Below are positions 1 to 64,000 of a DNA stretch of 64,000 nt, in pieces. Made by a program: the position numbers and the translations under genes. The stretch is from contig NZ_QTQI01000018.1 of assembly GCF_003853705.1 (NCBI RefSeq), forward strand, positions 1 through 64,000, in the 5' to 3' direction. Positions within the stretch are counted from its first letter, which is position 1. Every line of letters starts with the position of its first letter. This DNA comes from Burkholderia sp. Bp8992. Lineage in GTDB: Bacteria; Pseudomonadota; Gammaproteobacteria; Burkholderiales; Burkholderiaceae. The notes beneath the pieces are model-generated. The model saw only the letters and a list, made by a program, of their open reading frames with translations, searched no databases and was not told the DNA's origin.

Positions 1-100
1 TCGCCGCCGACAGCCCGGCGGGGCCGCCGCCGACGATCACGACGTCGTATTCCATCGATTCGCGCGGGCCGTATTGCTCGATGAGGCTTGCGGGGGTCAT
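1..100 (-). CDS. Electron transfer flavoprotein-ubiquinone oxidoreductase, N-terminal fragment
   Basis: Only the first 33 codons are present; the gene runs off the left edge. The N-terminus starts MTPASLIEQYGPRESM and continues into VVIVGGGPAGLSAA, a Rossmann FAD-binding motif of GxGxxG type. That start is what I recall for Burkholderia ETF-QO, the inner-membrane FAD/4Fe-4S protein that passes electrons from acyl-CoA dehydrogenases through ETF to ubiquinone. The fragment alone proves only an FAD-dependent oxidoreductase; the ETF-QO name rests on the N-terminal match. It is divergent from the SDR and thioesterase genes, which fits a fatty-acid or acyl-CoA setting. Confidence 0.75.
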   Translation of the reverse strand, partial: MTPASLIEQYGPRESMEYDVVIVGGGPAGLSAA

Positions 101-188
101 TGGCGTTCCTCTAACCGTTAGAATGCTTTTATTCGGGAGCGTATTGTCTGCGAAACGAAACGCTTGCCGCAACAACATGCGGCTAGAT

Positions 189-215
189 TAGCACGATCGT
201 TCTATTTTTGTGCTA
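189..215. promoter_or_regulatory. Inverted repeat and palindrome between divergent ETF-QO and SDR genes
   Basis: TAGCAC at 189-194 is repeated inverted as GTGCTA at 210-215. The perfect palindrome ACGATCGT lies at 193-200. The site sits in the 178-base divergent intergenic region, in a position suited to a repressor acting on both genes. The binding protein is unknown; a TetR-type regulator of acyl-CoA metabolism is a guess. Confidence 0.35.
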
Positions 216-278
216 GGGTAATGTCGCCCGGGCTGTGCCGCCCGGGCTGGCGAAACGACATCGAAAGGGGATGTGCAA

Positions 279-1061
279 ATGGGTCGGTCGATCAATCTGG
301 AAGGCAAGGTTGCGCTGGTCACGGGCGCGTCGAGCGGCCTCGGGCAGCGCTTTGCGCAGGTGCTGTCGCAGGCTGGCGCGAAGGTCGTGCTCGCGAGCCG
401 CCGCGTCGAGCGCCTGAAGGAACTGCGCGCGGAGATCGAGGCGGCCGGCGGCGCCGCGCACGTCGTGTCGCTCGACGTCACCGACGTCCAGAGCATCAAG
501 GCGGCGGTCGCGCATGCCGAGACGGAAGCCGGCACGATCGACATCCTCGTGAACAATTCGGGCGTCTCGACGATGCAGAAGCTCGTCGACGTCACGCCGG
601 CCGATTTCGAGTTCGTGTTCGACACCAACACGCGCGGCGCATTTTTCGTCGCGCAGGAAGTGGCGAAGCGGATGATCATGCGCGCGAACGGCAGCGGCAA
701 CGGCAAGCCGCCGTGCCGGATCATCAACATCGCGTCGGTGGCAGGGCTGCGGGTGTTCCCGCAGATCGGGCTGTACGCGATGAGCAAGGCCGCGGTCGTG
801 CAGATGACGCGCGCGATGGCGCTCGAGTGGGGGCGCCACGGGATCAACGTCAATGCGATCTGTCCGGGCTATATCGATACCGAAATCAATCATTACCTGT
901 GGGAAACCGAGCAGGGCCAGAAGCTGCAGTCGATGCTGCCGCGCAAGCGCGTCGGCAAGCCGCAGGATCTCGACGGGCTGTTGTTGCTGCTCGCGGCCGA
1001 CGAGTCGCAGTTCATCAACGGCTCGATTATCTCTGCCGACGACGGCTTCGGCCTCGCCTGA
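279..1061 (+). CDS. SDR family NAD(P)-dependent oxidoreductase
   Basis: This 260-residue protein is a classical short-chain dehydrogenase. The nucleotide-binding motif TGASSGLG is at residues 15-22, the structural NNSG motif is near residue 91, the catalytic Ser is in IASVAG, and the catalytic Tyr-Lys pair is in YAMSK. The C-terminus has the usual D-x-S-I-I-SADDG-like end. ATG 279 is preferred because the purine-rich AAAGGGG at 264-270 is 8 bases upstream; GTG 273 in the same frame is too close to it. The next gene, a hot-dog thioesterase, follows 32 bases later on the same strand, so the two probably act together on acyl-CoA substrates. The exact substrate cannot be read from sequence. Confidence 0.88.
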   Translation: MGRSINLEGKVALVTGASSGLGQRFAQVLSQAGAKVVLASRRVERLKELRAEIEAAGGAAHVVSLDVTDVQSIKAAVAHAETEAGTIDILVNNSGVSTMQKLVDVTPADFEFVFDTNTRGAFFVAQEVAKRMIMRANGSGNGKPPCRIINIASVAGLRVFPQIGLYAMSKAAVVQMTRAMALEWGRHGINVNAICPGYIDTEINHYLWETEQGQKLQSMLPRKRVGKPQDLDGLLLLLAADESQFINGSIISADDGFGLA

Positions 1062-1093
1062 GCGGATGACATTCAGCAACAAAGAAGACTGCA

Positions 1094-1534
1094 ATGAGCG
1101 CAACAAGCGATTACTCCCCTGTATTTGAGATGTCGATGCCGATCCGCTGGGGCGACATGGACGCGTTCGGCCATGTGAACAACACGGTCTATTTCCGCTA
1201 CATGGAGCAGGCGCGGATCTCGTGGTTCGAGGAGCTCGGCATTGCCGGCGGCAACGGCGAAGGGCAGGGGCCCGTCATCGTCACGGCGTCGATGGAATTT
1301 CTCAAGCAGCTGCACTATCCGGGCGACGTGATCGCGAAGATGTCGGCCGCGAAGCCTGGCCGGAGCAGCTTCGACACCGGCTTCGAGCTCACGCGCGCGG
1401 ATGATCCGCAGCACGTCTATGCGCGCGGCAAGGCGCGCTGCGTGTGGGTCGACTACGCGCTCGGCAAGTCGGTGGAACTGCCGCAACTGCTGCGCGACAC
1501 GATCGAGCGCGCACTCGCGACCAAAATCGACTGA
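1094..1534 (+). CDS. Acyl-CoA thioesterase, 4-hydroxybenzoyl-CoA thioesterase/YbgC-like hot-dog fold
   Basis: This 146-residue protein has the family signature IRWGDMDAFGHVNNTVYFRYME near the N-terminus. The Asp in GDMDAFGHVNN is the usual catalytic residue of the 4HBT class. The length is normal for a single hot-dog domain. It hydrolyses an acyl-CoA to free acid and CoA in the cytoplasm; the acyl chain is unknown. It lies 32 bases after the SDR gene on the same strand, probably in one transcript, and is convergent with the PAS-LuxR regulator downstream. Confidence 0.87.
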   Translation: MSATSDYSPVFEMSMPIRWGDMDAFGHVNNTVYFRYMEQARISWFEELGIAGGNGEGQGPVIVTASMEFLKQLHYPGDVIAKMSAAKPGRSSFDTGFELTRADDPQHVYARGKARCVWVDYALGKSVELPQLLRDTIERALATKID

Positions 1535-1657
1535 GCGCCGGGTCGGCGAGACCGGCGCCGGCGCCGGTGAGCCGCCATGCCTGTCTTACCCGGAGTCATC
1601 CGATTCGGCCGCCCAGCGCGGCCGATCTTCATTCGGACGCCGCCATCCGGCGGGCGT

Positions 1658-2203
1658 TCACTGCCCGAGCAGACGCTGCAGCAGTTCCGGCGTGTTGTTC
1701 GTGCCGTATTTGCGCATCAGCCGTGCGCGGTAGATGTCGACCGTGCGCGAACTGATCTCGAGCACGCGCCCGATCTGCTTGCTGGTCTTGCCTGTGGCGA
1801 GCTGCGCGGCGATCTCGCGCTCGCGCGGGGTCAGCTCGACGGCGACGCGGCGCGTCGCGCTCAGGTCCTCGAAAGTCCACACGCCGGCCGCGAGCGGCGC
1901 GGTGCGGTCGAGCGCGCGGCCCGTCACGTGGCACCAGAACAGCTCGCCGTCCGCGCGCTTCATGATCCTGTCATCCGAGTAGATGCCGTTCGCGGCCATC
2001 ACGCGCGCGATGCGCTCGCCGATGCGCTGGAATTCGTCCGTCGACGGGTAGAGCACCTCGTACGACTTTCCGATCAGGTCGGCCCGCGCGCAGCGGAAGA
2101 TCGACGCGAGCGCGTCGTTGCAATCCTCGATCACGCGGTCGCGCGACAGCACGAGGCCGAGCGGCGCGAGGTGGAAGGCAGTCTGGTAATCGAGAGCGGG
2201 CAT
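1658..2203 (-). CDS. PAS domain LuxR-type transcriptional regulator
   Basis: The protein has 181 residues from ATG 2203 (MPALDYQTAF). Residues about 5-115 form a PAS sensor fold (APLGLVLSRDRVIEDCN, then YEVLYPS). Residues about 123-181 are a LuxR/GerE helix-turn-helix (LTPREREIAAQLATGKTSKQ, then SSRTVDIYRARLMRKYG). There is no response-regulator receiver domain, so sensing is through PAS. The frame is open upstream of 2203, but that extension looks non-coding. The gene is divergent from scoA across a 223-base gap, so it is a natural candidate to control scoAB; that is inference. The PAS ligand is unknown. Confidence 0.85.
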   Translation of the reverse strand: MPALDYQTAFHLAPLGLVLSRDRVIEDCNDALASIFRCARADLIGKSYEVLYPSTDEFQRIGERIARVMAANGIYSDDRIMKRADGELFWCHVTGRALDRTAPLAAGVWTFEDLSATRRVAVELTPREREIAAQLATGKTSKQIGRVLEISSRTVDIYRARLMRKYGTNNTPELLQRLLGQ

Positions 2204-2426
2204 GGCGCAGGCAAGCGGAGGCAAACGCTTATGTATTTTTGCGTATTGTGCCGCATCCGTGCCGCATCGTACCCTTTCAGGCATCTCGCGGTGGTTTGCC
2301 GCGACATAAAAACAGCGTGCTTCGACGCAGGCATTGCCGCGCATGCATAGAATGATGCGGCGGGCTTGCGGTCCAACTGGGCGCGTGAACCGGTTTTGCT
2401 GGTTTCCATAGAGGAAGGGACAACTG

Positions 2427-3131
2427 ATGAACAAAGTCTATCCAAGCGCGGCTGCCGCGCTGGAAGGGATCGTCCGCGACGGACAGACCTTCGCGGTGGG
2501 CGGCTTCGGCCTGTGCGGGATTCCGGAGGCACTGATCGCGGCGTTGCGCGACTCGGCCGTCAAGGGCATCACCTGCATCAGCAACAACGCGGGCGTCGAC
2601 GGTTTCGGCCTCGGCCTGCTGCTGGAAACGCGCCAGATCAGGAAGATGATCTCGTCGTACGTCGGCGAGAACAAGGAGTTCGAGCGCCAGTACCTGGCCG
2701 GCGAACTCGAGCTCGAATTTACGCCGCAAGGCACGCTCGCCGAGAAGCTGCGCGCGGGCGGCGCGGGCATCCCCGCCTTCTTCACGAATACCGGCTACGG
2801 CACCGTGATCGCGGAAGGCAAGGAAACGCGCCAGTTCGGCGACCGTCACTACGTGCTCGAGCCGTCGCTGACGGCCGACGTCGCGCTCGTGAAGGCGTGG
2901 AAGGCCGACAAGTCCGGCAACCTGATCTACCGCCGCACGGCGCGCAACTTCAACCCGATGTGCGCGATGGCCGGCAAGATCACCGTGGTGGAAGTCGAGG
3001 AGATCGTCGAGAACGGCACGCTCGATCCGGACCAGGTCCACACGCCGGGGATTTTCGTGCAGCGCATCGTGCTGAATGCGACGCCTGAAAAACGCATCGA
3101 ACAACGCGTCGTACGCGCGAAAGGAGACTGA
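2427..3131 (+). CDS. scoA: 3-oxoacid CoA-transferase subunit A (succinyl-CoA:3-ketoacid type)
   Basis: This 234-residue protein is the alpha subunit of a class I CoA-transferase. It has the glycine-rich [14 protein letters not shown] segment at residues 24-37 and the family motif [14 protein letters not shown]. With ScoB it moves CoA from succinyl-CoA to acetoacetate, letting the cell use ketone bodies or acetoacetate from amino-acid breakdown or polyhydroxybutyrate. The ribosome site GAGGAAGGGAC precedes ATG 2427. One base separates its stop from the scoB start, so the two are translationally coupled. Confidence 0.93.
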
Positions 3132-3132
3132 C

Positions 3133-3774
3133 ATGGCCTGGAATCGTGACCAGATGGCCGCGCGCGCGGCGAAGGAACTGCAGGACGGCTTCTACGTGAA
3201 CCTCGGCATCGGCTTGCCGACGCTCGTGGCCAACCACGTGCCGGAAGGCGTCGAGGTGTGGCTGCAGTCGGAAAACGGCCTGCTCGGCATCGGCCCGTCG
3301 CCGACCGAGGACGAAGTCGACGCCGATCTCATCAACGCCGGCAAGCAGACCGTCACGACGCTGCCGGGCTCGTCGATCTTCTCGTCGGCCGATTCGTTCG
3401 CGATGATTCGCGGCGGCCACATCAACCTCGCGATCCTCGGCGCGATGCAGGTCAGCAAGCAGGGCGACCTCGCGAACTGGATGATCCCCGGCAAGATGAT
3501 CAAGGGGATGGGCGGCGCAATGGACCTCGTCGCGGGCGTGGGGCGTGTCGTCGTGCTGATGGAGCATGTCGCGAAGGGCGACCAGCACAAGATCCTCGAA
3601 GAATGCAACCTGCCGCTGACGGGTGTCGGCGTGGTCGACCTGATCATCACCGATCTCGGCGTGATCGAAGTGACGCCGGCCGGCCTGAAGGTCCTCGAAC
3701 TCGCCGACGGCGTGAGCGCCGACGAGATCCAGGCGAAGACGGGCGCGCCGCTCGACGTGAGCGCGGTAGCCTGA
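3133..3774 (+). CDS. scoB: 3-oxoacid CoA-transferase subunit B
   Basis: This 213-residue protein is the beta subunit of the CoA-transferase. It carries the catalytic glutamate in [10 protein letters not shown] (Glu47), which forms the covalent glutamyl-CoA thioester. Other family blocks are [16 protein letters not shown] and [17 protein letters not shown] 3133 has AAGGAG just upstream, inside the end of scoA, and the longer in-frame extension is not needed. A strong hairpin terminator follows, so scoAB is a two-gene operon. Confidence 0.94.
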
Positions 3775-3792
3775 GTCGTCGTTCGTCCCGAT

Positions 3793-3826
3793 ACGCCCCG
3801 CATGCCGGAAGGTATGCGGGGCGTTT
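3793..3826 (+). terminator. Intrinsic terminator after scoAB
   Basis: A perfect stem CGCCCCGCAT / ATGCGGGGCG (3794-3803 with 3814-3823) has a 10-base loop and a short T run. It lies between scoB and the convergent LysR gene and could serve both strands, although the T run is short. Confidence 0.7.
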
Positions 3827-3860
3827 GCATGGGCGGCCGGCGCGACAGGCCGCGCCGGCG

Positions 3861-4793
3861 TCAGACGGCGGCCCGCAACGATTCGCCGGCGCGCCCGGTT
3901 GCGGATGGGGGCTCGCCGGGCGAACCCAACTGCAGCGCATGAAACAGGAAGCGCTGTAGCGTCGCGGCCGCCGACGTGCGATCGCCGGTATCCGCGTGGC
4001 TGAACAGCCCGAAATCGGCGGCGGGCGGGGCCGGCAGTCCGGCTGCCTGTGGATCGAGCGCGCGCATCGTGTCGCGACGCACGTTCCAGTCCAGCAGCAC
4101 CGCGATGCCGAGGCCGGCCTCGACCGCCGACTGGATCGCGGACAGGCTCGTGCTGGTGCAGATGACGCGCCATGCGCGGCCGGCTTCGCGCAACGTCGCG
4201 AACAGCCTGTCCTGCCACGGGCACGCACCGCCGAATGCGACGATGGGCACCGCTTCGTCCGTCGGAAGCCGGGGCGCGGCGAGCGCGGCGGCCCAGCGCA
4301 GCGGATGCCGCCACGTCGTGAGCGGCTCTGCGCGGATCAGTGCGGGATCGCCGATCACGAAATCGAGCGCATTGGCCGCGAGTCGCTGCGACAGCACCGG
4401 GCTCGTATCGACGACGATCTCGAGCGCGACGTTCGGAAACGACGCTGCGAACTGCCGCAGCGCGTGCGGCAGATGCCCGACGGCGATGTCCTCGAGAATG
4501 CCGAGCCGGACGGTGCCTGAAATGTCGCCCGCGGTGAGCGCGGCGCGGGCGGCGAGCCCGATGCCGAGGAGCTCGTGCGCATACGGCAGCAGCACGCTGC
4601 CCGCCGCCGTCGGCGTCACGCCGCGCGGCGAGCGTTCGAGCAGGCGCTGGCCGACTTCCTCCTCGAGCCGGCGCAGCGCCATGCTGACGGCGGCCTGCGT
4701 GCGATGCAGCACCATTGCCGCCGCGCTGACGCTGCCGGTTTCGATCACGGTGACGAACGTGCGCAGCAGCGTGCTGTCGAGATCGCGGATCAT
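3861..4793 (-). CDS. LysR family transcriptional regulator
   Basis: The protein has 310 residues from ATG 4793 (MIRDLDSTLLRTFVTVIETG). The N-terminal winged helix-turn-helix is typical: SVSAAAMVLHRTQAAVSMAL then LRRLEEEVGQRLLERSPRG. A two-lobed substrate-binding domain follows. ATG 4793 has AGGA six bases upstream; ATG 4814 in frame has no clear ribosome site. The gene is divergent from the EamA exporter with a gap of about 90 bases. By the usual LysR logic it should control the exporter and itself, with an unknown inducer. Confidence 0.88.
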   Translation of the reverse strand: MIRDLDSTLLRTFVTVIETGSVSAAAMVLHRTQAAVSMALRRLEEEVGQRLLERSPRGVTPTAAGSVLLPYAHELLGIGLAARAALTAGDISGTVRLGILEDIAVGHLPHALRQFAASFPNVALEIVVDTSPVLSQRLAANALDFVIGDPALIRAEPLTTWRHPLRWAAALAAPRLPTDEAVPIVAFGGACPWQDRLFATLREAGRAWRVICTSTSLSAIQSAVEAGLGIAVLLDWNVRRDTMRALDPQAAGLPAPPAADFGLFSHADTGDRTSAAATLQRFLFHALQLGSPGEPPSATGRAGESLRAAV

Positions 4794-4885
4794 CAATTTT
4801 CCTGATGCAGACATAAGAATTATCAGCTTATATCAGGCGCGCGGCCGCGGTTAGCATCGGCGTGTCACTGATCTGGAGCGGTCGA

Positions 4886-5770
4886 ATGAGCGAGGAATCG
4901 AGTACGGTACGGCCGGGTGGTGTCGCGCGCACGGCTGCCCCATTCGCGAACGCGGTCGCGCCGCTGCTGGCGGTCGCGTCGATGTGCAGCGTGCAGCTCG
5001 GCGCGGCGCTGTCGAGGCCGGCGACGATCGAGTACGGCACCGTAAGCACAACCTGGTTGCGGCTCTGTTTCGCTGCACTCGCGCTCGCGGTTGTCGTGCG
5101 GCCGCCGCTTCGCACTTATTCGCGGCAACGCTGGATTGCGGCCGTCGCGCTCGGCAGTGCGATGGCCGTGATGACGCTGTGCTTCTTCGAAGCCGTGCGC
5201 CGCGTGCCGCTCGGGCTCGCGGTGGCGATCAACTTTCTCGGGCCGCTGGCGGTCGCCGCCGTCGGCGTGCGCAGGCCGGCGATGCTCGTATGGCCCGTGC
5301 TGGCACTGGCGGGCGTGCTGTTGCTGGCGCGGCAGGACGGCATGTGGGTGACGGCGCCCGCCGCGCTGGTCTTTCCGGTCGGTTCGGCGCTCGGCTGGGC
5401 CGCCTATATCCTGTTGATGAAGCGCGTCGGTACGTTGTTCGACGGATTGCAGGGGCTCGCCACGTCGCTGATCGTGGCCGCGCTCGTCACGACGCCGTTC
5501 GGGCTTGCGCAAAGCGGCGGCCATCTGCCGGCCGGGCAACTGGTCGATGCCGCATATCTGGCGGTGCTGGTCCCGCTGTTTCCCTACGTGCTCGAGCTGA
5601 TCGCCCTGCGGCGGATGAGCGCGTCGGCGTTCGGCATCCTGATGAGCGCCGAGCCTGCGATCGCTGCCGTGATCGGTTTCGTCGTGCTGGCGCAGCCGAT
5701 GAGTGCGCTGCAGATCGCCGGCACGCTGTGCGTGGTCGGCGCGAGCATCGGTGCGGTCGTGCAGAAGTAG
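4886..5770 (+). CDS. EamA/DMT family inner-membrane transporter, RhtA-like
   Basis: This protein of about 294 residues is almost entirely hydrophobic, with two EamA repeats of about five membrane segments each. Examples are AMAVMTLCFFEAVRRVPLGL and AINFLGPLAVAAVGVR in the first half, and LMSAEPAIAAVIGFVVL near the end. The glycine/proline pattern resembles the threonine/homoserine exporter RhtA, but the substrate is not determined. ATG 4886 is chosen because GGAGCGG sits just upstream; GTG 4862 is possible. It is divergent from the LysR gene. Confidence 0.85.
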   Translation: MSEESSTVRPGGVARTAAPFANAVAPLLAVASMCSVQLGAALSRPATIEYGTVSTTWLRLCFAALALAVVVRPPLRTYSRQRWIAAVALGSAMAVMTLCFFEAVRRVPLGLAVAINFLGPLAVAAVGVRRPAMLVWPVLALAGVLLLARQDGMWVTAPAALVFPVGSALGWAAYILLMKRVGTLFDGLQGLATSLIVAALVTTPFGLAQSGGHLPAGQLVDAAYLAVLVPLFPYVLELIALRRMSASAFGILMSAEPAIAAVIGFVVLAQPMSALQIAGTLCVVGASIGAVVQK

Positions 5771-5841
5771 TCGCGTCGTCGCGAACGCACGGCCATGACG
5801 AGCCGGTGCGTGCGCGGGGTGTTTTATCGCGAGTGCATGCG

Positions 5842-6555
5842 TCACGCGATCGCGCCGCCGCCGTCGATCAGTACCGTCGAACCGGTCGCATAAGGCGTTG
5901 CCGCCAGATACAGGATCGCATTCGCGACATCCTCCGGCTGGCCGACCCTGCGTGCCGGAAGCCGCTGTGCGGCGCCTGCATACATCGCGTCGCGTGCGTC
6001 GGGTGCGAGCTTCTCCCACAGCGGCGTTGCGATCAGGCCGGGCGATACGGTATTCACGCGAACCGGCGCCAGCTCGAGTGCCAGGCCGCGGGCGAGGGCT
6101 TCGAGCGCCGCATTGATCGCCCCCTGCAGGACCGACGACGCGCTCGGCCGCACACTCAGGTAGCCGGATACGAATGTCAGCGAACCGCCGGGCGCGATAT
6201 CGATCGCGCGGGCGATGCGGTATGCGCCCCAGAACTTGCTGTCCATCGCCGCCTGCGCGTCGGCAAGCGGCAGTGCACGGACCGGGCCCGTGGCCGTCTT
6301 CGCGGCCGAGATCACGACGTGGTCGAACTCGCCGGCACGCGCGCAGAAGGCGTCGACGTCCGTCGTATTCGTGATGTCGAGCGTTTCGCGCCGCACATGC
6401 GCGGCTGGCATGGCGTCGACGTCGGACCTGCCCGGGTCGCGCGAGGCGATCGTCACTAGCGCGCCGCGTCGCGCGAATGCTGCCGCCGCGGCGGCGCCGA
6501 TGCCGGAGCTGCCTCCGACGACGAGGACTTTCTTTCCGTGAAGCAGATCATTCAT
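5842..6555 (-). CDS. SDR family oxidoreductase
   Basis: This 237-residue protein starts at MNDLLHGKKVLVVGGSSGIG, a nucleotide-binding motif for NAD(P). The expected catalytic Tyr-Lys pair is not obvious: the usual YxxxK position reads SVLQGAINAALEAL, so it may be an atypical SDR. Its end (GSTVLIDGGGAIA) is characteristic of the family. It is the last gene of a three-gene minus-strand operon, 37 bases after the deacetylase-like gene, with a divergent LysR gene at the far end. The function is not assigned beyond the fold. Confidence 0.82.
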   Translation of the reverse strand: MNDLLHGKKVLVVGGSSGIGAAAAAAFARRGALVTIASRDPGRSDVDAMPAAHVRRETLDITNTTDVDAFCARAGEFDHVVISAAKTATGPVRALPLADAQAAMDSKFWGAYRIARAIDIAPGGSLTFVSGYLSVRPSASSVLQGAINAALEALARGLALELAPVRVNTVSPGLIATPLWEKLAPDARDAMYAGAAQRLPARRVGQPEDVANAILYLAATPYATGSTVLIDGGGAIA

Positions 6556-6592
6556 GAGTGTCTTTCCTGGGTGAGTGTTGATGGGAATCCCG

Positions 6593-7603
6593 TCAGATCG
6601 TTTCGGTTTCGCGCAGCGTCGACGGGCTGTGCAGGGCGAAGCGCGCAATGTCGTCCTTGCGCATGAAGGCGACGCCCGGGTGTGATCGCGCGTAGTGCAG
6701 GAACGCGTCCCACGCGCGGACCATCTGCGGCGTGCCGCTGATCCGGTCATGCGCACTGATCGACATCAGTCTGCGCCGCTGCCCGGCTTCCGCGTACAAC
6801 TGGTCGAAATCGAGCTTGATCTGCTCGAGGAACATCGTCGGCGAATAGTTGCGACCTTCGATCAGCAGGATGTCGTTGTTGCGCAGCGTGTACGGAACCA
6901 CCGCGAAATCGCGACCGCCGACGGTCTCGATGAACGGTTCGTCCCGACTGACGTCGTCGATGTGATAGGTGTAGCCGAGTTCCTGCAGCAGCGGCAACGT
7001 ATGCGGTCCGCGCCGCAGCCAGTTGCAGTTGTAGCCGGTGGGGCGCTGGCCGGTCACCGATTCGACCATGTCGCGTGCTTCGGTCAGGAAGCGACGCTCT
7101 TCGTCGCGGCTCATCGCGAATTGTGCGCGCCACGTCGGGCCGTGTGCGGCAGCTTCGTGGCCGCGCGACACGATTTCACGTGCCAGTTCGGGGTGCCGGC
7201 GCGCGGCTTCCCCGATCATGTGCGACGTGACTTTCACGCCGTGTCGGTCCCACAGGTCGAGCAGGCGCGGAATGCCTTCCCGGTAGCCATACGCGAACCA
7301 GGTGGCCGACGCGAGATCGACCGGCACCGACAGCGGGAACGCGACGGCCGGGAACGGGCTGTCCGCGCCCGTGGGCGGCTGTCCGCCCGCTTCGAACTGC
7401 ATCGAGATCGAGATCGCGAGGCGTGTGTCGTCCGGCCAGAACGGCGCGGCCCCCGGTGCGGTGGGCGCCGGCGTCGGCGCGGCGGTTGCGGGCAGGGAGG
7501 CGCCGGCCGCCAGCGCGATGCCGGTCGCCAGTCCGGCACCGGCCTGGACCAGGAACGTGCGGCGCGGCAGGGGCGTCGGGCGTTCGTCGTTTCCGTGGGG
7601 CAT
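6593..7603 (-). CDS. Polysaccharide deacetylase-family protein (PuuE/cyclic-imidase-like), exported
   Basis: The protein has 336 residues from ATG 7603, with ACGGAGGG just upstream. The N-terminus has PRRTFLVQAGAGLATGIALA followed by an Ala-rich cleavage region, a twin-arginine-like signal. The mature part is a NodB/CE4-like barrel. The first Asp-Asp motif of true deacetylases is replaced by SMQFEAGG, and the metal motif is GHEAAAHG (His-x4-His), which resembles allantoinase PuuE and cyclic imide hydrolases more than chitin deacetylases. It lies 11 bases after the SnoaL-like gene. The substrate is unknown. Confidence 0.78.
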   Translation of the reverse strand: MPHGNDERPTPLPRRTFLVQAGAGLATGIALAAGASLPATAAPTPAPTAPGAAPFWPDDTRLAISISMQFEAGGQPPTGADSPFPAVAFPLSVPVDLASATWFAYGYREGIPRLLDLWDRHGVKVTSHMIGEAARRHPELAREIVSRGHEAAAHGPTWRAQFAMSRDEERRFLTEARDMVESVTGQRPTGYNCNWLRRGPHTLPLLQELGYTYHIDDVSRDEPFIETVGGRDFAVVPYTLRNNDILLIEGRNYSPTMFLEQIKLDFDQLYAEAGQRRRLMSISAHDRISGTPQMVRAWDAFLHYARSHPGVAFMRKDDIARFALHSPSTLRETETI

Positions 7604-7614
7604 CGTTCCCTCCG

Positions 7615-8172
7615 TCAGCCGACGAGTCCAAGCTGACGCAGCAACGTCAGGTTGTCCTCGATGTGCCAGTTTTCCGCGATCCGGCCGTGGTCGATCCGGT
7701 AGATATCGGTCGCGATGAAGTCGATCGCCTGTCCATGCCCGGCCGTTCCGTTGAAAGTGCCGGTGAAATGTCCGCGAAAATGCAGGTGCACGACGACACG
7801 GTCGCCCGCGACGATCATCTGTTCGATGTCGCAGCGCAGATCCGGGATCGCGCCGCGCATCGTGCCGGACGCCGCGAGCGGCCCCGGCAGCCCTTGTTCG
7901 CGGCCGGGTGGCAGCGTTCGGTCGGTGAAGTCGGCGGCGAGTGCCGTGCGGGCGAGGGCGGGATCGCCGGTATTCCAGAAGGTGCCGTAGCGGCGCGCGG
8001 CCAGAATTTGCGCACGGGCCTGCGCGGCCGGCAAGCCTGCCGCGACGGTCAGGTTGTGCGGCGCGACGAGATCGGCAGCACGCGACGCGGCTGGCCAGAG
8101 CGCAACGGCGCAAGCGGCCGCCGCCAATGCGTGTGCGATTGGGCCGGTGGCCGAACGAAAGCGGATCGACAT
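7615..8172 (-). CDS. SnoaL-like/NTF2-fold protein with signal peptide
   Basis: This 185-residue protein opens with a cleavable signal peptide ending near PAASRAAD. It continues as a SnoaL-like polyketide-cyclase or ester-cyclase domain: ARRYGTFWNTGDPALAR, then RVVVHLHFRGHFTGTFNG, then HGRIAENWHIEDNLTLLRQL. This fold is used for many small-molecule reactions and the reaction here is unknown. It is the first gene of the minus-strand operon, and the next gene has an exported deacetylase fold, so both may act in the periplasm. Confidence 0.78.
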   Translation of the reverse strand: MSIRFRSATGPIAHALAAAACAVALWPAASRAADLVAPHNLTVAAGLPAAQARAQILAARRYGTFWNTGDPALARTALAADFTDRTLPPGREQGLPGPLAASGTMRGAIPDLRCDIEQMIVAGDRVVVHLHFRGHFTGTFNGTAGHGQAIDFIATDIYRIDHGRIAENWHIEDNLTLLRQLGLVG

Positions 8173-8298
8173 GGTTTCGGAGGTCCTGTGAGGGGCGTCG
8201 GGCGACGACGCGGAACAGGTATGGTAGGTTTCCGTTCTGCATGCAAATACGGGCGAATAGCGAATGGATTCTTCGAAGAAAGGAAAGATTCGGATGAG

Positions 8299-9216
8299 AT
8301 GGTGGCCAGGATGCTGATCGACGATTTCCCGGCGCTCGATACCTTCGCGAGGATCGTGGCGGCCGGCAGTCTGTCGGCGGCGGCGCGCGAACTCGACCTG
8401 TCGTTGTCAGTCGTCAGCAAGCGGCTCGCGCACCTGGAGTCGCGGCTCGGCGTCCGCCTGCTGCACCGGACGACACGACAGCAAACGCTGACCGATGACG
8501 GCGCGCAGTTTCACGCGCAGGTGCTGCGCATCCTGGAGGAGGTTGACCGCGCCGAAACGCTGATGCGCGATCGTCGCGGCACGGTCAGCGGTGTACTGCG
8601 CGTGACGGCGCCCGGCGAGCTCGGCCGCTTGCGGATCGCGCCGCTCGTGGCGGCATTTCAGCAGCGACATCCGCAATTGACCGTGCAACTGGTGCTGACC
8701 GATACCGTCGTCGATCTGCTCGCAGCCGACATTGACGTCGCCGTGCGGATCGGCAATCTTGCCGATTCGACGATGATCGCGCGCGAGCTGGCGCCGAATC
8801 ATCGCGTGCTGTGTGCGTCGCCGGGCTATCTGGCGGCGCACGGGCTGCCGGTCCATCCGGCCGAACTCCGTGCGCATCGATGCATCGTGATGGGCGACCA
8901 GCCGCGTGCCGAATGGCGGTTCGATGGCGCTCAAGGCGGCGTGGCGGTCGAGGTGACGGCCGCGCTGCTGACGAACGACGGCGGCGCGGCGCGCACGCTG
9001 GCGCTCGAGGGCGCGGGCATTGCGTTGAAGTCGATCTGGGATGTCGACGCCGATCTCGATGCCGGTCGGCTCGTGCGCGTGCTGCCGGCGTTCGCGGCGT
9101 CCGCGGCACCGCTGCATGCCGTCTATCCCGGCGGCCGTCACGTGCCGTTGCGCGTGCGGACATTCGTCGATTTCCTGCGCGAGCAATTGCGGGGCGCCTG
9201 GCGCCGCAACGATTGA
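8299..9216 (+). CDS. LysR family transcriptional regulator (CrgA/PtxR-like subgroup)
   Basis: The protein has 305 residues from ATG 8299. The helix-turn-helix is at the N-terminus (LSAAARELDLSLSVVSKRLA then HLESRLGVRLLHRTTRQQTL). The effector domain has the LRVTAPGELGRLRIAPLVAAF block typical of the large gammaproteobacterial-style aromatic/aldehyde subgroup. ATG 8311 is an in-frame alternative. It is divergent from the SnoaL-deacetylase-SDR operon across about 126 bases and most likely controls it. Confidence 0.87.
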   Translation: MVARMLIDDFPALDTFARIVAAGSLSAAARELDLSLSVVSKRLAHLESRLGVRLLHRTTRQQTLTDDGAQFHAQVLRILEEVDRAETLMRDRRGTVSGVLRVTAPGELGRLRIAPLVAAFQQRHPQLTVQLVLTDTVVDLLAADIDVAVRIGNLADSTMIARELAPNHRVLCASPGYLAAHGLPVHPAELRAHRCIVMGDQPRAEWRFDGAQGGVAVEVTAALLTNDGGAARTLALEGAGIALKSIWDVDADLDAGRLVRVLPAFAASAAPLHAVYPGGRHVPLRVRTFVDFLREQLRGAWRRND

Positions 9217-9332
9217 ATCCGCCTCGGGAGATGGGCCGGCCGCGTGGCGCCTCGTCGTTGCGAAGCGGTTTACAATCGTTTGCATCGGGCGTCGCAAGCG
9301 TTGCCCCGCGCGTCGCCCCCGTTCTCCACAGG

Positions 9333-10238
9333 ATGCCAACGATGCCAACGACCCCAGCGAATCCTCCGGTTCCCCGCCAGCGGCGCGTGCAGTGTGCGAG
9401 CGCGGCCGGCCTTCACCGTGTTGCCTATACCGAGTGGGGCGATCCCGCCAACCCGCGCGTGCTCGTCTGCGTGCACGGCCTGACCCGCTCGGGGCGCGAT
9501 TTCGACCGGCTGGCCGCCGCGCTGTCCGATACGTATCGCGTCGTGTGCCCCGACATCGTCGGGCGCGGCCGGTCGGATCGGCTGGCCGACCCGCGGCTCT
9601 ATGCGATTCCGCAGTACGTGGCCGACATGGTGACGCTGATTGCGCGGCTCGACGTCGAATCGGTCGACTGGTTCGGCACGTCGATGGGCGGCCTGATCGG
9701 CATGGCGCTCGCGGGGCTGCCCGGTTCGCCGCTGCGCCGGATGATCGTCAACGACGTCGGTCCGCGCATCGAGCCCGATTCGCTCACGCGCATCGGCGAA
9801 TACCTCGGCGTGCAGCCGCGCTTTGCGACCGAGCAGGAGGGGATCGACTATCTGACGTCGCTGTCGCTGCCGTTCGGTGCGCTGACTGCGGACGAATGGC
9901 GCGAGATCAACGGGCCGCTGCTGCACGAGCTGCCCGAGGGTGGCTGGACGATGCGCTACGATCCGCGCATCGCCGAGCCGTTCAAGGCGACGACGCCCGA
10001 ACTGGCCGCGCTCGGCGAGGCCGCGCTGTGGCATGCGATCGAGACGACGGATGCGTCGCTGCTCGTCGTGCGCGGCGAGACGTCCGACCTGCTGTCGCGC
10101 GAGACGGTGGCCGACATGGTGCGTCGCGGCCGGCATGTGACGCACGCCGAGATTCCGGGTGCGGGCCACGCGCCGGCGTTCATCAGCGCCGACCAGATTG
10201 CGCTTGCACGGCGGTTTTTCGTCGAAGGCGACGCATAA
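9333..10238 (+). CDS. Alpha/beta hydrolase
   Basis: This 301-residue protein has the oxyanion HG motif in VCVHGLTRSGRDFDRLA and the nucleophile elbow in WFGTSMGGLIGMAL (GxSxG with Ser). The acid is in a region such as LLVVRGETSDLL, and the catalytic His is in GAGHAPAF near the end. The fold is secure and the substrate is not. ATG 9342 is an alternative start. The gene stands alone between the LysR gene and the RidA gene, the latter beginning 80 bases later on the same strand. Confidence 0.85.
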   Translation: MPTMPTTPANPPVPRQRRVQCASAAGLHRVAYTEWGDPANPRVLVCVHGLTRSGRDFDRLAAALSDTYRVVCPDIVGRGRSDRLADPRLYAIPQYVADMVTLIARLDVESVDWFGTSMGGLIGMALAGLPGSPLRRMIVNDVGPRIEPDSLTRIGEYLGVQPRFATEQEGIDYLTSLSLPFGALTADEWREINGPLLHELPEGGWTMRYDPRIAEPFKATTPELAALGEAALWHAIETTDASLLVVRGETSDLLSRETVADMVRRGRHVTHAEIPGAGHAPAFISADQIALARRFFVEGDA

Positions 10239-10318
10239 ACGCGTCATAATATGCGGTTCGGCGGCACGCGGGCCATGCCGCCGCCCGATTCACTATCCAC
10301 TCACGACCGGAACATTCC

Positions 10319-10672
10319 ATGGCAGTCATTCGTCACCACGTCGGAGCCCGTCTCTCCGAAACCGCGATCCACAACGGTACCGTGTATCTGGCCGGCCAGA
10401 TCGCCGAAGACACCACGCAGGACATCAGGGGCCAGACGCGCGAAGTGCTCGGCCACATCGACCGCCTGCTCGCCGAAGCGAACAGCGACAAGGCACATCT
10501 GCTGTCGGTGCAGATCTACATCTCGGATCTGGCGAACTTCGACGGCATGAATGCGGAGTGGGACGCATGGGTCGCGCACGGCAACACGCCGCCGCGCGCC
10601 ACCGTCGAGGCGAAGCTCGCGGATCCCGCGCTGCTCGTCGAGATCGTGGTCGTCGCCGCACAGCGGAGCTGA
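10319..10672 (+). CDS. RidA family protein (reactive enamine/imine deaminase-like)
   Basis: This 117-residue protein has the YjgF/YER057c/UK114 fold: YLAGQIAEDTTQDIRGQTRE, LLSVQIYISDLANFDGMNAE and the terminal PPRATVEAKLADPALLVEIV. The Arg in PPRATVE is the position that binds the substrate carboxylate in active RidA proteins. RidA hydrolyses reactive 2-aminoacrylate-type enamines made by PLP enzymes. It is 39 bases upstream of relA and may be cotranscribed with it. Confidence 0.88.
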   Translation: MAVIRHHVGARLSETAIHNGTVYLAGQIAEDTTQDIRGQTREVLGHIDRLLAEANSDKAHLLSVQIYISDLANFDGMNAEWDAWVAHGNTPPRATVEAKLADPALLVEIVVVAAQRS

Positions 10673-10711
10673 GCGTTATCCGACGATGACCGCATTCCGC
10701 CAGGCCGTGCA

Positions 10712-12946
10712 ATGACCGAGTCCGTTTCCGCTTCCCCCGTCGCGGCACCGTCGTTCGACGACGTACTGGCGTTCGTGCGCGAACGGGCCGGCGACGCACG
10801 CCTGTCGTCGGGCGAGTTGCTCGCCGATCACTCGGCCGGCACGGCGGCGATCATGCGCACGCTGAACGTCGACCCGTCCGCGATGCAGGCCGCGGCGCTG
10901 TTCGTGCTGACGCCGCACCTGAGCGACCCCGAGCGCGAGCTCACCGAGCGTTTCGGCGAAGAGGTGGCGCGGCTCGTGTCCGACGTGCGCAAGCTGTTGC
11001 GGCTAGGCACCGTCAGCCTGCGCGCCGCGCAGAACGCCAGGCCCGACACGGGGCGCGACGCGGCGGAAGAGCGGCGCACGCAGATCGAAGCGCTGCGCAA
11101 GATGCTGCTCGCGTTCGCGCAGGACATCCGCGTCGTGCTGATCCGGCTCGCATCGCGGTTGCAGTCGCTGCGCTATTACGCGGCCGCGAAGATCGAGCCG
11201 CCGCCCGACGTCGCGCGCGAGACGCTCGAGATCTATGCGCCGCTCGCGAACCGTCTCGGTATCTGGCAACTGAAGTGGGAGCTCGAGGATCTCGCGTTCC
11301 GCTTCGAGGATCCCGTCACCTACAAGCGGATCGCGAAGCTGCTCGACGAGAAGCGCATCGAGCGCGAGGCGTACGTCACGCAGGCGATCGAGCGGCTGCA
11401 GCACGAGCTCGCGGAAGCGAGCATCCAGGCCGACGTGAGCGGCCGGCCGAAACATATCTACAGCATCTGGCGCAAGATGCGCGGCAAGGAGCTCGATTTC
11501 TCCGAGCTGTACGACGTGCGCGCGTTTCGCGTGATCGTGCCGGACATCAAGGATTGCTACGCGGTGCTCGGCATCGTGCATCACCTGTGGCAGCCGGTGC
11601 CGAAGGAATTCGACGACTACATCTCGCGGCCGAAGCCGAACGGCTACAAGTCGCTGCATACGGTCGTGATCGGCGACGACGGCCGCGCGTTCGAGGTGCA
11701 GATCCGCACGCAGGAGATGCACCGCTTCGCCGAGTACGGCGTGGCCGCGCACTGGCGCTACAAGGAGGCCGGTGCGCGCGGCTATGGCGGCCAGTTCTCG
11801 GCGAGCGACAAGTACGACGAGAAGATCGCGTGGCTGCGCCAGTTGCTGGCGTGGAAGGACGACGTCGAGGACGGCACCGAGGTGTCGGGCGACCAGGCGT
11901 GGGCGCAATTGCGCGAGACGTCCCTCGACGACGACCATATCTACGTGCTGACGCCGCAGGCGCGCGTGATCGCGTTGCCGCAGGGCGCGACGCCGGTGGA
12001 TTTCGCGTATCACCTGCACAGCGAGCTCGGCCATCGCTGCCGCGGCGCGCGCGTCGACGGCGTGATGGTCCCGCTGAACACGTCGCTCGCGAACGGCCAG
12101 ACGGTCGAGATCGTCGCGGTGAAGGAGGGCGGGCCGTCGCGCGACTGGCTGAACCTGCAGCTCGGCTACCTGAAGAGCCCGCGCGCGCGGCAGAAGGTGC
12201 GTGCCTGGTTCAACTCGATCGAGCAGGAAGAAAACATCGCGCATGGCCGGGCGCTCGTCGAGAAGACGCTGCAGCGCGAAGGCAAGACGTCGGTCAGCCT
12301 GGACAACCTCGCCGCGAAGCTCGGCTTCAAGTCGCCCGAGGAACTGTTCTCGGTCGTCGGCAAGGAAGAGTTCAGCCTGCGCAATGTCGAGCACGCGCTG
12401 TCCGATGCGCCGCCGCCGGAGCCGGCGCCCGAGGCGCCCGCCGATTTCGAAAAGCGCAGCAGCGGCGCGAGCGTCGCGCACGGCGCGTCGACCGGCGTGC
12501 TGGTGGTGGGCGTCGATGCGCTGCTGACCCAGCTGGCGCGGTGCTGCCGTCCGGCGCCGCCCGATCCGATCAGCGGGTTCGTCACGCGCGGCAAGGGCAT
12601 GTCGATCCACCGCACCGATTGCCCGACGTTCCGCCGGATGGTCGAGCGCGCACCGGAGCGCGTGCTGCAGACGACCTGGTCGGCCGACGTGCTGGGCGGG
12701 CGCGGCGCGTCCGTCTATCCGGTCGACCTGATGATCGAGGCGAGCGACCGGCAAGGGTTGCTGCGCGACATCTCCGAAGTGTTCGCCCGCGAGAAGATCA
12801 ACGTGGTGGGCGTGAAGACGCAGAGTCGCCGCAATGCGGCGTTCATGCAGTTCACGGTCGAGGTATCGAACTCGGCGCAGGTGCAGCGCGCGTGCACGCT
12901 GCTCGGCGAGGTGCAGGGCGTCGTGCGGGCAGGGCGGAAGACGTGA
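10712..12946 (+). CDS. relA: GTP pyrophosphokinase RelA, synthetase-only
   Basis: This 744-residue long RSH protein has a degenerate HD region (about residues 20-190) where the His-Asp metal motif is absent (LFVLTPHL where a hydrolase has an HD). The synthetase domain follows (RPKHIYSIWRKMRGK, PKPNGYKSLHTVV), then a TGS domain (DHIYVLTPQARVIALPQGAT), a helical/zinc-finger part with ARCCRPAPPDPI, and a C-terminal ACT domain. The synthetase carries EFDD at residues 299-302, the acidic EXDD form known from monofunctional RelA rather than the RXKD of bifunctional SpoT. It makes (p)ppGpp from GTP/GDP and ATP on starved ribosomes. A separate SpoT must exist elsewhere. Confidence 0.93.
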   Translation: MTESVSASPVAAPSFDDVLAFVRERAGDARLSSGELLADHSAGTAAIMRTLNVDPSAMQAAALFVLTPHLSDPERELTERFGEEVARLVSDVRKLLRLGTVSLRAAQNARPDTGRDAAEERRTQIEALRKMLLAFAQDIRVVLIRLASRLQSLRYYAAAKIEPPPDVARETLEIYAPLANRLGIWQLKWELEDLAFRFEDPVTYKRIAKLLDEKRIEREAYVTQAIERLQHELAEASIQADVSGRPKHIYSIWRKMRGKELDFSELYDVRAFRVIVPDIKDCYAVLGIVHHLWQPVPKEFDDYISRPKPNGYKSLHTVVIGDDGRAFEVQIRTQEMHRFAEYGVAAHWRYKEAGARGYGGQFSASDKYDEKIAWLRQLLAWKDDVEDGTEVSGDQAWAQLRETSLDDDHIYVLTPQARVIALPQGATPVDFAYHLHSELGHRCRGARVDGVMVPLNTSLANGQTVEIVAVKEGGPSRDWLNLQLGYLKSPRARQKVRAWFNSIEQEENIAHGRALVEKTLQREGKTSVSLDNLAAKLGFKSPEELFSVVGKEEFSLRNVEHALSDAPPPEPAPEAPADFEKRSSGASVAHGASTGVLVVGVDALLTQLARCCRPAPPDPISGFVTRGKGMSIHRTDCPTFRRMVERAPERVLQTTWSADVLGGRGASVYPVDLMIEASDRQGLLRDISEVFAREKINVVGVKTQSRRNAAFMQFTVEVSNSAQVQRACTLLGEVQGVVRAGRKT

Positions 12947-12992
12947 TGTGGGGTTGGAACACCGTTATTTTGCTGCGACCGCATAAAAACAC

Positions 12993-13021
12993 TTGCCAAG
13001 CCCGTAACGGCTCCATATAAT
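12993..13021 (+). promoter_or_regulatory. Sigma-70 promoter of tRNA-Val
   Basis: TTGCCA at 12993-12998 and TATAAT at 13016-13021 are separated by 17 bases. The predicted start is about six bases upstream of the mature tRNA 5' end. Confidence 0.75.
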
Positions 13022-13033
13022 CTTAGCTTCTCT

Positions 13034-13110
13034 AGGCTCGTAGCTCAGCTGGTTAGAGCACCACCTTGACATGGTGGGGGTCGTTGGTTCGAGTCCAATC
13101 GAGCCTACCA
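13034..13110 (+). tRNA. tRNA-Val (anticodon GAC)
   Basis: This 77-base cloverleaf has acceptor stem AGGCTCG / CGAGCCT and an encoded ACCA end. The D-arm is TAGCTCAGCTGGTTAGAGCA, the anticodon stem CCACC / GGTGG with loop TTGACAT (anticodon GAC), and the T-arm contains GGTTCGAGTCC. It reads GUC/GUU valine codons. It is a single tRNA gene between relA and thrS. Confidence 0.97.
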
Positions 13111-13270
13111 ACGAATTGAGAATGCCCGGTCTCCGGGTGTTCGATGCAGTAAAGAACTCAACGCGAACAAGGCGAATACGGTTATGACACCGCGAACGTT
13201 GACCGAAACTACTTCGGAGCGACGCTAGTCGAGGAACGTTTTCGCCCTTTCAGTTTGAGTGAAGTATCGA

Positions 13271-13305
13271 ATGCGGCCCCTCGAAAGCGGGGCCGCATTT
13301 TTTTT
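13271..13305 (+). terminator. Intrinsic terminator between tRNA-Val and thrS
   Basis: The stem ATGCGGCCCC / GGGGCCGCAT (13271-13280 with 13289-13298) has an 8-base loop and is followed by a run of seven to eight T. It ends the tRNA transcript about 165 bases after the mature 3' end, or acts as an attenuator in the thrS leader. The 13111-13270 stretch between contains no gene I can support. Confidence 0.85.
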
Positions 13306-13383
13306 GTCGCGAAATTTCTGCGCGTGATTTTTTGATCGCGCGTACCTGGTCTGCCGCCCACTGTCGGCATCACGGAGAATGCT

Positions 13384-15291
13384 ATGGTTTCGATACGCTT
13401 GCCTGACGGCTCAGTTCGACAATACGAGCATCCGGTGACAGTTGCCGAGGTTGCAGCCTCGATCGGTCCCGGCCTTGCGAAGGCTGCGCTTGGTGGCAAG
13501 CTCGATGGCGAGCTCGTTGACACGTCCACGGTGATCGACCGCGACGCGTCGCTCGCGATCATCACGGACAAGGATGCCGACGGTCTCGACATCATCCGTC
13601 ACTCGACCGCGCACTTGCTCGCGTATGCGGTGAAGGATCTGTACCCGGACGCGCAGGTGACGATCGGCCCGGTGATCGACAACGGCTTCTATTACGACTT
13701 CTCGTACAACCGTCCATTTACGCCGGAAGATCTGGAAAAGATCGAAAAGCGCATGCAGGAGCTCGCGAAGAAGGACGAGCCCGTGACGCGTCGCGTCGTG
13801 TCGCGCGACGAGGCGGCCGGTTACTTCCGCAGCATCGGTGAGAAGTACAAGGCCGAGATCATCGAATCGATTCCGCAAAGCGACGAAATCAAGCTGTACT
13901 CGCACGGCGGCTTCACCGATCTGTGTCGCGGCCCGCACGTGCCGTCCACCGGCAAGATGAAGGTCTTCAAGCTGATGAAGGTCGCGGGCGCGTACTGGCG
14001 CGGCGATTCGAAGAACGAGCAGCTGCAGCGCATCTACGGTACGGCCTGGACGAAGAAGGAAGACCAGGATCAATACCTGCACATGCTCGAGGAAGCGGAA
14101 AAGCGCGACCACCGCAAGCTGGGCAAGCAGCTCGACCTGTTCCACATGCAGGAAGAGTCGCCGGGCATGGTGTTCTGGCATCCGAAGGGCTGGGCGCTGT
14201 GGCAGCAGGTCGAGCAGTACATGCGCCGCCGCGTGAACGACGCCGGCTACCTCGAGATCAAGACGCCGATGATCATGGACCGCTCGCTGTGGGAGGCGTC
14301 GGGCCACTGGCAGAACTACCGCGAGAACATGTTCACGACGGAGTCGGAGAAGCGCGACTACGCGATCAAGCCGATGAACTGCCCGGGCCACGTCCAGGTG
14401 TTCAAGCACGGCCTGCGTTCGTACCGCGACCTGCCGCTGCGTTACGCGGAATTCGGTTCGTGCCACCGCAACGAGGCGTCGGGCGCGCTGCACGGCCTGA
14501 TGCGCGTGCGCGGCTTCGTGCAGGACGATGCGCACATCTTCTGTACGGAAGACCAGTTCATCTCGGAATCGATCGCGTTCAACACGCTGGCCATGAGCGT
14601 GTACAAGGATTTCGGTTTCGATCACATCGACATCAAGCTGTCGTTGCGCCCCGAGCAGCGCGCGGGCACGGACGAGACGTGGGATCGCGCCGAGCAGGGC
14701 CTGCGCGACGCGCTGACGGCCTGCGGCCTCACGTGGGAAGAGCTGCCGGGCGAGGGCGCGTTCTACGGCCCGAAGATCGAGTACCACATCAAGGATGCGC
14801 TCGGCCGCTCGTGGCAGTGCGGCACGCTGCAGCTCGACATGGTACTGCCGGAGCGCCTCGGCGCCGAGTACGTGGCGGAAGACAACAGCCGCCGCCGGCC
14901 GGTGATGCTGCACCGCGCAATCGTCGGTTCGATGGAGCGATTCCTCGGCATTTTGATCGAGCACCATGCTGGTGCAATGCCCGTCTGGCTCGCGCCGTTC
15001 CAGGCAATTGTGCTGAATATCGCCGAAAGTCAGGCCGAATATGCGCACTCTCTGGCCCAAACGTTGCAAAAACAAGGGGTTAGAGTGGCGGCCGATTTGC
15101 GCAACGAGAAGATTAGCTATAAAATACGCGAGCACACGCTGGAAAAGGTGCCTTATCTCCTCGTCGTGGGCGATAAGGAGCGTGATGCGCAAACGGTAGC
15201 CGTGCGTGCCCGTGGCGGCGTCGACCTTGGCGTAATGCCGGTCGAAGCCTTCGTTGAGCGTCTGCAGGAAGACCTGCGCTCGTTCAAGTAA
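13384..15291 (+). CDS. thrS: Threonyl-tRNA synthetase
   Basis: This 635-residue class II aminoacyl-tRNA synthetase starts with a TGS domain ([20 protein letters not shown]). The HxxxH editing-domain motif follows ([15 protein letters not shown]). The catalytic core contains [15 protein letters not shown] (zinc and active-site Cys), [20 protein letters not shown] (motif 2) and the anticodon-binding domain at the C-terminus. It charges tRNA-Thr and clears mischarged Ser-tRNA-Thr. ATG 13384 follows GGAG. It leads the thrS-infC-rpmI-rplT-pheST-ihfA block. Confidence 0.97.
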
Positions 15292-15340
15292 CCGCCCTGG
15301 CAGCGCGGCTCGTTTTTTTAATTTTTAGAGGAAACGTAAC

Positions 15341-15865
15341 ATCGCTACTGATAAGTCGTCGCACCGCATCAACGGTGAAATCACTGCGCCGGAAGTGCGT
15401 CTGGTCGGGATCGAGAACGAACCGCTCGGTATCGTAAAACTCGCTGATGCTTTCCGTAAATCGGAAGAACTGGATGTTGACCTGGTGGAAATCGCGCCGC
15501 AAGCGGTTCCCCCGGTTTGCCGTCTGATGGATTACGGCAAGTTCAAGTACCAGGAATCGAAGAAGCAGCACGAAGCGAAGCTGAAGCAGAAGGTCATCCA
15601 GGTCAAGGAAGTCAAGTTCCGCCCGGGTACCGATGACGGTGACTACAACGTCAAGCTCCGCAATCTCGTGCGCTTCCTCGAAGAAGGCGACAAGACGAAG
15701 ATCACGTTGCGTTTCCGCGGCCGTGAAATGGCTCACCAGGAAATCGGTATGCGGATGCTCGAGCGTCTGCGCACGGATCTCGAGGAAGTCGGCCAGGTCG
15801 AGCAGATGCCGAAGATGGAAGGGCGCCAGATGATCATGGTGCTCTCGCCGAAGAAAAAGAAGTAA
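15341..15865 (+). CDS. infC: Translation initiation factor IF-3 with AUC start codon
   Basis: The protein has 174 residues when begun at ATC 15341 ([23 protein letters not shown]). An in-frame TAG lies at 15326-15328, and no ATG, GTG or TTG occurs before GTG 15395, which would remove the first 18 residues of the conserved IF3 N-domain. GAGGAAA at 15328-15334 is well placed, six bases from ATC. A rare start codon is characteristic of infC: IF3 rejects non-AUG starts, giving negative autoregulation (AUU in E. coli). The rest is a standard IF3 with N-domain ([20 protein letters not shown]), linker and C-domain ending LSPKKKK. Confidence 0.95.
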
Positions 15866-16055
15866 CGGGCCCGCGCGCTTCGCGTGCTGGTTCGACAGTG
15901 GTTCGGCGCGTTGCCCGGTCAGGGCGGCGTGCCAACGATGACGGCGGCTGCGCAAGCGGGTCGCCGTACACAAGTGGACTGGGTTTCGAAGGGCGGGTCA
16001 AGGGCGCAAGCCAACCGCACACCCATCGCCATCTAATAAACTGGAGTTGTTCGTC
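15866..16055 (+). promoter_or_regulatory. infC-rpmI intergenic leader, possible r-protein autoregulatory region
   Basis: This 190-base spacer is long for this otherwise tight operon. In E. coli and Bacillus the rpmI leader carries the L20 autoregulatory structure. I see GC-rich segments able to pair but cannot assign the known pseudoknot by eye. It has no ORF I would support. CTGGAG at 16041-16046 is the rpmI ribosome site. Confidence 0.3.
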
Positions 16056-16253
16056 ATGCCTAAGATGAAGACCAAGAAGAGCGCTGCAAAGCGCTTCGTG
16101 GTGCGTCCGGGCGGTACCGTCAAGCGCGGTCAAGCCTTCAAGCGTCACATCCTGACCAAGAAAACCACGAAGAACAAGCGTCACCTGCGCGGCGCAACGG
16201 CAGTTCATGATTCCGATCTGAACTCCGTCCGCGCGATGCTGCCGTTCGCGTAA
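16056..16253 (+). CDS. rpmI: 50S ribosomal protein L35
   Basis: This 65-residue, very basic protein begins [20 protein letters not shown], an unmistakable L35 N-terminus, and ends in [13 protein letters not shown] 16056 is preferred to the upstream in-frame TTG because L35 begins at MPKMKTK. It lies 30 bases before rplT. Confidence 0.97.
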
Positions 16254-16283
16254 CCCCTCAACTGATACTCTAAGGAGAGAAAC

Positions 16284-16643
16284 ATGCCTCGAGTCAAACG
16301 TGGGGTAACCGCACGGGCCCGCCACAAGAAGATCATCAACCTGGCCAAGGGTTATCGCGGCCGCCGCAATAACGTCTACCGCATCGCCAAGCAGGCGGTG
16401 ATGCGCGCTGGTCAGTACGCGTACCGCGACCGCCGCAACAAGAAGCGTGTGTTCCGCGCACTGTGGATCACGCGTATCAACGCGGCAGTTCGCCAGCACG
16501 ACATGACCTACAGCGTGTTCATCAACGGCCTGAAGAAGGCGTCGATCGAACTCGACCGCAAGGTCCTGGCCGACATGGCGGTGTTCGACAAGGCTGCTTT
16601 TGCTGCGATCGTCAAGCAGGTGAAAGCCGCCGTTGCAGCCTAA
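16284..16643 (+). CDS. rplT: 50S ribosomal protein L20
   Basis: The protein has 119 residues starting [20 protein letters not shown] with the following [20 protein letters not shown], the basic RNA-binding N-terminal arm of L20. L20 is an early 50S assembly protein and the translational repressor of its own operon in several bacteria. The ribosome site AAGGAGAG precedes ATG. A terminator-type hairpin follows about 70 bases downstream. Confidence 0.97.
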
Positions 16644-16711
16644 TTGCAAAATTAGCACTGCGTGGTTAGTTGCAGCGATGTTCCGGTAGTCTCGGCCGCT
16701 GCAGCGAAAAC

Positions 16712-16736
16712 GGGGCTCTTCCGAGCCCCTTTTTTG
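16712..16736 (+). terminator. Terminator or attenuator between rplT and pheS
   Basis: GGGGCTC / GAGCCCC (16712-16718 with 16723-16729) with loop TTCC is followed by six T. It ends the ribosomal-protein transcript and may work as an attenuator for pheST. Unlike E. coli, I see no Phe-rich leader peptide before it, only ATG TTC CGG TAG at 16678. Confidence 0.85.
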
Positions 16737-16792
16737 TTTGGCCGGGCGATTTTGCTCGCCGAAAACGAATGACGTTGGAAATGATGGGATCT

Positions 16793-17806
16793 ATGGATCT
16801 GGACCAGATTGTCGCCGACGCGCAGCAGTCCTTCGAACAGGCTGCCGACATCACCACGCTCGAAAACGAGAAAGCACGGTTTCTCGGCAAGTCGGGTGCG
16901 CTGACCGAGTTGCTGAAGGGCCTCGGCAAGCTCGATCCCGAAACACGCAAGACCGAAGGCGCACGCATCAACGTCGTGAAGCAGCAGGTTGAAGCCGCGC
17001 TGACCGCCCGTCGCCAGGCACTGGCCGACGCGCTGCTGAATCAGCGCCTCACTGCCGAAGCGATCGACGTCACGTTGCCGGGCCGCGGCGCCGGTGCAGG
17101 CAGCCTGCACCCCGTGATGCGCACGTGGGAGCGGGTCGAACAGATTTTCGGCTCGATCGGTTTCGATGTGGCCGACGGCCCCGAAATCGAGACCGACTGG
17201 TACAACTTCACGTCGCTGAACAGCCCGGAGAACCATCCGGCGCGTTCGATGCAGGACACCTTCTACGTCGAAGGCAAGGATGCCGACGGCCGCCAGTTGC
17301 TGCTGCGCACGCACACGAGCCCGATGCAGGTGCGTTATGCGCGCATGAACCGTCCGCCGATCAAGGTGATCGCGCCGGGCCGCACGTATCGCGTCGACAG
17401 CGATGCGACCCACTCGCCGATGTTCAATCAGGTCGAGGGGCTGTGGATCGACGAAAACATCAGCTTCGCCGACCTCAAGGGCGTCTATACCGACTTCCTG
17501 AAAAAATTCTTCGAGCGCGACGACATCCTCGTGCGCTTCCGTCCGTCGTATTTCCCGTTCACGGAACCGTCGGCCGAGATCGACATGATGTTCGAGCAAG
17601 GCAAGAACGCCGGCAAGTGGCTCGAGATTTCCGGTTCGGGGCAGGTGCATCCGACCGTGATTCGCAACATGGGCCTCGATCCCGAGCGCTACATCGGCTT
17701 CGCGTTCGGCAGCGGCCTCGAGCGCCTGACGATGTTGCGCTACGGCGTCCAGGATCTCCGGCTGTTCTTCGAGAACGACCTGCGTTTCCTGCGCCAGTTC
17801 GCATAA
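16793..17806 (+). CDS. pheS: Phenylalanyl-tRNA synthetase alpha subunit
   Basis: The protein has 337 residues from ATG 16793 ([12 protein letters not shown]). The N-terminal coiled coil binds tRNA. The class II catalytic core contains [49 protein letters not shown] (motif 2) and [15 protein letters not shown] (motif 3). With PheT it forms the alpha2beta2 enzyme charging tRNA-Phe. In-frame ATGs at 16769, 16781 and 16784 are alternatives; 16793 matches the family start. Confidence 0.96.
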
Positions 17807-17902
17807 CGCCGCTCGCCGCGCCGACCTGTGCCCGCGCACGCCCCGACGGACGTTTCCGAGGGGCCCGGGCGTCGATCTAACCTGTTTCGAACGTAGACAT
17901 CC

Positions 17903-20332
17903 ATGCAATTCCCTGAATCCTGGTTGAGAACCTTTGTCGACCCGCAGCTGACGACCGACGAGCTGTCGCACGCGCTGACGATGGCGGGGCTCGAAGTCGA
18001 ATCGCTGAGCAAGGCTGCGCCGCCGACGTCGAAGATCGTCGTCGGCCGCGTGCTCGAAGTCGTCAAGCATCCGGATGCGGACAAGCTCAATGTCTGCCAG
18101 GTCGACGCCGGCACCGGCGCGACGCTGAACATCGTCTGCGGCGCGCCGAACGTCGCGCCCGGCATCAAGGTGCCGGTTGCATTGGTCGGCGCGGAACTGC
18201 CGCCGGCGGAAGAGGGCGGCAAGCCGTTCGCGATCAAGCTGTCGAAGCTGCGCGGCGTGGAGAGCCAGGGGATGCTGTGCTCGGCACGCGAACTGAAGCT
18301 GTCCGAGGACCACAGCGGCCTGCTGATCCTGCCGGAAGACACGCCGGTCGGTCAGGACATCCGCGAGACGCTCAATCTCGACGACACGATCTTCGAAATC
18401 AAGCTGACGCCGAACAAGGCCGACTGCCTGTCCGTGTTCGGCATCGCGCGCGAGACGTCCGCGATCACCGGCGCGCCGCTGACGCCGGTCGACATCCGCC
18501 CGGTGCGCGTCGAGCTCGACGAAACGCTGCCGGTGCGCATCGCCGCGCCCGATCTGTGCGGCCGCTTTTCGGGTCGCGTGATCCGCGGCGTGAACGCACA
18601 CGCGAAGACGCCGCAGTGGATGGTCGAGCGCCTCGAGCGGTCGGGCCAGCGCAGCGTGTCCGCGCTCGTCGACATCTCGAACTACGTGATGTTCGAACTC
18701 GGCCGCCCGTCGCACGTGTTCGATCTCGACAAGATCCACGGCGGCATCGAGGTGCGCTGGGGCAAGCGCGGCGAATCGCTGAAGCTGCTCAACGGCAACA
18801 CCGTCGAACTCGACGAAACGGTCGGCGTGATTGCGGACGACCGTCAGGTCGAGAGCCTGGCCGGCATCATGGGCGGCGACAGCACGGCCGTCACGCTCGA
18901 CACGACCAACATCTATCTCGAAGCCGCGTTCTGGTGGCCGGACAGCATCCGTGGCCGTGCGCGCAAGTACAACTTCTCGACCGACGCGGCCCATCGCTTC
19001 GAGCGCGGCGTCGATTACGCGACGACCGTCGAGCACGTCGAGCGCATCACGCAGCTGATTCTCGAGATCTGCGGCGGCAAGGCCGGCCCGGTCGACGACC
19101 AGTCGGTGAACCTGCCGCAGCGCGCGCCGGTGAAGATGCGCGTGTCGCGCGCGAACCGCATCATCGGCGTGAAGATCAGCGCCGACGAGATCGCCAGCAT
19201 CTTCACGCGCCTCGGCCTGTCGTTCGAGCGTGAAGACGACGCGTTCCTCGTCACGCCGCCGTCGCATCGCTTCGACATCGAGATCGAGGAAGACCTGATC
19301 GAGGAAGTGGCGCGCATCTACGGTTTCGAAAAGATTCCGGCGCGTCCGCCGGTTGCGACGAGCGAAATGCGCGCGACCAACGAGACGCGGCGCTCGATCC
19401 ACGACATCCGTCACGCGCTCGCCGCGCGCGACTACGCGGAAACCGTCAACTTCAGCTTCGTCGATGCGGAGTGGGAGCACGATTTCGCGGGCAACGACAA
19501 CCCGATCCGGTTGCTGAACCCGATCGCGAGCCAGCTTTCGGTGATGCGCACGACGCTGTTCGGCAGCCTGATCGCCGTGCTGCGCCACAACCTGAACCGC
19601 CGGGCCGATCGCGTGCGCGTGTTCGAATCGGGCCGCGTGTTCCTCGCCGATGCGTCGGTGAAGGCCGGCGAGCTGGCGGTCGAAGGTCATGCGCAGCCGA
19701 AGCGGGTCGGTGCGCTGGCATACGGTCCGGCAGTCGACGAGCAGTGGGGCGTCGCTACCCGCGCGGTCGATTTCTTCGACGTGAAGGGCGATCTCGAGGC
19801 GCTGCTGGCGCCGGCGGCCGCACGCTTCGTGAAGGCAGAGCATCCGGCCCTCCATCCGGGCCGCAGCGCACGCATCGAGGTCGATGGCCGCGCGGTCGGC
19901 TGGATCGGCGAGCTGCACCCGCGCCTGATGCAGAAGTACGAGCTGCCGCACGCGCCGGTGATGTTCGAGATCGATGCGGACGCGCTGATTGCACGGGCGC
20001 TGCCGGCACCGACCGACGTGTCGAAATTCCCGCCGGTCCGTCGCGATATCGCCGTGGTCGTCGATCAGGCAGTCGAGGTTCAGGCACTTTTCGACGAAAT
20101 GAAGAAGGCGCTTGCAGAAGAGGCCTGCCGATTCGTTCAGAAGGTTGTACTCTTCGACGAATTTCGTGCAAAATCAAATACTTCCGGTGGTCTTGCCGCG
20201 CACGAGAAGAGCCTTGCGTTCCGTGTGACGCTGCAGGACGCGGCTGGCACGCTACAGGACGAGGTCGTCGATCAGGCGATCCAGACGCTGGTCGAGCGGA
20301 TGGCTCGTGCCGGTGCGCGCCTGCGCGGCTAA
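17903..20332 (+). CDS. pheT: Phenylalanyl-tRNA synthetase beta subunit
   Basis: This 809-residue protein starts [20 protein letters not shown]. It has the OB-fold tRNA-binding segment early (ILEV-like [20 protein letters not shown]), the B3/B4 editing domain, the B5 DNA-binding-like domain ([20 protein letters not shown]) and the C-terminal anticodon-binding ferredoxin-like domain. Length is normal for the family. The gap to pheS is 96 bases. A UUCG-capped terminator follows its stop, before ihfA. Confidence 0.97.
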
Positions 20333-20341
20333 GGAGAAGGC

Positions 20342-20365
20342 CCGCCCGTTCGCGGGCGGCTTTTT
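20342..20365 (+). terminator. Intrinsic terminator after pheT
   Basis: CCGCCCG / CGGGCGG (20342-20348 with 20353-20359) is capped by a TTCG tetraloop and followed after one C by TTTTT. It separates pheT from ihfA, so ihfA probably has some promoter of its own or depends on read-through. Confidence 0.8.
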
Positions 20366-20395
20366 CCCATCGTAAGTTTTGATTTAACGCGCTGT

Positions 20396-20791
20396 ATGGC
20401 AGATATGAACGACATGACCTCGAGTGAATTCGAAGCCCTCCTGACGGCGCAACGCAGCGCCATGAACCGCGACGCTTCGGCGGCGGCGTCCCCCGAGACG
20501 CCCACGCTGACGAAGGCGGAGCTGGCGGAGTTGCTGTTCGACAGCGTCGGGCTGAACAAGCGTGAAGCGAAGGACATGGTCGAGGCGTTTTTCGAGGTGA
20601 TCCGCGACGCGCTCGAAAACGGCGAGAGCGTCAAGCTGTCGGGATTCGGCAATTTCCAGTTGCGCGACAAGCCGCAGCGTCCGGGCCGCAATCCGAAGAC
20701 GGGCGAGGCGATTCCGATCGCGGCGCGCCGGGTGGTAACCTTCCACGCGAGCCAGAAGCTGAAGGCGCTGGTCGAAAACGGCACCGAGTAA
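20396..20791 (+). CDS. ihfA: Integration host factor alpha subunit
   Basis: This 131-residue protein has an IHF/HU core ([20 protein letters not shown], then [20 protein letters not shown] with the DNA-intercalating Pro-containing arm). About 38 residues rich in Ala, Ser and Met precede the core, compared with about two in E. coli IhfA. ATG 20396, 20405, 20414 and 20462 are all in frame, so the start is uncertain; 20405 (MNDMTSS) is a common choice. IHF bends DNA at regulatory sites. It follows pheST as in E. coli. Confidence 0.93.
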
Positions 20792-20852
20792 GCGCCGCAC
20801 GCAGCAGTCTCCGCGCGGCCGCCGCGCACCCTTTACCGACGGTTAACCGACG

Positions 20853-21266
20853 ATGACCACTACGGTTGAGAAAGTCGTCTTGCCTCCGATTCCCGCGAAG
20901 CGCTACTTCACGATCGGTGAAGTCAGCGAACTGTGCGGGGTCAAGCCGCATGTGCTGCGTTATTGGGAACAGGAATTCACTCAGCTGCGTCCGGTGAAGC
21001 GGCGCGGCAATCGTCGCTATTACCAGCATCACGAAGTGCTGCTGATCCGGCGGATTCGCGAGTTGCTCTACGAGCAGGGATTCACGATCAACGGTGCGCG
21101 AAACCGGCTCGATTCGCCGGGTAGCGAGCGGGCCGCGGCGGAGCCGGTCGAACCCGAGCTGCAGGCCGCCGATGCGCGCGTACCGGGCAAGCCCGGCACC
21201 ACCGTCGACGTCGTCGCGCTGCGACAGGCGCTGCTCGACGTGATCGACGGACTGAAGCACGACTAA
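20853..21266 (+). CDS. MerR family transcriptional regulator
   Basis: This 137-residue protein has a winged-helix MerR DNA-binding domain (KRYFTIGEVSELCGVKPHVL, then RYWEQEFTQLRPVKRRGNRR). The C-terminal part is short and rich in Pro/Ala/Glu, with no metal-binding cysteines, so it is not a metal sensor of the MerR/CueR type. It follows ihfA by 61 bases, the order seen in many proteobacteria. A strong terminator closes the block. The ligand and targets are unknown. Confidence 0.9.
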   Translation: MTTTVEKVVLPPIPAKRYFTIGEVSELCGVKPHVLRYWEQEFTQLRPVKRRGNRRYYQHHEVLLIRRIRELLYEQGFTINGARNRLDSPGSERAAAEPVEPELQAADARVPGKPGTTVDVVALRQALLDVIDGLKHD

Positions 21267-21292
21267 GCGCCCAGCGCGAACGAGATCAAAGG

Positions 21293-21328
21293 AAAAGCCC
21301 GGTTGGCGACACGCCACCGGGCTTTTTT
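21293..21328 (+). terminator. Terminator after the MerR-type gene
   Basis: AAAAGCCCGG ... CCGGGCTTTT with an inner GGCG/CGCC pair and one bulged T, followed by six T. The A run on the other side allows it to act also for the minus-strand lipoprotein gene that ends at 21350. Confidence 0.88.
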
Positions 21329-21349
21329 CACGGGCGCCGCACATGCGCA

Positions 21350-23560
21350 TCAGCGCGACGCGAGCGGATTCTTCCGGCCCATGTCGACGACCAGCGTGCC
21401 GTCCGGCAACATCCGCACCGAACCCTGCGCGACCTGGCTGCGGTAGCCGTACAGGTCGAAGCGCATCGGGCCGGCCTCGGCCGAATTGCGGATCAGTGCG
21501 CGCACGTTCAGTTCGAGCACGTTGAACATCTTCATGTCGCCGCCTTCCATCCACATGTAGCTCGGTGCGTCGATCTGCGGTCGCTTCGGTGCGGGCGCGC
21601 CGGCGGCGCGCCGGAACGTGAGGCGCAACCCGTCGCGCTCGACCGTGGCCTGCCCGAGCTTGCCGTTCAGTATCGGCGGCGGGAACACGGTGTACTGGTC
21701 GAGCACGAGCGTGTCGCCGCGCAGTTCCGCGCCGCGCCGCTGCAGCGGCGTCAGCGACGCGAGCTCGATGCCGAGCGAGCGCAGGAGCTTCGCCTGCGGA
21801 ATGCCGAGCACCGACACCTGCGCAGGCTTGAACGCGAGGTGCCGGTCGTCGAGCACCGTCAGCGAGCCCTTCATGTCAGTCGGCAGCCAGACGCCCGGCA
21901 CGTGATTCCAGAGCTTGATGCCGCCCTGGACGCGCAGGTCCTGGCCGTCCGCGCTCAGTTGCAGGTCGTTCAGCGACCGCGGCGAGTAGTCGAGCAGGTA
22001 GCTGTTGAACAGCGCCGACATCGCCTTCCACGACTCGACGACCGTGCCGCCGAGAATGCGGATGTCGTACTGGTTCGGATCGTCGAGATCGACGGGTTCG
22101 CCGGGCCGCTTCGACACGAGTTCGACGTCGAGATCCTCGACATGGAAGCCGATGTCGCCGGACAGGTTGAAGTCGACGTTACGCAGATGGATCGTCGGAT
22201 TGCGGTTCGACACGTGCCGTTCATTGAATGTCGTGGTCGACGTGCGCCGCATCGCGACCTTCTGCATGCCGGGATGCACCGCGTCTGCCGCGAGCGCATA
22301 GGCTTCCCAGTGCTGGCGCACGTCGCGCAGCGCAGTCTGCTGCGCGGCGAGGAAGCTGTCGTTCAGGCGCGCGGTCGCGTTGCCGAGCTGTGCGCCGCTG
22401 GCGGGGCCCGTGTACGAAGGCATCCGGATCGCCATCGCACCGCTTTCGTCGAAATTGAAGTAGCCGGCCGACACCTGGTCGCGATAGTGATACAGGTCGA
22501 ACACGAACGTCTGGTCGCGCTTCGTCGGATCGACCGGACCGATCAGGATGTCCGCGTTCATCGGCATCGAGCGCATGAACTTCACGTCGCCGCCGCGGAT
22601 GTACATCGCCTGCTGCGGCGCGTTCGCGGGCATCGCGAAGCCGGCATGCGTGCCGTCGTCGAGCTTCAGGTCGAGGCCGGTCGGCGTCACGCGCAGTGCG
22701 GTGATCGTGAGTTTCAGGCGCGGCGGCGGCATCAGCTTGTCGACCGCCATCACGAGATCGTCGCCGGCGAGCTGCGCGATCGGGGTCTGCACCTTCAGCA
22801 GGTCGGCCATCTTCACGTTGGCCGCGCGCATCACCGGCTGTGCGTTGATGCCCGACACGCGCACGCCGGTCGGGTGGAATACGAGCTGGCTGCCGTCGCG
22901 GATCGCGAGCGTGCCGGTCAGCGAGAACGGCACCCAGCCGTCGCGCTGCATCTCGCCTTGCAGATGGATCACGCCGTCGCCGGCCGAGACGGCCAGCTTG
23001 CGCAGCGGTGCGTTGCGATAACCGAAGATATAGGTGTTGAAGAGGGCGGTCAGCTTCGCGTTGTCGAGCGTGACCGTGCCTTCGTGGACGTCGATCTGGA
23101 AGCTCGTCGGATCGTCGAACACGATCGGCGCGCCGGCCTGCGTCGGCACGAGCGTGGCCGACAGCTGATGGATGAAGAAACCGAGGTTGTTGACGATGCG
23201 GAAATCGACATCGCGCAGGAACGTCATCGCGCCGTTCTGGCCCGAGTCGCGCAGCGTGAACGGGCGTGGCTGCGTGAGGCTGAGCGACGCGACCGACGGC
23301 ACGGTGCGCGCGACCTGCTGCTCGCGCGCGAGGCGTTCTGCCTTGGTGCGTTCGATCTTCGTCGATGCGACCGGCGTATTGCCGTCGCGCTGCGCGGCCG
23401 ATTCCGCACAGCCGGCGCAGAGCAGCGCGAGCGCAAGCGCGCCGCAGCCGAACACGCGGGACGCGGTGTGCGACATCGGGGCGGCCGCGCGTCGCCGGCC
23501 GGACATCCAGTTGAAAATTGCCAAAGGCGAGCGATGGCCGCGCCGGACCGCATTCCGCAT
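21350..23560 (-). CDS. Large lipoprotein with two copies of one unknown domain
   Basis: The protein has 736 residues from ATG 23560 (GGAGACAGACG upstream). A hydrophobic stretch ends in LLCAGC, with Cys51 as the likely lipidated residue. Residues about 113-383 and 456-725 are diverged copies of the same domain. Matching blocks include VDFRIVNNLGFFI with VDFNLSGDIGFHV, FDDPTSFQIDVHEGTV with LDDPNQYDIRILGGTV, TALFNTYIFGY with SALFNSYLLDY, and the ends FDLYHYRDQVSAGYF with FDLYGYRSQVAQGSV. I do not recognise the domain. It is probably envelope-anchored. The shorter start 23476 (MSHTASRV) would give a more normal signal peptide. Confidence 0.78.
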   Translation of the reverse strand: MRNAVRRGHRSPLAIFNWMSGRRRAAAPMSHTASRVFGCGALALALLCAGCAESAAQRDGNTPVASTKIERTKAERLAREQQVARTVPSVASLSLTQPRPFTLRDSGQNGAMTFLRDVDFRIVNNLGFFIHQLSATLVPTQAGAPIVFDDPTSFQIDVHEGTVTLDNAKLTALFNTYIFGYRNAPLRKLAVSAGDGVIHLQGEMQRDGWVPFSLTGTLAIRDGSQLVFHPTGVRVSGINAQPVMRAANVKMADLLKVQTPIAQLAGDDLVMAVDKLMPPPRLKLTITALRVTPTGLDLKLDDGTHAGFAMPANAPQQAMYIRGGDVKFMRSMPMNADILIGPVDPTKRDQTFVFDLYHYRDQVSAGYFNFDESGAMAIRMPSYTGPASGAQLGNATARLNDSFLAAQQTALRDVRQHWEAYALAADAVHPGMQKVAMRRTSTTTFNERHVSNRNPTIHLRNVDFNLSGDIGFHVEDLDVELVSKRPGEPVDLDDPNQYDIRILGGTVVESWKAMSALFNSYLLDYSPRSLNDLQLSADGQDLRVQGGIKLWNHVPGVWLPTDMKGSLTVLDDRHLAFKPAQVSVLGIPQAKLLRSLGIELASLTPLQRRGAELRGDTLVLDQYTVFPPPILNGKLGQATVERDGLRLTFRRAAGAPAPKRPQIDAPSYMWMEGGDMKMFNVLELNVRALIRNSAEAGPMRFDLYGYRSQVAQGSVRMLPDGTLVVDMGRKNPLASR

Positions 23561-23853
23561 CGTCTGTCTCCATGTCTTGTCGTGATCGACGGCGGCGCGC
23601 GCCACTGCACGGCGCGAACGTCGATGCCGTGCAGTGTGTCATAGCGCGCTAGAGCGGCGTTACCAAACAACGGGCGCCCGGGGCCGCGGCGCCGACGGGC
23701 TGCGGGACAATGGATTCGCGGTGATCGGGCGATTGGATCAAACGGTCGTTTGGTTTTTGCCTCGTGTCGGCCGGCGCCTTTTGCGGGGCCGGGCAAATCC
23801 GTCGCGAGCCTTGGCCGGCGCGGGTTTGCCCGGATGGGCGAGGCGGCGGCCGG

Positions 23854-24732
23854 TCAGACCAGCAGGCGCTGCCGGATCGCGTTCTGCGTGGCCGGGTCGA
23901 GTTGCAGGCCGTTCTCGATATACGACGTCATCGACCCGTACGACGCCGTGACCTGATCGAATGCCGCCTGCAGATAGTCGGCGTGCGCGCCTTGCAGCGC
24001 GGTCATCATGTCCGCGGCATTCTGGCCGCCGGCTTTTTGGGCCTGGGCGATGGAGGCGGCGATTTCTGCCGCGCTGTAGACATTGGTCAGCAGGTAGTCG
24101 TCGACGATCGTGTGCTGCGGGACGCCGATGATCGTGTGCAGGATGGCGGTTGCCCAGCCGGTGCGATCCTTGCCGGCCGTACAGTGGAACACCCGGTTTT
24201 CATCCGTGCCGGCGAAACCGGTGAACAGCGCGTGATAGCTCGCACGTGCGGTGTCCGACGTCACGAACGCGCGGTACATGCTCAGCATGAAAGCGGTCGC
24301 TGTCGCGCCGCTGGTCGGCAATGGGTCGATGCTGGCGGCGCCGAGCACGTTGAGGTTTTGCCACGTGGCGCCGGCGAGCATCACATCCGGTTGCGTCTTG
24401 ATTTCGGCGGGCGTGCGCAGGTCGCAGATCTGCTTGATGCCGAGCGTGCCGACGGTCGCGACGTCGGCGCTGGACAGCGCGAGCGCAGACGACCGATAGA
24501 TCACGCCTTTCTTCATCTTCGCGCCGCCGGTCGTGACATAGCCGGTGCCGTCCGGGCCGGCCGTGTCGCGAAAGTTCGCTGCGGAGGCCAGCCGCGGCGT
24601 CGTGACCGGCGCGACCGAGATGGAGTCGCCGCCGCATGCCGACAGCAGCGACGCGCTCCCCAGCGCGACGCCTATGGTGCCGGCGCTGAGCCGGAGAAAT
24701 TGTCGACGGGAGATTTCGTTGTTCTGATGCAT
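23854..24732 (-). CDS. Exported tyrosine/dual-specificity protein phosphatase (Tat-type lipoprotein signal)
   Basis: This 292-residue protein has a twin-arginine motif SRRQFLRLSAG at residues 8-18 and a lipobox-like LLSAC ending at Cys33. The catalytic P-loop is HCTAGKDRTG at residues 183-192 (nucleophile Cys184, Arg190). The Lys-Asp in KDRTG places it with the Tyr3/SIW14-like family, which includes phosphatases acting on phosphotyrosine or on phosphoinositides. NFRDTAG and RSSALALSSAD are further family blocks. The location would be periplasmic or membrane-anchored. It is divergent from the methyltransferase. Confidence 0.85.
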   Translation of the reverse strand: MHQNNEISRRQFLRLSAGTIGVALGSASLLSACGGDSISVAPVTTPRLASAANFRDTAGPDGTGYVTTGGAKMKKGVIYRSSALALSSADVATVGTLGIKQICDLRTPAEIKTQPDVMLAGATWQNLNVLGAASIDPLPTSGATATAFMLSMYRAFVTSDTARASYHALFTGFAGTDENRVFHCTAGKDRTGWATAILHTIIGVPQHTIVDDYLLTNVYSAAEIAASIAQAQKAGGQNAADMMTALQGAHADYLQAAFDQVTASYGSMTSYIENGLQLDPATQNAIRQRLLV

Positions 24733-25060
24733 TCAATGCCCTTTGTCGAAGACGGTTACAAGATGCTGCGACCGCCGCGTGACCGAAGCCGCCTCCTGTC
24801 TCGCGCAACGCGGCAAAGCCGGGCGGGCCGGATCGATCGGCGTGCAGTCGGACGGTTCGCCGGGCGTGTCGATCTCGCGCCGGCTAACCGCACGGTAGCG
24901 ATTTACGGTGAATCGGCCATCGTCCTTTTCGATTAGGGGCGTATGTGGGGAGGGCGGCGCGGGCCGTGCATCAACGGATACGATCGGTGTTGACGGCGAG
25001 GTAAGATCGGTGTCAGTGGCTGGTTCGATCACAACACGGTAGCCATCACGGGGAAGCGCC
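24733..25060. other. Divergent intergenic region, phosphatase/methyltransferase
   Basis: These 328 bases hold no gene I can support. GATCGGTGT occurs twice, near 24984 and 25006, close to the methyltransferase start, and could be a direct-repeat regulatory site. No convincing promoter hexamer pair was found. Confidence 0.3.
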
Positions 25061-25774
25061 ATGGATCTCAAGGAAGTCGACGTACTGGGTGCGGCGGTAG
25101 GCGATCACTGGTACTACGCGTCGAAGGCGAGCGCGATCCGGCGGTTCCTGGGCGGGGCGGGCGCGAACCGGATCCTCGACGTCGGGGCGGGCTCCGGCTT
25201 TTTCTCGAAGCACTTGCTGGAGCGCACGCAGGCATCGGAAGCATGGTGTGTCGATACGAGCTACGCCGGCGACACCGACGAGGAGACGGCCGGCAAGCCC
25301 ATCCACTTTCGACGATCCGTCGAACGGTTCGATGCCGATCTCGTGTTGCTGATGGACGTGCTCGAGCATGTCGACGACGACGTCGGGCTGCTGACGCAGT
25401 ACGTGAAGGGCGCGCCTTCGGGCAGCCGGTTCCTGATCACGGTGCCCGCATTCCAGTTCCTCTGGAGCGGCCATGACGATTTTCTCGAGCACAAGCGTCG
25501 CTATACGCTTGGCAGTCTCGAGGATGTGGTGCGTCGCGCGGGGCTCGACGTCGAGCACGGCGCCTATTACTTCGGTCTCACGTTTCCGCTGGCGGCCGCG
25601 TTGCGGCTCGGCGAGCGGGCGCGTCGGCAGCCGCGCGCGCCGGCATCGCAACTGCGCCGTCACCATCCGCTCGTCAACGGCCTGCTCAAGACGATCTGTC
25701 GCATCGAGTTGCCGATGTTCCGCTTCAATCGCGTCGCAGGATTGACGGTCATCTGTGTCGCGCGCAAGCGGTGA
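25061..25774 (+). CDS. Class I SAM-dependent methyltransferase
   Basis: This 237-residue protein has motif I ILDVGAGSGFFSKHLL, the SAM-binding loop, and the post-motif LLMDVLEHVDDDVGLL. These give a Methyltransf_11/23-type Rossmann fold. The HDDFLEHKRRYTLGSLEDVV region resembles sugar- or lipid-linked methyltransferases, but the substrate is not known. It stands alone on the plus strand and is followed by tRNA-Pro. Confidence 0.87.
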   Translation: MDLKEVDVLGAAVGDHWYYASKASAIRRFLGGAGANRILDVGAGSGFFSKHLLERTQASEAWCVDTSYAGDTDEETAGKPIHFRRSVERFDADLVLLMDVLEHVDDDVGLLTQYVKGAPSGSRFLITVPAFQFLWSGHDDFLEHKRRYTLGSLEDVVRRAGLDVEHGAYYFGLTFPLAAALRLGERARRQPRAPASQLRRHHPLVNGLLKTICRIELPMFRFNRVAGLTVICVARKR

Positions 25775-25917
25775 ATGCGATGTAACGATCAGGCGGTTGG
25801 CGCGCAGGGCGTACCGCCATGCGCACTCGCACATGCATCGGTGCGGCCACGCCAAAAAATTTCACAAGAACATTCACAAAATGCATGCGACCCGTTCTAA
25901 ATCGGGAAACTGTCTGT

Positions 25918-25923
25918 TATAAT
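25918..25923 (+). promoter_or_regulatory. Probable -10 element of tRNA-Pro
   Basis: A perfect TATAAT lies 11 bases before the tRNA 5' end. The -35 at 17-base spacing (TTCTAA) is weak. Confidence 0.55.
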
Positions 25924-25933
25924 TTTTTTCTTT

Positions 25934-26010
<77 letters not shown>

Positions 26011-26017
26011 GACAAAG

Positions 26018-26052
26018 AACCCGCGTCAGTTCAGGCTGACGCGGGTTTTTTC
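26018..26052 (+). terminator. Terminator after tRNA-Pro
   Basis: The perfect 12-base stem AACCCGCGTCAG / CTGACGCGGGTT (26018-26029 with 26036-26047) with a six-base loop is followed by TTTTT. Confidence 0.9.
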
Positions 26053-26067
26053 TTGCCGGTCGCTTTT

Positions 26068-26097
26068 TTGCACATCGCGGCGCGGCCCCGGTAAAAT
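26068..26097 (+). promoter_or_regulatory. Sigma-70 promoter of bamC
   Basis: TTGCAC at 26068-26073 and TAAAAT at 26092-26097 are separated by 18 bases. The start of bamC is 55 bases downstream, and a terminator lies just upstream. Confidence 0.6.
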
Positions 26098-26151
26098 GCA
26101 AGGTTGATCCACGGAAAGCGCCGTGATTTAGCGGAAGAGGATTCCCCGAAC

Positions 26152-27360
26152 ATGACTGATCTTCGTCTTACCATGCGGTTCGCTGCAGTGCTCGCCACCG
26201 GCGCGCTCGTCGCCGGTTGCGGTACGTCGTCGCCCACGAAAGTGGACTACAAGAGCGATTCGAAATCGAAGGAAGCGTCGCTCGCAGTGCCGCCCAACAT
26301 GCTCGACGAGACGGCCGATCAGCGTTCGCTGCCGCCGCAGGGCGGCGCGACTTCCCTGTCTGCGCTTCAGCAGGTCCAGCAGGCAGCGCCTGCGCTGGAC
26401 ACTGTCGCACCGCCCGTGGCCGGCATGCATATCCAGCGCGACGGCACCGAGAGCTGGCTCGTGATCGACGGCAAGCAGCCGGCCGACATCTGGCCGCAGG
26501 TTCGCCGGTTCTGGCAGGAGCAGGGCTTCCTGCTCGTGGTCGACCAGCGCGACAAGGGCGTGATGGAAACCGACTGGAACGAAACCCATCCGCAGATCAA
26601 CGACGGCCTGATCCGCAGCGTGATCTCGAAGGCGATGGGCAACTCGTACGTGACGGCCGAGCGCAACAAGTACCGCACGCGCCTCGATTCGGCGCCGAAC
26701 GGCGGCACCTACGTGTTCATCAGCCAGAAGGGCATGCGCGAGGCGATCACGGGCGCGAACAACGATTCGAGCAAGTGGGAACCGAAGCCGAACGATCCGG
26801 CGCTCGAAACCGAATACCTGAAGCGGCTGATGGCCGTGCTCGCGCAGAATGCGCAGCGCGCGAAGAACGGCGAGCCGCCGATCGCGAACATCAAGGACAA
26901 CACGGTACCGACGGAGAAGAAGGCCGACGCCGATGCATCGTCGAAGGCTGCCGCGGCGATCGCCGCGCAGAACGTCTCGCGCACGTCGGCGCAGGGCAAC
27001 GACGCGGCCGACGCGGCCGTGCCGTCCGAAGTCACGCTCGGCGAGCCGTACGACCGCTCGTGGCTGCACGTCGGCCTCGCGCTCGATCGCGCGAACTTCA
27101 CGGTGGACGATCGCGATCGCACGAAGGGCCTGTATTTCGTGCGCTATGTCGATCCGAAGGATCTGACCTCGGCCGAGCAGGGCTTCTGGAGCCAGCTGTT
27201 CCACGGCAAGAAGGAAAAGCAGGCGAAGCAGTACCGCGTCAACGTGAAGGCGCTCACGGCCGACCAGACGCGCGTTGCGATCGTCGACGATGCAGGTGCG
27301 ATCGACACGTCGTCGCCGGCACGCCAGATCATGGGGCTGCTCGTGAACCAGCTTCGCTGA
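26152..27360 (+). CDS. bamC: Outer membrane protein assembly factor BamC (NlpB-type lipoprotein)
   Basis: The protein has 402 residues from ATG 26152 (MTDLRLTMRF). The signal peptide ends in the lipobox ALVAGC. The N-terminal mature part (YKSDSKSKEASLAVPPNML) matches the BamC segment that binds BamD, and two helix-grip domains follow (TESWLVIDGKQPADIWPQVR and VTLGEPYDRSWLHVGLALDR). BamC is an accessory lipoprotein of the beta-barrel assembly machine. In many relatives it lies beside dapA; here tRNA-Pro is upstream. A terminator follows. Confidence 0.9.
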   Translation: MTDLRLTMRFAAVLATGALVAGCGTSSPTKVDYKSDSKSKEASLAVPPNMLDETADQRSLPPQGGATSLSALQQVQQAAPALDTVAPPVAGMHIQRDGTESWLVIDGKQPADIWPQVRRFWQEQGFLLVVDQRDKGVMETDWNETHPQINDGLIRSVISKAMGNSYVTAERNKYRTRLDSAPNGGTYVFISQKGMREAITGANNDSSKWEPKPNDPALETEYLKRLMAVLAQNAQRAKNGEPPIANIKDNTVPTEKKADADASSKAAAAIAAQNVSRTSAQGNDAADAAVPSEVTLGEPYDRSWLHVGLALDRANFTVDDRDRTKGLYFVRYVDPKDLTSAEQGFWSQLFHGKKEKQAKQYRVNVKALTADQTRVAIVDDAGAIDTSSPARQIMGLLVNQLR

Positions 27361-27384
27361 TCACGGTCCTTCCCTGCATCACTG

Positions 27385-27413
27385 AAAAGCCCGCCTTTCG
27401 GCGGGCTTTTTTC
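27385..27413 (+). terminator. Terminator after bamC
   Basis: AAGCCCGCC / GGCGGGCTT (27387-27395 with 27400-27408) with loop TTTC is followed by a T run. Confidence 0.9.
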
Positions 27414-27571
27414 TTGGCCGTCCACTCCTGCATGCAGGTGTGCGAGCGGGTCGGTCCCTCCTCGTGACGTTACGTAACATCCGTGCGTTACGGCGGCAGA
27501 ACACGTGTCACATTGTCGCCAACGTCAAAAAATCTCCTTTTAAATCAATGGAATGACTGGTGTGTGAGGGC

Positions 27572-27587
27572 TGGCATGCAACCTGCT
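27572..27587 (+). promoter_or_regulatory. Sigma-54 (-24/-12) promoter candidate
   Basis: TGGCATGCAACCTGCT matches the TGGCACG-N4-TTGCW consensus at all but two defined positions and has the required ten bases between GG (27573-27574) and GC (27585-27586). The predicted start is near 27598. A palindrome GTTACGTAAC at 27469-27478, about 110 bases upstream, could be the enhancer-binding site. No other sigma-54-like match was noticed in this window. Confidence 0.55.
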
Positions 27588-27627
27588 TTATATATTGGAA
27601 TTGTTGAAACAGGGAGGATGACGTCAG

Positions 27628-27711
27628 ATGCCGGGCGGGCGCCGCGAGCGCCGGATCATCGGTATCGGCGTCTTCGAATGCCGGCGCGACATGTGCCGGC
27701 GCAACCGATGA
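27628..27711 (+). CDS. Possible 27-residue peptide in the sigma-54 transcript
   Basis: ATG 27628 is preceded by GGGAGG at 27612-27617 (10 bases away). It encodes MPGGRRERRIIGIGVFE then CRRDMCRRNR and stops at 27709. The peptide is strongly basic with two cysteines five apart. A second ATG at 27618 in another frame opens a longer ORF that runs through the terminator, which argues against that frame. The function is unknown and it may not be translated. Confidence 0.3.
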   Translation: MPGGRRERRIIGIGVFECRRDMCRRNR

Positions 27712-27774
27712 CGATCCGCGCCAGCGTGCGGATCTCGATGGCCCCGTCGCCTATCCTCGTAGGGCGACGGTTTC

Positions 27775-27808
27775 GCCCGCGCTTCTCTGAAGCGCGGGCT
27801 ATTTTTTT
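27775..27808 (+). terminator. Strong intrinsic terminator before the ABM-domain gene
   Basis: The perfect 11-base stem GCCCGCGCTTC / GAAGCGCGGGC (27775-27785 with 27789-27799) with loop TCT is followed by TATTTTTTT. It ends a transcript that must begin upstream, since bamC already has its own terminator. Confidence 0.92.
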
Positions 27809-27897
27809 GGGGCCGTCGGGTCGTGTCGCATCGGCGTGGCCGATGCGCGACGTGTGATTCGCGTATTCTCGGACTTTTATCGATGAAGGAGTCGGGA

Positions 27898-28188
27898 ATG
27901 GCGGAAATTGCAGTCGTGGCGCTGATCGTGGCGAAGCCCGGTGCCGAGGAAAAGCTGCGCACCGCGCTCGAAGGGATCGTCGAGCCGACCCGCAACGAAG
28001 CCGGTGCGTTGCAGTACGACCTGCACCGGGATCTGAAGGAGCCCCTGCGATTCGTATTCGTCGAGCGTTGGGAGAGCGAGGCGGCACTGGCTGCCCATGC
28101 GCGTTCCGCGCACATTCTCGCTTATCGCGAGACGGCCGCGGACTGGATCGAAAGTACCGAAATCCGCGTGCTGTCGAAGCTCGTCTGA
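27898..28188 (+). CDS. Antibiotic biosynthesis monooxygenase (ABM/YgiN-like) domain protein
   Basis: The protein has 96 residues from ATG 27898, with AAGGAG six bases upstream; the earlier in-frame ATG 27883 lacks a site. The dimeric alpha-beta barrel fold is recognised from VALIVAKPGAEEKLRTALEG, EAGALQYDLHRDLKEPLRFV and FVERWESEAALAAHARSAHI. YgiN-like members are quinol monooxygenases. The substrate here is unknown. It is a single gene. Confidence 0.85.
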   Translation: MAEIAVVALIVAKPGAEEKLRTALEGIVEPTRNEAGALQYDLHRDLKEPLRFVFVERWESEAALAAHARSAHILAYRETAADWIESTEIRVLSKLV

Positions 28189-28229
28189 GCCGGGCAGGGC
28201 GACCGGACGTATCCGGTCGCAGCGGCGCG

Positions 28230-28487
28230 TCAGTGCGACGCGCTGGGGACGTCGAGGATCAGGATGATCGTCCAGTCGGCGTCGCCGTCATGGTGATACT
28301 GGCGCTCGGCCACGATGAACGGCTGCTGTTTGCCTTGCGGGCCGAGGAACAGTACGTCGCCCTCCATCGGCAGGCACTCGATCGGCGGCAGCGCGAGGAA
28401 CGCGTCGGCCGAGCCGCGTGGCATCAGTTGCTTGATCTGGCGAGTGGCGGCTTCGGTCCACTCGATGTCGAGTTGAATGTTGCTCAT
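28230..28487 (-). CDS. Conserved hypothetical protein, 85 residues
   Basis: I do not recognise a family. The sequence begins MSNIQLDIEWTEAATRQIKQ and contains LALPPIECLPMEGDVLFLGP and FIVAERQYHHDGDADWTIIL. It is soluble, with no signal peptide or membrane segment. The amphipathic strands and plausible codon use support a real gene. It is convergent with the ABM gene across 41 bases, and a bidirectional terminator lies upstream of it. Confidence 0.7.
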   Translation of the reverse strand: MSNIQLDIEWTEAATRQIKQLMPRGSADAFLALPPIECLPMEGDVLFLGPQGKQQPFIVAERQYHHDGDADWTIILILDVPSASH

Positions 28488-28564
28488 GCTGTCCTCCGCA
28501 CCGGGGTGCGCACGGGTGGAAAATTTCGGTGCGCGACTTTAGCACAGCGCGCAGGCGCCGCAAC

Positions 28565-28602
28565 CAAAAAAGCCGAACCCGGTTGCCCGGATTCGGCTTT
28601 TT
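28565..28602. terminator. Bidirectional terminator
   Basis: AAAAAAGCCGAACCCGG pairs with CCGGATTCGGCTTTTT with one mismatch and loop TTGC. The A and T runs allow use on both strands. On the minus strand it ends the secreted His/Lys-rich protein gene. Confidence 0.8.
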
Positions 28603-28623
28603 ACTTGTGCGGTGCCGCCGAAC

Positions 28624-28902
28624 TTACTGGCTGGCAGCGTCTGCGGCCTTGGCCGCCTTCTTGCCGGCCTTCTTCGCTGCTGCCTTGTGATGAGCAGCCT
28701 TCTTGCCGTGATGATGCTCTTCCTGCACCGCCGGCTGAGCGGCTTCGGCCGCTTGCTGCTGCTGCAGCGCTTGTGCGCGCTGCTCGATCTCGGAAATCTT
28801 GGCCGGATCGGTGATGGTCTGGATCTGCGTGCTCTCTTGCGCATACGCTGCGCCAGTCAGCGCCGACATCGCTACCAGGATAGCCAGGGACGTCTTCTTC
28901 AT
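28624..28902 (-). CDS. Small exported His/Lys/Ala-rich protein
   Basis: This 92-residue protein has a clear Sec signal peptide, MKKTSLAILVAMSALTGAAYA, followed by a predicted coiled segment (ISEIEQRAQALQQQQAAEAA). The C-terminal tail consists of EEHHHGKKAAHHKAAAKK repeats resembling a histone H1-like tail. The five His suggest metal binding, and the Lys-rich tail could bind nucleic acid or polyanions; both are inference. GGAGG precedes ATG 28902. The family is unknown to me. Confidence 0.75.
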   Translation of the reverse strand: MKKTSLAILVAMSALTGAAYAQESTQIQTITDPAKISEIEQRAQALQQQQAAEAAQPAVQEEHHHGKKAAHHKAAAKKAGKKAAKAADAASQ

Positions 28903-29123
28903 TGCTTTACCTCCGCTAAGTGGTGATGAACCCGAGTGTTGCCGTTTTGTCTGGCGACTGCAATCGAGTGCGTGTCGAGTGTAACAAAAGTGACGGATCA
29001 ATGTGCACCGGATCGAGGCGCGATGCAAGGCCCCGTTGAAGTCGCGCAACACTTCGCGTACTTCGTCATGCGCCTGCCATCCTGCGCGAAATCGCGATTT
29101 CCTCGCCCGTTTCCGGGCAATTC

Positions 29124-29840
29124 TCAAAACCAGCCGAGCCACCGGTACACGTGGAATTGCGCGATGCCGACCAGCTCGTGCAGTGCCTGCTCGGCGTTGG
29201 CCAGATTGCGCCAGCGCGGGAGCCAGCCTGTTTGCGCAAGCCGGCGGTTCGCATAAACGGGCTGTGGATCGATGCCGAAACGGCGGAAATCGAGCAACGC
29301 GCGGCGCATCTGGTACGACGAGGTGACGAGAATGCGTGCGTCGTCATACTGTGAGCGTAGTATAGATGCAGTGAATTTCGCATTTTCGTAGGTCGTGCGG
29401 CTGTCCGGTTCGAGCACGAGGTCGGCAGGCGCAACGCCTTCGGCGAGAAGTTGGCGCCCGTATACGACTGCTTCGGTTTCGCCGTGATGCTGCGGGTCGC
29501 CGCCCGACATCACCACGGTGCAGCGTTCGGCCTGCTGTCGGCACACGCGATAGAGCGCTGCAGCCTTGTGAATGCGTGCGGCGCCGTCGGGTGGCGGGCG
29601 CAGCCCGGTATCGGTGCGACGCGTGCCGGCGCCGATGACGATCAGCGTGGTTCGTCCGTGCATGTCCGGGTGCTCGACCGGCATAACGCCGGCCTCGGTC
29701 CAGGCGATCAGCGGCGCGGCGAGCCAGCCCGTCGCGAGCAGCCAGAACAGCGCGGCGGCGGCGATCGAGATGATTCTCCGCCGCTTGCGGCAGAGCATGA
29801 AACAGATGAAGAGAAGTACAAATGAATCGAACAGAATCAA
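29124..29840 (-). CDS. YdcF/ElyC-like DUF218 membrane protein
   Basis: From TTG 29840 the protein has about 238 residues. Two hydrophobic segments at the N-terminus (FDSFVLLFICFML and IISIAAAALFWLLATGWLAA) precede a DUF218 domain: LIVIGAGTRR, CTVVMSGGDPQHHGETEAVV, LVLEPDSRTTYENAKFT, ILVTSSYQMRRALLDFRRFG. SGG and the acidic S-R-T-T-Y-E-N motif are the family marks. Related proteins act in envelope polysaccharide handling. The start is uncertain: no good ribosome site is visible, ATG 29798 and ATG 29969 are in frame, and the extension to 29969 looks non-coding. Confidence 0.8.
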   Translation of the reverse strand: MILFDSFVLLFICFMLCRKRRRIISIAAAALFWLLATGWLAAPLIAWTEAGVMPVEHPDMHGRTTLIVIGAGTRRTDTGLRPPPDGAARIHKAAALYRVCRQQAERCTVVMSGGDPQHHGETEAVVYGRQLLAEGVAPADLVLEPDSRTTYENAKFTASILRSQYDDARILVTSSYQMRRALLDFRRFGIDPQPVYANRRLAQTGWLPRWRNLANAEQALHELVGIAQFHVYRWLGWF

Positions 29841-29997
29841 TTTGATTGGGGTATGGTGTCTTTTTATGGACGGCTGACGATCCGGCCCTGACGCGACGCC
29901 GAACGTCGGCCTCCAGAATCGGTGGCGGTATCGGCGGGCGGAGACCCCGCCCGACGCGCCGCTTCGCATTGTCGCTGCACTTTAAGAAAGAATCGAG

Positions 29998-30315
29998 ATG
30001 GCCACGTATTCCAACGAAGCGGTGCTCGACGCATTGAGACGAGTGCAGTACCGCCAGGTACCGTGGGCACGCCGCCCGGGCGTGTTCGAGTATCTCCGTT
30101 CGCTCGGGCTGATGGACACGGTCAGGCAGAAGACCGTTGCCCCCGCGCCGGGCTTCCACGCCCCGGTCGACATCGCCGTGCTGACCGACAGCGGTCGAGC
30201 CGAATTCTCGCGCCTCGAGCGTGACGAGAAATTACTTTCCTGGACCGATCGCCGCATGGACGACTACGCGTTGAGCGAAGCGAGCGCCGTCGCGATTCTC
30301 GAAAGCCGTCTGTAG
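29998..30315 (+). CDS. Hypothetical protein, 105 residues
   Basis: The protein is not recognised. It starts MATYSNEAVLDALRRVQYRQ and contains PGVFEYLRSLGLMDTVRQKT and the acidic end WTDRRMDDYALSEASAVAIL. It is soluble, with no signal peptide. AAGAAAG sits about 8 bases before ATG 29998. It is divergent from the YdcF-like gene. The function is unknown. Confidence 0.65.
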   Translation: MATYSNEAVLDALRRVQYRQVPWARRPGVFEYLRSLGLMDTVRQKTVAPAPGFHAPVDIAVLTDSGRAEFSRLERDEKLLSWTDRRMDDYALSEASAVAILESRL

Positions 30316-30362
30316 CGGCGAATCATCCCGGCTCGTGCGTCGCCGCGCGACTCGGTCATGCC

Positions 30363-30393
30363 AAAAAAAAGCCCGTATCACGAGGATACGGGC
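30363..30393 (-). terminator. Minus-strand intrinsic terminator
   Basis: Read on the minus strand, GCCCGTATC / GATACGGGC (30371-30392) is followed by eight to nine T. It would end the transcript of the small exported protein, whose stop is about 120 bases upstream of it. Confidence 0.85.
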
Positions 30394-30510
30394 GTACCGG
30401 ATACTTTTGCTGTTGCCACGCTGTGCTCATGGCAACGATGTGACTCGTCGCTTGCGGCGCAGTTCCCGAAAGCGGGCATTTTCTTTGGCGAATTCCTGAA
30501 ATCGGCAGGA

Positions 30511-30762
30511 CTACGGATGACGCGGCACGTCGGACGGCTGCGAGCTGATGCGCGCCCGCGCGTTGCTGGCAATGTCGCCGCGCAGGTCGCCGCGCGGCAC
30601 GGTCTGCCGGCCGGACGCGTTGGCGGACGGCGGCTGGCGAAGGGTGTTGCGGTGATCCTGCTGACGGTGGGGCGGCTTCGTGCGATCGTCGGCATGAGCT
30701 GGAGCCGTCAGCGCCAGGGAAATGACAATGCCGCATGCGACGAGCAGTGACATTGGTTTCAT
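30511..30762 (-). CDS. Small exported protein, 83 residues, unknown
   Basis: ATG 30762 follows GGGAG. The N-terminus MKPMSLLVACGIVISLALTA with cleavage near PAHA-DD is a convincing signal peptide. The mature part is short, hydrophilic and rich in Arg, Gln, Pro and Ser (for example HRQQDHRNTLRQPPSANASG), so it is probably disordered. The function is unknown. The transcript has a clear terminator at 30363-30393. Confidence 0.6.
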   Translation of the reverse strand: MKPMSLLVACGIVISLALTAPAHADDRTKPPHRQQDHRNTLRQPPSANASGRQTVPRGDLRGDIASNARARISSQPSDVPRHP

Positions 30763-30961
30763 GGCGGGGCTCCCTTCAAGCCGTCGATGCGGCCTGTTGA
30801 TATTTCGCTAAGGTAAGCGCGGGAGTGCAGGCTAGCTGTAAATATTGGTAAATAGATGTATCGCGGCACGACAACGGTAATCGACGGCAATGCGGGCGCC
30901 GCGAAAAAGTCGCGTCGCAGAAAAGAAACCGGGCGGCCGAAGCCGCCCGATCGAGCATGCG

Positions 30962-31363
30962 TTACGCCATCTTGACGGGGGCGCGCCAGGATTCCGGGTT
31001 GGTCCAGAAGGCGCCGCGCAGCCGGTCGCGGCTCGGCGGTGCGGGCGGCTTCGCGGCGCTTGCGCCGATGCGCCCGCGCAGCGAGATCTGCCGGCCGCTC
31101 GTACCGAGTCGCTTCACGATTTCGGCGAGCGTACCGTCCGCCTGCCATTCGTCAAAACGACGGCGGCAGGTCGGCGGCGACGGGTAGCGGCCCGGCAGCT
31201 TCGACCAGCCTTCACCCGTCGACAGCACCCACAGCACGGCGTTGACCACCGAGCGGGCTTCCACGCGGGGACGGCCGCGCCGTTCACTCCGTGCGGGTTC
31301 CGAGCAAAACAGACCCTCGACCAGCGCCCACTCGTTATCTCTCAAATCGTCGAACAGCATCAT
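30962..31363 (-). CDS. Solo IS5-type transposase N-terminal domain protein (DUF4096-like)
   Basis: This 133-residue protein has LRDNEWALVEGLFCSEPA, then RGRPRVEARSVVNAVLWVLS and SKLPGRYPSPPTCRRRFDEW, the N-terminal DNA-binding domain of IS5/IS4-type transposases. The DDE catalytic part is absent, replaced by a short Arg/Pro-rich tail. No inverted repeats flank it. GAGGAC precedes a double ATG (31363 and 31360). A paralogue lies at 58568-58978. It is either a domesticated regulator or a decayed transposase; the intact frame and ribosome site favour domestication. Confidence 0.75.
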   Translation of the reverse strand: MMLFDDLRDNEWALVEGLFCSEPARSERRGRPRVEARSVVNAVLWVLSTGEGWSKLPGRYPSPPTCRRRFDEWQADGTLAEIVKRLGTSGRQISLRGRIGASAAKPPAPPSRDRLRGAFWTNPESWRAPVKMA

Positions 31364-31791
31364 GTCCTCACCTCAGCGAAGCTAACTCCGGTGCGCTGCC
31401 CTGCGCCGCGCACTCTTCAAGCACTCGATCGTCGAGTGCCGGGTGGGGGCGTCCGGTTGGCCGGCAGCGGTGTTTCTGCTCTTCCGTCCGACGAAACCTA
31501 CGCCCTGTGCGCTAGGTGATGCACGAAGCGTGCCATGTCGGAGGTAAATCCCTCGAGAGCCGCTTGGCAGCGAGCTAACGGCTAAGTCAGCTAGGGGCGT
31601 ATAAGACGCCAAAATAACCCGGCAGCAAATCGGGACAATCACCAATCTTGTGCAGTTCGCCCGCACCACGTGCGTTCGCGAATGTATTGCACCGCAGCGA
31701 AACATTCGCGGCAGGTGCCGGATTCGCACCTCGAGGCCGGATTCGCGCATTAAAATCGCGCATCGATATCGATGATTGATGAGGTCAGGAG
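31364..31791. other. 428-base intergenic region without a supported gene
   Basis: The gap lies between the divergent transposase-domain gene and the LysR gene. It contains an imperfect hairpin with arms CGCGAATGT (31677-31685) and ACATTCGCG (31702-31710) about 80-115 bases before the LysR start, a possible operator. Base composition is slightly more AT-rich around 31570-31620. I see no coding frame with a credible start. Confidence 0.4.
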
Positions 31792-32694
31792 ATGAACGTC
31801 ACGCTGCGCCAGCTTCGCGTATTCATCGAGGTCGCGCGGCTCAGGAGCTTCAGTCGCGCGGGCGACGAGATCGGGCTCACGCAGTCCGCGGTCAGCCGCT
31901 GCGTGCGCGAGCTCGAGGCCGAGCTCGGGCTGAAGCTGATCGACCGCACGACGCGCGACGTGCAGCTGACCGATGTTGGTGCGAACCTGATCGCGAGTGT
32001 GTCGCGCCTGATCGACGATCTCGACGACACGCTGCGCGAGATCCGCGAGATCGGCGAGCAGCGCCGCGGGCGCGTGATCGTCGCGGCGAGCCCGACGATC
32101 GCCTGCCGGCTGATGCCGCGTGTGGTTGCGTCGTGCGAGCGCCAGTTCCCGTTCGTGACGCTGGGCTTGCGCGACGACGTGCAGAGCGACGTCTTGCGCA
32201 AGGTGAAGTCGAGCGAAGTCGACTTCGGTGTCGTGATCGGGCCACTGACGGTCGCCGATCTCGTGTGCGAGCCGTTGATGACCGATTCGTTCTGTCTCGT
32301 CGCACGTGCCGACCATCCGCTCGCGGCACGGGCCGAGGTGCCGTGGACGGCGCTGGACGGCGAGCGCCTCGTGCTGCTCGACCACGCGTCGGGCAGCCGG
32401 CCGCTGATCGATGCCGCGCTGGCCGCCCATCACGTCAATGCGACTGTCATGCAGGAGCTCGGGCATTCGGCGACGGTGTTCGGGCTGGTCGAGGCGGGCG
32501 TCGGGGTGAGCGTGCAGCCGTGGCTGTCGTTGCCGCTCCCGGCCGGCTCGACGCTGGTCGCGCGGCCGCTCACGCCGCGCACCGAACGGACGGTCGAGCT
32601 GGTGCGCCGCCGCGACCGGTCGTTGTCACCTGCCGCGCAGGCGATCTGGGAGCTCGTGCGCCAGATGCCGGCGCGGGCGGAAGACCTCGACTGA
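31792..32694 (+). CDS. LysR family transcriptional regulator
   Basis: This 300-residue protein has the N-terminal winged helix (MNVTLRQLRVFIEVARLRSF, SRAGDEIGLTQSAVSRCVRE) and a regular effector domain (RVIVAASPTIACRLMPRVVA, GVGVSVQPWLSLPLP). GAGG lies seven bases before ATG 31792. The PLP aminotransferase begins 75 bases downstream on the same strand and may be a target or cotranscribed. The inducer is unknown. Confidence 0.88.
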   Translation: MNVTLRQLRVFIEVARLRSFSRAGDEIGLTQSAVSRCVRELEAELGLKLIDRTTRDVQLTDVGANLIASVSRLIDDLDDTLREIREIGEQRRGRVIVAASPTIACRLMPRVVASCERQFPFVTLGLRDDVQSDVLRKVKSSEVDFGVVIGPLTVADLVCEPLMTDSFCLVARADHPLAARAEVPWTALDGERLVLLDHASGSRPLIDAALAAHHVNATVMQELGHSATVFGLVEAGVGVSVQPWLSLPLPAGSTLVARPLTPRTERTVELVRRRDRSLSPAAQAIWELVRQMPARAEDLD

Positions 32695-32769
32695 CGCGTG
32701 CCGACTTGCGCCGGCCGCGCTTGAGGGCCGGTACACTACGCGGATCGTGTTCGTCGACGGCGGTCCTCG

Positions 32770-33972
32770 ATGGTGCAATCCGATGATTTTCTTCCCGGGA
32801 CCGGCGAGCCGGCGGCGCGCGCGGCGGTGCAGGCGCTGCGTCCGTCGCTGATCCGGGAAGTGGCGAATGCCGGCTTCGGCGTGCCGGACATGCTGCCGTT
32901 CTGGTTCGGCGAATCCGATCGCGTGACGCCGGATTTCATCCGTGACGCCGCGGCGGCCGCACTGCGCGACGGTGCGACCTTTTATACGCACAACCTCGGC
33001 ACCGCACCGCTGCGCGCGGCGATCGCGGCCTACGTCGGCGCGCGCCACGGCGCGACGGCGGCCGACACGGTGGCCGTGACGAGTTCCGGCGTGAGTGCGT
33101 TGATGCTGGCCGCGCAGATGCTGGTCGGTCCGGGGGGCCGCGTCGTCGCGGTCACGCCGCTGTGGCCGAATCTCGTCGAGATTCCGAAAATTCTCGGGGC
33201 GGAGATCGAATGCGTGCCACTCGACTATGGCGACGCGGGCTGGCGGCTCGATGTCGGGCGGCTGCTCGGCGCGCTGACGCCCGGGACGCGGATGCTGCTG
33301 ATCAATTCGCCGAACAATCCGACCGGCTGGACGATGTCGCGCGACGATCAGCGGGCCGTGCTTGCCCATTGTCGCCGTCACGGCATCTGGCTGGTCGCCG
33401 ATGAAGTGTACGAACGGCTCGCGTTCGATGCGGGCGGCGCGCCGTCGTTTCTCGACATCGCTGCGCGCGACGAGCGGGTCGTCGTCGTGAATTCGTTTTC
33501 AAAGGCGTGGGCGATGACGGGCTGGCGACTCGGATGGCTCGTCGCGCCGGCATCGGTGACGAGCGACCTGTCGAAGCTCGTCGAATACAACACGTCGTGC
33601 GCGCCGGGCTTCGTGCAGGCCGCGGGCGAAGTTGCGTTGCGCGACGGCGAGCCGTTCGTGCGGTCGTTCGTCGCGTCATTGCGCGACGCGCGCGATCACC
33701 TGGTTGCCGCGCTGCGGACGTTGCCCGACGTCGAAGTGCCGCCTCCGCCGGGCGCGATGTACCTGTTCCTGCGCCTGCCGGGCGCGGCCGACAGTCTCGC
33801 GTTCTGCAAGACGCTGGTTCGCGAGGCAGGCGTCGGCCTGGCGCCGGGGCGCGCGTTCGGCCCGGAGGGCGAGGGCTTCGTACGGTGGTGCTACGCGTGC
33901 GATCCGGCTCGACTGGACGCGGGCGTCGAGCGGCTGCGCCGGTTCCTCGCGCGCGGTTCGGCCGCCCGCTGA
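32770..33972 (+). CDS. PLP-dependent aminotransferase, class I/II
   Basis: This 400-residue fold type I enzyme has PLWPNLVEIPKILGAE, NSPNNPTGWTMSRDD (the conserved Asn-Pro-Thr-Gly), LVADEVYERLAF (Asp that binds the pyridine nitrogen, Tyr) and NSFSKAWAMTGWRLGW with the Schiff-base Lys. The Arg in the C-terminal FVRWCYAC binds the substrate carboxylate. It looks like the aspartate/aromatic aminotransferase I-gamma group, but the amino donor is not determined. GTG or TTG alternatives were not needed. Confidence 0.9.
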   Translation: MVQSDDFLPGTGEPAARAAVQALRPSLIREVANAGFGVPDMLPFWFGESDRVTPDFIRDAAAAALRDGATFYTHNLGTAPLRAAIAAYVGARHGATAADTVAVTSSGVSALMLAAQMLVGPGGRVVAVTPLWPNLVEIPKILGAEIECVPLDYGDAGWRLDVGRLLGALTPGTRMLLINSPNNPTGWTMSRDDQRAVLAHCRRHGIWLVADEVYERLAFDAGGAPSFLDIAARDERVVVVNSFSKAWAMTGWRLGWLVAPASVTSDLSKLVEYNTSCAPGFVQAAGEVALRDGEPFVRSFVASLRDARDHLVAALRTLPDVEVPPPPGAMYLFLRLPGAADSLAFCKTLVREAGVGLAPGRAFGPEGEGFVRWCYACDPARLDAGVERLRRFLARGSAAR

Positions 33973-34023
33973 AGCAGGGCCGGAGCGCACACGCCGGGCT
34001 GGCGGCGGCCCGCTCGGCTCATC

Positions 34024-34052
34024 TTTACGCACCGGGCAATTTTGCGTAATAT
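34024..34052 (+). promoter_or_regulatory. Promoter candidate with inverted repeat upstream of scpB
   Basis: TTTACG (34024-34029) and TAATAT (34047-34052) are 17 bases apart. They overlap the inverted repeat TTACGCA (34025-34031) / TGCGTAA (34043-34049). It may be a promoter overlapped by an operator, about 195 bases before scpB. Confidence 0.35.
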
Positions 34053-34244
34053 GGCGTTCAGTCACGCGGTTCCGTCGTTGAGCCGTGCTGTTCCGTCCGG
34101 TTTGGGCCTGGCCTGAAGTTGGTTCGCCGCCCCCGGTTCGTGCTCCCATCAATATGACCGATCAGAATCGGGCGAGCGCGTCTTCCGTTCCTTTCGTCTG
34201 TTTGTTGATCCGGTTCGTTTGACCACAGGGTCTGGCCTAGCTGC

Positions 34245-35270
34245 ATGAATACCCAAGAGGCGAAGATCGTCCTCGAGACTGCTTTGATCTGCGCGCAGGA
34301 ACCGCTGAAGCTCGGCGATTTGCGCAAGCTCTTTGCCGACGGCGTGTCGGCTGACACGGTCCGCACGTTGCTCGAAGATCTGAAACAGGATTGGTCCGGC
34401 CGCGGCGTCGAACTGGTGGCGCTCGCGACCGGATGGCGCTTCCAGAGCAAGCCGGCGATGCGTCATTATCTGGATCGCCTGCATCCCGAGAAACCGCCGA
34501 AGTATTCGCGCGCGGTGCTCGAGACGCTCGCGATCATCGCGTACCGGCAACCCGTCACGCGCGGCGACATCGAAGAGATTCGCGGCGTCACGGTCAACAC
34601 GCAGGTGGTCAAGCAACTCGAGGATCGCGGCTGGATCGAGGTGATCGGCCATCGTGACGTGCCGGGGCGCCCGGCGCTGTATGCGACGACCAAGCAGTTT
34701 CTCGACGATCTCGGCCTGAAGGCGCTCGACGACCTGCCTGCGCTCGAAGAGCCGGCCGCGAACATCGAGGCCGAGCTGCTCGCGCAACAGGCCATGGATT
34801 TCGACGGTGACGTGCCGGTTGCCGGCGACGCAGCGGGCGATCTGCCGCAGGCGCTGGCGGACGACGCATCGGTTGGCCAGCCGGGCGATGCCGCGGCAGA
34901 CGTCGCGTCGACGCAGGAAATTCCGAGCCGCGATACGCTCGAGGCTGATCGCGGGCACGCGGAACAAACGGAACAGGTTGGCGCCGAAGCAGTGCCGACC
35001 GATGTGCAGTCCGAGCCGCTGCGCGCGGATTGGAGCGAGGAAGATCGCAAGCCGGCCGCCGAAGCGGCTGCCGGAGACGGAGCGGAAGCGGCCGGCGTCA
35101 TGCCTGGCGAGGCTGACCAGGCCAACGCGTCCCGTTCCCGTCCTGCGGACGACGAGATGCTGGACGACACGTCCGACAGTCTCGCGGATGCCGTACGAAG
35201 CGCCAGCGCGCCCATCGGCGCCGACGCGTTGCCGGACGACGAAGCAGAACCCGAACAGCGTCGCGCCTGA
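34245..35270 (+). CDS. scpB: SMC-ScpAB complex subunit ScpB with long acidic tail
   Basis: This 341-residue protein's first 190 residues are ScpB: tandem winged helices with [40 protein letters not shown] and [20 protein letters not shown]. ScpB binds ScpA to form the kleisin part of the bacterial condensin, which helps chromosome segregation. Residues about 190-341 form an Ala/Glu/Asp-rich low-complexity tail absent from short ScpB proteins. The next gene, rluB, starts 60 bases later, as in many bacteria. Confidence 0.93.
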
Positions 35271-35330
35271 TCGCGGCCAACATCTTGCCGCGCCCGCGCC
35301 GGGCGCGAGACCTGACATTTTGAGGTTGTT

Positions 35331-37073
35331 TTGACAGATATCCACGATATTGAATCGTCCGCGCCTGCCGTGCAGGCAGCACGCGCCGACGATGCGCCGG
35401 AGCAGGACGCTTCGGCCGGTGGCGACGAGCGTCCCCGCCGCGGTTTGCGGCGCGGCCCGCGCAGCCTGATCGCGCGGCGTCGCGCGGCAGCCAAGTCGAA
35501 GGGCGAAGGCGAGCAGCCGGGCGGCGAAGGCGCGGATGCGCAGCCGGCCGAGGCTGCCGAAGCGCAGCCGGCGCGTGCGCCGCGCAACAAGGAAGGTGCG
35601 GCCAAGGGCGGCCGCAAGCCGGCCGGCAAGCGCGAAGGTGCGGCCAAGTCCGGCCAGGGCCGGCGCGGTGCGCCGAAGGCCGAAGGCGGCCCGGCGAAGG
35701 CGGAAGGCGATGCGTCCCAGGACGAGCTGTTCGCGTACGTGACGTCGCCGGCATTCGACGCGGACAATTCCGCGGGCGGCAGCGGCGTGCGTGCGCCGAT
35801 GCTGCGCCGCGGCCGCAACCAGCCGGCGAACAAGCGCGTGCTGTCGCCGGACGACGACGCGCCGAAGCTGCACAAGGTGCTGGCGGAGGCGGGCATGGGC
35901 TCGCGCCGCGAAATGGAAGAATTGATCGTCGCCGGTCGCGTGTCGGTGAACGGCGAGCCTGCACACATCGGCCAGCGCATCATGCCGACCGATCAGGTGC
36001 GGATCAACGGCAAGCCGGTCAAGCGCAAGCTGCCGAACAAGCCGCCGCGCGTGCTGCTGTACCACAAGCCGACGGGCGAGATCGTCAGCCACGCGGATCC
36101 GGAAGGCCGTCCGTCGGTGTTCGATCGCCTGCCGCCGATGAAGACGGCGAAATGGCTTGCGGTCGGCCGCCTCGACTTCAATACCGAAGGTCTGCTGATG
36201 CTGACGACTTCGGGCGATCTCGCGAACCGCTTCATGCACCCGCGCTACAGCGTCGAGCGCGAGTATGCGGTGCGTGTCGTCGGCGAGCTGGCTGAAGGGA
36301 TGCGGCAGAAGCTGCTGCACGGCGTCGAGCTCGACGACGGCCCGGCGAATTTCCTGCGCATCCGCGATGGCGGCGGCGAAGGGACGAACCACTGGTACCA
36401 CGTCGCGCTGGCCGAAGGCCGCAACCGCGAAGTGCGCCGGATGTTCGAGGCGGTCGGCCTGATGGTGAGCCGCCTGATCCGCACGCGTCACGGCCCGATC
36501 CCGCTGCCGCGCGGCCTGAAGCGCGGCCGCTGGGAAGAACTCGACGACGCACAGGTGCGCAAGCTGATGGCGACCGTCGGCCTGAAGGCGCCGACCGAGG
36601 AGAAGGGCAAGCGCGGCGGTACCGGCGCTGCCGAGCGCCGTCAGCCCGATCCGATGGAAACGTCGATGGGTTTCATCAGTCGTGAGCCGGTGCTGACGAC
36701 GCACGGGCAACTCGACCAGCCGCGTCGCGGTGGCGGCCGGCGCGGCGCGCCTGGCCTGCCGGGTCTGAGCGGCTACGGCAGCCTGCCGGTTTCGCCGTCG
36801 GGCTACGGTAACCGTGCCGGCGGCGGTCGCGATGGCAACCGCGGTGGCATGGGCGGTCGCGACGGCAACCGTGCGGGCGGCGGCCGCGATGTCGACGGCA
36901 ATCGCGCGTCGTACGGTGCAGGCCCCAAGCGCGAAGGCGCGGGCGGCAAGCGGGGCGGCAGCAAGGGCGGCGGCAATCGCAATCCGAACGGCAATCGCGC
37001 TGAAGGCGCCGGCAACGGCGGCGGTCCGCGCGGCGGCCAGCGTCCGCAGCGCAGCCGCACGCGCAGCCGCTGA
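35331..37073 (+). CDS. rluB: Ribosomal large subunit pseudouridine synthase B, with long low-complexity ends
   Basis: The protein has 580 residues from TTG 35331 ([16 protein letters not shown] five bases upstream). Residues about 1-175 are Ala/Arg/Lys-rich. An S4 RNA-binding domain follows ([20 protein letters not shown]), then the RsuA-type catalytic domain with [14 protein letters not shown] carrying the catalytic Asp. The C-terminal ~130 residues are an Arg/Gly/Asn-rich tail ([20 protein letters not shown]). E. coli RluB is about 290 residues, so both ends are extensions. It modifies 23S rRNA U2605. Confidence 0.92.
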
Positions 37074-37317
37074 ACATATATCGGCGCACGGCGGCGCAAA
37101 GCCGCCGGCGTGCCGGCCCGATCGGCATCCCGCCGGTTTTGACGGCACGACGCAATGCGCCGATCGCTTTCGACTATATATATGTCGCGTGCCGCTGCAT
37201 TGCAGTCGGCATGACCGATCTCCGGCCCGGCAGGATGGCGTGCCGGCTGATCGGATAACCCGATTTCGCATTTTTGGGTCGGTAAAGGCGGGCGACGCGC
37301 TGCTTTTACCGGCTGGC
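37074..37317. other. Intergenic region between rluB and the rimP promoter
   Basis: No gene is supported. The stretch is mixed in composition with AT-rich TATATATA near 37170-37185. The end of the rluB transcript is not marked by a clear terminator here. Confidence 0.35.
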
Positions 37318-37346
37318 TTGGCGTTTGCGCCAAAAATCGCTATAAT
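37318..37346 (+). promoter_or_regulatory. Sigma-70 promoter of the rimP-nusA-infB operon
   Basis: TTGGCG at 37318-37323 and TATAAT at 37341-37346 are exactly 17 bases apart. The predicted transcript starts near 37353, giving a leader of about 180 bases before rimP. Confidence 0.8.
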
Positions 37347-37406
37347 CGCGGAGTCGCTGGGCGTACGGATTCAATGTGCGGCTCAGGTGCGACCACCAGT
37401 AAGAAG

Positions 37407-37431
37407 ATGGGCGTTCCGCCCATTTTTTTTT
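37407..37431 (+). terminator. Attenuator-type terminator in the rimP leader
   Basis: ATGGGCG / CGCCCAT (37407-37413 with 37417-37423) with loop TTC is followed by a nine-base T run. It lies between the operon promoter and rimP, so it must be regulated or bypassed. NusA itself or an antitermination signal are plausible controllers. A second GC-rich hairpin region lies at 37478-37515, before the ribosome site. Confidence 0.85.
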
Positions 37432-37533
37432 GCTGAAACGGTTAGGCATCTCGGGTAGCGCTTCCTGCGCCGGCTAAGGCGCGCGCCCGCGGGTGAATCG
37501 CGAGCGGCGGGCGCGAACACCTGAGAGGACACA

Positions 37534-37992
37534 GTGCAACTGACGGAACTGATAGAAACCACGGTCACCGGGCTCGGCTACGAGCTGGTGGATCTCGAGC
37601 GCACCGGGCGCGGCATGCTTTGCATCTATATCGATCAGCCTGCCGGCATCTCGCTCGAAGATTGCGAAAAGGTCACGCGTCAGCTCCAGCACGTCTTGAC
37701 GGTCGAAAACATCGATTACGAACGGCTCGAAGTCTCGTCCCCGGGGCTCGACCGCCCGTTGAAGAAGCTGGCCGACTTCGAGCGCTTCGCTGGCAGCGAA
37801 GTCTCCGTGACCTTGAAAAAGCCGCTGGACGGGCGCAAGACGTACCGGGGCATTCTGCACGCGCCGAATGGCGAAACGATCGGTTTGGAATTTGAGGGGA
37901 AGAAGGGCGAGGCAGCCATGCTGGATTTCACGCTGGCCGATATCGACAAAGCCCGCCTGATTCCGCAAGTTGACTTTAGGAGCCGCAAATAA
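37534..37992 (+). CDS. rimP: Ribosome maturation factor RimP
   Basis: The protein has 152 residues starting [20 protein letters not shown]. The first codon shown here is GTG 37534. The RimP motifs are [35 protein letters not shown] and [17 protein letters not shown]. It assists 30S subunit maturation. Its stop TAA overlaps the nusA ATG by one base, so the genes are translationally coupled. Confidence 0.95.
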
Positions 37993-39467
37993 TGAGTCGC
38001 GAAGTGTTGATGCTGGTGGATGCGCTGGCGCGCGAGAAAAACGTCGACAAGGATGTGGTGCTGGGCGCCCTCGAGGCTGCGCTCGCTTCCGCTTCCAAGA
38101 AGCTGTTCGACGAAGGCGCCGAAATCCGCGTCCATATCGATCGCGAAAGCGGCGAGCACGAAACCTTCCGTCGCTGGCTCGTCGTGCCCGACGAGGCAGG
38201 CTTGCAGGAGCCGGATCGCGAGATCCTGCTGTTCGAAGCGCGTGAGCAGAAGCCCGACGTCGAAGTCGGCGAATATGTCGAGGAACCCGTTCCGTCGATC
38301 GAGTTCGGCCGCATCGGCGCGCAGGCCGCGAAGCAGGTGATCCTGCAGAAGGTGCGCGACGCGGAGCGCGAGCAGATCCTGAACGACTACCTCGAGCGTG
38401 GCGAAAAGATCATGACCGGTACGGTGAAGCGCCTCGACAAGGGCAACTTCATCGTCGAATCGGGCCGTGTCGAGGCGCTGCTGCGCCGCGATCAGCTGAT
38501 CCCGAAGGAAAACCTGCGCGTGGGCGACCGTGTGCGTGCGTACATCGCGAAGGTCGACCGCACCGCGCGCGGCCCGCAGATCGAGCTGTCGCGTACGGCG
38601 CCCGAGTTCCTGATGAAGCTGTTCGAGATGGAAGTGCCGGAAATCGAGCAGGGCCTGCTCGAGATCAAGGCGGCTGCCCGTGATCCGGGCGTGCGCGCGA
38701 AGATCGGCGTGATCGCCTACGACAAGCGGATCGATCCGATCGGCACCTGCGTCGGCATCCGCGGTTCGCGCGTGCAGGCCGTGCGCAACGAGCTCGGTGG
38801 CGAAAACATCGACATCGTGCTATGGTCGGAGGATCCCGCCCAGTTCGTGATCGGCGCGCTCGCGCCGGCAGCTGTCCAGTCGATCGTCGTCGATGAAGAA
38901 AAGCATTCGATGGACGTCGTCGTCGACGAGAACGAGCTGGCTGTCGCGATCGGCCGCAGTGGTCAGAACGTTCGCCTCGCCGGTGAACTGACCGGCTGGC
39001 AAATCAACATCATGACGCCGGACGAATCCGCCCTGAAGCAGGGTGAAGAGCGCGACCGGCTGCGTGCACTGTTCATGGCGCGTCTCGACGTCGACGAAGA
39101 AGTTGCCGACATCCTGATCGACGAAGGCTTCACGAGCCTCGAAGAGATCGCCTATGTGCCGCTCAACGAAATGCTCGAAATCGAAGCGTTCGACGAGGAC
39201 ACCGTGCACGAACTGCGCAACCGCGCACGCGACGCGCTGCTGACGATGGCTATCGCGAACGAAGAAAAGGTCGAGAACGCCGCGCTGGATCTCAAGAGCC
39301 TCGACGGCATCACGCCGGAGCTGCTCGCGAAGCTGGCCGAACACGGTGTGCAGACGCGGGACGATCTCGCCGAGCTTGCAGTGGATGAACTGGTCGACCT
39401 GACCGGAATGGAAGAGGATGCCGCTAAGGCGTTGATCATGAAAGCACGTGAACATTGGTTCCAGTGA
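37992..39467 (+). CDS. nusA: Transcription termination/antitermination protein NusA
   Basis: This 491-residue protein has the N-terminal RNA polymerase-binding domain, S1 (about residues 135-200), KH1 and KH2 ([39 protein letters not shown]) and two acidic C-terminal helix-hairpin-helix repeats ending KAREHWFQ. Length and order are the E. coli arrangement. NusA modulates pausing, termination and rRNA antitermination. It is the second gene of the rimP operon. Confidence 0.97.
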
Positions 39468-39558
39468 GAAATGACCATGGCGCACTGATTTGATGGCGGC
39501 CGTATGGCCTGACCCGATGCTAACCGCAAGGAATCGGTCCTTGCACTAAGAGGAATGA

Positions 39559-42477
39559 ATGGCGAGTAACAACGTAGCCCAATTTGCCGCGGAACTGAAA
39601 ATGCCTGCTGGTGTGCTGCTCGAACAGCTGCAGGCAGCGGGCGTCCAGAAAGCGAGTGAAGACGATGCGCTGTCCGAAACGGACAAGGCGCGTCTGCTCG
39701 ATCATTTGCGCAAGTCGCACGGCGCAACCGACGGCGACAAGCGCAAGATCACGCTGACCCGCAAGCATACGTCGGAGATCAAGCAATCTGACGCGACGGG
39801 CAAGGCTCGCACCATTCAGGTCGAGGTCCGCAAGAAGCGCACGTTCGTCAAACGCGACGACGTGAGCGAGGGTGCGGAACAGGGTCAGGCGCAGGTCGCC
39901 GAAGCGGACGACGATGCCGAACTGAAGCGTCGCGAGGAAGAAGCGCGCCGCGAGGCCGAGCTGCTCGAGAAGCAGGCGCAGGAACTGCGCGAGCGCCAGG
40001 AGCGCCTGGAGCGCGAAGAAGCCGAACGCCGCGCCCGCGAGGAAGCGGCTGAAGCCGAGCGCCGTCGCGCCGAGGAAGAAGCGGCGACGAAGCGTGCCGC
40101 GGCCGAAGCTGCCGCAGCACAGCAGCAGGCGGCAGCGCAGCAGGCCGCCGCGGCCGAGCAGGAAACGGCAAGCGCACAGTCCGCGCAGGACGAAGCCCGT
40201 GCGGCCGCCGAACGTGCGGCCCAGCGCGAAGCGGCGAAGAAGGCCGAGGACGCAGCCCGCGAGGCGGCGGACAAGGCGCGCGCCGAGCAGGAAGAGATCA
40301 GCAAGCGTCGCGCGGCGGCAGAAGCCGAAGCACGCGCGATCCGCGAAATGATGAACACGCCGCGCAAGGCCGTGGTCAAGGCAGTCGAGCCGCCGAAGCC
40401 GGTCGAGCCGCCGAAGCCGGCCGAAGCGAAGGGTACGCTGCACAAGCCGGCGAAGCCGGAAGGCGCGCAGGCGCGTCCGGCCGTGAAGAAGCCGGCCGGT
40501 GCTGCCACCCCGGCAACAACGCAGGCGCCGGCAGGCGCGGGCGACCGCAACAAGAAGCCGGGCGCAGGCAAGGGCGGCTGGCAGGACGACGCGTCGAAGC
40601 GCCGCGGCATCAAGACGCGCGGCGATTCGAGCGGCGGTGTCGACCGCGGCTGGCGCGGCGGCCCGAAGGGTCGCGGCCGTCACCAGGACAGCTCGACGTT
40701 CCAGGCGCCGACCGAACCGATCGTCCGTGAAGTGCACGTGCCGGAAACCGTGTCGGTTGCCGATCTCGCGCACAAGATGTCGATCAAGGCCTCCGAAGTC
40801 ATCAAGGTGATGATGAAGATGGGCCAGATGGTCACGATCAACCAGGTGCTGGACCAGGAAACGGCGATGATCATCGTCGAGGAACTGGGCCACCGCGCGG
40901 TTGCCGCGAAGCTGGACGATCCGGAAGCGCTGCTCGTCGAAGGCGAAACGGGTACCGATGCGGAGCAACTGCCGCGTCCGCCGGTCGTCACGGTCATGGG
41001 TCACGTCGACCACGGCAAGACCTCGCTGCTCGACCACATCCGCCGCGCGAAGGTTGCCGCTGGCGAAGCGGGCGGCATTACGCAGCACATCGGCGCTTAT
41101 CACGTCGACACGCCGCGTGGCGTCATCACGTTCCTCGATACGCCGGGTCACGAAGCGTTCACGGCAATGCGTGCACGCGGCGCGAAGGCGACCGACATCG
41201 TGGTGCTGGTGGTGGCAGCCGACGACGGCGTGATGCCGCAGACGAAGGAAGCCATCGCCCATGCGAAGGCGGGTGGTGTGCCGATCGTCGTGGCGATCAA
41301 CAAGATCGACAAGCCGGACGCAAACCCCGATCGCGTCAAGCAGGAGCTGGTCGCGGAAGGCGTCGTGCCGGAAGAGTACGGTGGCGATTCGCCGTTCGTG
41401 CCGGTGTCGGCCAAGACGGGCGCGGGTATCGACGATCTGCTCGAGAACGTGCTGCTGCAGGCCGAAGTGCTGGAACTGAAGGCACCGGTCGAAGCGCCGG
41501 CCAAGGGCATCGTGATCGAAGCGAAGCTCGACAAGGGTAAAGGCCCGGTCGCGACGATCCTCGTGCAGTCCGGTACGCTGAACCGCGGTGACATCGTGCT
41601 GGCCGGTACCGCTTACGGCCGTGTTCGGGCGATGCTCGACGAGAACGGCAAGCCGGCGAAGGAAGCCGGCCCGTCGATCCCGGTCGAAATCCAGGGTCTG
41701 TCGGAAGTGCCGGGCGCCGGTGAAGAAGTGATCGTGCTGCCGGACGAGCGCAAGGCGCGTGAAATCGCCTTGTTCCGCCAGGGCAAGTTCCGCGACGTGA
41801 AGCTGGCGAAGCAGCAGGCCGCGAAGCTGGAAAGCATGCTCGAACAGATGGGCGAAGGCGAAGTGCAGAACCTGCCGCTCATCATCAAGGCAGACGTGCA
41901 GGGTTCGCAGGAAGCACTCGTGCAGTCGCTGCTCAAGCTGTCGACCGACGAAGTGCGCGTACAGATCGTGCACAGCGCGGTGGGCGGCATCAGCGAAAAC
42001 GACGTCAACCTCGCGACGGCATCGAAGGCGGTCATCATCGGCTTCAACACGCGTGCGGATGCACAGGCACGCAAGCTGGCCGAGGCGAACGGCATCGACA
42101 TCCGTTACTACAACATCATCTATGACGCAGTGGATGAGGTGAAGGCGGCAATGTCGGGCATGCTGGCACCGGAGAAGCGCGAAGTCATCACCGGCATGGT
42201 CGAGGTGCGCCAGGTCTTCAAGGTGCCGAAGATCGGTGCGGTCGCCGGCTGTATGGTGACGGACGGTATCGTCAAGCGCTCGTCGTCGGTGCGCGTGCTG
42301 CGCAACAACGTCGTGATCTTCACGGGCGAACTCGAATCGCTGAAGCGTTTCAAGGACGACGTGAAGGAAGTGAAGCAAGGCTTCGAGTGCGGTATGTCGG
42401 TGAAGAACTTCAACGACATCGTCGAAGGCGACCAGTTCGAAGTCTTCGAAGTGACCGAAGTCGCACGGACGCTGTAA
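39559..42477 (+). CDS. infB: Translation initiation factor IF-2
   Basis: The protein has 972 residues. It opens with an IF2N domain ([20 protein letters not shown]), a long Ala/Glu/Arg/Lys-rich coiled region (about residues 115-300) and a second IF2N-like region. The GTPase domain has G1 GHVDHGKT at 481-488, G3 DTPGHEAF and G4 NKID. Domains II, III and IV follow, ending [11 protein letters not shown]-2 brings fMet-tRNA to the 30S complex. Internal starts giving shorter isoforms may exist as in E. coli but were not shown. Confidence 0.97.
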
Positions 42478-42494
42478 TCGTCGCGTAACGGCTC

Positions 42495-42534
42495 ATGGGG
42501 CGGGGCAGGCTTGGGCCTGTCCCGCCCATTTTCA
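42495..42534 (+). terminator. Hairpin between infB and rbfA
   Basis: A 13-base stem (42498-42510 with 42515-42527) containing one G-U pair and loop TTGG is followed by ATTTTC. It has the form of an intrinsic terminator with a short T run, and may reduce expression of rbfA-truB relative to infB. Confidence 0.65.
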
Positions 42535-42592
42535 TGGTGGCGTGCCGACAATGGCCGTCGCTTTATCCTGATAAACGGATCACGGATCGATC

Positions 42593-42991
42593 ATGTCCAG
42601 GAAACGTACTTCCCCCAATCGCAACGTTCAGATCGCCGACCAGATTCAGCGCGATCTGTCCGAACTCATCATGCGCGAGGTCAAAGACCCGCGTATCGGC
42701 ATCGTGACCATCCAGAGCGTGGAGCTCACGCCGGACTACGCGCACGCGAAGGTCTACTTCACTGCGCTCACCGGCGATCCGGAAAAGACGCAGGAGGCGC
42801 TGAATCACGCGTCGGGTCACCTGCACAACCTGCTGTTCAAGCGCCTGCACATTCACACGGTGCCGACGCTGCATTTCCATTACGACCAGACGATCGAGAA
42901 GGCCGTCGAGATGTCGCGCCTGATCAAGGAAGCGAACTCGACGCGCGCGAAGGACGACGACGAGGCCGACGCGCCGGCCAAGGACGACTGA
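42593..42991 (+). CDS. rbfA: 30S ribosome-binding factor RbfA
   Basis: This 132-residue protein has the KH-like fold signature [20 protein letters not shown], the [12 protein letters not shown] strand and [20 protein letters not shown]. RbfA matures the 16S rRNA 5' end region of the 30S subunit and acts in cold adaptation. Its stop is 13 bases before the truB start. It is the usual neighbour of infB and truB. Confidence 0.95.
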
Positions 42992-43004
42992 ACTCGACCG
43001 GCCT

Positions 43005-43937
43005 ATGACGACTGCAGCACCCCAACGTCCGCGCGTGCCCCGGCGCATGCTGGACGGCGTCCTCCTGCTCGACAAACCGGTCGGCCTGTCGAGCAACGAT
43101 GCGCTGATTCGCGCGAAGCGCCTGCTCCTCGCGAAGAAAGCCGGTCACACCGGCACGCTCGATCCGCTGGCGTCGGGCCTGCTGCCGCTGTGTTTCGGCG
43201 AGGCGACCAAGTTCTCGCAGGACTTGCTCGAGGCTGACAAGACCTACGAAGCGACGATGCGTCTTGGCCAGCGCACGGCCACCGGCGATGCGGAAGGCGA
43301 CGTGATCGACACGCGGCCCGTCGAATGCGACCGGGCCGCGGTGGAAGCCGCGCTCGTGCGTTTCACTGGCGAGATCGTGCAGGTGCCGCCGATGTATTCG
43401 GCGCTCAAGCGCGACGGCAAGCCGTTGTACGAATACGCGCGCGCGGGCCAGACCGTCGAGCGGGAAGGCCGCAACGTGACGATCCAAGTACTCGAGCTGC
43501 TCGCTTGCGAGCTGCCCGACGTGACGTTTCGCGTGACCTGCAGCAAGGGCACGTACGTGCGTACGCTCGCGGAAGATATCGGCGAGGCGCTCGGTTGCGG
43601 TGCGCATCTGACGATGCTGCGTCGCACGGGCGTCGGTGCGCTGACGCTCGAACACGCGGTGACGCTCGATGCGCTGTCGGATGCGGCCGAATCGGCGCGT
43701 GATGCGTGGCTCCAGCCGGTCGATGCGTTGCTGTCGACATTCCCGTCCGTTCGTCTCGACGATGCGTCCGCGAAGCGGTTCCTGCATGGCCAGCGCCTGC
43801 CGCTGTCGGAACTCGGGCCGATCGAGGCGGCTGACGGCGAGCGCGTGCGCGTGTACGACGCCACGCGGCTGCTCGGCGTGGCACGCAAGGCGAATGGCGT
43901 GCTGGCACCGGAACGGCTCGTCGTGACGGCGGCCTGA
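43005..43937 (+). CDS. truB: tRNA pseudouridine-55 synthase TruB
   Basis: This 310-residue protein has LLLDKPVGLSSNDALIRAKR at the N-terminus and the catalytic motif HTGTLDPLASGLLPLCFGEA with the catalytic Asp. Further family blocks are YEATMRLGQRTATGDAEGDV, VPPMYSALKRDGKPLYEYAR and CSKGTYVRTLAEDIGEALG, with a C-terminal PUA-like domain. It makes pseudouridine 55 in the T-loop of tRNAs. A strong terminator follows and ends the operon. Confidence 0.96.
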   Translation: MTTAAPQRPRVPRRMLDGVLLLDKPVGLSSNDALIRAKRLLLAKKAGHTGTLDPLASGLLPLCFGEATKFSQDLLEADKTYEATMRLGQRTATGDAEGDVIDTRPVECDRAAVEAALVRFTGEIVQVPPMYSALKRDGKPLYEYARAGQTVEREGRNVTIQVLELLACELPDVTFRVTCSKGTYVRTLAEDIGEALGCGAHLTMLRRTGVGALTLEHAVTLDALSDAAESARDAWLQPVDALLSTFPSVRLDDASAKRFLHGQRLPLSELGPIEAADGERVRVYDATRLLGVARKANGVLAPERLVVTAA

Positions 43938-43971
43938 TGTAGCGGCGCCAATGCGCCGCAATCGGCACAAG

Positions 43972-44003
43972 AAAAAGCCCGGTCGAATCGACCGGGCTTT
44001 TTT
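43972..44003. terminator. Bidirectional terminator between truB and emrB
   Basis: AAAAAGCCCGGTCG pairs with CGACCGGGCTTTTT around a three-base loop. The symmetrical A/T runs suit the convergent truB and emrB genes. Confidence 0.92.
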
Positions 44004-44033
44004 GTTTGATGCGTCAGCGTTGCGGCATCGTGC

Positions 44034-45593
44034 TCAGTGCGCCGCCGATGCGGCCGCCCCGGCATCGCCGCCGCCCGCGCGTTCGGGCTTGGTGATCCAG
44101 ATCAGTCCGATCAGCAATACGAAGATCGCCGCCGAGATGTAGAACAGATCGTTCACGCCGAGCTGTGCGGCCTGCTGCGTCGCCAGGTTGTTGATGAGCC
44201 CGTGTGCCTGGTCCGGCGTCAACCCGAGGTTGCCCATCTGCGTGACGGCCTGGTTGAACGTCGGGTTGTACGGGTTCGCCTGCTCGACCAGTTGCGCGTG
44301 ATGGAAGTTGTTGCGATGGTCCCACGCGGTCTGGAAGATTGACGTGCCGATGCCGCCGCACATGATCCGCACGAAGTTCGACAGGCCGGACGCCGCAGGA
44401 ATGCGGTGGCCGGGCAGGCCGGACAACGTGATCGACACAAGCGGGATGAAGAAGCCGGCCATCGCGATACCTTGCACGAGCGTCGGCAGCGTCAGCGACC
44501 ATTCGTCGACGCCCGTCGTATAACGCGAGCGCATCCAGAAGCACAGCGCAAACGTCAGGAACGACGCCGTCGAGATGAAGCGCGGATCGGTGCGCGGCAG
44601 ATACTTCCCGGTGAGTGGCGACAACAGGATGGCGAACAACCCGACCGGCGCCATCACGAGGCCGGCGTCGGTCGCGGTGTAGCCGATCTGGGTCTGCAGC
44701 CACAGCGGTAACAGCACGAGATTGCCGAAGTACAGGCCGTACCCGATCGACAGCGCGACCGTCCCGCCGGTGAAGTTCCGTATGCGGAACAGCGACAGGT
44801 CGACGACCGGGTGCTCGGCGGTCAGCTCCCAGATGACGAAGAACGCGAATGCAATGATGGCGGTCAGCGCGAGCACGACGATGGTCGTCGACGCGAACCA
44901 GTCGAGATCCTTGCCCTTGTCGAGCATGATCTGCAGCGAGCCGACCCAGACGACCAGCAGCGCGAGGCCGACGCCGTCGATCGGCGCGCGGCGTACGGCT
45001 GACTCCCGATCGCGGTAGATCATCCACGTCGCGGCGGCGGCGGCAATGCCGACCGGGATGTTGACGTAGAAGATCCACGGCCACGAGTAGTTGTCCGAGA
45101 TCCAGCCGCCCAGGATCGGGCCGGCGACCGGTGCGATCAGCGTCGTCATTGCCCATAGTGCGAGCGCCATCGGTGCCTTCGCGCGCGGATAGCTCGACAG
45201 CAGGAGCGCTTGCGACAACGGAATCATCGGGCCCGCGACCGCGCCCTGCAGCACGCGCGATGCGAGCAGAAACGGCAGGCTCGGCGCGAGGCCGCACATC
45301 CACGACGAGATGACGAACAGGATGATCGAGGCGAGGAACAGGCGGACCTGCCCGAAGCGATCGGTCAGCCAGCCCGTCAGCGGCACCGAGATCGCGTTTG
45401 CAACCGCGAACGACGTGATGACCCACGTGCCCTGGTCGGACGATACGCCGAGATCGCCCGAGATGGTCGGGATCGCGACGTTCGCGATGGACGTGTCGAG
45501 CACGTTCATGAACACCGCGAGCGATACCGCGACCGTCCCGAGCAAAAGTTTCCCGCCCTGCAAGGGCGGGTAGGAGACAGGAGCCTGTGCCAT
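44034..45593 (-). CDS. emrB: EmrB-type DHA2 family MFS multidrug transporter
   Basis: This 519-residue protein has about 14 hydrophobic segments. The N-terminal segment has LDTSIANVAIPTISGDLGVS, then WVITSFAVANAISVPLTGWL and the MFS loop DRFGQVR. ASRVLQGAVAGPMIPLSQAL and LFRIRNFTGGTVALSIGYGL continue the DHA2 pattern. It is the inner-membrane, proton-driven pump of a three-part efflux system. The membrane-fusion protein emrA ends 28 bases upstream, and both share the minus-strand operon with the outer-membrane factor. Confidence 0.93.
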   Translation of the reverse strand: MAQAPVSYPPLQGGKLLLGTVAVSLAVFMNVLDTSIANVAIPTISGDLGVSSDQGTWVITSFAVANAISVPLTGWLTDRFGQVRLFLASIILFVISSWMCGLAPSLPFLLASRVLQGAVAGPMIPLSQALLLSSYPRAKAPMALALWAMTTLIAPVAGPILGGWISDNYSWPWIFYVNIPVGIAAAAATWMIYRDRESAVRRAPIDGVGLALLVVWVGSLQIMLDKGKDLDWFASTTIVVLALTAIIAFAFFVIWELTAEHPVVDLSLFRIRNFTGGTVALSIGYGLYFGNLVLLPLWLQTQIGYTATDAGLVMAPVGLFAILLSPLTGKYLPRTDPRFISTASFLTFALCFWMRSRYTTGVDEWSLTLPTLVQGIAMAGFFIPLVSITLSGLPGHRIPAASGLSNFVRIMCGGIGTSIFQTAWDHRNNFHHAQLVEQANPYNPTFNQAVTQMGNLGLTPDQAHGLINNLATQQAAQLGVNDLFYISAAIFVLLIGLIWITKPERAGGGDAGAAASAAH

Positions 45594-45621
45594 GTCGGTT
45601 GTCTTTCCGGAGTCGGAACGA

Positions 45622-46836
45622 TTACATCATTTTCGCGGCGCTGGTCGGCTTCGCCGCGACGGGGGCCGACGCGTTGCCGCCTGCGTTCTCGGCGATGATG
45701 CGCGCGATTTCGGCGTCGGCTTCGTCACCATACTTCGCGAACACGTTGGTCTCGTAGACGGTATTCGGCGCGTTGACGAGCTGGTCGCCGCGTTCATCCT
45801 TGATGTCCACGTCGACCTGCATCGACAGGCCGATGCGCAGCGGATGCTTGTCGAGATCCTTCGGGTCGAGCTCGATCCGCACCGGCAGGCGCTGCACGAC
45901 CTTGATCCAGTTGCCGGTCGCATTCTGCGCCGGCAGCAGCGAGAACGCCGAGCCCGTACCGGCCGAGAAGCCGACGACCTTGCCGTGGTAGGTGACCGAC
46001 GAGCCGTAGATATCGGCCGTCATCTCGACCGGCTGGCCGATGCGCATGTGCTTCAGCTGGACTTCCTTGAAGTTCGCATCGACCCACACAGCGTTCAGCG
46101 GCACCACCGACATCAGCGGCGTGCCCGGCGACACGCGCTGGCCGACCTGCACCGAGCGCTTCGCGACGTAGCCGGTGACCGGCGCCGGCAGCACGTTACG
46201 CGCATTCGCGAGGTACGCGTCGCGGACCTTCGCGGCGGCGGCCATCACGTTCGGGTGCGATGCGATCGTCGTGTTTGCGGTCAGCGCGCGATTCGACGCG
46301 AGCTGCTGCTGCGCGGCGTCGACCGATGCCTGCGCGGCCTTCACGGCGTCGCGTGCATGCGAGATTTCTTCCTGCGACACGGCGCCCGTCTGCGCGACGG
46401 CCACGCGGCGACGCAGGTCGTCCTGGGCCTTCGACAGGTCGGACTGGCGCAGCGCGACCTGCGCGCGGTATTGATCGTCGTTGACGAACAGGCCGCGCAC
46501 CTGGCGCACCGTCTGCGCGAGGTTGGCTTCCGCCTGCTGCAGCGCGACCTGCGAATCGGCCGGGTCGAGCACGACCAGCGGGTCGCCGGACTTGACCGTC
46601 TGCGTGTCGTCCGCCTTCACGGCGATCACGGTGCCGGTGACCTGCGGCGTGATCTGCACGACGTTGCCGTTCACGTACGCATCGTCGGTGCCTTCATGGA
46701 AGCGGGCGACGAGGAAGTAATAGAGGCCGTACGCGATGGCCGCGATCACGATGACCGCGACGAGCAGCGTCATCATTCGCTTGCGCTTGCCGTTGTTCTG
46801 CGGCTGCGCGCTGGCCGCGTTTTGTTGGTCGCTCAT
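45622..46836 (-). CDS. emrA: EmrA-type HlyD family membrane-fusion protein
   Basis: This 404-residue protein has one N-terminal membrane anchor (MTLLVAVIVIAAIAYGLYYF) and the barrel-sandwich lipoyl halves (VTGTVIAVKADDTQTVKSGD; APVTGYVAKRSVQVGQRVSP). A long helical hairpin and the beta-barrel (DANFKEVQLKHMRIGQPVEM) complete it. The protein bridges EmrB to the outer-membrane factor in the periplasm. It is 52 bases after the outer-membrane factor gene in the minus-strand operon. Confidence 0.93.
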   Translation of the reverse strand: MSDQQNAASAQPQNNGKRKRMMTLLVAVIVIAAIAYGLYYFLVARFHEGTDDAYVNGNVVQITPQVTGTVIAVKADDTQTVKSGDPLVVLDPADSQVALQQAEANLAQTVRQVRGLFVNDDQYRAQVALRQSDLSKAQDDLRRRVAVAQTGAVSQEEISHARDAVKAAQASVDAAQQQLASNRALTANTTIASHPNVMAAAAKVRDAYLANARNVLPAPVTGYVAKRSVQVGQRVSPGTPLMSVVPLNAVWVDANFKEVQLKHMRIGQPVEMTADIYGSSVTYHGKVVGFSAGTGSAFSLLPAQNATGNWIKVVQRLPVRIELDPKDLDKHPLRIGLSMQVDVDIKDERGDQLVNAPNTVYETNVFAKYGDEADAEIARIIAENAGGNASAPVAAKPTSAAKMM

Positions 46837-46888
46837 GGCGATTTTCTCCGTCCGTTATTTCGAGTGTCTGCGTAGTGGTGGCGCCGGA

Positions 46889-48385
46889 TCAGTTGGCGGC
46901 CTGTTTTGTCGGCTTGGCTGCGTCGGGCGCGGCGAGCGGCGTACCGGTCGCATCGAACCCGCCGCCCAGCGCCTTGATCAGTGCGAGCTGCATGTCGCGA
47001 CGGCGCATCTTCAGGTTGGTCACCGTCTGCTCGGAGGCGAGGCGGTTGCTGTCTGCGGTCAGCACCTGCAGTTGCGGCGACAGGCCGGCCTTGTAGCGGA
47101 TCACCGCGAGATCGTAGGCGCGCGTCGACGCGTCGAGCGCGTTCTGCGCGTCGCCCATCTGGCGGTCGATCGCGCGGATCGATGCAACTTGCGTCGCGAC
47201 GTCGTTCAGCGCGCTGATCAACGTCTGGTTGTAGTTCGCCACCGACAGGTCGAAGTCCGCATAGCGGCCCTTGAGCTGCGCGCGCAGCGCGCCGGCGTCG
47301 AAGATCGGCAGGTGGATCGCCGGGCCGAACTGGGCCTGGCGGCTCGCGAAGTTCAGGAATTTGCCCCAGCCGAACGCATCGAAACCGAAGCCGGCCGCGA
47401 GGTTCACGTCGGGGTAGAACTCGGCCTTCGCTTCCTTGACGTCGTGCATCGCGGCCTCGACCTGCCAGCGCGCGGCGACGATGTCGGGGCGGCGCGACAC
47501 GAGATCGGCCGGCAGGTTGCCGGGCAGCGCGACCTCAGCAGTCGGGTTCATCACGGGCGCGGCGATCTGCAGCCCGCGATCCGGACCCTTGCCGAGCAGT
47601 GCGGCGAGCTGGTAGCGCACCGTCGTGATCTGGCCGTCGAGGTCCGACAGCGAAGCCTGCGTCGTCGCGATGTTGCCGCGGGCCGTCTGGCGTTCGACGT
47701 TGGTATCGAGGCCGGCCGACACGCGGCCGTCGGTGATCTTGCCGACCGTTTGGCGGTTGGTGATCTCGCGTTGCGCGATGTCGCGCAGCGCATAGAGTTG
47801 CGCGAGCGAGTTGTAGGTGCGTGCGACCGACGACGCGAGCGTGATGCGCGCCTGCTGCATGTCGGCTTCCGCGGACTTTTCCTGCGACACGGCGGTGTGC
47901 AGCCGTTCGCGGTTCTTGCCCCACAGGTCGAGTTCCCAAGACGCGCTCGCGAGCGCGTTGTTCTCGCTGTACCACTGGCCGCCGTACGGGGGCGGGAACA
48001 GCGCGTTCGACGAATACAGCTCGCGCGTCCACGAATAGCTCGCCTCGGCCTTCGGCATCAGGTTCGAACGCGACGATTCGATGTACGACGACGCCTTCGC
48101 GATGCGTGCCTGCGCCTGCGCGATCGACGGATTGCCCTGCAGCGCTTCGTCGATCAGCTTCGGCAGTTGCGGATCGCCGAACTGGTTGGCCCAGTCGAGC
48201 GCCGGCCACTGGCCGCCCTGGGCCGGGATGCTCTGGGCGGACTCGAATTGCGATGCGGGTGCGATCTGCTTGTCGCTCTTGATGCCGATGTAGTTTGCGC
48301 AGCCTGCCAGTGCGAATGCGGCGACCGCGGCGGCAACGGCAGCGCGGTACGACCCGCCGCGCACGGACAACGGGGAGGATTTCAT
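46889..48385 (-). CDS. Outer-membrane efflux lipoprotein, OprM/NodT family
   Basis: The protein has 498 residues from ATG 48385. The signal peptide ends in the lipobox FALAGC, so the N-terminus is lipidated. Two OEP repeats follow (NPSIAQAQARIAKASSYIES and NYNQTLISALNDVATQVASI), the halves of the TolC-like barrel and tunnel. It is the outer-membrane channel for EmrAB. GTG 48421 is an in-frame alternative with AGGAAA upstream. It is the first gene of the efflux operon, 87 bases after the MarR gene. Confidence 0.9.
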   Translation of the reverse strand: MKSSPLSVRGGSYRAAVAAAVAAFALAGCANYIGIKSDKQIAPASQFESAQSIPAQGGQWPALDWANQFGDPQLPKLIDEALQGNPSIAQAQARIAKASSYIESSRSNLMPKAEASYSWTRELYSSNALFPPPYGGQWYSENNALASASWELDLWGKNRERLHTAVSQEKSAEADMQQARITLASSVARTYNSLAQLYALRDIAQREITNRQTVGKITDGRVSAGLDTNVERQTARGNIATTQASLSDLDGQITTVRYQLAALLGKGPDRGLQIAAPVMNPTAEVALPGNLPADLVSRRPDIVAARWQVEAAMHDVKEAKAEFYPDVNLAAGFGFDAFGWGKFLNFASRQAQFGPAIHLPIFDAGALRAQLKGRYADFDLSVANYNQTLISALNDVATQVASIRAIDRQMGDAQNALDASTRAYDLAVIRYKAGLSPQLQVLTADSNRLASEQTVTNLKMRRRDMQLALIKALGGGFDATGTPLAAPDAAKPTKQAAN

Positions 48386-48453
48386 CGCGCTGACCCCTGA
48401 CTCGGAATGAATGATGGACACTGCAAGGATTTCCTTACATTAATCTGTCAAAA

Positions 48454-48476
48454 GTAATTGTTATGGCAACTATTAC
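48454..48476. promoter_or_regulatory. Probable MarR operator before the efflux operon
   Basis: GTAATTGTT and AACTATTAC (48454-48462 and 48468-48476) form a 9-base inverted repeat with one mismatch around ATGGC, the size and symmetry of a MarR dimer site. It overlaps the marR stop codon at 48473-48475. The motif AATAGTTG recurs at 48501-48509 and 48980-48988. Confidence 0.6.
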
Positions 48477-48964
48477 GCGATGCTGCTGCCGGCCGTCTCG
48501 CAATAGTTGCTGAGAATGCGGCGCAGCATGCTCTTCAGGAACCCGACTTCTTCCGGCGTAAACCCGTCCAGCACCTGGTCGAGCACGCTGCGGAAAATGG
48601 GCGGCAGCCGTTCGGCGAGCGCACGGCCCTCGTCGGTCAGTTCGAGGCGGACGACGCGACGATCCTCGATGCTGCGCACGCGGGACAGCAGGCCGCGTTT
48701 CTCGACCCGGTCGAGCAGGCGCGTGACCGCGCTCGCATCGATCCCGTATTCGCGCGCGAGCTCGGCGGCCGTCGAGCATTTGCCGACCGCGATCATGAAC
48801 AGCATGCTCGCCTGCGTGCCCGTGATGCCGAGCTCTTCCTGCGTGCGTTGCGTGACGAGGTTGGTCATCACGGATTTCACGCGCGACATCAGATAACCGA
48901 CGCTGTCGTTCATCTGATACGTGGACAGCGGCGAAACGGGCGGTTGGGTAGAAGAATCCGACAT
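48473..48964 (-). CDS. MarR family regulator of the efflux operon
   Basis: The protein has 163 residues from ATG 48964 (MSDSSTQPPVS), with AGGG upstream; the frame extends to 49027 but that part is not needed. The winged helix reads LGITGTQASMLFMIAVGKCS, TAAELAREYGIDASAVTRLL and DRVEKRGLLSRVRSIEDRRV. It lies directly upstream of the outer-membrane factor gene in the same direction, like EmrR in E. coli and the marR genes of BCC efflux operons. It is expected to repress the operon until a drug or phenolic ligand binds. Confidence 0.9.
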   Translation of the reverse strand: MSDSSTQPPVSPLSTYQMNDSVGYLMSRVKSVMTNLVTQRTQEELGITGTQASMLFMIAVGKCSTAAELAREYGIDASAVTRLLDRVEKRGLLSRVRSIEDRRVVRLELTDEGRALAERLPPIFRSVLDQVLDGFTPEEVGFLKSMLRRILSNYCETAGSSIA

Positions 48965-48978
48965 AAAACCCTGAAGCT

Positions 48979-49027
48979 GCAATAGTTGACTAGGCAGCAG
49001 TATAGGCACAATTGCTTGCCGCGGCAA
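48979..49027 (-). promoter_or_regulatory. marR promoter with an operator half-site at the start point
   Basis: On the minus strand, TTGCCG (49022-49027) and TATACT (48999-49004) are 17 bases apart. The half-site GCAATAGTTGA at 48979-48989 lies at the predicted transcription start, matching eight of nine bases of the arm of the 48454-48476 repeat. Autorepression is likely. Confidence 0.6.
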
Positions 49028-49138
49028 ATGTTAATCGAACGGCAACGGGTGCGCTTTGCAGTGCGAAAATCCCTTGCACGAGTAAGGTTTATTGGCTGCC
49101 GGGCGGCGGCACGTTCGAATGCTTCGCCGGTTCGAGGG

Positions 49139-49185
49139 GCGGACGGACGGGCGCGGTTTTGTCGCGTCGCGACGTGTCCGTCCGC
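49139..49185. repeat. Perfect 10-base inverted repeat upstream of typA
   Basis: GCGGACGGAC (49139-49148) and GTCCGTCCGC (49176-49185) are exact inverses 27 bases apart. An inner near-palindrome GTCGCGTCGCGAC is at 49161-49173. It sits 20 bases before a perfect TATAAT at 49205-49210. It may be an operator or DNA structure; it has no T run. Confidence 0.5.
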
Positions 49186-49204
49186 TCTCGACATTCTCAC
49201 GTGC

Positions 49205-49262
49205 TATAATTTGTGGCTTTCCAAGCTGCAACAGCGCGCGCCCGTGAAAACGAGCGGGCGCG
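49205..49262 (+). promoter_or_regulatory. typA -10 element and leader hairpin
   Basis: TATAAT at 49205-49210 is followed by a leader hairpin CGCGCCCG / CGGGCGCG (49237-49244 with 49255-49262) just before the typA start. A good -35 is not evident. Confidence 0.45.
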
Positions 49263-49292
49263 TTTGCGCGTTCAAACGATTTCCAGGTTTCT

Positions 49293-51119
49293 ATGACCCG
49301 CGCCCTTCGCAATATCGCCATCATCGCTCACGTCGACCACGGCAAGACGACGCTCGTCGACCAACTGCTTCGCCAGTCCGGCACCTTCCGCGACAACCAG
49401 CAAGTCGCCGAGCGTGTGATGGACTCGAACGACATCGAAAAGGAGCGCGGGATCACGATTCTCGCGAAGAACTGCGCGGTCGAATACGAAGGCACGCACG
49501 TCAACATCGTCGACACGCCGGGGCACGCGGACTTCGGTGGTGAAGTCGAGCGCGTGCTGTCGATGGTCGACTCGGTGCTGCTGCTGGTCGACGCCGTCGA
49601 GGGCCCGATGCCGCAGACGCGCTTCGTCACGAAGAAGGCGCTGGCGCTCGGCCTGAAGCCGATCGTCGTCGTCAACAAGATCGACCGCCCGGGCGCGCGG
49701 ATCGACTGGGTGATCAACCAGACCTTCGACCTGTTCGACAAGCTCGGCGCGACCGAAGAGCAGCTCGACTTCCCGATCGTCTATGCGTCGGGCCTGAACG
49801 GCTACGCATCGCTCGACCCGGCTGCGCGCGACGGCGACATGCGCCCGCTGTTCGAGGCGATCCTCGAGCACGTGCCGGTTCGCCCGGCCGATCCGGAAGC
49901 GCCGCTGCAGCTCCAGATCACGTCGCTCGACTATTCGACGTACGTCGGCCGGATTGGCGTCGGCCGCATCACGCGCGGTCGCATCAAGCCGGGCCAGCCG
50001 GTCGTGATGCGCTTCGGCCCGGAAGGCGACGTGCTGAACCGCAAGATCAACCAGGTGCTGTCGTTCAAGGGTCTCGAGCGCGTGCAGGTCGAGTCGGCCG
50101 AAGCGGGCGACATCGTGCTGATCAACGGTATTGAAGACGTCGGCATCGGCGCGACGATCTGCGCGGTCGACACGCCGGAAGCGCTGCCGATGATCACCGT
50201 CGACGAGCCGACGCTGACGATGAACTTCCTCGTCAACTCGTCGCCGCTCGCGGGCCGCGAAGGCAAGTTCGTGACGAGCCGCCAGATCCGCGACCGCCTG
50301 ATGAAGGAACTGAACCACAACGTCGCGCTGCGCGTGAAGGACACCGGCGACGAAACGGTGTTCGAAGTGTCGGGCCGCGGCGAACTGCACTTGACGATTC
50401 TCGTCGAGAACATGCGCCGCGAAGGCTACGAGCTGGCCGTGTCGCGTCCGCGCGTCGTGATGCAGGAAATCGACGGCGTGCGTCACGAGCCGTACGAACT
50501 GCTGACCGTCGACCTCGAAGACGAACACCAGGGCGGCGTGATGGAAGAGCTCGGCCGCCGCAAGGGCGAAATGCTCGACATGGCGTCGGACGGCCGCGGC
50601 CGCACGCGTCTGGAATACAAGATCTCGGCACGTGGCCTGATCGGCTTCCAGAGCGAATTCCTGACGCTCACGCGCGGCACGGGCCTGATGAGCCACATTT
50701 TCGATTCGTACGCGCCGGTCAAGGACGGTTCGGTCTTCGAGCGCCGCAACGGCGTGCTGATCTCGCAGGACGACGGCGCAGCGGTGGCCTACGCACTGTG
50801 GAAGCTGCAGGATCGCGGCCGCATGTTCGTGAAGCCGGGCGACGCGCTGTATGAGGGCATGATCATCGGCATCCACAGCCGCGACAACGACCTCGTCGTG
50901 AACCCGATCAAGGGCAAGCAGCTGACCAACGTGCGTGCGTCGGGTACCGACGAAGCCGTGCGTCTCGTGCCGCCGGTCCAGATGTCGCTGGAATACGCGG
51001 TCGAATTCATCGACGACGACGAACTCGTCGAAGTCACGCCGCAGTCGATCCGCCTGCGCAAGCGCTTCCTGAAGGAGCACGAGCGTCGCCGCGCGAGCCG
51101 CGAAGGTGCGGTCGACTAA
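49293..51119 (+). CDS. typA: Ribosome-associated GTPase TypA/BipA
   Basis: This 608-residue translational GTPase has G1 AHVDHGKT at residues 12-19, G2 KERGITI, G3 DTPGHADF and G4 NKID. EF-G-like domains II, III and V follow, with the BipA-specific C-terminal domain ([15 protein letters not shown], then [20 protein letters not shown]-like block). It binds the ribosome and supports 50S assembly and stress or cold growth. Length matches the family. It is a single gene with a strong terminator afterwards. Confidence 0.96.
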
Positions 51120-51144
51120 GCATTTCGACCGTTCGCTGCGTCAC

Positions 51145-51174
51145 GGAAAAGGCTGCCTTCGGGCAGCCTTTTCC
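51145..51174 (+). terminator. Terminator after typA
   Basis: GGAAAAGGCTGCC pairs perfectly with GGCAGCCTTTTCC around a four-base loop (51145-51157 with 51162-51174). The T run is inside the 3' arm. Confidence 0.85.
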
Positions 51175-51437
51175 GCATCTGCGCGATGCGCAACCGGATT
51201 ACCCGCAAAACACTGTTCCCGCAGGTCGTGGCAATCCGGCAAAACCCCGTCGCGCGGTGCTTTCAGGCACATTTCCCCGTGAACTCCGGTATCGGTTCTG
51301 TGATATGCTGCGCGCACGCAAGTTTTAGGTCCTTCCAAGCAAGACTTGATTCGCAATCCGCTAAACGGTCAGGCCGTGTCGCGGAAGGTTGAGTAACCCG
51401 CTATTTCTCGAGAAGCTCGAAGAAAGGTGAGCGTAAA
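51175..51437 (+). promoter_or_regulatory. sucA upstream region
   Basis: There are 263 bases between the typA terminator and sucA. A TATGCT at about 51304-51309 could be a -10 but I could not pair it with a good -35. AAAGGTGAG before ATG 51438 is the ribosome site. No other gene is supported here. Confidence 0.35.
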
Positions 51438-54302
51438 ATGTCAGATGTAATGAAGCAGTTTCAGCTGAACTCCTATCTGTTCGGCGGCAATGCTTCGTAC
51501 GTTGAAGAACTGTACGATGCATATCTCAACAATCCGGCGTCGGTGCCGGAGAACTGGCGAGAGTATTTCGACGCGCTGCAGAACGTGCCTGCAACGGACG
51601 GCTCGAATGCCAATGACGTCGCTCATTTCCCGATCGTCGAATCGTTCGCCGAGCGCGCGAAGGCCAATGCCTTCATCCCGCGCGAAAGCACGAGCAACCT
51701 CGCGACCGCGCGCAAGCAGGTCCACGTCCAGTCGCTCATCAGCGCCTACCGCTTCCTCGGCTCGCAATGGGCCAATCTCGATCCCCTGAAGCGTCGCGAA
51801 CGTCCCGCCATTCCCGAACTCGAACCCGCGTTCTACGACTTCTCCGAAGGCGACCTCGACCAGACGTACAGCGCAAGCAACCTGTACTTCGGTTTCGACC
51901 AGGCTTCGCTGCGTGACATCGTCAAGGGTCTGCGCGACACGTACTGCGGCACGATCGGCGCCGAGTACATGTACATCAGCGACCCGGAACAGAAGCGCTG
52001 GTGGCAGGAGCGCCTGGAGTCGACCCGTGCGACGCCGTCGTTCTCGATCGACAAGAAGAAGCACATCCTGAATCGCCTGACGGCAGCGGAAGGCCTCGAG
52101 CGCTATCTGCATACCAAGTACGTCGGCCAGAAGCGCTTCTCGCTCGAAGGCGGCGAAAGCTTCATCGCGGCGATGGACGAAGTCGTCCAGCACGCAGGCA
52201 AGAGCGGCGTGCAGGAAATCATCATCGGCATGGCCCACCGCGGCCGTCTGAACGTGCTGGTCAACACGCTGGGCAAGATGCCGGCCGACCTGTTCGCCGA
52301 ATTCGAAGGCAAGCACGTCGACGACCTGCCGGCCGGTGACGTGAAGTACCACAAGGGCTTCTCGTCGGACGTGTCGACGGAAGGCGGCCCGGTCCACCTG
52401 TCGCTCGCATTCAACCCGTCGCACCTCGAAATCGTGAACCCGGTGGTCGAAGGTTCCGCGAAGGCGCGTATGGACCGTCGCGGCGACGAAGACGGCCTGC
52501 AAGTGCTGCCGGTGCAGATCCACGGCGACGCGGCCTTCGCTGGCCAGGGCGTCGTGATGGAAACGCTGAACCTCGCGCAGACGCGCGGTTACGGCACGCA
52601 CGGCACGCTGCACATCGTCATCAACAACCAGATCGGCTTCACGACGTCGGACCCGCGCGATGCGCGCTCGACGCTGTACTGTACCGACGTGGTCAAGATG
52701 ATCGAAGCGCCGGTGCTGCACGTGAACGGCGATGATCCGGAAGCCGTCGTGCTCGCGATCCAGATCGCGATCGACTACCGGATGCAGTTCCACAAGGATG
52801 TCGTGATCGACATCGTCTGCTTCCGCAAGCTGGGTCACAACGAGCAGGACACGCCGGCCGTCACGCAGCCGCTGATGTACAAGAAGATCGCGCAGCACCC
52901 GGGCACCCGTGCGCTGTACGCCGAGAAGCTCGTGCAGCAGGGCGTGATCACCGCGGAAGATGCCGACAACTACGTGAAGGCATACCGCAAGGCGATGGAC
53001 GACGGTCACCACACGGTCGACCCGGTCCTGTCGAACTACAAGAGCAAGTATGCGGTCGACTGGGTTCCGTTCCTGAACCGCAAGTGGACGGATGCAGCCG
53101 ACACGGCCGTGCCGCTCGCCGAACTGAAGCGCCTCGGTGAGCGCATCACGACGGTCCCGGAAAACTTCAAGGTCCACCCGCTCGTCGAGCGCGTGATCAA
53201 CGACCGCCGCAACATGGCGCGTGGCGACCAGCCGCTCGACTGGGGCATGGGCGAACACCTCGCATTCGCGTCGCTCGTCGCATCGGGCTACTCGGTACGC
53301 CTGACGGGCCAGGACTCGGGCCGCGGCACGTTCACGCACCGTCACGCGGTGCTGCACGACCAGAACCGCGAGCGCTGGAACGACGGTACGTACGTGCCGC
53401 TGCAGAACATCGCCGAAGGCCAGGCGAAGTTCACGGTGATCGACTCGGTGCTGTCGGAAGAAGCGGTGCTGGGCTTCGAATACGGTTACTCGACCGCCGA
53501 GCCGAACACGCTCGTGCTGTGGGAAGCGCAGTTCGGCGACTTCGTCAACGGCGCACAGGTCGTGATCGACCAGTTCATCTCGTCGGGCGAAGTGAAGTGG
53601 GGCCGCGTGTCGGGTCTCACGATGCTGCTGCCGCACGGCTACGAAGGGCAAGGTCCGGAGCACTCGTCGACGCGTATCGAGCGTTTCCTGCAGCTGTGTG
53701 CAGATCACAACATGCAGGTCGTTCAGCCGACGACGCCGGCGCAGATCTTCCACCTGCTGCGCCGCCAGATGATCCGTCTGTTCCGCAAGCCGCTGATCGT
53801 CGCAACGCCGAAGTCGCTGCTGCGTCACAAGGAAGCGGTGTCGGACCTGTCGGAACTGGCGAAGGGTTCGTTCCAGCCGGTGCTCGGCGAAACCGACGGC
53901 GGCATCGACGCGAAGAAGGTCAAGCGCGTGCTGGCCTGCTCGGGCCGCGTGTACTACGACCTCGTCGCGCATCGCCGCGAAGCGAAGGCGAACGACGTCG
54001 CGATCATCCGTATCGAGCAGCTGTATCCGTTCGCGCACAAGCAGTTCGAAGCCGAAATGAAGAAGTACGAGAACGCGACTGAAGTGGTCTGGGTGCAGGA
54101 CGAGCCGCAGAACCAGGGTCCCTGGTTCTACGTCGAGCACCATCTGAAGGAAGGCATGAAGGAAGGGCAGAAGCTGGCATACAGCGGCCGTCCGGCTTCG
54201 GCCTCGCCGGCGGTTGGCTACTACGCGAAGCACTACGAGCAGCAGAAGGCCCTGATCGAAGGGGCATTCGGCCGCCTGAAGAGCGGATCGATCGCGAAAT
54301 AA
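51438..54302 (+). CDS. sucA: 2-oxoglutarate dehydrogenase E1 component
   Basis: This 954-residue thiamine-diphosphate enzyme has the N-terminal E1o motif (NSYLFGGNASYVEELYDAYL). GMAHRGRLNVLVNTLGKMPA and the TPP site GYGTHGTLHIVINNQIGFTT follow, then HNEQDTPAVTQPLMYKKIAQ. The C-terminal transketolase part has LLPHGYEGQGPEHSSTRIER. It decarboxylates 2-oxoglutarate and passes the succinyl group to E2 in the TCA cycle. Length is that of E. coli SucA. Confidence 0.97.
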   Translation: MSDVMKQFQLNSYLFGGNASYVEELYDAYLNNPASVPENWREYFDALQNVPATDGSNANDVAHFPIVESFAERAKANAFIPRESTSNLATARKQVHVQSLISAYRFLGSQWANLDPLKRRERPAIPELEPAFYDFSEGDLDQTYSASNLYFGFDQASLRDIVKGLRDTYCGTIGAEYMYISDPEQKRWWQERLESTRATPSFSIDKKKHILNRLTAAEGLERYLHTKYVGQKRFSLEGGESFIAAMDEVVQHAGKSGVQEIIIGMAHRGRLNVLVNTLGKMPADLFAEFEGKHVDDLPAGDVKYHKGFSSDVSTEGGPVHLSLAFNPSHLEIVNPVVEGSAKARMDRRGDEDGLQVLPVQIHGDAAFAGQGVVMETLNLAQTRGYGTHGTLHIVINNQIGFTTSDPRDARSTLYCTDVVKMIEAPVLHVNGDDPEAVVLAIQIAIDYRMQFHKDVVIDIVCFRKLGHNEQDTPAVTQPLMYKKIAQHPGTRALYAEKLVQQGVITAEDADNYVKAYRKAMDDGHHTVDPVLSNYKSKYAVDWVPFLNRKWTDAADTAVPLAELKRLGERITTVPENFKVHPLVERVINDRRNMARGDQPLDWGMGEHLAFASLVASGYSVRLTGQDSGRGTFTHRHAVLHDQNRERWNDGTYVPLQNIAEGQAKFTVIDSVLSEEAVLGFEYGYSTAEPNTLVLWEAQFGDFVNGAQVVIDQFISSGEVKWGRVSGLTMLLPHGYEGQGPEHSSTRIERFLQLCADHNMQVVQPTTPAQIFHLLRRQMIRLFRKPLIVATPKSLLRHKEAVSDLSELAKGSFQPVLGETDGGIDAKKVKRVLACSGRVYYDLVAHRREAKANDVAIIRIEQLYPFAHKQFEAEMKKYENATEVVWVQDEPQNQGPWFYVEHHLKEGMKEGQKLAYSGRPASASPAVGYYAKHYEQQKALIEGAFGRLKSGSIAK

Positions 54303-54437
54303 CCGACGGAAGCGAAACGGGAAGGCGCGCGGCGCTTTCCCGTCTTCCTTGGCCTGCCGGGCGCGTGGCGCGCCGCATCGGCCGAAGGAATCGCACGAAC
54401 CTCGTCACACCCCAGATTAAGCATCCAGGAAAATCAC

Positions 54438-55715
54438 ATGGCTATCGTAGAAGTCAAAGTCCCCCAGCTTTCGGAGTCGGTTTCGGAAGCGACCATGCTG
54501 CAGTGGAAGAAGAAGCCGGGCGAAGCAGTTGCGCAGGACGAAATCCTGATCGAACTCGAGACCGACAAGGTCGTGCTCGAAGTGCCGGCACCGGCAGCGG
54601 GCGTGCTCGCGCAAGTGCTGCAGAACGACGGTGACACGGTGGTTGCCGATCAGCTGATCGCGACGATCGACACCGAAGCGAAGGCAGGTGCCGCCGAAGC
54701 AGCGGCAGGTGCCGCCGAAGTCAAGCCGGCAGCAGCGCCTGCCGCAGCCGCACCGGCCGCACAGCCGGCCGCCGCAACGGCATCGAGCTCGGCCGCCGCA
54801 TCGCCGGCCGCAGCGAAGCTGCTGGCCGAGAAGGGCCTCTCTACGGGCGACGTCGCAGGTTCGGGCCGCGACGGCCGTGTCACGAAGGGCGACGCGCTGG
54901 CAGCAGGCAGCGCACCGAAGGCGGCTCCGGCCGCCGCACCGGCGAAGACCGCTGCTGCGAAGCCGGCACTGCCGGAAGTGAAGGTGCCGGCATCGGCAGC
55001 GACGTGGCTGAACGACCGTCCGGAACAGCGCGTGCCGATGTCGCGCCTGCGTGCGCGTATCGCCGAGCGTCTGCTCGAATCGCAGCAGACCAACGCGATC
55101 CTGACGACGTTCAACGAAGTGAACATGGCTCCGGTCATGGAACTGCGCAACAAGTACAAGGACAAGTTCGAGAAGGAACACGGCGTGAAGCTCGGCTTCA
55201 TGTCGTTCTTCGTGAAGGCGGCCGTGCACGCGCTGAAGAAGTTCCCGCTCGTGAACGCGTCGATCGACGGTAACGACATCGTCTACCACGGCTACTTCGA
55301 CATCGGTATCGCTGTCGGCTCGCCGCGCGGCCTCGTCGTGCCGATCCTGCGCAACGCGGATCAGCTGAGCCTCGCCGAGATCGAGAAGAAGATCGCCGAA
55401 TTCGGCCAGAAGGCGAAGGACGGCAAGCTGTCGATCGAGGAAATGACGGGCGGTACGTTCTCGATCTCGAACGGCGGCGTGTTCGGTTCGATGCTGTCGA
55501 CCCCGATCATCAACCCGCCGCAGTCGGCCATCCTCGGCGTGCACGCGACGAAGGAACGTCCGGTCGTCGAGAACGGCCAGATCGTGATCCGTCCGATCAA
55601 CTACCTCGCGCTGTCGTACGACCACCGCATCATCGACGGCCGCGAAGCCGTGCTGTCGCTCGTCGCGATGAAGGATGCGCTGGAAGATCCGGCCCGCCTG
55701 CTGCTCGACCTGTAA
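54438..55715 (+). CDS. sucB: Dihydrolipoyllysine succinyltransferase, E2 of the OGDH complex
   Basis: This 425-residue protein has an N-terminal lipoyl domain with the lipoylated Lys in [17 protein letters not shown]. An Ala/Pro linker precedes the E1/E3-binding domain ([20 protein letters not shown]) and the catalytic core with the active His in [18 protein letters not shown]. One lipoyl domain is normal for E2o. It transfers succinyl from lipoate to CoA. It lies 136 bases after sucA and 82 before lpdA. Confidence 0.97.
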
Positions 55716-55741
55716 GCCGAGTCTCACTGCATTGACCCGCT

Positions 55742-55773
55742 CCGCGGGTTCGCGCACACGCGCGAACCCGCGG
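55742..55773 (+). repeat. Perfect 14-base-pair hairpin between sucB and lpdA
   Basis: CCGCGGGTTCGCGC (55742-55755) pairs exactly with GCGCGAACCCGCGG (55760-55773) around ACAC. No T run follows, so it is not an intrinsic terminator. It is more likely an mRNA processing or stabilising structure. Confidence 0.75.
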
Positions 55774-55796
55774 GCGCACAAGTAGAAAGGATTGTC

Positions 55797-57227
55797 ATGT
55801 CCAAGGAATTTGACGTCGTCGTGATCGGCGCCGGCCCCGGCGGCTACATCGCCGCGATTCGCGCCGCGCAGCTCGGCAAGACCGTTGCCTGTATCGAGAA
55901 GTGGAAGAACCCGACCGGCGCGCTGAAGCTCGGCGGCACCTGCCTGAACGTCGGCTGCATCCCGTCGAAGGCGCTGCTCGCATCGTCGGAAGAGTTCGAG
56001 AACACGTCGCATCACCTGGCCGACCACGGCATCACGGTCGACGGCGTGAAGATCGACGTCGCGAAAATGCTCGGCCGCAAGGATGCGATCGTCGAGAAGA
56101 TGACGAGCGGGATCGAGTTCCTGTTCAAGAAGAACAAGATCACCTGGCTGAAGGGCCATGGCAAGTTCACCGGCAAGACGGACGCCGGCGTACAGATCGA
56201 AGTGAGCGGCGAGGGTGAAACCGAAGTCGTCACCGCGAAGAACGTGATCATCGCGACGGGCTCGAAGGCGCGTCACCTGCCGGGCATCCCGGTCGACAAC
56301 AAGATCGTGTCGGACAACGAAGGTGCGCTGACGTTCGACTCGGTGCCGAAGAAGCTCGCCGTGATCGGCGCAGGCGTGATCGGCCTCGAGCTCGGCTCGG
56401 TGTGGCGCCGCCTGGGTGCCGAAGTGACGGTGCTCGAAGCGCTGCCGGCATTCCTCGGCGCAGCCGACGAAGCGCTCGCGAAGGAAGCGGCCAAGCTGTT
56501 CAAGAAGCAGGGCCTCGACATCCATCTCGGCGTGAAGATCGGTGAAGTGAAGGCGACCGACAGCGGTGTGTCGATCGCCTACGCGGACAAGGACGGCAAC
56601 GCGCAGACGCTCGACGCCGACCGCCTGATCGTGTCGGTCGGCCGCGTGCCGAACACCGACAACCTCGGCCTCGAGGCAATCGGCCTGAAGGCGAACGAGC
56701 GTGGCTTCATCGACGTGGACGACCACTGCCGTACGGCAGTGCCGAACGTGTACGCGATCGGCGACGTGGTGCGCGGCCCGATGCTCGCGCACAAGGCGGA
56801 AGACGAAGGCGTGCTGGTCGCGGAAGTGATCGACGGCCAGAAGCCGCACATCGACTACAACTGCATTCCGTGGGTGATCTACACGTACCCGGAAATCGCA
56901 TGGGTCGGCAAGACGGAGCAGCAGCTGAAGGCGGAAGGCCGCGAGATCAAGTCGGGCAAGTTCCCGTTCTCGATCAACGGCCGCGCGCTCGGCATGAACG
57001 CGCCGGACGGCTTCGTGAAGATGATCGCGGATGCGAAGACCGACGAACTGCTCGGCGTGCACGTGATCGCCGCGAATGCGTCGGACCTGATCGCGGAAGC
57101 CGTGGTGGCGATGGAATTCAAGGCGGCGTCGGAAGACATTGCCCGCATCTGCCATCCGCACCCGTCGATGTCGGAAGTGATGCGCGAAGCGGCGCTCGCC
57201 GTCGACAAGCGCTCGCTGAACAGCTGA
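55797..57227 (+). CDS. lpdA: Dihydrolipoyl dehydrogenase, E3 of the OGDH complex
   Basis: This 476-residue flavoprotein has FAD motif [17 protein letters not shown], redox disulfide [16 protein letters not shown] and NAD motif [13 protein letters not shown]. The C-terminal dimer domain contains the catalytic HPHPSMSE. It reoxidises dihydrolipoamide on E2. It differs from the pyruvate dehydrogenase E3 usually encoded with PDH. ATG 55797 follows AAAGGA. Confidence 0.97.
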
Positions 57228-57274
57228 GCACGGCGTAGCGCCTGCCGGCCGTCGGCCGGCGCAGCCGTCTCTTG

Positions 57275-57313
57275 ACGAAGGCGGGCGGGGTTTCCCGCTC
57301 GCCTTCGTTCTTT
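57275..57313 (+). terminator. Terminator after the sucAB-lpdA operon
   Basis: ACGAAGGCGGGCGGG pairs with CCCGCTCGCCTTCGT (one G-U) around loop GTTT and is followed by TCTTT. It ends 12 bases before zapE. Confidence 0.75.
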
Positions 57314-57325
57314 CCGGTTTGCCCG

Positions 57326-58423
57326 ATGAACGTCACCGAATACTACACGCGCGAACTGACCACGCGCGGCTATCAGTCCGATCCCGCCCAGCGCGCGGCC
57401 GTCGATCGCCTGCAGCGCTGCTTCGACGAGTGGGTCGAGTACAAGGCGCGTCGCTCGAACGCGTTCAAGAAGCTCATCAATCATCCGGACCTCCCGCGCG
57501 GCGTCTACATGTGGGGCGGCGTCGGCCGCGGCAAGAGCTTCCTGATGGACAGCTTCTATGCGGTCGTGCCCGTGCAGCGCAAGACGCGTCTGCATTTCCA
57601 CGAATTCATGCGCGAAGTGCATCGCGAGCTCGAGGAACTGAAAGGGCAGGCCGATCCGCTCGACGAACTCGCGCGGCGCATCGCGAAGCGCTACCGGCTG
57701 ATCTGCTTCGACGAATTCCACGTATCGGACATTGCGGACGCGATGATCCTGTACCGTCTGCTCGACCGCCTCTTCAACAACGGCGTGCAGTTCGTGATGA
57801 CGTCCAACTACGATCCCGACGACCTGTATCCGGACGGCCTGCATCGCGACCGCATGCTGCCGGCGATCGCGCTGATCAAGGACAAGCTCGACGTGCTGAA
57901 CGTCGACGCGGGTGTCGATTATCGCCAGCGCACGCTCGCGCAGGTGAAGATGTATCACACGCCGCTCGGCGCGGACGCCGATCGCGAATTGCGCCATGCG
58001 TTCGGCAAGCTCGCGGCGGTACCCGATGAAAGCCCGATCCTGCATATCGAGAAACGCGAACTGAAGGCGCTGCGCAAGGCGGACGGTGTCGTCTGGTTCG
58101 ACTTCGCGACGCTGTGCGGCGGCCCGCGATCGCAGAACGACTATCTGGAACTGGCGAGCCGCTTCCATGCGATCGTGCTGTCCGAGGTGCCGCAGATGTC
58201 GCCGCGGATGGCGTCCGAGGCGCGTCGCTTCACGTGGCTCATCGACGTGCTGTACGACCACAAGGTCAAGCTGCTGATGTCCGCGGCGGTGCCGGCGGAG
58301 CAGTTGTACGTCGAAGGCCCGATGGCCAACGAATTTGCGCGCACGGTGTCGCGAATCGTCGAGATGCAGTCGAAGGAGTATCTCGAGACGCCGCGTCGCA
58401 TCGTCGACACGTCGCTGACCTGA
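57326..58423 (+). CDS. zapE: Cell division protein ZapE (AFG1-like ATPase)
   Basis: The protein has 365 residues from ATG 57326 (MNVTEYYTREL). Walker A is GGVGRGKS at residues 64-71 and Walker B is LICFDEFHVSD. Further AFG1 blocks are LHFHEFMREVHREL and FVMTSNYDPDDLYPDGLHRD. ZapE is an ATPase that destabilises FtsZ rings under stress; in E. coli it is elsewhere, but next to the OGDH operon in many betaproteobacteria. It follows lpdA across a terminator. Confidence 0.93.
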   Translation: MNVTEYYTRELTTRGYQSDPAQRAAVDRLQRCFDEWVEYKARRSNAFKKLINHPDLPRGVYMWGGVGRGKSFLMDSFYAVVPVQRKTRLHFHEFMREVHRELEELKGQADPLDELARRIAKRYRLICFDEFHVSDIADAMILYRLLDRLFNNGVQFVMTSNYDPDDLYPDGLHRDRMLPAIALIKDKLDVLNVDAGVDYRQRTLAQVKMYHTPLGADADRELRHAFGKLAAVPDESPILHIEKRELKALRKADGVVWFDFATLCGGPRSQNDYLELASRFHAIVLSEVPQMSPRMASEARRFTWLIDVLYDHKVKLLMSAAVPAEQLYVEGPMANEFARTVSRIVEMQSKEYLETPRRIVDTSLT

Positions 58424-58567
58424 TTGCGTTGTCCGGTAATTGACGGGATTCAAACGTCAATTCCGGTCAAATTCATGCAATCTCGGGGTATTTTCGGATT
58501 TGTCTTATATTCATCGTTGAGGTGAGCCGATATCGTTGTGTCATGGTTACCAAGGCTGGAGATGTCC

Positions 58568-58978
58568 ATGACACCGTATCGCGATCTGACCGACCACGAG
58601 TGGCGCTGCGTTGCGCCGCTTCTGCCCGAAATGCAGCCGCGCACCGAGTTGCGCGGCCGTCCGTTAGCCAATACGCGGGCCGTCCTGAACGGCGTGCTCT
58701 GGGTGATCTACAGCGGCGCGACGTGGTCCGCCATGCCGCGCCGTTACCCGTCGTATCAGACATGCCATCGCCGCTTCAAGGTCTGGCACGAGACGGGCAC
58801 GCTGTTGAGCGTGATGCGTGAACTCTATGGCGATCCGGGCGTGAATCTGTGCAACGAATTGTCCGCGCGAATGCGCAAGCACACGCAATCGAAGGCGGCA
58901 GAGGCACGCAGCAACGCGGTACCCGCGTATCGCAAACCGGGCGGCTATGCGCCCGACTCGCTGAAGCGCGCGGCGTGA
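58568..58978 (+). CDS. Solo IS5-type transposase N-terminal domain protein (paralogue of the gene at 30962)
   Basis: This 136-residue protein reads LTDHEWRCVAPLLPEM, RGRPLANTRAVLNGVLWV and WSAMPRRYPSYQTCHRRFKVW, with clear similarity along the first 85 residues to the protein at 30962-31363. The catalytic DDE domain is missing, and the tail after residue 85 differs (Lys/Ala-rich). ATG 58568 has GGAG nearby; 58562 is an alternative. TGAGGTGAG occurs upstream here and upstream of the other paralogue. No inverted repeats or target duplications were found. Confidence 0.75.
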   Translation: MTPYRDLTDHEWRCVAPLLPEMQPRTELRGRPLANTRAVLNGVLWVIYSGATWSAMPRRYPSYQTCHRRFKVWHETGTLLSVMRELYGDPGVNLCNELSARMRKHTQSKAAEARSNAVPAYRKPGGYAPDSLKRAA

Positions 58979-59012
58979 TGCCAGTCGGTTTCTGTTGCGC
59001 CCGCACCCAAAG

Positions 59013-59049
59013 AAAATCGGCCTGACGACTTCGTCGCAGGCCGATTTTT
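59013..59049. terminator. Bidirectional terminator
   Basis: AAAATCGGCCTG pairs with CAGGCCGATTTT (59013-59024 with 59037-59048), with an inner hairpin CGAC/GTCG. It ends both the transposase-domain gene and the convergent DUF2147 gene. Confidence 0.88.
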
Positions 59050-59080
59050 CATTGAGCCGCGCGCTTTCGTGCGCGCTGCG

Positions 59081-59542
59081 TTATTGCTGGCGAATCCAGG
59101 TCTGCGACCGGCCGAGCAGCGATACGCCGATGTAACCGCGCACCACGAGTTTCTGGCCGCCGTCTTCAAGCGTCATCTTGCACTTGTAGACCTTGCCGTT
59201 CTCCGGGTCGAGGATGTTGCCGCCGTCCCAGTGGTCGCCTTCCTTCTTCATTGCCTTGATGATCGTCATGCCCTTGATGAGCTGATCCTTGCGCTCGTCC
59301 GTGCAGGCGGTGCAGCGGCGATCGGGCGTATCGTTCGCGCCGAGGCCCTTGACGACCTTGCCCGTCAGCGCACCGTCGCCGTCCTCGGCGATCTGCACGA
59401 GTGCTTTCGGTTGATGGGTGTTGTCATCGATCGTCTGCCACATGCCGACGGGATTGTCGGCTTGTGCGAACGTGGGGGCTGCACAGGCGAGCAGTGCGCC
59501 GGCAACGGCGATTGCACGCAACGGGCGGGTCAGTTGAATCAT
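59081..59542 (-). CDS. DUF2147 family exported protein
   Basis: This 153-residue protein has a signal peptide ending APTFAQA, then the DUF2147 pattern NPVGMWQTIDDNTHQPKALV, CTACTDERKDQLIKGMTIIK, then DPENGKVYKCKMTLEDGGQK and RGYIGVSLLGRSQTWIRQ. The two CxxC-like cysteines in RRCTACTDERK may form a disulfide. It is a periplasmic protein of unknown function found widely in Burkholderia. It is downstream of the TpsB gene on the same strand, but a terminator separates them. Confidence 0.87.
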   Translation of the reverse strand: MIQLTRPLRAIAVAGALLACAAPTFAQADNPVGMWQTIDDNTHQPKALVQIAEDGDGALTGKVVKGLGANDTPDRRCTACTDERKDQLIKGMTIIKAMKKEGDHWDGGNILDPENGKVYKCKMTLEDGGQKLVVRGYIGVSLLGRSQTWIRQQ

Positions 59543-59672
59543 TGTCGTCCTCCTTGTTTTGCATGTCGTGTTCGATTCGCCCGCACGCCCGTCTGCATAG
59601 GGCGGGCATGTTGCGAGCTTCGCCAGAATACGTGAAACCGCGCGCCACGTTTGATAGAGGGGACTCTAATCG

Positions 59673-59699
59673 AAACAGCCCGCGTGACGCGGGCTGTTT
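59673..59699. terminator. Terminator after the TpsB-type gene
   Basis: AAACAGCCCGCG / CGCGGGCTGTTT (59673-59684 with 59688-59699) has a three-base loop. It ends the repeat-protein/transporter transcript 10 bases after the stop. Confidence 0.88.
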
Positions 59700-59708
59700 G
59701 GTGTCCGA

Positions 59709-61394
59709 TCAGTTCAGCTGATACGAGAATGCGGCGTTGATGCGCGGGCTGCGCGACGCGCTTTCGACGGGCGCGTCGCCGATCGGCTTCGCAACGTTCA
59801 GGTCGAGGCTGTAGAAGCGGCTGTCGGACAACCGCACACCGATGCCGACCGACGACATGCGGTTCGGCGACGGCGTGCCTGAGTGCAGATACACGCGCGC
59901 CATGTCGTAGGCCACGTACGGCGTGATCGATTTCAGATACGTCCAGCCCGGCGTGAAGCCGCGGTTGACCTCCAGCGACATCGCCCAGCCCGAGTCGCCC
60001 GACGCTTCGCCAGGCTGATAGCCGAGCGCGTAGCGCGTCGAGCCGAACGAGATCTGTTCGGACGTCGGCAGCGAATCGGGACTGTATTGGCCGGTCAGCG
60101 AAACCGACGTGCCGATCCGGAACGGCCATTCGTTGGTTTGCGTGACAGTCGCGCCGGTGCGGACGAAGGTCAGCGAAATCGGGTTGCCCACCGAGGTCGT
60201 CGTCGAGCCGACGGTGATGTCCTGCGCCTTCGACGCGCCGAGGATGTTGAAACCCTTCGCGACATTGACGCTCAGCTTCTGGACCTGTTTCGGCTGGACG
60301 CTCGTGTAGTCGAGTTGCATCTGCAGCACGCGGACCTGCGAGCGCGTATCGAGGGTCGCGCCGTTGATCTGGTTCTGGTAGCGGTCCTCGTTGTGCGACG
60401 CGTAGCCCGACACGGTCCCGAGCAGGCTGCGCTGGTTGTTCAGCAAGATCGGATAGGATGCCGAAAGACCAAGCTTCTCGTTCTTGACCGTACGCTGCAC
60501 ATAAGACGGCAGCCCAGGGTTGTCGGTCGGCTTGCCGCGATACGTACTTGCGTCGAGGCGCGTGATCAGGCCGCTGCTGCCGACAGGTACCGCGCCGCTG
60601 AACGCGAAGTAGGTCTGCTTGTCACGTCCGGGCGGCGCGAGCGCCGAGATGCTCAATTGCTCGCCAAACCGCGTCAGGCCGTTTTCGGTCGCGGTGATGA
60701 GGCCCTGGACGCCGGGGTGGTTGAAGTCGATACCGGTGCCGATGTTGAACGGCTTGCGGTCGACCGCGAGTTCGAGCGTCGTGGCGCCATCGGTGGTTTG
60801 CGGCGGCGGGACATTCGCCTTCACCGTGAGGCCGGGCAGCAGGCCGAACGTGTTCACGTAGCGTTCGAACGTCGCGCGGCGCAGCGGGCGATCGTCCGTG
60901 ATGTGGGCAGCGATCGCGCGGATCTTCGGTTCCATCGCACCGGGCTTGCCGGTGATCTTGACGTCCGACACATAGCCTTCGACTACCGTGATGCGCACGA
61001 CGCCATTCTCGAACGTCTGCGCGGGAACGAACGCGAACGAAAGCGCGTAGCCGCGTTCCTGGTACAGCTTCGTCACGCCGTTGGCGGTTTCGATCAGGTC
61101 GCCGATCGTGATGTCCTTGCCGACGAGCGGGGTGAAGCGACGCGAGATTTCCTCGAACGGCACCGACTTCACGCCTTCGACCTGAAACGTCGACGGCGTC
61201 AGGTGTCGCGACAGCAGCTCCTGCAGTTGCGGCGCTTGCGGGGCGACCTGCACGGTCACGTTCGGGCCGGTCTTCGGTGCGTTGATCTGGGGCAGGGAGT
61301 CGAGCGGGTTACCGCCGACGCGCGATTGTGCATGTGCCGTGCCTGCTGCCGCGATGGCGAGCAGCATCATCCATCTGTCGAGTCTGGATTTCAT
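59709..61394 (-). CDS. Omp85-superfamily transporter, ShlB/FhaC/HecB (TpsB) type
   Basis: The protein has 561 residues from ATG 61394 (GAGGAAG upstream). A signal peptide ends GTAHAQS. Two POTRA-like regions (STFQVEGVKSVPFEEISRRF; VVEGYVSDVKITGKPGAMEP) are followed by a 16-stranded barrel. The conserved loop motif is represented by RYALGYQPGEASGDSGWAM, equivalent to the VRGY/SGDRGW region of FhaC. The family secretes large beta-helical partners across the outer membrane. Here the upstream neighbours are two low-complexity repeat proteins, not a recognisable TpsA. It is the last gene of the minus-strand group. Confidence 0.88.
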   Translation of the reverse strand: MKSRLDRWMMLLAIAAAGTAHAQSRVGGNPLDSLPQINAPKTGPNVTVQVAPQAPQLQELLSRHLTPSTFQVEGVKSVPFEEISRRFTPLVGKDITIGDLIETANGVTKLYQERGYALSFAFVPAQTFENGVVRITVVEGYVSDVKITGKPGAMEPKIRAIAAHITDDRPLRRATFERYVNTFGLLPGLTVKANVPPPQTTDGATTLELAVDRKPFNIGTGIDFNHPGVQGLITATENGLTRFGEQLSISALAPPGRDKQTYFAFSGAVPVGSSGLITRLDASTYRGKPTDNPGLPSYVQRTVKNEKLGLSASYPILLNNQRSLLGTVSGYASHNEDRYQNQINGATLDTRSQVRVLQMQLDYTSVQPKQVQKLSVNVAKGFNILGASKAQDITVGSTTTSVGNPISLTFVRTGATVTQTNEWPFRIGTSVSLTGQYSPDSLPTSEQISFGSTRYALGYQPGEASGDSGWAMSLEVNRGFTPGWTYLKSITPYVAYDMARVYLHSGTPSPNRMSSVGIGVRLSDSRFYSLDLNVAKPIGDAPVESASRSPRINAAFSYQLN

Positions 61395-61538
61395 TGTTCT
61401 TCCTCGTAGGCCTTGCTTTTCGTCTTCTTTGTAATGCCGGCGCGCGACACCAGGGTGTCGCGCGCCGCGTGCCGCCATGCCGGTTGTGTTTGTACGGCCG
61501 CGCCATTCGCTCCGGCTGCGATGGTGCGGCCGTCCTCC

Positions 61539-62960
61539 TTACTTGCCAACGCTACCCAGCGTGCCCAGCAACCCCGTTACCGGTGCCAGCAGGCCCGTCG
61601 AGCCGCTACCCGACGATGCCGTGCCCGTGACACCGCCGACCAGCGACGTGACCGGCGCGAGCGGGCTCGCGCCTCCCGATCCTGCTGCACCGCCCACTGC
61701 TCCGGTGACAGTATTCAGCAAACCGGTGACGGGCGCGAGAGGGTTTGCACTGCCTGCGCCGCCTGTTGCGCCGCCGAGCGTGCCGGTGACCGTCGACACG
61801 AGATTCGTGACGGGGGCGAGCGGACCGCCGCTGCCGCCTGCCGCGCCACCGAGTGCGCCGGTGACCGTCGACACGAGGCCCGTGACCGGAGCGAGCGGGC
61901 CGCTGCCCGAGCCGCCCGTTGCGCCGCCAAGTGCGCCCGTGAGCGAGCCGAGCGGCGTCGAGCCGAGACCGGACAGCAGGCCGCCGAGCGGGTTCGTCGA
62001 GCTGGAGCCCGACGACGTGCCGTTCTGGACGGTTGCCGTCGAGCCGCCGACGAGGCTCGTGATCAGGCCGGGGATCGGTGCTGCGCCGTTCGGGCCGTTC
62101 GGGTTGACGAGGCCGCCTGCGTTGGTCACGGTGTTGCCGACCGCGGTCACGAGTTGGCCGACGTCGCCGACGAGCGGCTGGCTCGACGTGCCGCCCACCT
62201 GCTTGCCTGCCGAGCTGATCGCGCCGCCGATCTGGCCGAGCAGGCCGGAGACGGGTTGGCCGAGGCCGGTCGTCGTGCCGACCTGTTGTGTGACCTGGCC
62301 GGCCGTGATCACGAGCGGCGTGATCGCCGAGCTGATCGGTTGCGTGACCTGCTGGACTGCGCCCGACGACAGCGTCGAGCCGATCGTCGTGCCGGCGGCC
62401 GTCAGGCCGTTGGCGACCGTGTCGAGCACGGTGCCGACCGGCGTCGTGACCGGAGCGAGCGGCGCGAGCGGGCCCGTGCCGAGCGCCTTCACCGTCGAGC
62501 TCAGGCCGGACACTGTGTTGCTCGTCGCGCCGACGACATTGCCGAGGCCGGCAACCGTCGTGCCGACCGGATCCTTCGTCGAGCCGATCTGTCCCAGCCC
62601 GTTGCTCACGGCATCGGCGGCTGCGCCGACGATCGTGCCGGTGCTGGAGAGCGTGCTGCCGACTCCCTTCGTCACGCCGTCGCCGAGGCCCGGCAGGCTG
62701 ATGTTGCCGACCGTGCTGCCGAGGTCGCTGGCCGTCTGGCCGACCGTGCTGACGACACCCTTGGTGCCGGTCGACGTGCCGCTGGTGCCGCTCGTGCTGG
62801 GCGTGCCGCTCGTGCTCGGATTGCTGTTGCTGCTGCTGGACGGCGTCGCGCTGACACCGCCGCCGCCGCAGGCGGCCAGCAGGCAGGCTGCGGCGAAGGC
62901 GGTGAGGGGTACGCGCCACTGGCGCAGGGTGACGGTCGTGATGAAACGTTGCTGGGACAT
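61539..62960 (-). CDS. Repeat lipoprotein of LAPVTGLVSTVTGALGG type
   Basis: This 473-residue protein has an N-terminal signal ending LLAAC, so Cys is lipidated, followed by a Ser/Thr/Gly linker. The rest is built from degenerate Gly/Val/Thr/Leu-rich units. The C-terminal part has about six clear units such as PLAPVTGLVSTVTGALGG. Databases often name such proteins collagen-like, but Gly is not at every third position. GAGGAG precedes ATG 62960. The transporter starts 144 bases downstream. Cell-surface display or adhesion is a guess. Confidence 0.75.
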   Translation of the reverse strand: MSQQRFITTVTLRQWRVPLTAFAAACLLAACGGGGVSATPSSSSNSNPSTSGTPSTSGTSGTSTGTKGVVSTVGQTASDLGSTVGNISLPGLGDGVTKGVGSTLSSTGTIVGAAADAVSNGLGQIGSTKDPVGTTVAGLGNVVGATSNTVSGLSSTVKALGTGPLAPLAPVTTPVGTVLDTVANGLTAAGTTIGSTLSSGAVQQVTQPISSAITPLVITAGQVTQQVGTTTGLGQPVSGLLGQIGGAISSAGKQVGGTSSQPLVGDVGQLVTAVGNTVTNAGGLVNPNGPNGAAPIPGLITSLVGGSTATVQNGTSSGSSSTNPLGGLLSGLGSTPLGSLTGALGGATGGSGSGPLAPVTGLVSTVTGALGGAAGGSGGPLAPVTNLVSTVTGTLGGATGGAGSANPLAPVTGLLNTVTGAVGGAAGSGGASPLAPVTSLVGGVTGTASSGSGSTGLLAPVTGLLGTLGSVGK

Positions 62961-63000
62961 GATGGACTCCTCGCTGTCTTTTCGATGAATGGATGCCGGA

Positions 63001-64000
63001 TTACTTGCCGTGCGTGCCGCCGAGCAGGCCGCCGATCAGCGACGTGACAGGCGCGAGCGGGTTCGACGTCGAGCCCGAGTTCGTGACGGCGCCCGTGCCG
63101 CCGCTCAGTGCCGGTGCGCCGACCGTGCTGGTGACCGTCGAGACGGCGTTCGTCACCGGGGCGAGCGGGCTGCTGCCGCCTGCGCCGCCCGTCACGCCGC
63201 CGAGGGCACCCGTGACTGCGCCGAGGAGACCTGTGACCGGTGCAAGCGGGCTGCCGCTCGTTCCGCCGGTTGCGCCGCCGAGTGCGCCGGTGACCGTCGA
63301 GACGAGGCCGGTAACCGGTGCGAGCGGGCTGCCGCTGCCGCCTGCTGCGCCACCGAGTGCGCCGGTGACCGTGGAGACGAGGCCGGTGACCGGAGCGAGC
63401 GGGCCGCTGCCGCCGCCTGCTACGCCACCAAGTGCGCCGGTGACCGTGGAGACGAGGCCGGTGACCGGAGCGAGCGGACCGCTGCCGCTGCCTGCTGCGC
63501 CACCAAGTGCGCCGGTCACCGTCGAGACGAGGCCGGTGACCGGAGCGAGCGGGCCACTGCCGCCGCCTGCTGCGCCGCCGAGAGCGCCGGTAACCGTCGA
63601 GACGAGACCGGTGACCGGAGCGAGCGGACCGCTGCCGCCACCCGTTGCGCCGCCGAGAGCGCCCGTGACGGTGGAGACGAGGCCCGTGAGCGGAGCGAGC
63701 GGATTGGTCACGCCGCCGGTGCCGCCCGTGAGCAGGCCGCCGACGGTCTTCACGGTATTGCCCGTGGCCGAGACGGTGTTGCCGAGGCCTGTCGTGACGG
63801 GGTTGCCGCCTGTCGACGCGAGCAGCGCGCCGGCCTGGTTCAGTCCGTTGCCGACCGTGCCGAGCAGCGTGTTGACGGGGGCGCCGAGGCCGGTCGCCGT
63901 ACCGATCGTCTGGGTCGTCTGGCCGACCATCGTCGTGATCGGCGTGATGGCCGAGCTGACCGTCTGCGTGACTTGCTGGATCGGGCCGGTCGACAGCGCA
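63001..64000 (-). CDS. Second LAPVTGLVSTVTGALGG repeat protein, 5' end outside the window
   Basis: Reading is open from 64000 to the stop at 63001-63003, and no stop interrupts the visible 332 codons. The true start lies beyond the window; ATG 63930 is internal, because the codons upstream continue as IQQVTQTVSSAITPITT, matching VQQVTQPISSAITPLV in the next gene. At least nine tandem 25-residue units run from about residue 92 after ATG 63930 to the end, ending LLGGTHGK. It sits 40 bases upstream of the other repeat gene, same strand. The two are diverged duplicates. Confidence 0.72.
   Translation of the reverse strand, partial: ALSTGPIQQVTQTVSSAITPITTMVGQTTQTIGTATGLGAPVNTLLGTVGNGLNQAGALLASTGGNPVTTGLGNTVSATGNTVKTVGGLLTGGTGGVTNPLAPLTGLVSTVTGALGGATGGGSGPLAPVTGLVSTVTGALGGAAGGGSGPLAPVTGLVSTVTGALGGAAGSGSGPLAPVTGLVSTVTGALGGVAGGGSGPLAPVTGLVSTVTGALGGAAGGSGSPLAPVTGLVSTVTGALGGATGGTSGSPLAPVTGLLGAVTGALGGVTGGAGGSSPLAPVTNAVSTVTSTVGAPALSGGTGAVTNSGSTSNPLAPVTSLIGGLLGGTHGK

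Follow-up and report, generated by a model that had tools for sequence, protein, structure and literature searches.

We propose that three minus-strand genes at the end of the window, by which we mean the whole 64,000-nucleotide stretch of Burkholderia sp. Bp8992 DNA analysed here, probably form a two-partner export unit, in which a TpsB transporter from a clade of its own is partnered by lipidated, glycine-rich Collagen_mid cargo that replaces a beta-helical TpsA. Underlying this proposal are features read directly from sequence: the separate transporter clade, the absent TPS partner, the linkage and co-retention of the two kinds of gene, the lipoboxes and the uniform make-up of the putative cargo. 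The first-pass annotation of this DNA had raised the possibility that the repeat proteins are a new class of cargo. Their putative role as cargo has since gained strong comparative support, but the class is not an unknown one, as these are PF15984 proteins already in print; what is new is the tie of these lipoproteins to a TpsB.

The genes are separated by 144 and 40 bases, both lengths agreeing with the earlier description (Table 1). The transporter gene starts with the ATG at 61394, whereas the mechanical ORF begins at 61478. Long plus-strand ORFs opposite the three genes look like frame shadows. A terminator had been placed after the last gene, and a strong hairpin (10-bp stem, z -5.6) is indeed found 3' of the TpsB stop codon; because its T-run is poor and a terminator scan does not list it, we call this terminator likely. 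Past the hairpin lies a DUF2147 gene, which may be part of the unit because a second genus of the family likewise has a DUF2147 gene 3' of its transporter (L139, 9799-10269). Further along, a short plus-strand ORF (58538-58978) occupies the position of BCAL1519 of strain J2315, labelled a putative transposase in the available text of PMC10224339.

Table 1. Features of the export locus, in window coordinates.
Feature	Coordinates	Strand	Basis
TpsB-type outer-membrane transporter, 561 aa	59709..61394	-	PF08479 and PF03865; PDB profile search; clade tree
POTRA_2 domain, transporter residues 68-140	60975..61193	-	Pfam
ShlB barrel match, transporter residues 257-522	59829..60626	-	Pfam
L6 loop motif ALGY, lid-lock Arg absent	60018..60029	-	Alignment against FhaC-type (V/I)RG(Y/F)
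Collagen_mid lipoprotein 2, 473 aa, BCAL1523 counterpart	61539..62960	-	ORF and Pfam
Collagen_mid domain of lipoprotein 2, residues 89-286	62103..62696	-	Pfam
Collagen_mid lipoprotein 1, BCAL1524 counterpart, cut by window edge	63001..64000	-	ORF and Pfam
Collagen_mid domain of lipoprotein 1, C-terminal half	63724..63999	-	Pfam
Hairpin 3' of transporter gene, probable terminator, weak T-run	59675..59697	-	
DUF2147 protein (PF09917), BCAL1520 counterpart, past hairpin	59081..59542	-	Pfam

The assignment of the transporter to the Omp85/TpsB group holds. The window protein matches POTRA_2 (8e-21) and ShlB (1.5e-20), and searching the PDB with a profile built from its clade picks up CdiB, TpsB4 and FhaC. 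POTRA_2 and ShlB were both matched (E<=0.001) in each of the 20 clade proteins scanned, the one from the window among them, whereas POTRA_3 was recognised in none of these 20 compared with 11 of 20 controls. In the window transporter only the first POTRA is recognised by Pfam, and the structure model has a pLDDT of 44. No Slam barrel was matched, POTRA_2 and ShlB being the only Pfam matches and a sub-threshold BamA match the only one from NCBIfam. Of the structure alignments, A1 comprises the window plus 19 of the 36 named loci, and A2 the window plus 28 proteins drawn from 15 of those loci. In a tree of 46 TpsBs, the 23 with collagen-like or low-complexity neighbours fall on one side with support of 100/100 and a branch of 1.09; the sequences were hand-picked from 165 matches, with near-duplicates, fragments and several ShlB matches omitted.

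The alternative raised with the first-pass annotation was that the real TpsA lies beyond position 64,000. This now appears unlikely, since the nearest genome carries Tad genes there and no match to the TPS domain (PF05860) is found near 23 clade transporters. Specifically, the corresponding region of that genome holds the full-length lipoprotein 1 followed upstream by TadE and RcpC, and family scans matched no TPS domain in the window portions of the three proteins. A search of 26 genomes for PF05860 (E<=1e-5) found no match on the same contig within 100 kb of any of the 23 clade transporters, although some contigs do not extend that far (46 kb for G643:C106, 85 kb for G183:C93 and 91 kb for G001:C25, among others). 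The nearest same-contig TPS domain to any clade transporter is 128 kb away. The 48 other PF03865 genes of these genomes serve as a control: a TPS domain lies within 15 kb of 39 of them and within 35 kb of 42; these distances are counted over 71 of 73 PF03865 rows, G050:C14 and G035:C74 being omitted as second gene pieces. Likewise, a TPS domain lies no more than about 12 kb from 8 of the 13 next-best transporter matches (12 genomes of the phylum sample described below).

The absence of TPS domains also bears on the idea that the lipoproteins are periplasmic partners of the transporter, comparable to BcpO or the Bam lipoproteins, with the true substrate encoded elsewhere. An accessory lipoprotein of a TPS system is known in BcpO (available text of PMC5422565). 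However, 6 of the 26 genomes searched lack any PF05860 match, and all six are among the 23 clade genomes; in five genomes the clade transporter is the sole PF03865 match and PF05860 matches number zero (E<=1e-5). The lipoproteins are, moreover, mostly 400-650 aa long, repetitive and of varying length, and some loci carry three or four of them in tandem. We consider a periplasmic role quite improbable and return to the lipoproteins as candidate cargo.

Both repeat proteins of the window match Collagen_mid (PF15984), with E-values of 1e-63 and 1.5e-28 and scores of 215 and 100 bits against a curated cut-off of 31.1. Described earlier as two related low-complexity proteins, they are by these matches more than low-complexity sequence. 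A repeat artefact of GC-rich DNA is ruled out by the PF15984 matches together with wide conservation. At least one lipobox had been reported, and it is present in lipoprotein 2 inside the window (LLAAC, Cys31); that of lipoprotein 1 lies past the window edge, where relatives show LSLSAC, at full length in L103 and others. A lipobox is present in 29 of 31 proteins taken from clade genomes (that of L148 was read by eye), and the signals of the remaining two resemble type I. In the body of these 31 proteins K/R/H make up 0.4-5%, most have a single Cys, that of the lipobox, and each has 0-12 aromatic or His residues. We do not call them uncharged because only K/R/H were measured and some are Asp-rich.

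Past the Cys the stalks vary, with GTS or GGT runs, GDP runs and, in some species, GATGPTG runs. In the nearest genome there are 19 Gly-X-Y triplets in protein 1 (of the GTS type) and 4 in protein 2; the window copy of protein 1 is cut before this part. Lipoprotein 2 has C-terminal LAPVTGLL repeats and ends in LLGTLGSVGK, lipoprotein 1 ends in GGLLGGTHGK, and the tails of the 31 proteins are mostly Leu/Gly-rich, with K/R/H among the last four residues in 24 (1.6 expected) and the Leu/Gly tail pattern in 20 (8.9 expected), counts that are descriptive because both tests were picked after the tails had been viewed. An AlphaFold model of a cargo protein is weak (pLDDT 48), with helices at about 70 in residues 66-198 only, in the Collagen_mid part, and a sequence search of the PDB with a cargo profile gave no credible match. 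At L147 (G216, 4412-6127), a clade-linked lipoprotein contains 35 consecutive GATGPTG Gly-X-Y triplets, a truer collagen pattern than that of Burkholderia, and the locus has three further low-complexity proteins, one of them without a lipobox. At L158 (G183:C173, 6122-7393), a Collagen_mid lipoprotein apart from the transporter shows an extended Gly-X-Y stretch close to the N-terminus (GKPGATGSAGVQGVPG). In Burkholderia sp. TSV86 (L133, 6555-7848), the second lipoprotein gene apparently lies in two frames, the first lipoprotein and the transporter being open.

Comparison of gene neighbourhoods, which had been suggested across Burkholderia, shows that PF15984 genes adjoin the clade TpsB across families and in other orders of the class. 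In a sample of 300 genomes of the order, PF15984 was found in 9 genomes and the transporter (E<=1e-25) in 15; all 9 are among those 15, and in all 9 the two genes are adjacent. The same holds for 13 of 13 PF15984 genomes in a sample of 398 genomes of the phylum; six of these 13 come from different orders within the class. With the clade profile, 14 genomes of this second sample score 633-822 bits and the remainder at most 263 bits; the 14 consist of the 13 PF15984 genomes and G050. In PF15984-negative G050 and G097, a Gly/Ala/Ser/Thr-rich lipoprotein adjoins the transporter. In G216, also PF15984-negative, four low-complexity proteins precede the transporter, the immediate neighbour being without a lipobox, and in PF15984-negative G191 the nearest candidate is 2.4 kb off, beyond another gene. 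The transporter match of G244 adjoins a giant TPS-domain gene, and that of G041 has neither kind of neighbour.

Such a shared neighbourhood could be a relic of ancestry with no functional coupling. Within Burkholderia, the locus is simply inherited by descent, being conserved in 51 of 52 cases (some genomes fetched twice), with the remaining one cut by a contig end. Beyond the genus, linkage spans families and other orders even though gene order changes, the TpsB coming first in G232 and G262. Evidence independent of neighbourhood comes from genus g21, in which no such lipoprotein lies beside the transporter at any of the 5 loci fetched and yet 25 of 27 transporter-bearing genomes keep both genes; in seven other genera, the lipoprotein is beside the transporter in 9 of 9 loci fetched. 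The unlinked state in g21 speaks against an account based on linkage alone. Across 239 genomes of the family, PF15984 is present in 134, the transporter (E<=1e-50) in 135 and both in 133, the overlap having been counted by eye from two genome lists. The three exceptions look decayed or come from a draft: the lipoprotein-only genome, G850, has an open frame of 242 aa with a typical tail in another frame and looks damaged, and the transporter-only genomes are G795, with an internal stop, and G905, with an open gene in a 500-contig draft. At the G795 locus (L218, 6232-8019), the stop in the clade transporter and the missing PF15984 match have the appearance of joint decay. Because the genomes are related and the samples overlap, these counts are not independent and we attach no probability to them. 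They indicate that this transporter branch is usually kept or lost together with glycine-rich, predicted lipid-anchored proteins, and we regard the relic explanation as very improbable.

A pilus function must also be weighed, in which the transporter would be an accessory of the Tad/Flp pilus, aiding the pilus without exporting lipoproteins, and the lipoproteins would be surface or assembly factors linked to the pilus. Of 13 loci inspected, 7 have Tad/pilus genes flanking the pair, and these 7 span four families of the order; five of them carry TadE or RcpC, whereas L139 and L143 have a prepilin peptidase alone. The literature likewise treats the locus as part of the Flp cluster, partly regulated by CepR: the available text of PMC2753556 places the putative operon BCAL1524-1520 in the Flp pilus cluster and finds BCAL1520 reduced in a cepR mutant. 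Against this, the pair persists where pilus families are unmatched in part-scanned flanks, namely at L150, L151, L153 and L155, from other orders, and at L140 and L145 (Pfam scans of 30 flanking proteins at 13 loci), and genus g21 keeps both genes although they are unlinked. A pilus accessory seems unlikely to us; within the order, the nearby pilus genes point to a joint use in attaching to surfaces.

The published record of the B. cenocepacia counterparts, as far as the available text of each paper goes, bears on the proposal in both directions. By gene order, sizes and 40- and 144-base gaps, the window locus corresponds to BCAL1524, BCAL1523, BCAL1522 and BCAL1520 of J2315, with equal lengths for BCAL1522 and BCAL1520 (coordinates from PMC10224339). 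These four genes may form an operon, BCAL1523 and BCAL1524 being collagen-like lipoproteins and putative adhesins, and BCAL1522 is listed as a putative exported heme utilization-related protein (PMC10224339), a label that no Pfam or NCBIfam domain match supports. Neither "TpsB" nor "two-partner" occurs in the available text of that paper, which draws no link between transporter and cargo. BCAL1524 has been found in outer-membrane vesicles, which does not prove surface exposure, and its deletion mutant shows lowered autoaggregation (PMC10303873). BCAL1520, BCAL1523 and BCAL1524 are induced upon contact with host-membrane vesicles (PMC7970998); as a point against the proposal, BCAL1522 is unnamed among these contact-induced genes and among the CepR-changed genes of PMC2753556, in the available text of both. 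Among the literature matches listed, with subscription journals mostly outside the scope, nothing ties TpsB or two-partner secretion to collagen-like, PF15984 or lipoprotein cargo, and a two-partner route for lipoproteins is apparently undescribed.

How might such a unit work? We infer that the cargo is exported by Sec, lipidated and then delivered to the outer membrane via the Lol route. With few basic residues, few aromatics and usually the lipobox Cys alone, the chains would be expected to stay unfolded. Contact with the POTRA domain could be made by the helical middle of the chain or by its basic C-terminal end, rich in Leu and Gly, after which the chain would thread through the barrel and leave a lipid-held stalk at the surface. 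These stalks may serve cell-cell and cell-surface adhesion; for BCAL1524, a part in autoaggregation has published support. One transporter probably serves unlinked cargo copies of the same genome too. More specifically, and only tentatively, we suggest that this dedicated TpsB clade has no TPS recognition and instead reads either a basic C-terminus rich in Leu and Gly or the helical middle part of N-terminally lipidated chains, threading them C-terminus first so that the lipid acts as anchor and the stalk ends up outside, with part of the clade operating without the lid-lock Arg.

The loss of this Arg, otherwise conserved in Omp85 proteins, is an unusual feature of the transporter and weighs against the proposal. 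In FhaC-type proteins the L6 motif is (V/I)RG(Y/F), and its Arg bonds to an Asp of strand 13 to form a lid-lock common to Omp85 proteins (available text of PMC4490367). Of the 23 clade rows, 14 lack the Arg and 9 keep it, whereas it is kept in 23 of 23 other TpsBs. All 52 Burkholderia loci (some genomes fetched twice) read ALGY at this position, as does the window. Because the Arg is kept in all 6 clade rows of other orders and in 3 of 4 PF15984-negative rows, its loss probably came later than the cargo change or was repeated.

Compared with type Vb systems (FhaC/FHA, HMW1B/HMW1 and CdiB/CdiA), the likeness lies in a POTRA_2 and ShlB transporter of the FhaC/CdiB family and in its gene being paired with that of a long partner, rich in repeats and poor in Cys. 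Here, however, the partner has a lipobox, low complexity, a predicted helical middle and no TPS domain, and the transporter forms its own clade, with no recognised POTRA_3 and without the L6 Arg. Judged from these sequence features, the likeness to two-partner secretion is strong in working principle, and membership in that system fails on the TPS domain. The Slam (type XI) systems resemble our proposal in bringing lipoproteins to the surface via a dedicated barrel without inner-membrane energy (available text of PMC9090332), but the transporter here belongs to the Omp85/TpsB families and no TbpB- or HpuA-like cargo was seen. The Bucl collagen-like proteins share collagen-like repeats in Burkholderia proteins (PMC4565658); they are a separate protein set, and the available text of that paper nowhere mentions "two-partner", POTRA or ShlB.

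Collagen-like lipoproteins of the Bcc have been studied as adhesins and antigens, with no surface route named in the available published text, and we propose here their likely exporter. The natural Omp85 proteins that lack the lid-lock Arg should provide a direct test of the purpose of that residue. If our proposal is true, two-partner secretion would extend to lipoproteins that have neither a TPS domain nor a beta-helix.
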